From IMG/VR virus record IMGVR_UViG_3300042390_000047, positions 1 to 29,293 of that record: a stretch of 29,293 nucleotides of DNA. The stretch is one strand, 5' to 3'. This stretch comes from a virus. This document shows, in pieces, positions 1 through 29,293 of the stretch. Every line of letters begins with the position of its first letter. Within the stretch, counting starts at the first letter, position 1. The notes beneath the pieces were generated by a model. The model was not told the DNA's origin. It saw only the letters and a list, made by a program, of their open reading frames with translations, and ran no database searches. A program made the translations under genes and the position numbers.

Positions 1-126
1 AAGCAGAGGTGGATTGTGTGAATGATCCAGCGATGTTGGCTGCAAAATCACGTAACTTATCTGCAGTTAGACTTTGACTGATAATCGTAGCAAGGGCAAT
101 GCTGGCACTTCTATTGGCCACAGCAT
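1..126. repeat. Terminal direct repeat, left copy (assembly closure)
   Basis: These 126 bases are identical to 29156-29281 at the other end of the window. Both copies lie inside the same fibre coding frame. This is what a circular or circularly permuted genome gives when its assembly is cut open. After the 126 bases the two ends differ at 3 of the next 12 positions (127, 128 and 137 against 29282, 29283 and 29292). Those changes are two silent ones and one Asp/Asn change, which looks like strain variation at the contig tip rather than a functional terminal repeat. Confidence 0.9.
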
Positions 127-493
127 CAACAGTAAATGTGCCCACACTAGAGAATGCGGCTTCTCCACTTTGCAGTTTATACACATTGGCTGTGACTTCT
201 ACAGCAAACGCACCTGTGATAGTCACAGTGCCTTCTTGTATTCTTGTGGCAACGGCAGTTGTGGTCGCAGCACTGTTAACCGTGGCTGTGGCTGCTACTG
301 TCTTTTCAGCAGCCACATTCATTGTGGCCACTGAGTCAAGCACAGCAAATGAGTTTATTTGATAACCAATAGTGACTGTTGGAGTAAATGCCCCAGTGAC
401 TGCCATAGCGCCATTGGCTATGTAGACATAATACCAATCCGGCGTTAGGTAGTCATCATCTATATAGAGTAAATCGCTATTAGTTTGGCTCAT
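1..493 (-). CDS. Large tail fibre protein, N-terminal part (continues at 29155)
   Basis: The ORF starts at the ATG at 491-493 (an AAGGA ribosome site lies just upstream) and stays open to the window edge. The 164 residues begin MSQTNSDLLYIDDDYLTP and then become Ala/Thr/Val-rich repeats of the type AFTPTVTIG and NSFAVLDSV. Across the 126-base terminal repeat the frame continues into 29155-25449. The sum of 493 and 3707 bases is exactly 1400 codons, so this is the start of a single 1399-residue fibre protein. It follows the 401-residue putative receptor-binding gene by 25 bases. The repeats resemble those in the other part of the gene. The receptor is unknown. Confidence 0.85.
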   Translation of the reverse strand, partial: MSQTNSDLLYIDDDYLTPDWYYVYIANGAMAVTGAFTPTVTIGYQINSFAVLDSVATMNVAAEKTVAATATVNSAATTTAVATRIQEGTVTITGAFAVEVTANVYKLQSGEAAFSSVGTFTVDAVANRSASIALATIISQSLTADKLRDFAANIAGSFTQSTSA

Positions 494-518
494 TGTTTAA
501 TCCTTGGTCTTATACTTG

Positions 519-1724
519 TTACGTGACTTCCGCTACTATGATATCTGGATTGACGCTGGCTGAATTGTCTGCCACAGCCACAATATATTTTTTACTAAAT
601 GCCTGCACACTGTTGGCTACAAAAGCACCTGTGGTGTTGGCACTGCCAATACTGATTAAATTGGCACTGCCTTCTGTCAGTGTGTTAGTGCTGGCTGTGA
701 TTTTGCGCCAATAAAACAAACTGTCCGAATTCTTTTTATACAAAATGTATGCTTCGTCGTTGGCAAATCCGTCTACTGCGGCATAGAGATTGCCATTGGG
801 CAAATCGGTCAATGACAATACTGCACCTTGAGCAATAGTAGGCGCAGTGGTGCCTGACGCAGGCCAAGTCACAGTGCCGGCAGCCACTTGTGCGGCTGAT
901 GGTCCTTTAGCCAAAATCATAAATTTGTCTGCGGCTTTGAGTCTCACAATATTTCTATGCTGAATGCCGCCACCTAAACTCCAACTGTATGTAGTTAAAC
1001 TGCTGCCTGTGCTGGCACTGGTGCTGTTGAAATATGATGCAGCCGCTTGCGGGGGACCGTTGACTGACACATGCATCAATCGGTATAGATCTGAACTGCG
1101 ATTAAACGCACGGATTTCATGATATACTTGACTACTTCCTAGACCATCGTTAATTTCATTAGTGCTGACTGTGAGAGTAGTGCCGCTTCTAGTGGTATAT
1201 TTTATTGCTGAAACTTGACCGCCACGACGATGGAAATGTGCAACGCGACCATTACCAAGATACGTGGATGATACAAATCCTGCGTCTGTGGTTGAAAACA
1301 ATGTGACTTCAGTGCCAGCAGTGCCAATTGATAATGCGTCTTTGTCAATGGTAAATGTTTTGGCATAAGCACCACCACCTGGTGTTTTAGTATAGGTAAC
1401 ATAACCATAACCATTGTCAGTGTCTATAGTAGCCACTGGCGAATTATCAGTAGCCGCAGCAGTAATAGTGTTTTTGCTACCTTGTGTAATGGTCAAATCA
1501 CTGTTAACTCTAAACAAGGTAAATGTGGGATATGTGCTGGTCACATCTTTGGTGGCAAAACCAAACACAGGGCGTGAACTAGAATCAAGTCCAGCATAGG
1601 CCAATTGATTAATGTGATACTGATTCCAATTGAATTCTGCATTGGTAAAACTAGTAGTAGACACTGTAACTGCAGGAGCGGCAGCCGCCTTGGCCAATGT
1701 GTTTAATCTTGCTGCGCCAAACAT
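519..1724 (-). CDS. Putative tail fibre / receptor-binding protein (401 aa)
   Basis: The product has no family that I can name with certainty. It is 401 residues, rich in Ser, Thr, Ala and Gly, with no Cys and no membrane segment. From about residue 40 to the end it alternates short beta-type segments with turns in a propeller-like rhythm (for example SSRPVFGFATKD, DNGYGYVTYTKT, NEAYILYKKN-like stretches). Such sequences are typical of phage receptor-binding domains. The start ATG overlaps the stop of the 518-residue fibre gene in a TAATG junction, so the two are probably translationally coupled. It lies between two other fibre genes, which supports a role in host recognition on the virion. 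The specific ligand is unknown. Confidence 0.6.
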   Translation of the reverse strand: MFGAARLNTLAKAAAAPAVTVSTTSFTNAEFNWNQYHINQLAYAGLDSSSRPVFGFATKDVTSTYPTFTLFRVNSDLTITQGSKNTITAAATDNSPVATIDTDNGYGYVTYTKTPGGGAYAKTFTIDKDALSIGTAGTEVTLFSTTDAGFVSSTYLGNGRVAHFHRRGGQVSAIKYTTRSGTTLTVSTNEINDGLGSSQVYHEIRAFNRSSDLYRLMHVSVNGPPQAAASYFNSTSASTGSSLTTYSWSLGGGIQHRNIVRLKAADKFMILAKGPSAAQVAAGTVTWPASGTTAPTIAQGAVLSLTDLPNGNLYAAVDGFANDEAYILYKKNSDSLFYWRKITASTNTLTEGSANLISIGSANTTGAFVANSVQAFSKKYIVAVADNSASVNPDIIVAEVT

Positions 1725-3280
1725 TATGCGAAGGCCTTTGATAAACTTGCGTAGTAGGTAGTGCCAATGTAACTCACAGTCAGTATGTCAATAGCGTTGG
1801 CTGTGGTAGTTAAAGTCTTTGATCCGCCAGCAAACTTCATTGTTGATGTTAGTGTTCTTGAACCAGTGCCATCTTGTGTGATGATGAATGTGATTGTCTG
1901 CCCACTTACTGGACTGGTAAATGCTGACAATGTAAAGTTGCCAGTGGCAGTGATAGTCTGTATTGATCCGTTGGCAGCATTAGGAGTTAATGTTGAAGCA
2001 CCACTGTTACCAATGGCATAAACTGTTTCACGAATATCATCTAACACTGCGGTGTCAGCAGTCATTGTGGTAAATGTGCCGGCGGCTTTTGTAGTAGCAC
2101 CCACAGTGCCGTTGATATTGATTGATGCTGTGCCAGTTAAGTTAGTTACGGTTCCACTTGAAGGTGTTCCTAATGCACCGCCCACCGCAACATAGTCAGT
2201 TCCTGCTGTGGCTGCTGACACTACACCACTTGCGGCCTTTAGTAAACCAGTTAAACTAGTTGCCAGGGTAGTTGTGCCAGTGGCTGTTAATGTGCTAAAG
2301 CGGCCTGTTGATGCTGTCGTAGCACCAATTGACATATTGTTAATTGTGCCAGCAGTGGTTGGGTTTAAAGTGATAGCACCACTTGGTGAAAAACTCACGC
2401 TGTTTGATGCTGATAGTGTGGTAAATGCTCCTGTGCCGGGCCAAGTAGCCCCTACATTCACATTTTCCAATGTTCCATTGCCAGCCGCAACAGGTAAAAA
2501 TAGTCTTGGATTACCGTTTCCTGCGTTTGGATAACCAATAGTCACGCTGCCGCCTGCGACGGTTAAAGAGGCAAGCCCTCCACCAGTAAGTGCTGATAGT
2601 GTGGTAAATGTGCCTGCGGCTGCGGTAGTAGCACCCACAGTGCCGTTGATGTTTATTGAAGCAGTTCCAGTTAGGTTAGTAACTGTGCCTGAACTTGGTG
2701 TGCCTAAGGCACCATTAAACAATACAGGTGCTCCTGCTGATCCTGTGTTTACTGCCAGTGCTGTAGCAACACCTGTGCCCAATCCACTAATGCCTGTTGA
2801 CACTGCCACAGTAGGTGTAGCAAATGCAGTGGTAAATGTGTCTGTGGCAGTCAACACTTGCCCTGCAGTAGGTGCTGTTTGAGGCAACACATAATTTCCA
2901 CTTATGGCCACACGTCCTGTGCCATTGGGCAATAAAGCAATGTTGGCGTCAACACCTTGATTGATCACAATCATGCCACTGTCAGTGTTGTCATTGGTGC
3001 TGAGTGCTAGATTTTTAGCACCTTTGCTGGTAATTTTACCAGGCAAACTTCCATCGCCTACACGCAAAAATCCTGTGCCACTGGGTGCAATTTCAATAGT
3101 TTGATCTGTGCCGCTGGTAAAGATAGTTCTGGCCTGCACATCAAGATTGCCACCAAGTTGTGGTGTAGTATCTTCTACTACATTTTCTATTTTAGCCGTG
3201 TTGAGATTGGTTACGTTTGCATCACCTTCGGTCCAGGTTAATGCTGAGCCTTTGCCTGCTCTTGTGTATATTGTTGCCAT
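1724..3280 (-). CDS. Tail fibre protein with repeated segments (518 aa)
   Basis: This is a low-complexity, Thr/Gly/Ala-rich protein of the trimeric phage tail-fibre type. It is built from repeats such as LGTPSSGTVTNLTGTAS followed by ININGTVGATT and FTTLSA, which form beta-helical shafts in known fibres. The N-terminus (MATIYTRAGKGSALTWTEGD) resembles the attachment region of marine phage fibres. The C-terminal 90 residues (from about GNSGASTLTPN) look like a distinct beta-rich tip resembling the common phage segment SGQTITFIITQDGTGSRTLT. Two DNA segments in the shaft are near copies (see the repeats at 2067 and 2601). The gene starts after a terminator at 3356-3373 and overlaps the next gene by one base. 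Fibre identity is well supported by composition and context. Confidence 0.8.
   Translation of the reverse strand: MATIYTRAGKGSALTWTEGDANVTNLNTAKIENVVEDTTPQLGGNLDVQARTIFTSGTDQTIEIAPSGTGFLRVGDGSLPGKITSKGAKNLALSTNDNTDSGMIVINQGVDANIALLPNGTGRVAISGNYVLPQTAPTAGQVLTATDTFTTAFATPTVAVSTGISGLGTGVATALAVNTGSAGAPVLFNGALGTPSSGTVTNLTGTASININGTVGATTAAAGTFTTLSALTGGGLASLTVAGGSVTIGYPNAGNGNPRLFLPVAAGNGTLENVNVGATWPGTGAFTTLSASNSVSFSPSGAITLNPTTAGTINNMSIGATTASTGRFSTLTATGTTTLATSLTGLLKAASGVVSAATAGTDYVAVGGALGTPSSGTVTNLTGTASININGTVGATTKAAGTFTTMTADTAVLDDIRETVYAIGNSGASTLTPNAANGSIQTITATGNFTLSAFTSPVSGQTITFIITQDGTGSRTLTSTMKFAGGSKTLTTTANAIDILTVSYIGTTYYASLSKAFA
2067..2179 (-). repeat. Intragenic fibre repeat, copy A
   Basis: This 113-base segment encodes a fibre shaft unit (FTTM/TVGATT/ININGT/TGTVTNLT order on the minus strand). 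It is closely similar to the equally long segment 2601-2713, with substitutions spread through both copies and no length change. Such copies arise by duplication and can recombine to change fibre length. Confidence 0.75.
2601..2713 (-). repeat. Intragenic fibre repeat, copy B
   Basis: This is the partner of 2067-2179. It has the same length and the same encoded motif (SSGTVTNLTGTASININGTV), with many silent differences, which suggests an old duplication kept under selection for protein structure. Confidence 0.75.
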
Positions 3281-3355
3281 GTGACTTGCTCCACTTTAAG
3301 TTTGTTCTACAACATAGAAAGAGTCCAAGTTCTCCATGCTGGGTTTTGTCAGCAG

Positions 3356-3373
3356 AAAAGGGGCCTAAGCCCC
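3356..3373 (-). terminator. Rho-independent terminator after the 141-aa structural gene
   Basis: On the minus strand the sequence is GGGGC TTAG GCCCC followed by TTTTCTG, 19 bases past the stop of the gene ending at 3392. The stem is five G-C pairs with a four-base loop. It separates the 3817-3392 gene from the fibre genes downstream. I saw no convincing promoter between it and 3280, so the fibre genes may rely on readthrough or on an unrecognised phage promoter. Confidence 0.75.
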
Positions 3374-3391
3374 AGTCCCTGTCAGTGGCTA

Positions 3392-3817
3392 TTAGGCCAA
3401 GCTGATTGTCAAGTTACCTGAAGTTACTTGGAATGTGTCACCAGTTTCAATGGTCTTGGATGTTGTTACTGCACCCCAAAACAATACGTTACCAGCACCA
3501 GCAGTAGCGCCATCCATGACTGCCACGTGAGTGATAGTGCCCCAGTTGGCTGTGGCTGCGTCAAATGTCACAGTGGCGTTGGTGGCTGAACTGCCAGAAC
3601 TTGCTGCTGCAAATGTCACTGCCTTACGGCTGTAGGCTGTGCCTGATGTTGATGTTTCATCAGTTAGCGTGCCGGCTTCTAAGTTAGCGGCTGTTGAACC
3701 ACTGGTATTGTTAAACAATGCCAAATAGATTGTGCTTGCACCAGTGTAAGGTGCGGTGCCATACTTTAACGTGTGGTCTAATAGTTTGTTCTCTAAATAA
3801 TTACTTGCTGCTGACAT
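3392..3817 (-). CDS. Phage minor structural / fibre-associated protein (141 aa)
   Basis: The protein begins MSAASNYLENKLLDH and contains STIYLALFNN, YSRKAV, WGTITHVAVMD and NVLFWGAV. This order matches a widespread small phage structural family (NYLENKLIDH..., YVALF, WGTVTHF, LLFYGAL) usually annotated as a tail or head fibre protein. It is all beta, with no Cys. The gene has an isolated position: a terminator lies on each side and a long hairpin lies in its leader, so it is probably transcribed on its own. The ATG at 3815-3817 has a good AGGAG site. The family match is from memory of conserved motifs. Whether it sits on the head or the tail is not shown. Confidence 0.7.
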   Translation of the reverse strand: MSAASNYLENKLLDHTLKYGTAPYTGASTIYLALFNNTSGSTAANLEAGTLTDETSTSGTAYSRKAVTFAAASSGSSATNATVTFDAATANWGTITHVAVMDGATAGAGNVLFWGAVTTSKTIETGDTFQVTSGNLTISLA

Positions 3818-3838
3818 ATTGATGTCTCCTTTGGGTTA

Positions 3839-3870
3839 ATATGTTGTCGTTCAGACAACATATGGTTGTC
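3839..3870. promoter_or_regulatory. Leader hairpin with two mutually exclusive stems
   Basis: The segment 3839-3848 is a perfect 10-base inverted repeat of 3854-3863 with a five-base loop. The core GACAAC at 3854-3859 can instead pair with GTTGTC at 3865-3870. It lies about 20 bases upstream of the start codon of the 3817 gene, in its leader. The layout could be an operator for a dimeric protein or an RNA switch affecting translation. No protein partner is evident. Confidence 0.5.
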
Positions 3871-3894
3871 TGTTGTGAAAACCTTTCTCACTGA

Positions 3895-3902
3895 GTATTT
3901 AG
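3895..3902 (-). promoter_or_regulatory. CTAAATAC motif, candidate promoter element
   Basis: The minus strand reads GCACTAAATACTCAGTG, 22 bases after the preceding terminator stem and about 78 bases upstream of the gene start at 3817. Related motifs occur upstream of 13140, 21549, 22243 and 24312. No standard -35 element is placed correctly for it. Confidence 0.35.
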
Positions 3903-3923
3903 TGCAAACCTAAAAAATCACTG

Positions 3924-3946
3924 AAAAAAGGTAAAAAAAGATTACC
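3924..3946 (-). terminator. AT-rich terminator overlapping the DUF6171-like gene stop
   Basis: The minus strand reads GGTAA TCTTTTT TTACC followed by TTTTTT. The stem is only five pairs and includes the stop codon of the gene ending at 3942. The run of U residues is good but the stem is weak, so efficiency is doubtful. Confidence 0.5.
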
Positions 3947-4157
3947 ATTTGCCTAAAGGGCAAGTTGATGAATAGATGCGTGTCTTGATATTCATAAAAC
4001 AACCACACTGCCTACAACGATTCAATAAGCCAAGTTCGGGACAGGATTGACAAACTGCCATGCGCTTTTGGCTTTGACTTTCTTTGTTTAATAAAAAATC
4101 TATTTCTGCATCATAACTTTGAACAATGACTTCTTGATTGTTGCAACAACTAGACAT
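3942..4157 (-). CDS. Small Cys-rich zinc-binding protein, DUF6171-like (71 aa)
   Basis: The C-terminal half has the pattern CQSCP (residues 36-40), CRQCGCFM (48-55), KTR and CPLGKW at the very end. This spacing of Cys pairs, with a final CP..KW, is the signature of the DUF6171 family, small metal-binding proteins common in phages and bacteria with no known function. The N-terminal third is polar and may be variable. The gene starts one base after the TGA of the tail hub gene, so it is probably coupled to tail-tip translation. Zinc binding is inferred from the Cys spacing. The role in the virion or cell is unknown. Confidence 0.7.
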   Translation of the reverse strand: MSSCCNNQEVIVQSYDAEIDFLLNKESQSQKRMAVCQSCPELGLLNRCRQCGCFMNIKTRIYSSTCPLGKW

Positions 4158-4158
4158 G

Positions 4159-5973
4159 TCAGTATCCTGTGACTGTGGTAATAGTGCCTGTGACTACTCC
4201 ATTAGCAGGTATTGTGTTAAAGGCAGTAATAACTTTGAAATCTTGACCAGGCTTGTTAGCAGTAGCATCTATGCTGGCTGTGGTCAATACTGTCACTGTT
4301 GAAGGACTGCCAGCAGTAACACTCACAGTCAATGGCACTGTAACTGTAGCACCTCCACTTACAGGTGCTTGCACAATGGCTGTTTTTACCACAGATAGCC
4401 CTTTAACTTGACCTGTTGTGTTGTATGCTGGGCACCAAACTACAGGAATCTCTATGGTTTCACAAAAACTTTCGGACTCATTGTCTAATATATTAATGGC
4501 TGCTGTGGTATCTAATTGATTACAGTAGTCAGTGTCAGGCGGAGTAAAAGTCACTGTCACTGATTGAGGACCAGTAAACACAGCATCATCTGTGGTGGCA
4601 ACAACCAATGTTGCTGAATTAGAATTTACTGTGACTGTGCCAGTTAACGCTGTAGATACACGCCCTGTGCCAGCACCTGATATAACATAAGGAACTGACG
4701 TGCCATTGGCAACTCCTGTGGTAGTCAATGTAACAGTTGAACTTGCACCTTCAGTGATGCTAGTTGGACTGGCTGTGGTAGCATAGGTATAGGTTAGTCG
4801 ATTATAGATGCTGACAGCTTTGCTAGAACTGCCAATGGTAACTGTTAATGTTTCGTTGCCAGTGTCAGCATCTGACGCAATTGGTATTGACATTGTGCCA
4901 GGAACTGTTACAGTGCCAGTTAACGGAAATGATGTATCGGCTGCTTGCACACCTGTAATGGTGTAATTATAGGTCATAGGATCAAACAAACAATCACTGC
5001 AGTCTAATTCTAATGTTAATGTCAGGGTGCTGCCTTCACATATTTCGCTAGGACCAGTAAAAAGAACTCCAGGTCTTTTTAAACTTCTCAGTGCAACACC
5101 TTTGTCACCTGTGGCAGCAGTGATCAAATTACTCTCTACTGTGGCATCTTTGGGACTTAGAATTTGTGAAACTTTACCAGTTAGTGGATTTTTACTAAAG
5201 GCAGCACTAAGCAAATTGGTAACCAAAGAAGTGCCCAGCAATCTCAATATTGCTTCACCTTGATCAATGTCATCTTTAGTATCTAAGGCAGTGTTGTTGG
5301 TTCTTGGCTTGATGGTAATTGGTGTTCTAACAGTTCTAGTCAAACTAGCAGTAGAATACACGTCAGCACTGTATTCTAATGCTGTAATGTCAATGATTAA
5401 TCCACCATCATCTTGATCTTCTTCACTAATTTTAATAACTCTAAATACTTTAGAACTAAATTCATATTGGCTGCTGGTAACAGCAATTAGATCTCCGGCT
5501 TTGAGATCTATTTTACTATAGTCAGTTTTAAAATTGATAACTTTGTCAATGCGACTTTGTTTAAGTTCTCTGGCAGCAATAAGTTCTGCTTGTATAGGAT
5601 CATTAATTAGATCACTGTTTATTGTCAGTGTGTTATCTGTTTCGTTAGGGTAACGCTCACCTGCATCAATGTCAAATCTAATATAATCACGTTGATCAAT
5701 GAGGTCTGCGTGAGGAAATTCAATTTCTACACTGTTGTATAATTCATTAAGACCTGTAGAATTTACATTGATGCCACCAATAATGTTGTTGTCATTAAAA
5801 CTGGCCACACTGCTGCCAGTGGTATTGATAATCACTGCCCATTTACCTTGACTTACATCGTAGGTAACCCATGCTCCGGCAGCACTGGCAATGGCATTCA
5901 TATTGGCCAATACACTTTGATTAGTGTCTACAACGCCGTTAATTGAAAATACATTTGATATAATTGTTGACAT
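4159..5973 (-). CDS. Tail hub / tail-tip protein, C-terminal portion with beta-domain repeats (604 aa)
   Basis: Residues 1-200 contain INGVVDTNQSVLANMNAIA, GAWVTYDVSQGKWAVIIN and NIIGGINV, then NSVEIEFP and the hub-like ELKQSRIDKVINFKTDYS. This is the region of the central tail hub (gpJ-like, Phage-tail_3 type domain) that normally follows the N-terminal hub segment in the same polypeptide. Here that N-terminal segment is the separate 254-residue ORF at 7910-8674. From about residue 290 onward there are Calx-beta or Ig-like repeats (SEICEGSTLTLTLELDC, TSITEGASSTVTL). These extend the tip and may touch the host surface. The gene lies 8 bases after the glycine-rich adhesin gene. Confidence 0.75.
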   Translation of the reverse strand: MSTIISNVFSINGVVDTNQSVLANMNAIASAAGAWVTYDVSQGKWAVIINTTGSSVASFNDNNIIGGINVNSTGLNELYNSVEIEFPHADLIDQRDYIRFDIDAGERYPNETDNTLTINSDLINDPIQAELIAARELKQSRIDKVINFKTDYSKIDLKAGDLIAVTSSQYEFSSKVFRVIKISEEDQDDGGLIIDITALEYSADVYSTASLTRTVRTPITIKPRTNNTALDTKDDIDQGEAILRLLGTSLVTNLLSAAFSKNPLTGKVSQILSPKDATVESNLITAATGDKGVALRSLKRPGVLFTGPSEICEGSTLTLTLELDCSDCLFDPMTYNYTITGVQAADTSFPLTGTVTVPGTMSIPIASDADTGNETLTVTIGSSSKAVSIYNRLTYTYATTASPTSITEGASSTVTLTTTGVANGTSVPYVISGAGTGRVSTALTGTVTVNSNSATLVVATTDDAVFTGPQSVTVTFTPPDTDYCNQLDTTAAINILDNESESFCETIEIPVVWCPAYNTTGQVKGLSVVKTAIVQAPVSGGATVTVPLTVSVTAGSPSTVTVLTTASIDATANKPGQDFKVITAFNTIPANGVVTGTITTVTGY

Positions 5974-5981
5974 TTTATTCC

Positions 5982-7913
5982 TTATGCGTGTAGTTTAATA
6001 ATGACAATGCCTTGAATGCCAGCTTGAGCATTATTCTGAACAACTATAATTCCTGGTCGAATATAATAAGTTTCACCACCACGGCCGCCACGGCCATATG
6101 TGCCGGCTCCATTAGTGCCAAAGCGAGCAGATTCTGGTTTAGTGCTGCTGTCAAATGCGCCTAAGTCCCAGTGTCTTGCTCCACCACCACCACCTGAGCC
6201 ATAAGTTTGACTCGAACCTGAAATGCTGTTAGCAACACCTGCTCCCCCATTGCCACCAGTGCCTACAAAGCCAGTAATCAATACGCCATCTCGTCTAGCA
6301 CTGGCAACAACCACAATGCCATTACTACCAGCAGCACTGGCACCACCACCTCCGCCACCACCTACAGATGTAGCACCACCATTTTGTGCACCTTGCGCAT
6401 CTTCACCACCCAGATATAGATATCCATTATTACCACCTACTGAATTTTCTCCAGTTCCGCCAGCACTGCCTCCATTGCTGTCTGTGCTGCCAAATCTACT
6501 AAGGCCACCGGCACCGCCAACACCACTGCCGGCACCATTTTGTGCTCCGCCTTGACCAACAATTACGCTGTATGACGAATTACTAATAGTTTGATTAGTC
6601 AAATAATTAACAGCGCCGCCACCTCCGCCACCTCCACTACTTAATGAACCAAAGCCGCTTCCGGCAGCACCAGCGCCAACAACTAGATAATCCATAACTG
6701 AATATTTTTGTTGTCTGTAAGTTGGACTAAATGTAAATGTTCCAACAGTTGAATAAGTGTATAATTGAGTAGGCACTCCATAGTCACCAACATTGGCTAA
6801 TACCACAGACCTAGTGGTTTGTAATGTTGAGTTTTTATATTGCTTGTAGGTAAATGTTCCATTGCCTGATTGACCTTTGTTAGGCCAAAAGTATATTGAT
6901 GGAAAAAATGCATTAACTTGACTGGCTGTGCCTGTGTAAGTATATGTGGCAAGACTGCCACCATCTCCTTGAAAAGTGCCAGTGCCAAATTCTCCCAAAG
7001 TGCTGGTGAATTCAACAATAAATGTTGCCGAAGTGTCAGAATCTTCAATAAACGGAGTATTAGGTGACGTAAACACAGCATTGCCGGTGTTGGACAAATA
7101 ACCTCTTGCAGTTAAGTTAGTAACTATGAATGTGTAAGTAGGGGTCACAGACATAGTGGCTGAAGCAGACAAGGCTGCAATGTATCTTTTTCTAACACCA
7201 ACAGTCACTGATAAACTTGTAGTAGAAGTTATAAATGCTTGACCTAAATCAAGATCTAAGCCACTAACTAATATACTGGCTACACTAGACATAACAATGT
7301 TAAATTGCACAATTCTACTGCCAGGAAAATCAAGATTGCTTTGACTAGTCAATGCCGCTGAAAATTGTTTTTTGTTTCCTACAACTGCTGACATACTTGC
7401 AACAGCAAATAATTCAGCAATGTAATAAAAGTCTTCATCATAGACTTCCCAGTCCACAGTAACATCTTGACCTAATGCACTGTCATAGTAAATTACAGCA
7501 ACATCAAGATACCAACTTGGTCTAGTAGCAAAGTTTGCTGGTAAATTCCATGTAAATGATTTAACAGCATCCCATTCAGCAATGGTAACTATTCCGGAAA
7601 TTGTGTATTCATCGCCAGCAGTAGTCAGCAATAAACTTGTGGGTATTGCTCCCCAAGTAACTGAACTGCCAGTAAGCAGTGGTGATCCGCCAGTTTGAAT
7701 AGTCACTCGGTAACGAACATTGGCAGTGGCATAATTAATAATTTCAACAATTTCAATGCCAGGATCTACTGCCACAGTTGTTGTTGTAATATTAAGAACT
7801 TGCGACAATGGTTGTAGCGGAGCAACACGATCAAATATGACCTTGCTGCCTCTGCTGTCTGTGACATCTAATGCTGTGGCTGAAAATGCATTTAATTCGC
7901 TTAGACTATTCAT
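5982..7913 (-). CDS. Glycine-rich tail-tip adhesin (643 aa)
   Basis: The first 20 residues (MNSLSELNAFSATALDVTD) look like a piece of tail hub. Residues 20-400 are beta-rich, with short fibre-like repeats (ASMSAVVGNKKQFSAAL). From YLVVGAGAAG near residue 405 to the end the protein is an extreme glycine-rich domain (SGGGGGGGAV, VGGGGGGGAS, GSGGGGGAR). This resembles the polyglycine II sandwich adhesins at phage fibre tips that bind outer-surface proteins. It starts in an ATGA overlap with the upstream hub ORF and ends 8 bases before the downstream hub ORF, so it physically separates the two hub parts. Adhesin function is inferred from composition and place. Confidence 0.7.
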   Translation of the reverse strand: MNSLSELNAFSATALDVTDSRGSKVIFDRVAPLQPLSQVLNITTTTVAVDPGIEIVEIINYATANVRYRVTIQTGGSPLLTGSSVTWGAIPTSLLLTTAGDEYTISGIVTIAEWDAVKSFTWNLPANFATRPSWYLDVAVIYYDSALGQDVTVDWEVYDEDFYYIAELFAVASMSAVVGNKKQFSAALTSQSNLDFPGSRIVQFNIVMSSVASILVSGLDLDLGQAFITSTTSLSVTVGVRKRYIAALSASATMSVTPTYTFIVTNLTARGYLSNTGNAVFTSPNTPFIEDSDTSATFIVEFTSTLGEFGTGTFQGDGGSLATYTYTGTASQVNAFFPSIYFWPNKGQSGNGTFTYKQYKNSTLQTTRSVVLANVGDYGVPTQLYTYSTVGTFTFSPTYRQQKYSVMDYLVVGAGAAGSGFGSLSSGGGGGGGAVNYLTNQTISNSSYSVIVGQGGAQNGAGSGVGGAGGLSRFGSTDSNGGSAGGTGENSVGGNNGYLYLGGEDAQGAQNGGATSVGGGGGGGASAAGSNGIVVVASARRDGVLITGFVGTGGNGGAGVANSISGSSQTYGSGGGGGARHWDLGAFDSSTKPESARFGTNGAGTYGRGGRGGETYYIRPGIIVVQNNAQAGIQGIVIIKLHA

Positions 7914-8674
7914 GATGCGTAGATCTCCCCAGAAGCAATGCCAGCACCATATCTAGTATTGGTCATGTAATCATATAAGCAGTCACCTGCTTGATACATT
8001 GTGTTGTTTAGTCTAAATTTAAATTCACCTAGGCTGGTAACATCTTTTTCTTTGTCATAGTCAATACGCACAATGGCAAATGCTAGATTATCCATGGTGT
8101 GATTGCTGGTCCAATTTGGCATAACACTATAAGCCGGATCCAATGCAGCATTGGTGTAGTATATGGGCACAACTGGATTGGCACTGCCATTTTTGTAGCA
8201 GTAGACTCGAATTAGTCCGTTGAGTTTGGTATTGGCTTCACCGCCATTGACATCACAGCCATAGTCTACAGTGATGCCATCACTTTGAAATATCAATTTT
8301 TGATCATTCCAATAGACATCTTCAAATTGTATTTCACTGGCTGATCCTGCACCTAGATTTAGATTACCTGTTACTTCGCTGAGTGTAAACACAAAATACA
8401 TTGTGGTATTATTGCTGTCTAACACAGCATCAGTGACCAGCCCACCTATTAGTGCTCGTCCATAGACCACAGGCACTTTGTTTTTAGGATCTGGATCTAC
8501 TTGTTGTCTTGTGGCGGGTGTATCTTTATTACTGTCTCTATTGATACTTTTACTAACTTGATTCAATACCAATCCAGAGACCACAGTTTTGGTCAATATA
8601 CTGCCTATTGAATTTCCACCGAGAAAGCCTTTGATACTGGATCCAAGATCTACAATGTCATCTATAAAACTCAT
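7910..8674 (-). CDS. Tail hub protein, N-terminal portion (254 aa)
   Basis: The protein carries DPDPKNKVPVVYGRALIGG, YFVFTLSEVTGNL and, near its end, CLYDYMTNTRYGAGI. These are the landmarks of the N-terminal part of the central tail hub (lambda gpJ-like) in siphophages. Homologues usually continue through a segment like SLSELNAFS into the PF13550-type domain. Here the frame stops after GEIYAS, and the SLSELNAFS-like text begins the next ORF in an ATGA overlap. Either the hub is assembled from separate chains or the split arose by insertion of the adhesin. The N-terminus has a hydrophobic Gly-rich stretch (IGSILTKTVVSGLVLNQV). Confidence 0.75.
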   Translation of the reverse strand: MSFIDDIVDLGSSIKGFLGGNSIGSILTKTVVSGLVLNQVSKSINRDSNKDTPATRQQVDPDPKNKVPVVYGRALIGGLVTDAVLDSNNTTMYFVFTLSEVTGNLNLGAGSASEIQFEDVYWNDQKLIFQSDGITVDYGCDVNGGEANTKLNGLIRVYCYKNGSANPVVPIYYTNAALDPAYSVMPNWTSNHTMDNLAFAIVRIDYDKEKDVTSLGEFKFRLNNTMYQAGDCLYDYMTNTRYGAGIASGEIYAS

Positions 8675-9285
8675 TTTTTAACTCCAAAGTCAAAATAACT
8701 ACCTACCAATCCTGGCACACGATCCATAGATAGATCACTGGGGTATAATTGTTTTTCACTTTCTGGATTGGTTCTACGTCCAGTGATCTTTCTTTCTAAT
8801 ACATCTACTACACTGGCACAGGTAAAACTCACAGTATTGGTGCTGACTCTGCCATCATAATTAAAGTCTTCAGTTAGGGTGTAATTGGTAATTATACCTT
8901 TGAACTTGCCTATGGGATTGCCACTTGTGCTTAACAATGCACCAGTGCTGTTGTCAATGATACCTCGATAGATATTGATAGTGCTGCCTTTAAACCTACT
9001 GTAGATTATCTGCAGTAAACTGGGACTGTCACTGGCAATGCCACTGATGCTGACAGTTAAATCATTGGCACTAACACGCAATTCACTGCTGGTGCCAGTT
9101 ATGCTTAACAAGTGACCAATGCTTGAATAAACTTCGCCAGCAACAGTAAATGCCTGCATTCTATCAGAAAATCTCAATGCTTGCGTGGTAAAACTAGCAC
9201 CGCTGCTACTTTTATATTTGCTGCAGATGATTTCAACAAACAATCCACTTTCAATATTGGTATATGAAGTTAAGTTAATAGGCAT
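8671..9285 (-). CDS. Minor tail protein near the tail tip (204 aa)
   Basis: This 204-residue beta-rich protein lies between the putative distal tail protein and the hub, where lambda has its minor tail proteins L and K and where DUF2163-type proteins are found in other phages. Recognisable stretches are SLLQIIYSRFKGSTINIYRG and TVSFTCASVVDVLERKITGR, with the sequence VLERKITGRRTN typical of tail-hub-attaching proteins. There are two Cys (ICSKY and TCASV), not in a metal-binding spacing. The gene overlaps both neighbours (TAATG at the start, ATGA at the end). The exact structural role is inferred from order. Confidence 0.6.
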   Translation of the reverse strand: MPINLTSYTNIESGLFVEIICSKYKSSSGASFTTQALRFSDRMQAFTVAGEVYSSIGHLLSITGTSSELRVSANDLTVSISGIASDSPSLLQIIYSRFKGSTINIYRGIIDNSTGALLSTSGNPIGKFKGIITNYTLTEDFNYDGRVSTNTVSFTCASVVDVLERKITGRRTNPESEKQLYPSDLSMDRVPGLVGSYFDFGVKK

Positions 9286-9902
9286 TAGGGCATGACCTCA
9301 TTGAATACAAATGATGAATCCCAACTTACTTGATCTCTAGCAAATAAACTATAACTAGGAAATTGTGTGCATATCACAGTGAATACACAGTTAGGACCTA
9401 CCCGCAAACTAACACCACTGGCGGTAGTATCTATGATTGGTCTATTGAGTGGCACGTTGTTTTGGTTAAATGCCACATCTTCTCGCACTTCGTAGACTTT
9501 GCCACTGCTGCCTAACTGTATCCAATCACCTGCACGGAATCTATATCCACTGCTGGTAGTTGGACTTGTGGTCAAAGTTAACGCAGTAGCACCTGTGCTA
9601 AAATTACAAACAAAGCCAGTAGAGTTGACCGAATCACCTTGATATTTGGCCAGCCAACTTTGACCACTGGTATTGAATTGAATAGTTCGGCTGGTAACAG
9701 TGCCATAATATGCTGAATCAGCAATGTATCCACGAATCTCTTGCCATGGAATACCATCTGGTAGTTTTACAGTAAATTTCCATGCTGGGTTGCCTCGACT
9801 CACAGCACGAACAATGCCACTGCGTGTTATTGAACTGGCAGCAATTCTTTTGTTTTCTATGCTGATTGATTCAGCATAATCTATAATCCATTGAAAGCTC
9901 AT
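9285..9902 (-). CDS. Putative distal tail (Dit-like) minor tail protein (205 aa)
   Basis: The gene follows directly after the tape measure, sharing a TAATG junction. This is the usual place of the distal tail protein that caps the tube and attaches the hub. The protein is about 205 residues, mostly beta, with motifs WIIDYAESISIENKR, RSGIVRAVSRGNPAWKFTV and RAGDWIQLGSSGKVYEV. The last is typical of a class of phage tail proteins with a small OB-like insertion. I do not see a catalytic motif. Assignment rests on position and on the GDWIQLG segment. Confidence 0.6.
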   Translation of the reverse strand: MSFQWIIDYAESISIENKRIAASSITRSGIVRAVSRGNPAWKFTVKLPDGIPWQEIRGYIADSAYYGTVTSRTIQFNTSGQSWLAKYQGDSVNSTGFVCNFSTGATALTLTTSPTTSSGYRFRAGDWIQLGSSGKVYEVREDVAFNQNNVPLNRPIIDTTASGVSLRVGPNCVFTVICTQFPSYSLFARDQVSWDSSFVFNEVMP

Positions 9903-12121
9903 TAATATCTCCCTGGTGTGCCTTTAGCACCTTGCATGGCCACAGCATGTATAAAACTTGGATCTCTGGCTATCATTGATTTGAAACTCATTGCATCTAC
10001 TGCATTGATGTTATAGGTCACAGATGTATTACCTAATCCTGCAGGCGATCCAGAAGATAACATGTTGTTAGGCAAAATGGTTCCACTAGTTTTTGGAATA
10101 AACAATTCTGGACCTTTTTCACCTACTACTGACAATTGGTTTGCTGGAATCATACCGCCAGCAGCATATCCTGGCAATCCCAATAATGCTGCACTTGCAG
10201 GTCCAGATAGATTATTATTTGACCCAACAGGACCAAATAATGAAGCAAATAAGTTTCTAGCCTGAGCACGTGCCATTTCGGCAATCATAGTGTTGACTAG
10301 ATCTTTAAAACTTAGTTTACCAGTTTTTACAAACTTAACCCAAGCATCTTCAAAGCCTGTGGTCAATGTTTGGAACAATGATGCTGCGGTATTTGCAGCA
10401 TTTCTTGTGTTTTCTAAATACTGATTATAGGCCTTGCTCCAGCCTATGTTAAAATTTTCTTGTCCTCTGATATCTAATTCTTGTTGTTGTTGTGTTAGAC
10501 CTACTCTTGCATCAATCTGTTGATTGATTTCAAATTCTTTTTGTAGTCTTTCAGCATAAGGCAAGTCTTTAATATTAGCAACTTGTTTTAATAAAGTTAT
10601 TCTTTGTTCTTCTAAATCAAACAATGCTTGTGCATTGGCTCTTTCTCTATCGGTGGCTGTTAGGTTATCTGACAAGAATTTATTTTTACGTTTTTGACTG
10701 TCTATTTGATTGTTTTGTTCAACATTTAATTGTCTAGAACTTTCAATAATGTCATTGATTCTTTTATCTTCGGCAGCCAATTCATCATTAGATTTTTGAC
10801 GCTGTGCTTCTAGTTCACTGTAAATTTTGGCATTCTGTTGCAGTCTTAGTTTAGCAACGTCATTAACAGATTTTAAATTAATCTCTTTGGTCTTGGCTGC
10901 AATTTCTAAATCTTTTTGTTCTTGACTAATCTTTTCTTTGCTGTTAATTTCTGAAATGGCTTTGAGTAATTCAGCACGGGCATTAACTTCCACAGCCACT
11001 ATATCATTGGCGCCTTTTAGTGCTATAAGTTTATTACTTTCAATTCTACTCTGTGCAATACGTTTTTCACTTTCGGCAATGGCTTTAAGTGTGGCTTCTG
11101 GAGTTGCACCAAATCCACCAGCGTCACCGTCACGTGCGCCTTCAGCCCCAGCACGTGTTCTATAACCAGCCATTAGTTTTTCTTGTTCGGCATATCTCTG
11201 TCGTTGTGCTAAAAATGCTTTTTCTTCAGCGGTCATTTGACGCTGCATCCAGTCAGGCAAATTTACTGCTCCAGGCTCGTTTGAAAATAATGGTTGCCCT
11301 GGAGCAGTTGCTGGTCTTGATGTTAAACCTTTTTTGTTTAATTCTGCTTCAGTATCTTGTCTTTTCTTTTCATAAGCGTCTATAGCTGTAAATGCTTTTT
11401 CAGCCTGCTCAGCAACGCTACCAAAGAAAGTAATAAGTGTTCTTGATAGTCTGTCACGAATGCGGTCAATTGCGTCATTGTAAGCATCAAGTTTTTTAAT
11501 GTCCTCATCAGCAACAGGATCTCGCAATGCACTTAATTTTGATAACTCAAGTTTATTAATATTTTTACCAAGAATATCTACAGCAGCTGCATAAGCCTGT
11601 TGTGTAATTTCACCACGCTGTGCTTTTTCTGTAATGTCTTGTAGTATAGCACCTGTTGGACGAATCTTACCATTAGCATCTGTAACAAATACACCTAAGT
11701 CTCTAAATGCCTGTTGTAGTTTTTCATTACCGCCAGCTGCTTCTTGAACACTTTGATTTAACTTAGATAATATTATTCTAGTATCTTCTGCTTTGCCGCC
11801 AGCAGCAATAAGACTTGTTTGAAAATTTTGTATTTGGCCAGTGGCAATGCCAGTGGCTCCTGAAATATCGCTCAGATCACCAGCAATCTGTAATGCTTTG
11901 CCACCTAAGGCAGCAAATGCTGTTGCTGCCAAACTAGCAGCAACGCCTAGTGGTCCTAGTTTACCAATAATGCCATTAATAGTATTACCCAATGGTCCGC
12001 CTACTTGACTGAGATCAGTTATGTCTTTTTTAAGGTTACCTATATCTGCACTAACAGATTTGATCTTGCCTTCACCTTCAACGGTTATTCTTAGTTTTAC
12101 ATCTTCTACTGTTGTAGCCAT
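9902..12121 (-). CDS. Tail tape measure protein (739 aa)
   Basis: The protein sets tail length and is expelled into the host during DNA injection. Residues 1-40 form a coil-like start. Residues about 48-85 are a hydrophobic Gly/Ala segment (INGIIGKLGPLGVAASLAAT), typical of tape measures. Residues 330-560 are long, highly charged coiled coil. The segment WVKFVKTGKLSFKDLVNTM near residue 615 matches the lambda gpH C-terminal domain (Tape_meas_lam_C). A final Gly-rich part has GEKGPELFIP, a motif common to tape measures. At 739 residues it predicts a tail of moderate length. An AAGGAA site precedes the start. It follows the chaperone genes and the gp10-like gene, the normal order. Confidence 0.93.
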   Translation of the reverse strand: MATTVEDVKLRITVEGEGKIKSVSADIGNLKKDITDLSQVGGPLGNTINGIIGKLGPLGVAASLAATAFAALGGKALQIAGDLSDISGATGIATGQIQNFQTSLIAAGGKAEDTRIILSKLNQSVQEAAGGNEKLQQAFRDLGVFVTDANGKIRPTGAILQDITEKAQRGEITQQAYAAAVDILGKNINKLELSKLSALRDPVADEDIKKLDAYNDAIDRIRDRLSRTLITFFGSVAEQAEKAFTAIDAYEKKRQDTEAELNKKGLTSRPATAPGQPLFSNEPGAVNLPDWMQRQMTAEEKAFLAQRQRYAEQEKLMAGYRTRAGAEGARDGDAGGFGATPEATLKAIAESEKRIAQSRIESNKLIALKGANDIVAVEVNARAELLKAISEINSKEKISQEQKDLEIAAKTKEINLKSVNDVAKLRLQQNAKIYSELEAQRQKSNDELAAEDKRINDIIESSRQLNVEQNNQIDSQKRKNKFLSDNLTATDRERANAQALFDLEEQRITLLKQVANIKDLPYAERLQKEFEINQQIDARVGLTQQQQELDIRGQENFNIGWSKAYNQYLENTRNAANTAASLFQTLTTGFEDAWVKFVKTGKLSFKDLVNTMIAEMARAQARNLFASLFGPVGSNNNLSGPASAALLGLPGYAAGGMIPANQLSVVGEKGPELFIPKTSGTILPNNMLSSGSPAGLGNTSVTYNINAVDAMSFKSMIARDPSFIHAVAMQGAKGTPGRY

Positions 12122-12132
12122 CGCTCGCTTCC

Positions 12133-12408
12133 TTATTTTAATACATTTCTAATGTATTGTTGTATATGATCTATAGTTGGTTTACTCATACCATCATTGG
12201 CTTGACTACTCCAACCCCGATTTAATCTACCAGCGTAGGCATAATCAGCATGTATGCTATCACTGCCTTGCTTACGTGTGTTTCTTTTTGCATTACCTGA
12301 GTCAACGGGCGTAATAGATTTGAAATGATTAAAAGCAACATCCAATAGTTTTTTTTGATCTAAACTTTGTTCAATCTGTTTTAATCTATTTGCAATTTCG
12401 TTGGCCAT
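12133..12408 (-). CDS. HK97 gp10-like morphogenesis protein (91 aa)
   Basis: A short protein with FKSITPVDSGNAKRNT, ADYAYAGRLNRGW and a terminal SKPTIDHIQQYI. The order TPVDSG, then YAxxLNxG, then KPT matches HK97 gp10-type proteins, which act at the head-tail joint or in tail completion. The position between the tail assembly chaperone and the tape measure is unusual for that family, which normally lies before the major tail protein. The start shares one base with the stop of the frameshift extension (TAATG), and an AAGGAG site lies 6 bases upstream. Function is inferred from a weak motif match. Confidence 0.5.
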   Translation of the reverse strand: MANEIANRLKQIEQSLDQKKLLDVAFNHFKSITPVDSGNAKRNTRKQGSDSIHADYAYAGRLNRGWSSQANDGMSKPTIDHIQQYIRNVLK

Positions 12409-12961
12409 TATGACTCCTTCGCTCGCTTCAGCATATCTAACATAGTTTCTTGACTTAACTTAGGAACAGACTTAATTCCATTTGCTTCATCATATTTTTT
12501 ATTTTCCCAAGACATCATTAAATCCATAACCATTACATCGTAGGTCGAAGCAGTGTCTCTAACATAACTTGGTAGTTGCCCATATGTTTTTGCCAATGCT
12601 CCTATGGTAATTAATTCAACTGTTCGCCAGTCGCTGGTGTCGATGTCTTGGGTTTTGATTTTCCCAAAAAATCATTAATCCTCACCAAAATAGCAAGAGT
12701 GATATCTACTGGAAAAACTTCATCCGGACCCAGCGCAGGTTTACCATCATCTTTTAAGATTAATTTACGCAGCAATTCATTTAGAAGATTACCATCTTCA
12801 CTCTGCTGTAGTCTATAAAAGTTAAAATAGGTGCTGATATCCATTTCATCCATAATGCAAAATGAAATGGGTTCACCGCCATAATTCTTAATGAGATCAG
12901 GGTCGATGATTTCTAACTTTTCAAGTTTGGGTTTTTTAGCAAATTCGCTAATATTTTTCAT
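12408..12961 (-). CDS. Tail assembly chaperone, -1 frameshift fusion (G-T type, 184 aa)
   Basis: Reading from 12961, a -1 shift at GGGAAAA (12665-12659) leaves the 116-residue frame after residue 101. It enters the frame that ends at 12408, giving 101 + 83 = 184 residues. No stop occurs between the shift point and MAKTYGQLPSYVRD-like text. The downstream frame has no ATG start of its own near its beginning; its first candidate is a TTG at 12596 with no clear ribosome site. This is the classical arrangement of lambda G and G-T chaperones, which bind the tape measure and recruit tail tube protein. The protein itself is unlike lambda's in sequence. Confidence 0.8.
12611..12961 (-). CDS. Tail assembly chaperone, unshifted product (G type, 116 aa)
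   Basis: This acidic 116-residue protein begins MKNISEFAKKPKLEKLEI and has the helical core STYFNFYRLQQSEDGNLLNELLRKLIL. Located between the major tail protein and the tape measure, it fits the G-type chaperone that coats the tape measure before tube polymerisation. The last 15 residues (SKPKTSTPATGEQLN) are encoded only in the unshifted frame. Start at the ATG 12959-12961, 5 bases after the stop of the 57-residue gene, whose AAAGGA end supplies the ribosome site. Confidence 0.8.
   Translation of the reverse strand: MKNISEFAKKPKLEKLEIIDPDLIKNYGGEPISFCIMDEMDISTYFNFYRLQQSEDGNLLNELLRKLILKDDGKPALGPDEVFPVDITLAILVRINDFLGKSKPKTSTPATGEQLN
12659..12665 (-). promoter_or_regulatory. Programmed -1 frameshift site G GGA AAA
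   Basis: The minus strand reads TTG GGA AAA TCA in the chaperone frame, so the heptamer G GGA AAA fits the X XXY YYZ rule exactly. It differs from the lambda site G GGA AAG only in the last base. About 24 bases downstream lies a small hairpin (CCAG CGA CTGG, extended by one more C-G pair across a mismatch) that could help pausing. Confidence 0.8.
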
Positions 12962-12966
12962 ATCTT

Positions 12967-13140
12967 TTAATCCTTTGTTCTTTCAATCAGTGTGTTGGCT
13001 ACAACTAATAGGAAACCTATCCTACTATTAGCCTTGTTAAGATCTCTTTGGGCACAGGCCACTTCATTACGAGCCTTGGCAAGTTCTGCTAATAAACTAA
13101 TCAGCAGTTCATCGTCTGACTTTGAATCTAGTATGTCCAT
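12967..13140 (-). CDS. Unknown small coiled-coil protein (57 aa)
   Basis: A short ORF of 57 residues begins MDILDSKSDDELLISLLAEL, continues with AKARNEVACAQRDLNKANSR and ends ERTKD. The AAGGAAG ribosome site lies 4 bases from the ATG. The sequence is strongly helical with a heptad pattern in the first 40 residues, then a short hydrophobic stretch GFLLVVANTLI. It is placed between the major tail protein and the chaperone, behind its own terminator and CTAAATAT motif. I do not recognise a family. It could be a further chaperone-type partner of the tail, but that is only a guess from location. Confidence 0.65.
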   Translation of the reverse strand: MDILDSKSDDELLISLLAELAKARNEVACAQRDLNKANSRIGFLLVVANTLIERTKD

Positions 13141-13157
13141 TAATCTTCCTTACAGTG

Positions 13158-13165
13158 ATATTTAG
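13158..13165 (-). promoter_or_regulatory. CTAAATAT motif, candidate promoter element
   Basis: The minus strand reads GCACTAAATATCACTG, 11 bases after the terminator stem at 13177 and 17 bases before the ATG at 13140. The first nine bases are identical to the motif at 3895-3902 in its longer form (GCACTAAATA). Confidence 0.35.
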
Positions 13166-13170
13166 TGCTG

Positions 13171-13202
13171 AAATGAAAATAGGGCCATAAAAGACCCTAT
13201 TT
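13171..13202 (-). terminator. Terminator after the major tail protein gene
   Basis: An eight-pair stem, AAATAGGG at 13195-13202 (minus-strand order) with CCCTATTT at 13177-13184, has a 10-base loop and is followed by TCATTTC. It lies 18 bases past the major tail gene. It probably limits transcription into the chaperone and tape measure genes, so that tube protein is made in excess. Confidence 0.7.
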
Positions 13203-13219
13203 GCATTACCTAGGTTTAA

Positions 13220-13735
13220 TTAGGATGTTGCCACTAGGTATTCGCCAGTCACTGTGATAGTTATTGGTGATACCCATACTGGTGCGTCTGCTGATAAAGT
13301 TGGTGCAAGACCTGTAATGTAACCTCGACCTTTTAAAACTCTGTCTGTAGATGAGTTTTCACGCATCTTAAGAGTAAAAGCAATAAAAGTCTTGTTACGG
13401 CTACAGCCTAACAAACCTTGTTCAGCAATAGTGCCGCTTTGAGCAGCAGCAAGTGTAGTGCCAAAGAAACTTGCGTCATCAACAACAATGTTCATAGACA
13501 ATGAATTTGTTGAAGTTGTAGCAATTTGTTGCTTGGCTGTAGAGTCTAGTTGACTCCATGTGAATACGTCATTGGCTGCATTAACTGTAACATCCTGAAT
13601 GGCTGGAACAGTAAGTGCTGATGCTCCAAGAGCGATTGCCGTTGGAGGATCTCCTGTGATTGTGGATGCTGACACAGTGTCAATTGATAAAACAATTTGA
13701 CTTGCTGTGCCTGGTCCTGGTGAAATGTATGCCAT
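13220..13735 (-). CDS. Major tail tube protein (171 aa)
   Basis: A 171-residue all-beta protein begins MAYISPGPGTASQIVLSIDT and has VTVNAANDVFTWSQLDSTAK, a segment with VDDASFFGTTLA, then LKGRGYITGLAPTLSADAPV and a terminal VTGEYLVATS. The pattern (an early strand, a loop with an Asp-rich test, then GRGYITGL and VxFSxxxxxTGxxxx-like close) fits siphophage tail tube proteins that stack as hexamers around the tape measure. An AAGGAG ribosome site lies 7 bases upstream of the ATG. A terminator follows it and the chaperone genes come next, the expected order for a tube protein. I rely on position more than on motif. Confidence 0.75.
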   Translation of the reverse strand: MAYISPGPGTASQIVLSIDTVSASTITGDPPTAIALGASALTVPAIQDVTVNAANDVFTWSQLDSTAKQQIATTSTNSLSMNIVVDDASFFGTTLAAAQSGTIAEQGLLGCSRNKTFIAFTLKMRENSSTDRVLKGRGYITGLAPTLSADAPVWVSPITITVTGEYLVATS

Positions 13736-13745
13736 GTTGGCTCCT

Positions 13746-14138
13746 TTATATAATTGTTGTGAATCGAAATTCTAACTCTGTAATCAGTAGGTCTTCTTCA
13801 AAAGTAGTTGATATCACACAGTCACGACGGGTTACGCCAGTAATTGCAGAATAATCTTTGGCTGCTCTTAAACTTGTGACCACTGTGTCATAGTTAGGGG
13901 GTAATTGTTTAGCATCTGATGCAAAGTAGACACGAACTGATGCAATTTCAGAATCGACTTGAACTCCATCCAAAGTAACAATAAGAGGCTCATTAGTAAA
14001 CTCTGTGCGATCCACATAGATTCTTTTGGCGTTCTTTTGATACAGGGGAACTCCTGAACTGGAATAAGGTAACTCTTGACTTAGGATAAATGCACCTAAG
14101 TTTTGAGTTCCAATATAATCAATTAGTAGTTGTCTCAT
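13746..14138 (-). CDS. Neck or tail completion protein (130 aa)
   Basis: A 130-residue protein begins MRQLLIDYIGTQNLGAFILS, with IYVDRTEFTNEPLIVTLDG and a strand-rich C-terminal end (EEDLLITELEFRFTTI). It lies between the head-tail connector and the tail tube protein, where siphophages encode tail completion or terminator proteins. The start overlaps the connector gene by 4 bases (ATGA), so it is likely coupled. I do not recognise the family firmly; the place suggests a ring that closes the tail or joins it to the head. Confidence 0.5.
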   Translation of the reverse strand: MRQLLIDYIGTQNLGAFILSQELPYSSSGVPLYQKNAKRIYVDRTEFTNEPLIVTLDGVQVDSEIASVRVYFASDAKQLPPNYDTVVTSLRAAKDYSAITGVTRRDCVISTTFEEDLLITELEFRFTTII

Positions 14139-14644
14139 CTTACTCTCTTCAAGTTTATCAATCCTGGTGTGCGTTCTGAGCTAGTAACCGTTCCTGAGTT
14201 ATCAAAATCATACCAATCTCCTGCTTCAACTAGTTCACTGAATAGTGCATCGGCTCTGTTGGTATAGTAGCCCATCTTTTGACGCTCTGCTGTTTCTTGA
14301 TTAGAGAAGTCAGCAATGCTGGGCAAAATATAGTCTGCTAGTGCAACATAGACACAGAGTTCAGTGAAGTCGCTTTGACGAAGTTTGATATAGTTAGGAT
14401 TCAGTGCTGGTATGTCTGCTACAGTATTGATTGCAACACTAGTATTGCGATCTCTAAAGTAACTTCTCCACCATGCACTGGTTCTCAGTTTGGTCAATAT
14501 ACGATCAGTAGCACGAACCAAGAGTGGTTCAACTACATCATCAGAAAGGCCTTCATTTACTTCAAACAAGCGTTGATCCTGTTGTAGGACGTCTGAGTAT
14601 TCAGCAAAGCTGACTACTGTCGAGTTTTCAGTTACGAAAGCCAT
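14135..14644 (-). CDS. Head-tail connector / adaptor protein (169 aa)
   Basis: The protein has an early helix set (VVEPLLVRATDRILTKLRTS, WWRSYFRDR) and a second helix pair (TELCVYVALADYILPSIADF, AERQKMGYYTNRADALFSEL). This is the helical pattern of gp6-like head-tail adaptors that bind under the portal. At 169 residues it is of suitable length. It lies immediately after the major capsid protein, 12 bases downstream, with an AGGAG-type site. Function is inferred from fold pattern and order. Confidence 0.6.
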   Translation of the reverse strand: MAFVTENSTVVSFAEYSDVLQQDQRLFEVNEGLSDDVVEPLLVRATDRILTKLRTSAWWRSYFRDRNTSVAINTVADIPALNPNYIKLRQSDFTELCVYVALADYILPSIADFSNQETAERQKMGYYTNRADALFSELVEAGDWYDFDNSGTVTSSERTPGLINLKRVR

Positions 14645-14656
14645 TCCTGTCTCCTA

Positions 14657-15514
14657 TTAGATGCTAGCGTCAAACTTCAAATAACGGCCTAGGCTGTCTT
14701 GAAGTTCGCCAACACCGTAGTGACAAGCTGCTACAACTTCTGTAGACAAGTAGTCAATACGACGAGCAGTTTCGATGGTTACATCACCAATCATAGCGAG
14801 ACCTAATGCGTCTCTGTGGAACACGGCACCTGGGAAGTCACCAGCGTTAGTAACATAGTCAATGTTACTTGTTTCATAGACAGGAATTCCAGCTAATTTC
14901 ATAACGAAGCCTTCACGCATGGCTTCATTACCAACTTCACTGTAAGCACCCATAGAGAATGCAGCAGTGCTTCCGCCCAATGTCAATGCAGCCTTCAAGT
15001 CATAAGCGACTTCTGGGTGCAATACACAAACCATACCATCTAAGCTAACGCCAGCACCGCGCAATTTTGCAACTGAGTTGAAAATGCTTGCGGCTGTAAC
15101 TTGGCCTGTGTAGTCGCCTACACCATTAGAGAAGCTAGCGAACAATGCTGTCAAGTCTTTGTCAATCTTACGAGCAATACCTTCACCGAATAAACGGCCT
15201 AGGTCGGCTACTACGTTGCTTGCTGAACCAGCAACTGACAAGTCAGTAACCATAGTGCGGATAGCGTTGGTTGCCACTGTCAATGTTGCACCACTTGTAG
15301 ATACTTCAGTGTTGCTGATGATATCACCTTCAGTGATAGCGGCTGCTGAAATCTGTGGATACACAGGAACAGTAACTGTCTTACCTTGACCAGGAGCCAA
15401 AGTGTAATTCTTAACGAGACCACGCATGATACTGCGCTCGTTTGCTACGAACATTGCTTCTGCAACAATGCTAGGTAACAGGTCATTTAGTGTTGTGGTT
15501 GTTGAACCGGCCAT
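14657..15514 (-). CDS. Major capsid protein (285 aa)
   Basis: The protein begins MAGSTTTTLNDLLPSIVAEA and is 285 residues long, with PGQGKTVTVPVYPQISAAAI, the segment VATNAIRTMVTDLSVAGSAS, VCVLHPEVAYDLKAAL, and near the end GDVTIETARRIDYLSTEVVA. This order (an early helix, a beta strand with QGKTVTVP, VxHP after the spine helix, then TxRxxDxxxxxV) fits HK97-fold capsid proteins of marine phages. It follows the scaffold gene by 20 bases, with a strong AAGGAAAA ribosome site. There is no prohead protease next to it, and the short N-terminus has no obvious delta domain, in line with a separate scaffold. Confidence 0.88.
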   Translation of the reverse strand: MAGSTTTTLNDLLPSIVAEAMFVANERSIMRGLVKNYTLAPGQGKTVTVPVYPQISAAAITEGDIISNTEVSTSGATLTVATNAIRTMVTDLSVAGSASNVVADLGRLFGEGIARKIDKDLTALFASFSNGVGDYTGQVTAASIFNSVAKLRGAGVSLDGMVCVLHPEVAYDLKAALTLGGSTAAFSMGAYSEVGNEAMREGFVMKLAGIPVYETSNIDYVTNAGDFPGAVFHRDALGLAMIGDVTIETARRIDYLSTEVVAACHYGVGELQDSLGRYLKFDASI

Positions 15515-15534
15515 GATATATTTTCCTTATAATG

Positions 15535-16215
15535 TTAGGCTAAACCTAAAGATTTACGATGTTGTGAGTAAATCTTACGGTGTTCTGGATTGCTCATGTT
15601 TAATTTTGAGATATCCAACTTTTCCGCTGATCCACTAGAGATATTTGTTCTAGTATTGGTAGTTGACGGTGAGGCCATCTTAAAGTGCGGATTCGAATCA
15701 AGGAAGCCGCGCACTAATTCTTCAACAGCAACAGGTTCACCCTTGTCGTTGTATCTGACTGAGCCTTTCTCATCTACTACTTCTACATCACCTTCAGAAT
15801 TCAATCTAACGTTCTGTGCTAGCAAGGCTTTGACCTGTTCAGCATTTACAGCATTGAACTTGGCCGCGGCACTTAATAAAGGAACATTAACCTTGTATTC
15901 TTTGATGACTGAATCTCTCTTTTGGATTTCAGCATCCTTTTTAGCAGCCATTTCTTGTAGAGTCTTTTCAAACTCTCCACGCTTGATCTGTTGTTCCTGT
16001 TGACGCTTTTCATAATCACTTTTGATGTTACGTAGCTCTTCAGGATCACCTAGGTCTTCATACTTGCTGGCATACTTCTTCTCTAATTGAGATTTAGTGC
16101 GAGCCAATATTGAGTTGACTTCATCTTGCGTAAATGTCTTAACTGCCTGTGCCTGACTTGCAGTTTCGCCTGCGGGATCAGTTCCCATGTCGTTTGCCAA
16201 TGTTGTATCGGTCAT
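15535..16215 (-). CDS. Capsid scaffolding protein (226 aa)
   Basis: This highly charged, helical protein directs head assembly and is removed before packaging. Residues 25-125 form a long coiled coil (KTFTQDEVNSILARTKSQLE, then KKYASKYEDLGDPEELRNIK, and KRQQEQQIKRGEFEKTLQEM). The C-terminal 25 residues are basic (ISKLNMSNPEHRKIYSQHRK), as expected of a part that docks on the capsid shell. It is the usual length for a GP20-type scaffold, and it is next to the major capsid protein. Start ATG at 16213-16215 with a GAGG site. A TATAAATA sequence lies about 60 bases upstream. Confidence 0.85.
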   Translation of the reverse strand: MTDTTLANDMGTDPAGETASQAQAVKTFTQDEVNSILARTKSQLEKKYASKYEDLGDPEELRNIKSDYEKRQQEQQIKRGEFEKTLQEMAAKKDAEIQKRDSVIKEYKVNVPLLSAAAKFNAVNAEQVKALLAQNVRLNSEGDVEVVDEKGSVRYNDKGEPVAVEELVRGFLDSNPHFKMASPSTTNTRTNISSGSAEKLDISKLNMSNPEHRKIYSQHRKSLGLA

Positions 16216-16274
16216 TGTTACCTCGCCTCATAAGAGTATTTTTTTTAAAGACACACCCTGTGCCTTTGGTTTAT

Positions 16275-16282
16275 TATTTATA
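16275..16282 (-). promoter_or_regulatory. TATAAATA, candidate late-type promoter element
   Basis: The minus strand reads GTCTATAAATAATAAACC between the holin-like and scaffold genes. The eight bases equal the consensus -10 element of T4 late promoters, although nothing else in this phage is T4-like. It stands 60 bases upstream of the scaffold start in a 101-base intergenic gap and would serve high capsid-gene expression. A weak hairpin (AGATAAG TCA TTTGTCT) precedes it. Confidence 0.35.
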
Positions 16283-16316
16283 GACAAATGACTTATCTGC
16301 CTAGAAAATGAATGAA

Positions 16317-16511
16317 TTAGCCGCTAAAAGTTGCGATAAAGTTTACAACAGCGGGCAATACCACGGCACCAACTAACAAGATGAGAATAGCCCATACTCG
16401 GCTGTCCATCTTTTCTAATCGTTTTTCGATGTTGTCAATGTCCTGTTGCATGTGTGCAAGATGATTGTCTTTAATTGTCTTAACTTCAGCGGCTAATTCT
16501 TTAATGTTCAT
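16317..16511 (-). CDS. Holin / XhlA-like small membrane protein (64 aa)
   Basis: The first 36 residues form a coiled coil (KEMAAEV-like start, then NHLAHMQQDIDNIEKRLEKM) and residues 37-60 form one hydrophobic membrane span (VWAILILLVGAVVLPAVVNF). This build, a soluble helix and then a single C-terminal span, is that of the haemolysin XhlA family and of some phage holins. It is the best candidate for the membrane part of lysis, but no endolysin is near. The ribosome site AAGGA lies within the end of the preceding nuclease gene. An alternative is a membrane anchor for another phage protein. Confidence 0.55.
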   Translation of the reverse strand: MNIKELAAEVKTIKDNHLAHMQQDIDNIEKRLEKMDSRVWAILILLVGAVVLPAVVNFIATFSG

Positions 16512-16512
16512 A

Positions 16513-16596
16513 TCAATATCCTTGCTTTTTAGGTGGCTTAGGACGCTTCTTGTTCTTGGCAGTTCTCATGCCTCGGACTGGTAGTGGGTTAGACAT
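16513..16596 (-). CDS. Possible basic 27-aa peptide from an internal start
   Basis: Within the last part of the nuclease ORF, in the same frame, an ATG at 16594-16596 is preceded by AAGGAGAAG at ideal spacing. That is a better ribosome site than the one at the full-length GTG start. The product is MSNPLPVRGMRTAKNKKRPK followed by PPKKQGY, very basic. It may be made alone, or the nuclease tail may simply carry it. Separate basic peptides ending in lysine-rich text are common next to phage packaging genes; their role is unknown. Confidence 0.5.
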   Translation of the reverse strand: MSNPLPVRGMRTAKNKKRPKPPKKQGY

Positions 16597-16899
16597 CTTC
16601 TTCTCCTTATGTGTTGGGTGAGTTATTTCAGTATGTATAGTCTCAATATACTGCATTAGATTGTTTGCAAATGTTCTTAGTCTGTCTCTGTTCATGCGAC
16701 TGCGGGGCATGTTGTTTTCTATCTTGCCCAGCATTGAGTTGCAGCCACGGTGTAAGACCTGTCTAAGTAAACCAGTCTTGTGATCATGATCCAACACAGC
16801 ATCATCTATAATTGCATCGCCACAAAGAGCACAGCAATTGTTTTGTTTTTCTAATTGCAGGAGTCTATAACTCTTGATTGCTGTGCTCTTTAGTTTCAC
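16513..16899 (-). CDS. Endonuclease VII-like HNH (His-Me finger) nuclease (128 aa)
   Basis: The protein matches the recombination endonuclease VII family (PF02945), which resolves branched DNA, an activity needed before packaging. It shows C23-x2-C26, then LDHDH at 36-40 with the catalytic pair D37/H38 region, then LLRQVLHRGCNSMLG. T4 endonuclease VII uses two Cys pairs for its zinc; here the second pair is H50-x2-C53, so one Cys is replaced by His, which still can bind zinc. Asn54 follows as in the family. The start is a GTG at 16897-16899 with GGGAG upstream. The last 27 residues may also be made alone. It lies between portal and scaffold. Confidence 0.82.
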   Translation of the reverse strand: MKLKSTAIKSYRLLQLEKQNNCCALCGDAIIDDAVLDHDHKTGLLRQVLHRGCNSMLGKIENNMPRSRMNRDRLRTFANNLMQYIETIHTEITHPTHKEKKMSNPLPVRGMRTAKNKKRPKPPKKQGY

Positions 16900-16914
16900 C
16901 GATTCGCTCCCGGT

Positions 16915-18471
16915 TTAATATTCTTCAACAGGTTCCCACTTGGCACACCAGAATACAGCACGAACTGGGGCATCAAACTTAGTGCAATAGAGTTCGCCTG
17001 GCTTGTAGTATTCACAGTTGCCACAGTTTTGGCCCGCTGGAACTTCTGCGTTAGTTGCTGGTTGGTATGCATTAGGCAAGTTGCTGTTGATCACTTCACC
17101 ATCTGGATATGTGCGGCCTACTTGTGGATTTGGATCAATGAATGTTAAATCACTTTTTTCTTCGCCCATCCACTCTAGGATGTGTTCATCTATCTTACGT
17201 AGCACAATAGGGTCAGTGGCAGTGTTCTTGGCCATTTGAAGTTGTTCAATCTCTTTGCCACTGTCACGAATGTTAAATGAACCTGGGTATTCAACTTCAC
17301 CCATCCACTGTTCACCTTGATAAAGGAACCATAAGTCCCACATCTGTTCTTCAGCAAGTTGGAGATTGTCTGCTTTCTCACTTAGACGTGCATTTAACAA
17401 CTGAAACTCTGTTTCCATAGCAACACCACTCATTGTTCTGCTTTCTGTAGCACGAACTGAACCAGTGTTGGCCATCTTGTCAATGGCATTAATAGCGTGT
17501 GTAATAGCACTTTGAATGCTGGATATTTCAGCACCGTTGAACTCTAATAGGAAAGGACGTAAGCCAGGATCCAAGTTCTCTGGCATATGAATGATAGCAC
17601 CAGCACCTGTGCCTGCAATGGTCTCTGGTGTCTTAACTAAACTTGGGTGACTGTCTAAACGGATTGTCTGTTCAATCTCACTGGTAGCATTGTAGATAAA
17701 CCGCTGTTGATCAGCAATGTCAGCAATGTCACTGATGCCAATGCCACGTGTAATGCTTCGACCATTGTAAACACACACTGCTGGTATCTTGCCTAGGCCG
17801 TTGACTTCTTCAAGGACTTCATTGATAACGCCTTTCTTGACATCTAATTCTGTAGTGACAATACGATCTTGATACCATTCCTTGACTACACGCACATCAC
17901 CATTGCTGTCTTCAAGATAACGAATGTAGGTTAGTTCATAACGGCCCATAGCGTTGCGGCTCCAAGTCCAGTCTAACATGGTCAAGGGTGTTAGCAAACT
18001 CACATAAGGACGAACGCCTGACGCCTGTTCATCAGCAACAGTTTGAGCACCAACATTGGGCTTGGCAACCATGATCCAGCAGTGTCCGAATACTGAACTC
18101 CAAGTGGCAACATCTTTCATAAAACTGTTTAGGCTGCGTCCATCTAGGTCCGCATCACGTAGAAACATTTCAAGTTCAAATGACTCTGTGTTGTTGCTGA
18201 AGTCTCTTTCAGGCTGTTCACGGAATAAGAAACTGTTGTAGACCTGTATCACTGATTGACAGTGATTTTCTAAGGGAGTCGTCTTAAGTCTTGCTGAGTA
18301 TTCACTGGCAGTTTCCAGTTGATAGCGTGTAAGATGTCCAGCATTGCGGTATTCTTCTCCACCCACATAACTTTCCAGCAGATAAGTCCATTGATCCTTG
18401 TAGGCATCATAGAGTTTGTTGCCCGTCATCAGTGCGGCTATTTCGGTGCTGAGTGTTTGTATTGCGTCCAT
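16915..18471 (-). CDS. Portal protein with a C-terminal Cys cluster (518 aa)
   Basis: The protein forms the DNA entry ring at one capsid vertex. It has RYQLETASEYSARLKTTPLE, then VIQVYNSFLFREQPERDF and further SVFGHCWIMVAKPNVG, which fits the DUF4055-type portal family. The wing and stem parts follow (IADIADQQRFIYNATSEIEQ, then VAMETEFQLLNARLSEKADN). It lies 16 bases downstream of the large terminase, the standard order. The oddity is the last 36 residues, which carry C483-x2-C486-x9-C496-x12-C509 with text CEYYKPGELYC and FWCAKW, a likely metal site placed at the end of the portal. Start ATG at 18469-18471 with AAGGA upstream. Confidence 0.9.
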   Translation of the reverse strand: MDAIQTLSTEIAALMTGNKLYDAYKDQWTYLLESYVGGEEYRNAGHLTRYQLETASEYSARLKTTPLENHCQSVIQVYNSFLFREQPERDFSNNTESFELEMFLRDADLDGRSLNSFMKDVATWSSVFGHCWIMVAKPNVGAQTVADEQASGVRPYVSLLTPLTMLDWTWSRNAMGRYELTYIRYLEDSNGDVRVVKEWYQDRIVTTELDVKKGVINEVLEEVNGLGKIPAVCVYNGRSITRGIGISDIADIADQQRFIYNATSEIEQTIRLDSHPSLVKTPETIAGTGAGAIIHMPENLDPGLRPFLLEFNGAEISSIQSAITHAINAIDKMANTGSVRATESRTMSGVAMETEFQLLNARLSEKADNLQLAEEQMWDLWFLYQGEQWMGEVEYPGSFNIRDSGKEIEQLQMAKNTATDPIVLRKIDEHILEWMGEEKSDLTFIDPNPQVGRTYPDGEVINSNLPNAYQPATNAEVPAGQNCGNCEYYKPGELYCTKFDAPVRAVFWCAKWEPVEEY

Positions 18472-18487
18472 TTAATTCTTGTCCTTG

Positions 18488-19726
18488 TTATGCTAGAGCG
18501 TGTCCCCAGCGTTGTGGTTTTAATAAGTTAGGATCCACGTCTCTCTTCAACGGGAACATATAATCTATACAGTAACTGGCAGCGTCAAACATATGATCAA
18601 AGCCTGAATCCTTGTCTGGTATCTGTGTGCCAGGTTTGTATTGGAACTTCTCTAAACAGTCTATTGTATATTTACATTTATTAGATATAAACATGCGAAT
18701 ATCACCATTTGCTGATCTCAATCTAGCATTGTAACTGTTGATTCTGTCACGGACTGCATTGTGTCTACTAGGGGCTTTGACAGTAAAGCCTGCGTTGGTG
18801 AGAATCGTAAAGTCAGTTTGACCTCCAGCTGACGTTTTCCTTTGCCGCCCAGCAGGATCGGGATAGCAAACGATTTTACTCTTTGGATATCTATTTTTAA
18901 GTTCATCAGCAAGTTCCTGTGTGTTTGAGTTCTCCATGTGTATTTCATCTACTTGATACATGACATTACCTTGTTGCACGAATATAGCGGCTGTGATAGG
19001 GCTTACGTTAAAGTCCATGCCCACGTGCAATAAAGATAAATCAGGAGTCAGCAGTTCTTTGATATGATCCTTGCGATCAAACTCCCAAGCCACAAGGCTT
19101 TGTCCAACTACAAAACTGGCTTCAAACTCTTGCTTGAACTGTTGTTCTGTCATTTCACTGCGAGCAGCCTGGATCTCACTTTCAGGAACAAAGCCGCCTT
19201 GCAGTGTGGTATATTGGAAACTGGCCCAACTATCTGGATGTGACTCAGCCATGTTAAACATGTCAAATGCCCAATTGTTTTTTCCTACGGGTGTGGTGAT
19301 AAACAGTGCTGACCCTTGTTGATCTGCCAATGCTGGTCGGATCACAGTGTCCCAAGTTTCACTGTCCATAAATGCAAACTCATCGAATATGGCTGCTGAA
19401 AGTGAGACACCACGTAGACTATCTGGATTGTCAGCACCTTTGAGACTTATGGTGCTGCCGTTCTTCAAATAGAATTCTAAATTGGTTTCATTGATCTTCT
19501 TTACCCAACGTAGGTCCAACAGTTTCTCTTTAAGACGTTTAAAAATAATAGTGCGACTCATTCTGTATGTGGGACTGATGTAGTAAACATCTTTGCCAGG
19601 CTCTCTGGCTACCTTGCACATCTCACGAATGGCCAATGTTGTTTTACCCCAACGACGCCCAGCTATGACAACACGAAATCGCTTGTCACAGTCAGCTACT
19701 GTTTGTTGCGTGGCACTTAGGGGCAT
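18488..19726 (-). CDS. terL: Terminase large subunit (412 aa)
   Basis: This is the packaging motor and nuclease. The ATPase domain shows Walker A GRRWGKTT at residues 23-30, Walker B AAIFDEF with D115/E116, and the coupling motif ITTP at 143-146. The RNase H-like nuclease domain shows HVGMDFN (D238), VCYPDPAG (D290) and, near the end, FDHMFDAASYCIDYM with its late acidic residue. At 412 residues it is of compact length. Its start ATG lies 10 bases inside the end of the methyltransferase gene upstream; no good ribosome site is visible, so it may be coupled to that gene. The small subunit is 1.3 kb further upstream, separated by two methyltransferases. Confidence 0.95.
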   Translation of the reverse strand: MPLSATQQTVADCDKRFRVVIAGRRWGKTTLAIREMCKVAREPGKDVYYISPTYRMSRTIIFKRLKEKLLDLRWVKKINETNLEFYLKNGSTISLKGADNPDSLRGVSLSAAIFDEFAFMDSETWDTVIRPALADQQGSALFITTPVGKNNWAFDMFNMAESHPDSWASFQYTTLQGGFVPESEIQAARSEMTEQQFKQEFEASFVVGQSLVAWEFDRKDHIKELLTPDLSLLHVGMDFNVSPITAAIFVQQGNVMYQVDEIHMENSNTQELADELKNRYPKSKIVCYPDPAGRQRKTSAGGQTDFTILTNAGFTVKAPSRHNAVRDRINSYNARLRSANGDIRMFISNKCKYTIDCLEKFQYKPGTQIPDKDSGFDHMFDAASYCIDYMFPLKRDVDPNLLKPQRWGHALA

Positions 19727-20445
19727 TGTGCTAATTCTTGACCAAAGGTGTTGTATGCGTGAACGTTCTGTTCAAAGCCAATAAAGTTTCTTTGTAATTT
19801 ATTGGCTGCGGCACCTGTTGAAAAACTACCAGCAAATGGATCTAACACTGTGTCACCAGGCTTACTGCTGTATTCTATAAACTTTTCTATAAAACCTACT
19901 GGCAGTTGATTCTTATTCTTAACTGTGTTGGGTTGATATTCTCTAGTGAGTTTCTGAACACTGAGTCTGTCATTGTAACTTTGTCGAGTATCACTAGTTC
20001 TAGCCTGCCCATTGAAGTAAGTTCGTTTGCTTTTACCCCAGTAAAGCACATGATAGTGACTGCTGACCCATTTATTTTTTGTATAGACACCAAATGAGTA
20101 TTCAGCAATGATATGATTGATTTCACGCATGTCTGTGCTGTGTAATGCGTTTAGAATATGATGTAGGTTTGAATATCCACTGACAATATACATACTGCCT
20201 GTGGGTTTTAATATTCTACTGCATTCTGTGATCCATTCTCTACAAAAATCACCATAAAGATCTCGGTCTATGTCAATGTAACCAACTACAACTTTACTTT
20301 CGTCTCGGTTGTAATGTCGATCAAGTTCGGCACCATCAATACCGTAAGGAGGATCTGTAAAAATCAAGTCCACTGATGCTGTGGGTATATTTTTTAATCC
20401 CTGTCGGCAGTCTTGATTATATGTTTGATATGTCATTGAAAGCAT
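19717..20445 (-). CDS. DNA N6-adenine/N4-cytosine methyltransferase (242 aa)
   Basis: This is a SAM-dependent DNA methyltransferase of the N6_N4_Mtase family (PF01555). The catalytic motif DPPYG is at residues 31-35, and the SAM-binding motif DPFAGSFSTG is near the C-terminus, an order typical of the beta class, with the target region between. The common form of the second motif is FxGxG; here the second Gly is Phe (FAGSF), a small departure. It starts at 20445 within a TAATG overlap with the MT-A70 gene; an ATG at 20436 is also possible. No restriction enzyme is adjacent, so it most likely protects the phage DNA or controls packaging or expression. Confidence 0.88.
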   Translation of the reverse strand: MLSMTYQTYNQDCRQGLKNIPTASVDLIFTDPPYGIDGAELDRHYNRDESKVVVGYIDIDRDLYGDFCREWITECSRILKPTGSMYIVSGYSNLHHILNALHSTDMREINHIIAEYSFGVYTKNKWVSSHYHVLYWGKSKRTYFNGQARTSDTRQSYNDRLSVQKLTREYQPNTVKNKNQLPVGFIEKFIEYSSKPGDTVLDPFAGSFSTGAAANKLQRNFIGFEQNVHAYNTFGQELAQCP

Positions 20446-20981
20446 TAGATATCACAGTCAACTTCATTGCCCCAACAGTGCCATCCTGTGTAGGGTTCAC
20501 GTGCAAACATTTCTAGTTTCTTCTGTGTGGGAAACATACGTGTGATACGATCCTGGACTTCACGTGGCTTTTCACTGTGACGTCCTCTAGGCCATTCAAC
20601 TACCTGTCGTTCATTGCGTGTGCCACGAGGCTGTGGTATACGGCCCTTTTTAAAGCACAGCACGGGTTCTGTCTGTGTCATAGTGTAGAAGCCAGGATTG
20701 GTCTTCATCTTGTGCCATATAAAGGGGGTATGCACATAACGAAATCCCCATGCTTCACCCAAACGCACTGCTTGATTAAGGTGAGGCCATGAACTCCACA
20801 TGAACAAAAGACAATCATCTTCTGCCCAATCAATAGGATGTATTTGATCAATCATTTGATCCACAGTCATAGTTGGATAGTGCTTGAGGGCACCACCACT
20901 GTCTTTCTTGCCCCGGCCACCATGCTGTGTTTGTCCGCCGTAGTCCCAAGGTGGATCACATATTATAATATCGTATTTCAT
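20445..20981 (-). CDS. MT-A70 family adenine N6-methyltransferase (178 aa)
   Basis: The catalytic motif DPPW lies at residues 9-12 (DIIICDPPWDYGG), which with the later text CLLFMWSSWPHLNQAVRLGE, FIWHKMKTNPGF and GNEVDCDI identifies the MT-A70 family (PF05063). Phage members methylate adenine in DNA. The 178-residue length is typical. The start shares one base with the stop of the 33-residue membrane peptide (TGATG) and the stop overlaps the next methyltransferase, so three genes are coupled. It is placed between the two terminase subunits, suggesting a link between methylation and DNA choice at packaging, or simply a defence role. Confidence 0.9.
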   Translation of the reverse strand: MKYDIIICDPPWDYGGQTQHGGRGKKDSGGALKHYPTMTVDQMIDQIHPIDWAEDDCLLFMWSSWPHLNQAVRLGEAWGFRYVHTPFIWHKMKTNPGFYTMTQTEPVLCFKKGRIPQPRGTRNERQVVEWPRGRHSEKPREVQDRITRMFPTQKKLEMFAREPYTGWHCWGNEVDCDI

Positions 20982-21082
20982 CAGTTAAACAGTATTCTAC
21001 AAAACGCTTGACCTAAGTAAACACCAATGCCTACTAAGAATCCAAACAAAATAAACGTCAATGACTCCACTGTGAACTTCAT
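20981..21082 (-). CDS. Small membrane peptide (33 aa)
   Basis: The ORF begins MKFTVESLTFILFGFLVGIG and continues VYLGQAFCRILFN, one hydrophobic span of about 19 residues with a few charges at each end. The start overlaps the small terminase stop (ATGA) and the stop overlaps the MT-A70 start (TGATG), so it is held in a chain of coupled genes, which argues it is real despite the length. I know no family. It might take part in lysis (a holin- or pinholin-size peptide) or be a membrane regulator; neither can be shown. Confidence 0.6.
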   Translation of the reverse strand: MKFTVESLTFILFGFLVGIGVYLGQAFCRILFN

Positions 21083-21549
21083 TCCTGATCATTCCAGGGT
21101 AAAGGTTGTCGATCTTCACTGTCTAATGGGTTATCACTCATGCCCAACATGTTCTTGGCTAGGAAGATCTGCAAGGCTGCATTGCCACCTAGTGCGTTCT
21201 TAAACATGGCATGACGCAGTTGTGTCTTCATTTCCTGGCGTCCTTTGGCTATGATATCCGTAAAGTTGTATCTTAAGGTGTCATAAGCAATGTCAAACCA
21301 AGTGGCTATTTCTCTGTCAGTGCAGCCCAGTGCGGCCAGTTTGAATACTTCTTCTGGGGTCACCACACGCTTGCGCATGCCACGACCTACTTCATAGCCA
21401 TAGACTTCTACAGCCACCAGTTGTTTAGGCTTGTTGCCAGTCTTTGAGGGATTAACTGACTCTACAGCCAATGGTATAACTTCAGTGTATTCTTCTGAAG
21501 GTGCCTTGGGTGCGTGTGCTGTGATGGCTCCGCTGTCTATTATTGTCAT
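21079..21549 (-). CDS. terS: Terminase small subunit (156 aa)
   Basis: The small subunit recognises phage DNA and hands it to the large subunit. The central part has a helix-turn-helix (TPEEVFKLAALGCTDREIA, then TWFDIAYDTLRYNFTDI), followed by an oligomerisation part KGRQEMKTQLRHAMFKNALG and GNAALQIFLAKNMLGM. This last form, GNxxxQIFLAKNxLG, is typical of phage small terminases. The tail is acidic and disordered. The start at 21549 has no clear ribosome site; the sequence CATAAATACAAG stands directly before the ATG, suggesting that transcription may begin next to the start codon. Confidence 0.88.
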   Translation of the reverse strand: MTIIDSGAITAHAPKAPSEEYTEVIPLAVESVNPSKTGNKPKQLVAVEVYGYEVGRGMRKRVVTPEEVFKLAALGCTDREIATWFDIAYDTLRYNFTDIIAKGRQEMKTQLRHAMFKNALGGNAALQIFLAKNMLGMSDNPLDSEDRQPLPWNDQE

Positions 21550-21552
21550 CTT

Positions 21553-21561
21553 GTATTTATG
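21553..21561 (-). promoter_or_regulatory. CATAAATAC motif just before terS
   Basis: The minus strand reads CATAAATACAAGATG, with the last three bases being the terS start. The text AAATACAAGATG (12 bases) is repeated before the gene starting at 22243. Both stand after terminators. Confidence 0.45.
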
Positions 21562-21599
21562 AGACTCTAAAATAAACCCTGTGATATTGACTGTTTTTC

Positions 21600-21634
21600 A
21601 AACAAAAGCCCCTAGACCTTTTGGATCTAGAGGC
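21600..21634 (-). terminator. Terminator upstream of terS
   Basis: The minus strand forms GCCTCTAGATCC AAAA GGTCTAGGGGC, a stem of 11 pairs including one G-T and one bulged base, followed by TTTTGTTT. It stands 45 bases past the stop of the gene ending at 21679. It closes the operon of small genes and isolates terS. The 129-base gap that contains it (21550-21678) holds no other gene that I can support. Confidence 0.85.
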
Positions 21635-21678
21635 AGTTGCGTTAACGGAGTTTTATAGCAATGTCAGTTACTATGAAT

Positions 21679-21891
21679 TTATTTAGTCAAACTCTGTTTA
21701 ATCATGGCTATTTCGGCCTTGAGTCTTGTGATTTCTCGCTGTTGTTCATTGATCAACTTGTTGAGTCTATTGTGCTGTGTGCAGATCACTGAGATGGCAG
21801 TGTCATGATTGTTGTGGCTGTTGATCAATTGATTGGTATTGTGTTTCAATAACTGAAGATCGCCTAGAGGATCAAATTGTGGATCTAGCAT
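21679..21891 (-). CDS. Unknown coiled-coil protein (70 aa)
   Basis: The protein begins MLDPQFDPLGDLQLLKHNTN and ends in a clear heptad helix (NRLNKLINEQQREITRLKAE, then IAMIKQSLTK). Its start is inside the previous gene (20-base overlap), so translation is coupled. It has no catalytic motif or membrane span. The position just upstream of the terminase operon is the only clue. A small DNA-binding cofactor or an assembly protein is possible, but I do not recognise it. Confidence 0.6.
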   Translation of the reverse strand: MLDPQFDPLGDLQLLKHNTNQLINSHNNHDTAISVICTQHNRLNKLINEQQREITRLKAEIAMIKQSLTK

Positions 21892-22243
21892 TTCTCAGTC
21901 TCTCCATTTTGTATTCGTTGGCTCTACGCAGTTGGTCTAGTCTTGTGATTATTTCACAGTTGTCAACGCTCCATTCTGCTGAGATATCTTTTCTTGTCAA
22001 CACTAGACTTTCGGGCTGTCGACCTCTGTTCAAGAAGTCCATGGGGTTATGCCATATGCTCTGCCAATCTTCAAAGGTCAATTCATAGGGTTCTCGGCGA
22101 AATCTGCACTGTGCTCTGTGCTTGTGCCATGCATAGAACAGTTCATGCTGATGCGGATCTGGACCACTGATCCAGTTTTCTGGTGTGGTCTTACGTGTTC
22201 TTCCCGTTAGGCTTTTGCTGCCTGGCACATACTTGTATTGCAT
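21872..22243 (-). CDS. Conserved phage protein of unknown function (123 aa)
   Basis: The protein has text ENWISGPDPHQHELFYAWHK, RREPYELTFEDWQSIW and ENCEIITRLDQLRR-like end (the sequence is VDNCEIITRLDQ). This pattern (W-x-GPDP-x-H, raQ-x-RxE-W-LTFEDW, then R-D-W-x-NCxIITR) recalls a widespread protein of cyanophages and other marine phages whose function is not known; the final part is reminiscent of DNA-binding endings of HNH-type proteins but lacks the nuclease residues. I set the start at the ATG 22241-22243; the longer TTG reading from 22264 would begin in the terminator tail. AAATACAAG stands directly upstream. Confidence 0.65.
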   Translation of the reverse strand: MQYKYVPGSKSLTGRTRKTTPENWISGPDPHQHELFYAWHKHRAQCRFRREPYELTFEDWQSIWHNPMDFLNRGRQPESLVLTRKDISAEWSVDNCEIITRLDQLRRANEYKMERLRNARSTI

Positions 22244-22246
22244 CTT

Positions 22247-22255
22247 GTATTTAAC
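22247..22255 (-). promoter_or_regulatory. GTTAAATAC motif before the 123-aa gene
   Basis: The minus strand reads GTTAAATACAAGATG. The first 11 bases recur at 24334-24324 and AAATACAAGATG recurs before terS. It begins directly after the poly-T end of a terminator, leaving no room for a usual -35 element outside the terminator. Confidence 0.45.
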
Positions 22256-22287
22256 TAAAAACAAAAAAGCCCACAGAATTATGGGCT
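22256..22287 (-). terminator. Terminator after the 70-aa gene ending at 22315
   Basis: The stem AGCCCA with TGGGCT has an eight-base loop, and is followed on the minus strand by TTTTTTGTTTTTAG. This is a strong rho-independent terminator 27 bases past the stop codon. It ends the operon that starts at the sigma70-like promoter. Confidence 0.9.
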
Positions 22288-22314
22288 AAAACTTCAAACT
22301 TGCCAGAAAGAGTT

Positions 22315-22527
22315 TTATTTTATATAACCAAGGTCATAAAGCATTTTAGCATATTCTTGTTCTTTCTGTTTAAACTGTTTGACTAAAAACATATGATGAT
22401 CCTGCTTGGCTTTGCAGTAACTGATGTTGGCCATTATGGCTTCACGGCTTAGATTGGGTTTAGGATCTTGTGGCATGTTGATATTATACTGTTTTGTTAA
22501 TGGTTTGTCATTGTTTCTGGCTGTCAT
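22315..22527 (-). CDS. Unknown small helical protein (70 aa)
   Basis: I place the start at the ATG 22525-22527, in an ATGA overlap with the upstream gene; a 10-residue longer reading exists but has no ribosome site. The protein (MTARNNDKPLTKQYNINMPQ onward) is polar with a helical second half (NISYCKAKQDHHMFLVKQFK, then QKEQEYAKMLYDLGYIK). No domain is recognised. It is the last gene of the 23914-22315 operon, before the terminator, so it is likely made early with the others. Confidence 0.6.
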   Translation of the reverse strand: MTARNNDKPLTKQYNINMPQDPKPNLSREAIMANISYCKAKQDHHMFLVKQFKQKEQEYAKMLYDLGYIK

Positions 22528-22811
22528 TTTTGTGCTACTTTGATCCAGGTAAGCCATTTCTCATTGGGATGATAGGCCCAAACAGTGATCTTATGAAATC
22601 TGGGCAGGGGATTGGGTTCATCTGTGATTTCAATGCCACCACCACTGGACAAAAATCTAGCCAAATCACTGTGATCAATCACTGTGGCCAACACATCTTC
22701 AGGTTTGGTAAACTCCCAAAAGTATTCATCAGAAAATTCACTGTGATCAATACTGCATCGACTGTCATGATCAACACAGCCCCAATGTTTTTTTAGTGTA
22801 AAGTTAGTCAA
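22524..22811 (-). CDS. Unknown acidic protein with TTG start (95 aa)
   Basis: The 95-residue protein has no internal Met, so it must begin at the TTG 22809-22811 (or another non-ATG codon). GGAG stands 7 bases upstream of that TTG, supporting it. It overlaps the previous gene by 8 bases. The text includes HWGCVDHDSRCSIDHSEFSD, EYFWEFTKPEDVLATVIDHS and a Trp-rich end (ITVWAYHPNEKWLTWIKVA). Acidity and length would fit a DNA-mimic or inhibitor of a host enzyme, but this is a guess; no family is recognised. Confidence 0.6.
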   Translation of the reverse strand: MTNFTLKKHWGCVDHDSRCSIDHSEFSDEYFWEFTKPEDVLATVIDHSDLARFLSSGGGIEITDEPNPLPRFHKITVWAYHPNEKWLTWIKVAQK

Positions 22812-22992
22812 ATATGTCTCCGTATTTCAGTGCGGCCACGGTGTGAGTTTGACTGCCTTTTAAGATAAAAAAGCACTGATAGTCCTCACGCCATTCACAG
22901 TCCTTTTGATCATGTAGCCATTGGGCACTGATACCTTTTAATAATAGGTTAAATGTGTCAACTCTCACGTATTGATGTTTGATTGCTGTCAT
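22804..22992 (-). CDS. Unknown protein (62 aa)
   Basis: The protein begins MTAIKHQYVRVDTFNLLLKG and contains WLHDQKDCEWREDYQCFFIL with two Cys, then LKGSQTHTVAALKYGDIFD. Its start overlaps the DUF3820-like gene by 4 bases (ATGA) and its end overlaps the next gene by 8 bases, so it belongs to a translationally linked operon. No domain or catalytic motif is recognised. Confidence 0.6.
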   Translation of the reverse strand: MTAIKHQYVRVDTFNLLLKGISAQWLHDQKDCEWREDYQCFFILKGSQTHTVAALKYGDIFD

Positions 22993-23162
22993 TTTCTCAT
23001 TTTGGGATATCGACGTTGCAGTTCAGTGCTCATCATCTCAGCCATGCCTCGGTCTGTGTAGTTTAGTATGCCCCACTTGATATAGTCATCAGGAACGTCT
23101 TTGAGATAAACACCCTTGTATTTGCCATAGGGCATTTTAATGTGTTGGTATTGATATTTCAT
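22989..23162 (-). CDS. DUF3820-like protein (57 aa)
   Basis: The motif MPYGKYKGVYLKDVPDDYIK followed by WGI is the hallmark of DUF3820 (PF12843), a small family annotated in some bacteria as quorum-sensing-regulated virulence factor and often found in phages next to nucleases. The function is not known; nucleic-acid binding is suspected from its companions. I take the ATG 23160-23162 as start, in an ATGA overlap with the 251-residue gene. Confidence 0.75.
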   Translation of the reverse strand: MKYQYQHIKMPYGKYKGVYLKDVPDDYIKWGILNYTDRGMAEMMSTELQRRYPKMRK

Positions 23163-23914
23163 TGCTGTCTCTGTTCTGCCCAAGTTAAAGGACGCTGTCT
23201 TTTGTCATGTTTGGGATTTTGCCAGTTGTCCTGACATTTAACACCCATGGCCTTTTGTTTCACAGTGAGGTAGTCAGTGAACAAATCAAACTTGTGTATC
23301 CAATCTTGGAACTTGACAATGCCAGTCCAACCTTTGTCCTCTGGGTCCCACCAAACTATGACAAAAGTATTAGGCTCAATCTGTTTAGTAGCAGTTGGGC
23401 TGTTCACAGTGTTGAGATGCAGTTTACCACAGTAAGGATAACTGCCAGTTTGCTGTTTGACACAGCGTCTTTCGTCTTGGACCAATTCAATTATTGAGTT
23501 TCGATAGGGTTCCGGAATATACTTGCGAAAGTTTCTGAAGTCTTTGGTAAGACTGGCAATAAACTCTGGGTTAGTGCCATCTGTGAGGTTTAGTCTTAAC
23601 TTGAACTTGTAGCGTTGGCGTGCTGCCTCTCCGTTGTCAAATAACTGCAAGATGCAGCCACGGATTTGATCTGAGTCAAGAGGTGTAGGTGCTCGTGCCT
23701 GAGACAAATGAGGCAAAGCCCCCTCCTCTTGGCTGGAAGCCAGGGGCACCTGACCCCTACTGTCTGTCTCAAGAGCCTCGTATGAGGCGAGGCCAAGAGA
23801 ACTAGGTGATAACGAGTTATCTCGTTCACAATAATTATTTTTATTCTCTTTATTATCTCTATTATCTTTGTTATAAGCATCTACACCTATTTGTAGATTT
23901 TTTGTTGCTGTCAT
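23159..23914 (-). CDS. Unknown early protein holding an origin-like segment (251 aa)
   Basis: A 251-residue protein is preceded by AAAGGAG at good spacing and a sigma70-like promoter 38 bases upstream of the ATG. Residues 1-30 are Asn/Lys-rich (KDNRDNKENKNNY), residues 30-80 are low-complexity, and from residue 82 a compact domain follows (IRGCILQLFDNGEAARQRYK, then YRNSIIELVQDERRCVKQQT and FVIVWWDPEDKGWTGIVKFQ). Four Cys are scattered. I recognise no family. The DNA of the low-complexity part forms several hairpins and an AT-rich tract, like the lambda origin inside gene O, so a role as replication initiator is possible but unproved. Confidence 0.7.
   Translation of the reverse strand: MTATKNLQIGVDAYNKDNRDNKENKNNYCERDNSLSPSSLGLASYEALETDSRGQVPLASSQEEGALPHLSQARAPTPLDSDQIRGCILQLFDNGEAARQRYKFKLRLNLTDGTNPEFIASLTKDFRNFRKYIPEPYRNSIIELVQDERRCVKQQTGSYPYCGKLHLNTVNSPTATKQIEPNTFVIVWWDPEDKGWTGIVKFQDWIHKFDLFTDYLTVKQKAMGVKCQDNWQNPKHDKRQRPLTWAEQRQQ
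23696..23876. other. Cluster of hairpins plus AT-rich tract, candidate replication origin
   Basis: Within the N-terminal part of the 251-residue gene lie TGCCT/AGGCA (23696-23715), TGGCT/AGCCA (23730-23742), AGGGG/CCCCT (23742-23758), TGAGACA/TGTCTCA enclosing the last two (23700-23771), GCCTC/GAGGC (23775-23788), and a larger one, AACGAG TTAT CTCGTT extended by GTG/CAC (23806-23829). An AT-rich tract of about 47 bases follows (23830-23876). Dense inverted repeats beside an unwinding-prone tract are typical of phage origins; the protein sequence there is low-complexity, so the DNA is free to carry such signals. Confidence 0.4.
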
Positions 23915-23951
23915 GTGGATCTCCTTTACGCGGCTGTCGTTGCGTTTGTAT

Positions 23952-23980
23952 ATATTAAGTTATTTTATTGGCTGTGTCAA
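23952..23980 (-). promoter_or_regulatory. Sigma70-like promoter of the early operon
   Basis: The minus strand shows TTGACA (23980-23975), exactly 17 bases of spacer and TAATAT (23957-23952). The -35 element is perfect consensus. The -10 element matches TATAAT at 4 of 6 positions, including the key T, A and last T. The -35 overlaps the stop codon of the gene ending at 23977. It points to the 23914 gene and the four overlapping genes beyond it, which end at the terminator at 22287. Confidence 0.75.
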
Positions 23981-24312
23981 TAGTGATTGGCAGTTTCTTT
24001 GTCTTGTTCTTGCCATATGTCATAGAGTTCACTGAACACATCTTCAGCATTGGCAGTTTGCCAAACTATGGTAATGCGGCTGTCTGCTGAAATAAGATTG
24101 TCTCGTTTGATTTGGCATCCTTTCAGCACAAAGCCTGAGTCAGGACTGTTAATCACTCGTGTCCAATATCGGTAGTTGCGATTGTTGACATCAACATAGG
24201 TATAATACTCATGTCGGTCTAGTGCACCTACCATGGTGATCACATGATAGTTTGATTTATTTTTGGTGCTGTAGCGAACTTCTTGTTTAAGAACAATATA
24301 TGGCTGTGACAT
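23977..24312 (-). CDS. Unknown protein (111 aa)
   Basis: I place the start at the ATG 24310-24312 (MSQPYIVLKQEVRYSTKNKS), with AGGG upstream; the longer TTG reading from 24336 would include the promoter-like motif. The protein is beta-rich, with YHVITMVGALDRHEYYTYVD, VLKGCQIKRDNLISADSRIT and an acidic helical end (EDVFSELYDIWQEQDKETAN). It has a single Cys and no recognised catalytic motif. It stands alone between a strong terminator and the sigma70-like promoter. No function can be assigned. Confidence 0.6.
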   Translation of the reverse strand: MSQPYIVLKQEVRYSTKNKSNYHVITMVGALDRHEYYTYVDVNNRNYRYWTRVINSPDSGFVLKGCQIKRDNLISADSRITIVWQTANAEDVFSELYDIWQEQDKETANHY

Positions 24313-24325
24313 TTTGACCCTTTTT

Positions 24326-24334
24326 GTATTTAAC
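24326..24334 (-). promoter_or_regulatory. GTTAAATAC motif before the 111-aa gene
   Basis: The minus strand reads GTTAAATACAAAAAGGGTC, ending in the ribosome site of the 24312 gene. The 11-base text GTTAAATACAA is shared with 22255-22245. It stands about 40 bases after a strong terminator. Confidence 0.45.
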
Positions 24335-24375
24335 AAACAAGTTCAAAAAACCATCATTATGGCTAAATTTTAGAC

Positions 24376-24401
24376 AAAAAGAAAGCCCCTTGCGGAGCCT
24401 T
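24376..24401 (-). terminator. Terminator after the zinc-ribbon gene
   Basis: The minus strand reads AAGGCTCC GCAA GGGGCTTT followed by CTTTTTG. The stem is eight pairs (two of them G-T) closed by a GCAA tetraloop. It ends the transcript that covers the zinc-ribbon gene 24989-24564 and the structured RNA after it. Confidence 0.88.
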
Positions 24402-24403
24402 CC

Positions 24404-24560
24404 CAAAACGAGGAGTTTTGCCAGATGGGTTATAGAAAGTGACAGCCTTTATAACGGAGATAGCTTGTGAGTGATTTAGAACAAAAACCTCAAGCAGTGC
24501 CGCATCTGGTTGAACAAGAACGGATAAACTAATGGCAATAAGTAAAAGACATCTTGTTCA
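24404..24560 (-). ncRNA. Structured non-coding segment, possible small RNA or 3' leader
   Basis: This 160-base stretch holds no convincing gene on the minus strand. It can form CAAAAC/GTTTTG (24404-24420), GTTATA..TATAAC with inner AAG/CTT pairs (24429-24455) and a nine-base long-range pair TGAACAAGA/TCTTGTTCA (24511-24519 with 24552-24560), directly before a strong terminator. The number of stems in so short a region suggests a structured RNA, a processed 3' end, or a short regulatory RNA. A 21-codon ORF on the plus strand (24467-24532) has GGAG before a GTG, but its reality is doubtful. Confidence 0.35.
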
Positions 24561-24563
24561 GTT

Positions 24564-24989
24564 TTATTTAGTAGGTTTCTTAAAAATCACACGAGAAATA
24601 GACTGTTTTTCTTTGTTGAAAAAACAAGCATAGACATAGCCTGCTTTGGTGCTGATCAGATCAAACTGACCAGTTTCGGGATTGAATGTCTTTTGACAAC
24701 TGCCACAACTCTTACGCCAATGCCTTTGGGGTGAATCCAGAACCTTGTAGTTTACCACTCTGTTTTTTACAAAGCGATCACAGTCCTCACATATCTGTTC
24801 TTGATTGCGTATTTTCTTTATGGCCAGCATATTGGTAGGATTATTTTTCTCATCAATGACCAATGTTTTGCCATTACGGAATATCTCTTCAGGTTCTTCT
24901 GCGGCTCTTTGGGCTGGTGAGCGAGGTGCTCGCACAGTCTTGAGTTCTGCCAGTTCTTCAAGACGCTGTTTAAATAGTTTTGGATCCAT
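24564..24989 (-). CDS. Zinc-ribbon protein of unknown function (141 aa)
   Basis: I take the ATG 24987-24989 as start (MDPKLFKQRLEELAELKTVR); a reading from 25037 would need CTG. Residues 67-70 (CEDC) and 95-98 (CGSC) form two Cys pairs 24 residues apart, a zinc-ribbon pattern. Before it lies a charged helix (APRSPAQRAAEEPEEIF) and a beta hairpin; after it NPETGQF and a last strand region. Such phage proteins often bind nucleic acid or act as transcription cofactors, but no family name is certain. A long inverted repeat terminator separates it from the fibre adaptor gene. Confidence 0.65.
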   Translation of the reverse strand: MDPKLFKQRLEELAELKTVRAPRSPAQRAAEEPEEIFRNGKTLVIDEKNNPTNMLAIKKIRNQEQICEDCDRFVKNRVVNYKVLDSPQRHWRKSCGSCQKTFNPETGQFDLISTKAGYVYACFFNKEKQSISRVIFKKPTK

Positions 24990-25062
24990 CCAATACTTAT
25001 AGATGGGTCTTAAACAGAGATTAAGATCTGGCAGCACTGGCCTATGTATGTCTAGGTCAATA

Positions 25063-25119
25063 AACTGAAAAAATGCTGTTTTTTCTTCAATAAAATCAAA
25101 GACTTAAAACAGCATTTTT
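25063..25119. terminator. Bidirectional-type terminator with 14-base arms
   Basis: A perfect 14-base inverted repeat (25069-25082 with 25106-25119, loop of 23) contains AATGCTGTTTT. On the minus strand the second arm ends in a run of T (ATTTTTTCAG). It lies 5 bases past the stop of the fibre adaptor gene ending at 25124 and is the longest perfect stem in the intergenic DNA. It would stop the long late transcript. The T-run on the other strand is shorter, so plus-strand use is less sure. Confidence 0.85.
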
Positions 25120-25123
25120 GTCT

Positions 25124-25447
25124 TTAGGCAGTGCGGGCTAAAACTTTTACACGGAAGAATCTGCGATCAATCAGTCCGTCAGTGGTAGTGACCTGAGCAG
25201 TCACAGTATAGGTCTTGCCGTCTTGCCCATTGTTCAACCGAATGTAGGTTTTGGTTCCTTGTATGCCATTGCTGACTTTGAGCAAAGGATCTGGATCGTT
25301 GGCACGAGTTGAAATGGTCCAACTAGATGCTGACAAACTGTCACCAGTGGGTAGCCAATTGGCCCAGTCCAGTGTGTAGGTCAAGTCGGCTTCTGGGTCT
25401 TTCTCAATGGATAAGCCCTGTATGGTTTGATAAAATCCTGTGGTCAT
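25124..25447 (-). CDS. Phage fibre-tail adaptor-like protein (107 aa)
   Basis: The start is the ATG 25445-25447, with AAGGAG 6 bases upstream; it begins one base after the fibre stop. The text EKDPEADLTYTLDWANWLPT, SASSWTISTR and TYTVTAQVTTTDGLIDRRFF matches the small Ig-like phage proteins that begin D-x-x-A-x-L-x-Y-x-x-DW and end YTVTxxxTTxxGxxxxRxxxxxV, annotated as fibre-tail adaptors in siphophages of aquatic bacteria. It probably connects a fibre to the tail or head. Family is recalled from motif, not from a search. Confidence 0.7.
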   Translation of the reverse strand: MTTGFYQTIQGLSIEKDPEADLTYTLDWANWLPTGDSLSASSWTISTRANDPDPLLKVSNGIQGTKTYIRLNNGQDGKTYTVTAQVTTTDGLIDRRFFRVKVLARTA

Positions 25448-25448
25448 G

Positions 25449-28400
25449 TTATGCTCCTTGTAAGGTATATTCTCTGTTTTCCTCAATGATTGAGTAAACT
25501 CTGTCTTCTTCAATGATTAGATATTCTCTATCTTCGGCTGGTATCATCCAAGTCAATTTGGCATCAATGTGTATGATGTCAATCACTGTGACTGTGGCTG
25601 CAAATCCTGTTAGGCTAGCAGTGGCATTGACCACATAACTTAAACTGCCTGTCAAAGAACTTTGTGCAGTTAATGCTGCTGTGGCTTGGGTAATTCGACC
25701 ACCTAAGACCAATTCAGCACCTGTGACAATCAATGCCGCTGACAATGACTTCTTGCGTAATGCAGTGGCTGACAAAGTGCCAGCACTGGCTGTGATCACA
25801 ATCACAGTGGCAGTTTGATTGGCCTGTGCAGTCAAAGTAAACTGTGATGTTAGATCAGCCTCACCAGTGATGTTGGTAGTGCCTTCTGCAAACACTGTGG
25901 CTTCAGCAGTTAAAGTCACTGCAGACCTACGTGTTCTTACGTTAACTGCTGTTAACTGTGCTGAACTTGCAAATGAGGCTGTAACTGTGGCAGTCTTCTG
26001 AGCCGTAGCAGTCAATGTTGATTGACTATCCAGTGTGATCAATCCCTGACCAATCTTGACCACAGCAGCCAAATTACTAGCTACGGCTGAAGTAGATACA
26101 GCACTGGTTTTAATTCTCAGTATTGTGGCTGTGACCGCTGCCTCTGCACTGACACTGCTCTCTGCAGATCTAATCACAGTGACATCAGCATTGACACTGG
26201 CTGAACTAGATAACAACACTGCACTGGTTTGTATTCTCAATACTGTGGCTGTTTGACTAAATGCGGATGTTACAGCAATGACAAAATCAATAGTTCCTGT
26301 GGCTGAAGCTGACAAACTAGATTGTGCTGAGACAGCGGCTGCAAGTCCGGCAGATCTCTGCACTGCGGCTGTTTGACTAAATGCACTAGCCAAGACAATC
26401 TCGCCACCAGCAGTGACATTTACAGTCATTACAGGACTAAATGCTGAACTAATGGCTGCTGAAACTTCTACAGCTTTGATACCATCAGCACTGACAGTTG
26501 CAGTGCTGATCAATGCCACTGTGCCAGTTTGTATTCTCAACCCAATGGCTATTTGACTAAATTGACTAGATAGAGACACTGCGGTGTCTGTGACAACATT
26601 GGCTACAGAGTTAACAGTAGCCACAGATGTAGCAGTAATTGAGGCACTGGCTACAACATTGACATCAGCAGATTCAGCAAACTCGCTGGCAACAGCCAAT
26701 GCAGCATTTCTAATTCTAGAATTGTCAGCAGACAGTGATAGATTTGAAGCCAATGCCGCAGATGTGTTAGTGGTCTTGACTGCATCTATGCCTGTGGCAA
26801 ATTGTGAAGTTTGAGCACTCACTGCTTCTGCTGTTTTAACTGCTGTGATTAGGGCAGTGATCACAGCATCCATGGCCAATAGGCCTTGACCAATCTTGAC
26901 CACTGCAGCCAATTCACTGAATACAGCATCAGTGGTGATTGCAGCATCTCTAGTTCTTGAGTTGTTGGCAGTTTGACTAAATGCCGATGACATTGAACTG
27001 CTGGCAAACCTTAATATATTTCCATCAACTAAAACTGTGGCAGCACTGCTTAGATCACTGGCTAGTGATTTAATTCTTGTAACATCTGCAGTTGTTGATG
27101 CCACAGCGGTTAAACTGGCAATGCCATTAATAATCTTAGTAACTGAAACTGTCACTGTGGCAAAACCAGCATCAACAATGGCTACATCTACATTCTTAAC
27201 TGGACTTGTTGATAATGTAAATGCTGAAGTCAGTGCTGCTGTGGCAGTTTGTGTTCTTGGCAGTTGGCTGGCATCATCACTGAAGTTACTGTTGAAATGC
27301 AACAATAACTGTGTGTCAGCGTCATTGGTCCACTGTGCTGAGGGCACTGTGAAACTGCTAGTTGATGTGGCAGTCTTAAGTTCATTGGTGATTAACAGTT
27401 CATCAATGAAATATTCATTATAAGTTCTAGTAGATGGCCCACCTATTCTTAAAGGATTACTAGTGTTGTCTAACACTTTGGCCAGTGTAACTACTGATGG
27501 ACCAGTATTGGTGCTGCCACTGTTGATTCTTTGTCCGTCAATGTATAGGGCTAGGCTGGTGCCATCAAGGCTTAATCTAATGTGATACCATTGACCAACA
27601 GTCCATGATTTACCCCAATCATAATCATTAAGTGTCGCGGATCCTGAATCTTGTGTAACTTCTAAACCATTACTGTAGGTTTGTATTTGCCATGCTCGAT
27701 CATACAAAATATCTTTATTGAATACACCTAATAACTGAGCGCCATCTGCAGGATGTCTATACCAAAAATCAATAGTCTTCCATGTGTGCCAGGCTTCATC
27801 ATCAGGGAACTCAACATATGGTTGCAGTGTATCATAGATCTGCTCTATAGGCATACTTGAGAAGTTTATGCCATCAGTGCTGATTAATCCTTCACGACTT
27901 ATGCCAATCCAATATCCAGCATTGGTGTATATTGGAGGATATACTTGTCGAATATCAGTGTTAAAAGTGATTTCATTGTAGGTGCTGAAATCTGTAGTGG
28001 TTATCCAGCTTTGATTAGCCTGTGCTCCACCACAACCACCTACAAACCATCTACTGTTACCATAACTGATTGTTGGATCATAACTTGTTCCAGGTAATGT
28101 ATAACTTGAACTCCATGTGCCACTAGATCCATCGCTGGTGCTGGTCTTGACATACCCAGTGCCGCTGCTAAATCCACTAGGTGCAAATGCCATCATCCAG
28201 TCAGTGCCATTAGCACGGATATCATAGGCCCAGGTGCCTGCAGGAACCACACCTGTGATAGCAGTCCATGTTGTGCTGTTTGTTGATCTATACATTCCTG
28301 CACCAGCCGTTATAACAGTAGATCCACTAGCCCATACTGTTTTGCCAATGCCCCCGGCACCTTGCCTAAATGTCCAAGTAGATAAGTTAGGACTGGTATA

Positions 28401-29293
28401 GATATAGCCTACCCCGGGGGTTGAAATATCACCAACCATAACATATAGTCCGTTGGCATAGGTAATATCATTGGCACTAAAACTACCAGTAGCAATGCCA
28501 TGTGCTGTTCTAGTCCAAGATATGCCATTGCTGCTGGTATAAACATAGGCACCATAAGCACTGACAAACTGACCATTGATATATCTAACTTTTCTAACAG
28601 GATAGTCGCCAGTTACAGCATTGCGACTAAAATTACCTGAACCAGTGCCGTTATAAACAAAAGCAGCAGCAATGTCAAATATGAAATAATTACTGCCATT
28701 ACTGAATGGTGTAAAATAGGCATATTCATTGACAGCAGCATCAACTGACCACTTGGCACTGGCACCGCCAAATTGGCTTTGATCACTGGATATGGTTAAG
28801 TTATTATATCTGCCACCTGAATAAACTGTAGGTATGCGTCTACGACTTGCACGATTGCCCTGTGCGGTCTGTGTAAATGCACTGGCCAAACTAGCAGAAG
28901 CCAATCGTGTGCCAGTTATACTTGCTGACAAGGAACCAACAGTAGTTAGATTACTTGTAGTAGATCTAGTTACGGTTGCACTGGCAGTAACAGTGATCAG
29001 TGAATCTAATACGGCAAAACTGTTACGGAATACATCCACAGTCAATACAGGCGTAAATGCACCTGACAGTGAAACGTCAGATGATACTAACTTAGTATTA
29101 ACTGCAGAAAGAGAGAACTGTGAACTTAGACTTACTGTGGCTTCGATAAGTTTTGAAGCAGAGGTGGATTGTGTGAATGATCCAGCGATGTTGGCTGCAA
29201 AATCACGTAACTTATCTGCAGTTAGACTTTGACTGATAATCGTAGCAAGGGCAATGCTGGCACTTCTATTGGCCACAGCATTGACAGTAAACG
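25449..29293 (-). CDS. Large tail fibre protein, main part (partial at window end)
   Basis: The frame is open through the window edge and joins 1-493 to give 1399 residues. In joined numbering, residues 1-310 are Ala/Ser-rich repeats; about 336-600 is a propeller-like domain with repeats of type YINGQFVSAYGAYVYTSSNG and SWT; about 603-800 is a LamG-like lectin fold (WHTWKTIDFWYRHP, QWYHIRLSLDGTSLALYIDG, YFIDELLI); 800-1370 returns to repeats such as SAFSQTA and RIQT. The last 30 residues hold three units of the form EDREYLII/EEDRVYSII/EENREYTL. The lectin-like fold is a likely carbohydrate binder. An AAGGAG site for the next gene overlaps its end. Confidence 0.85.
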   Translation of the reverse strand, partial: FTVNAVANRSASIALATIISQSLTADKLRDFAANIAGSFTQSTSASKLIEATVSLSSQFSLSAVNTKLVSSDVSLSGAFTPVLTVDVFRNSFAVLDSLITVTASATVTRSTTSNLTTVGSLSASITGTRLASASLASAFTQTAQGNRASRRRIPTVYSGGRYNNLTISSDQSQFGGASAKWSVDAAVNEYAYFTPFSNGSNYFIFDIAAAFVYNGTGSGNFSRNAVTGDYPVRKVRYINGQFVSAYGAYVYTSSNGISWTRTAHGIATGSFSANDITYANGLYVMVGDISTPGVGYIYTSPNLSTWTFRQGAGGIGKTVWASGSTVITAGAGMYRSTNSTTWTAITGVVPAGTWAYDIRANGTDWMMAFAPSGFSSGTGYVKTSTSDGSSGTWSSSYTLPGTSYDPTISYGNSRWFVGGCGGAQANQSWITTTDFSTYNEITFNTDIRQVYPPIYTNAGYWIGISREGLISTDGINFSSMPIEQIYDTLQPYVEFPDDEAWHTWKTIDFWYRHPADGAQLLGVFNKDILYDRAWQIQTYSNGLEVTQDSGSATLNDYDWGKSWTVGQWYHIRLSLDGTSLALYIDGQRINSGSTNTGPSVVTLAKVLDNTSNPLRIGGPSTRTYNEYFIDELLITNELKTATSTSSFTVPSAQWTNDADTQLLLHFNSNFSDDASQLPRTQTATAALTSAFTLSTSPVKNVDVAIVDAGFATVTVSVTKIINGIASLTAVASTTADVTRIKSLASDLSSAATVLVDGNILRFASSSMSSAFSQTANNSRTRDAAITTDAVFSELAAVVKIGQGLLAMDAVITALITAVKTAEAVSAQTSQFATGIDAVKTTNTSAALASNLSLSADNSRIRNAALAVASEFAESADVNVVASASITATSVATVNSVANVVTDTAVSLSSQFSQIAIGLRIQTGTVALISTATVSADGIKAVEVSAAISSAFSPVMTVNVTAGGEIVLASAFSQTAAVQRSAGLAAAVSAQSSLSASATGTIDFVIAVTSAFSQTATVLRIQTSAVLLSSSASVNADVTVIRSAESSVSAEAAVTATILRIKTSAVSTSAVASNLAAVVKIGQGLITLDSQSTLTATAQKTATVTASFASSAQLTAVNVRTRRSAVTLTAEATVFAEGTTNITGEADLTSQFTLTAQANQTATVIVITASAGTLSATALRKKSLSAALIVTGAELVLGGRITQATAALTAQSSLTGSLSYVVNATASLTGFAATVTVIDIIHIDAKLTWMIPAEDREYLIIEEDRVYSIIEENREYTLQGA
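25560..27250 (-). repeat. Degenerate tandem repeats in the fibre shaft
   Basis: The segment codes for about 20 imperfect units of roughly 28 residues with the skeleton ASxFSQTAxxxRIxTxAVxLxSxA. On the DNA level, TTTGACTAAAT with GCTG or GCAG before it recurs (for example near 26250, 26370, 26550 and 26970). Such repeats change fibre length by recombination, and they are also where the assembly was cut open. Confidence 0.75.
29156..29281. repeat. Terminal direct repeat, right copy
   Basis: Identical to 1-126; see the left copy. The last 12 bases of the window (29282-29293) correspond to 127-138 with three differences. The unique circle is therefore 29155 bases if the tip is dropped. Confidence 0.9.

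Follow-up and report, generated by a model that had tools for sequence, protein, structure and literature searches.

Among tailed phages, production of two tail assembly chaperones, G and GT, by frameshifting is widely conserved (PMC5009743). Lambda produces approximately 30 copies of gpG for each gpGT; the tape measure protein is bound by the G part and the tube subunit by T, and mature virions contain neither chaperone (PMC5009743). In E. coli, the site G_GGA_AAG has a strong tendency to shift (PMC5009743), and in phage TP901-1 GGGAAAG is the slippery site, which is required for the production of gpT (PMC4493119). The sequence analyzed here, referred to as the window, is a whole viral contig of 29,293 bases (IMG/VR record IMGVR_UViG_3300042390_000047). 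From its sequence we consider that it encodes a lambda-type G/GT tail assembly chaperone pair expressed by programmed -1 ribosomal frameshifting, with a probability of roughly 95%.

Results

Frame anatomy and slippery site

The locus consists of a zero frame, a heptamer close to its 3′ end, and an extension in the -1 frame.

12611..12961, minus strand: zero-frame ORF G, 116 aa, putative tail assembly chaperone (ATG at 12961, TAA at 12613-12611)
12659..12665, minus strand: slippery heptamer G GGA AAA, codons 100-101 of G, in the phase X XXY YYZ
12408..12659, minus strand: T, the -1 frame extension, 83 codons and a stop (TAA at 12410-12408)

Codons 98-102 of G are TTT TTG GGA AAA TCA, which puts GGGAAAA (12665-12659) in the X XXY YYZ phase, and the heptamer is thus in the correct phase of the 116-residue frame, as had been stated in the original prediction from the sequence alone. 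T, read from 12659, begins with ATC AAA ACC CAA GAC and is free of stops up to its terminal TAA, so the open -1 frame that had been claimed to run to 12408 was found as described. Predicted products of 116 aa for G and 184 aa for GT (G codons 1-101 plus the 83 codons of T) were obtained again on recomputation, exactly the sizes given earlier, with a predicted junction of ...NDFLGK on the G side and IKTQDIDTSDWR... on the T side. Heptamers of the form X XXY YYZ occur in phase 23 times in the 29 minus-strand genes of the window; the -1 frame stays open for more than 60 nt beyond the zero-frame stop only at those of the G/T site.

Neighboring genes

The structural genes of the window follow the order terminase, portal, scaffold, major capsid protein, two unidentified genes, a 171-aa protein, G/GT, a 91-aa ORF, tape measure protein, and distal tail protein. 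Those nearest to G and T are as follows.

13220..13735, minus strand: probable tail tube protein, 171 aa, assigned by position; approximately 50-70% identity in relatives, conserved together with G
12133..12408, minus strand: 91-aa ORF located 3′ of T and ahead of the tape measure gene; weakly matched by tail completion/Neck1 families of PHROG
9902..12121, minus strand: tape measure protein, 739 aa, matching Pfam Tape_meas_lam_C (E = 4e-17) and several PHROG tape measure families

A PHROG search of the 171-aa protein gave no match, and by profile search it weakly matched a 'putative tail protein' from a pelagiphage; its position together with this match suggests that it is the tube subunit. 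The locus had been placed between the tube protein and the tape measure gene. This holds for the downstream side, where the tape measure gene is found, except that the 91-aa ORF intervenes, while the upstream neighbor is a probable tube gene by position and the weak profile match. The ATG of the 91-aa ORF at 12408 shares a base with the stop codon of T (TAATG), and the location is an unusual one for a tail completion/Neck1-like gene. Another small ORF of 57 aa (12967-13140, minus strand), predicted from translation only, separates G from the probable tube gene. Elsewhere in the window, a 1275-aa protein (25449-29276, minus strand) carries a laminin-G/concanavalin-like domain, and had no tblastn match in annotated phages and none in PHROGs.

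Identity of the G and T proteins

Neither G nor T, searched alone against Pfam and PHROG, gave anything above threshold, and when they were searched together with their relatives only weak, mostly spurious matches were returned; a few relatives faintly matched tail assembly chaperone models, namely Phage_TAC_13 (best E of 0.03) and phrog_2624 (E of 0.25). A sequence-profile search of the PDB with G as query returned no match, the annotated phage collection contained no match to either protein, and the bacterial genomes searched yielded no relative of G.

The AlphaFold model of G (pLDDT 76) had as its best PDB match the HK97 tail assembly chaperone 2ob9, a weak match by Foldseek (E of 0.24); VIA superposed 94 residues with an rmsd of 4.9 Å, 13% identity and a Z of 5.2, a value which, as the tool warns, can reflect a common arrangement. 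YqbN (3klu) was also among the PDB matches, and the top match in BFVD, at 60% identity, carries the name tail assembly chaperone. This annotated homologue and the weak fold match of the model support the assignment of G as a putative tail assembly chaperone. The model of T was helical with low confidence (pLDDT 68), and its best viral structural matches were uncharacterized proteins of uncultured phages.

Conservation of the frame arrangement in relatives

IMG/VR was scanned with G, with T, and with alignments of each, which gave 151 loci containing both, corresponding to 72 distinct sequences, with G identities of 42-70% to that of the window. Since the search patterns were degenerate back-translations of protein, the choice of nucleotides inside the heptamer was not selected by the search. 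T was in the -1 frame relative to G in all 72 distinct relatives, and GGGAAA was in phase in every one of them, as GGGAAAG in 67 and as GGGAAAA in 5. The original prediction had proposed that related phages would keep the heptamer and the open -1 frame while silent sites vary, and would be contradicted by relatives that lose the heptamer; both elements were retained in 72/72, no relative was without the heptamer, and other silent sites varied freely.

Codon-level analysis was carried out on 51 representatives with less than 90% nucleotide identity to each other (median pairwise identity 58%). Plain residue identity of the overlap was 0.53, 0.48, and 0.47 in the three frames and did not discriminate between them, and the analysis therefore turned to conservation per column and to the choice of codons. 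By per-column conservation, the -1 frame was kept from its first codons, with Q4 present in 46 of the 51 representatives and W11, I17, and G20 (Trp, Ile, and Gly) in 50 each. The zero-frame tail 3′ of the heptamer was variable among relatives, ranging from 4 to 18 codons.

Codon choice at the heptamer was far more restricted than in the rest of the gene. Gly100 was encoded by GGA in 51/51 representatives, compared to 17% GGA among the other Gly codons of the gene, and Lys101 by AAG in 47/51, compared to 38% elsewhere. The residue before Gly100 was Leu in 50 of 51, always encoded by TTG (39) or CTG (11), codons which make up 22% elsewhere. The single exception was a Val encoded by GTG, so that the base G preceding GGA was retained even with a changed amino acid. 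Mixed codons were seen in the same 51 representatives at further conserved columns of Leu, Gly, Pro, and Arg. This pattern indicates that the silent positions of the heptamer are under selection, although probability figures calculated for it treat the lineages as independent and thus exaggerate its significance; the frame anatomy in the window and its maintenance by selection among the relatives are direct observations.

Search for a stimulatory RNA structure

Folding of the 89 nt downstream of the site in the window gave a z of -0.31 and revealed no stimulator. RNAalifold, applied to the 51 heptamer-anchored sequences, found no conserved structure upstream or downstream, a result with which a pseudoknot or lineage-specific structures are still compatible.

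Comparable loci in the nearest isolates

The nearest isolates, by identity of the major capsid protein (39-50%), were the Pelagibacter phages HTVC111P, HTVC112P, HTVC026P, and HTVC202P, and phage DSL-LC06. All five resemble the window in that the tape measure gene is preceded by a chaperone-like ORF with a slippery site in phase and a -1 extension, but the site, A AAA AAG or A AAA AAC, forms the very end of that ORF, and their T is 56-61 aa long. Homology between these chaperone-like ORFs and G of the window was not detected (hhalign probability 1.8%). In the four pelagiphages the -1 extension ends at the start of the tape measure gene. The G-like ORF of HTVC111P (MN698245, 9399-9931) and HTVC112P (MN698246, 9335-9864) ends with A AAA AAG followed by a stop, and a perfect 7-bp inverted repeat, AGCGACC-N9-GGTCGCT, is located shortly 3′ of the site; the -1 frame is open for 59-60 codons, exactly to the tape measure start, which makes this a candidate frameshift. 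In HTVC026P (9396-9904), HTVC202P (9522-10030), and DSL-LC06 (9298-9818) the ORF finishes with A AAA AAC and is extended in the -1 frame by 56-61 codons. None of the five records annotates the -1 extension, and those of HTVC111P and HTVC112P have a reverse-strand ORF annotated at its position instead.

Discussion

The reading of the locus as a programmed frameshift chaperone pair, as originally proposed, was supported by the arrangement in 72/72 relatives, by codon selection at the heptamer, and by the lack of a conserved separate start for T. The last point bears on the most serious alternative, namely that T is an independent gene starting within the -1 frame, at TTG 12596 or ATG 12533, by coupling or from a separate ribosome site, with the heptamer there by coincidence. 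Some features of the window could be taken in this way: TTG 12596 is preceded by ATAGGAGCA, with AGGAG at 12603-12599, 2 nt upstream, and the top structural-database matches of T are short, separate, uncharacterized proteins. The distance of 2 nt is, however, a poor spacing. ATGs are present in the -1 frame of the window, the first of them being codon 43 at 12533, but across relatives the first ATG moves between codons 16 and 49, 3′ of the strongly conserved residues Q4, W11, I17, and G20, and the silent positions of the heptamer are invariant across relatives. No separate start of T was conserved across relatives, where neither TTG 12596 nor ATG 12533 was kept as a start; in particular, a functional start near 12596, which had been named as evidence against frameshifting, finds no counterpart in the relatives, in which the TTG is not conserved. 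The earlier statement that the downstream frame lacks an ATG and a ribosome site of its own was therefore too strong for the window, which has ATGs and an AGGAG near TTG 12596, while its conclusion stands because none of these is conserved. We regard independent translation of T as very improbable.

Even less weight can be given to the two explanations that dispense with a ribosomal event. Expression of GT by transcriptional slippage would draw on the short run AAAA within the window's heptamer, but most relatives have AAAG, with just three A, which argues for selection of the tandem tRNA-slip pattern GGGAAAG rather than of a long run. Runs of 3 G and 3-4 A are also shorter than is typical for polymerase slippage, and this explanation is highly improbable. 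A single continuous gene split by an assembly or sequencing error is equally hard to accept: a single-base error could mimic the pattern in one contig, no tool result favored it, and it was rejected on finding the identical arrangement in 72 distinct contig regions from many metagenomes.

Under programmed -1 ribosomal frameshifting, most ribosomes would complete the 116-aa G, and a minority would slip one base back on G GGA AAA, both tRNAs re-pairing on GGG AAA, to give the 184-aa GT. We infer slipping at the heptamer in this virus, and its rate, from the sequence. The binding roles of G and T in this virus are taken by analogy from lambda, according to which many copies of G and a few of GT would coat the tape measure protein, and T would recruit the tube subunit so that the tail polymerizes to the right length.

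This kind of system is well known and is found in many tailed phages; here it occurs in uncultured siphoviruses whose putative chaperones gave no above-threshold match to Pfam or PHROG models. A further suggestion, to which we give slightly less than even odds, is that the chaperones of these uncultured siphoviruses form a family unrelated in sequence to those already described, with GGGAAAG fixed as the slip site without a conserved RNA stimulator. If so, it would be mainly the heptamer and the host lysine tRNA that determine how much of each chaperone is made relative to the other. The 51 diverged sites provide a clean set in which the heptamer stands out as fixed. For annotation, G and T should be joined here, and T is omitted from the records of the nearest isolates, the pelagiphages.

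Compared to described systems, the locus shares with lambda gpG/gpGT the relative order of an upstream tail gene, G/GT, and the tape measure gene, as well as a slippery GGGAAA near the 3′ end of G followed by a -1 T extension. It differs from lambda in that no sequence family match to G or T was detected in Pfam or PHROG, the T part has a length of 83 aa, the heptamer of the window reads GGGAAAA (most relatives having GGGAAAG), and the 91-aa ORF intervenes between T and the tape measure gene. The HK97 chaperone (PDB 2ob9) is the top solved-structure match of the G model, a weak one at 13% identity. Lactococcal phage TP901-1 is a different phage of a different host, but the GGGAAAG at the 3′ end of its gpG (PMC4493119) is the very site found in most relatives of the window.
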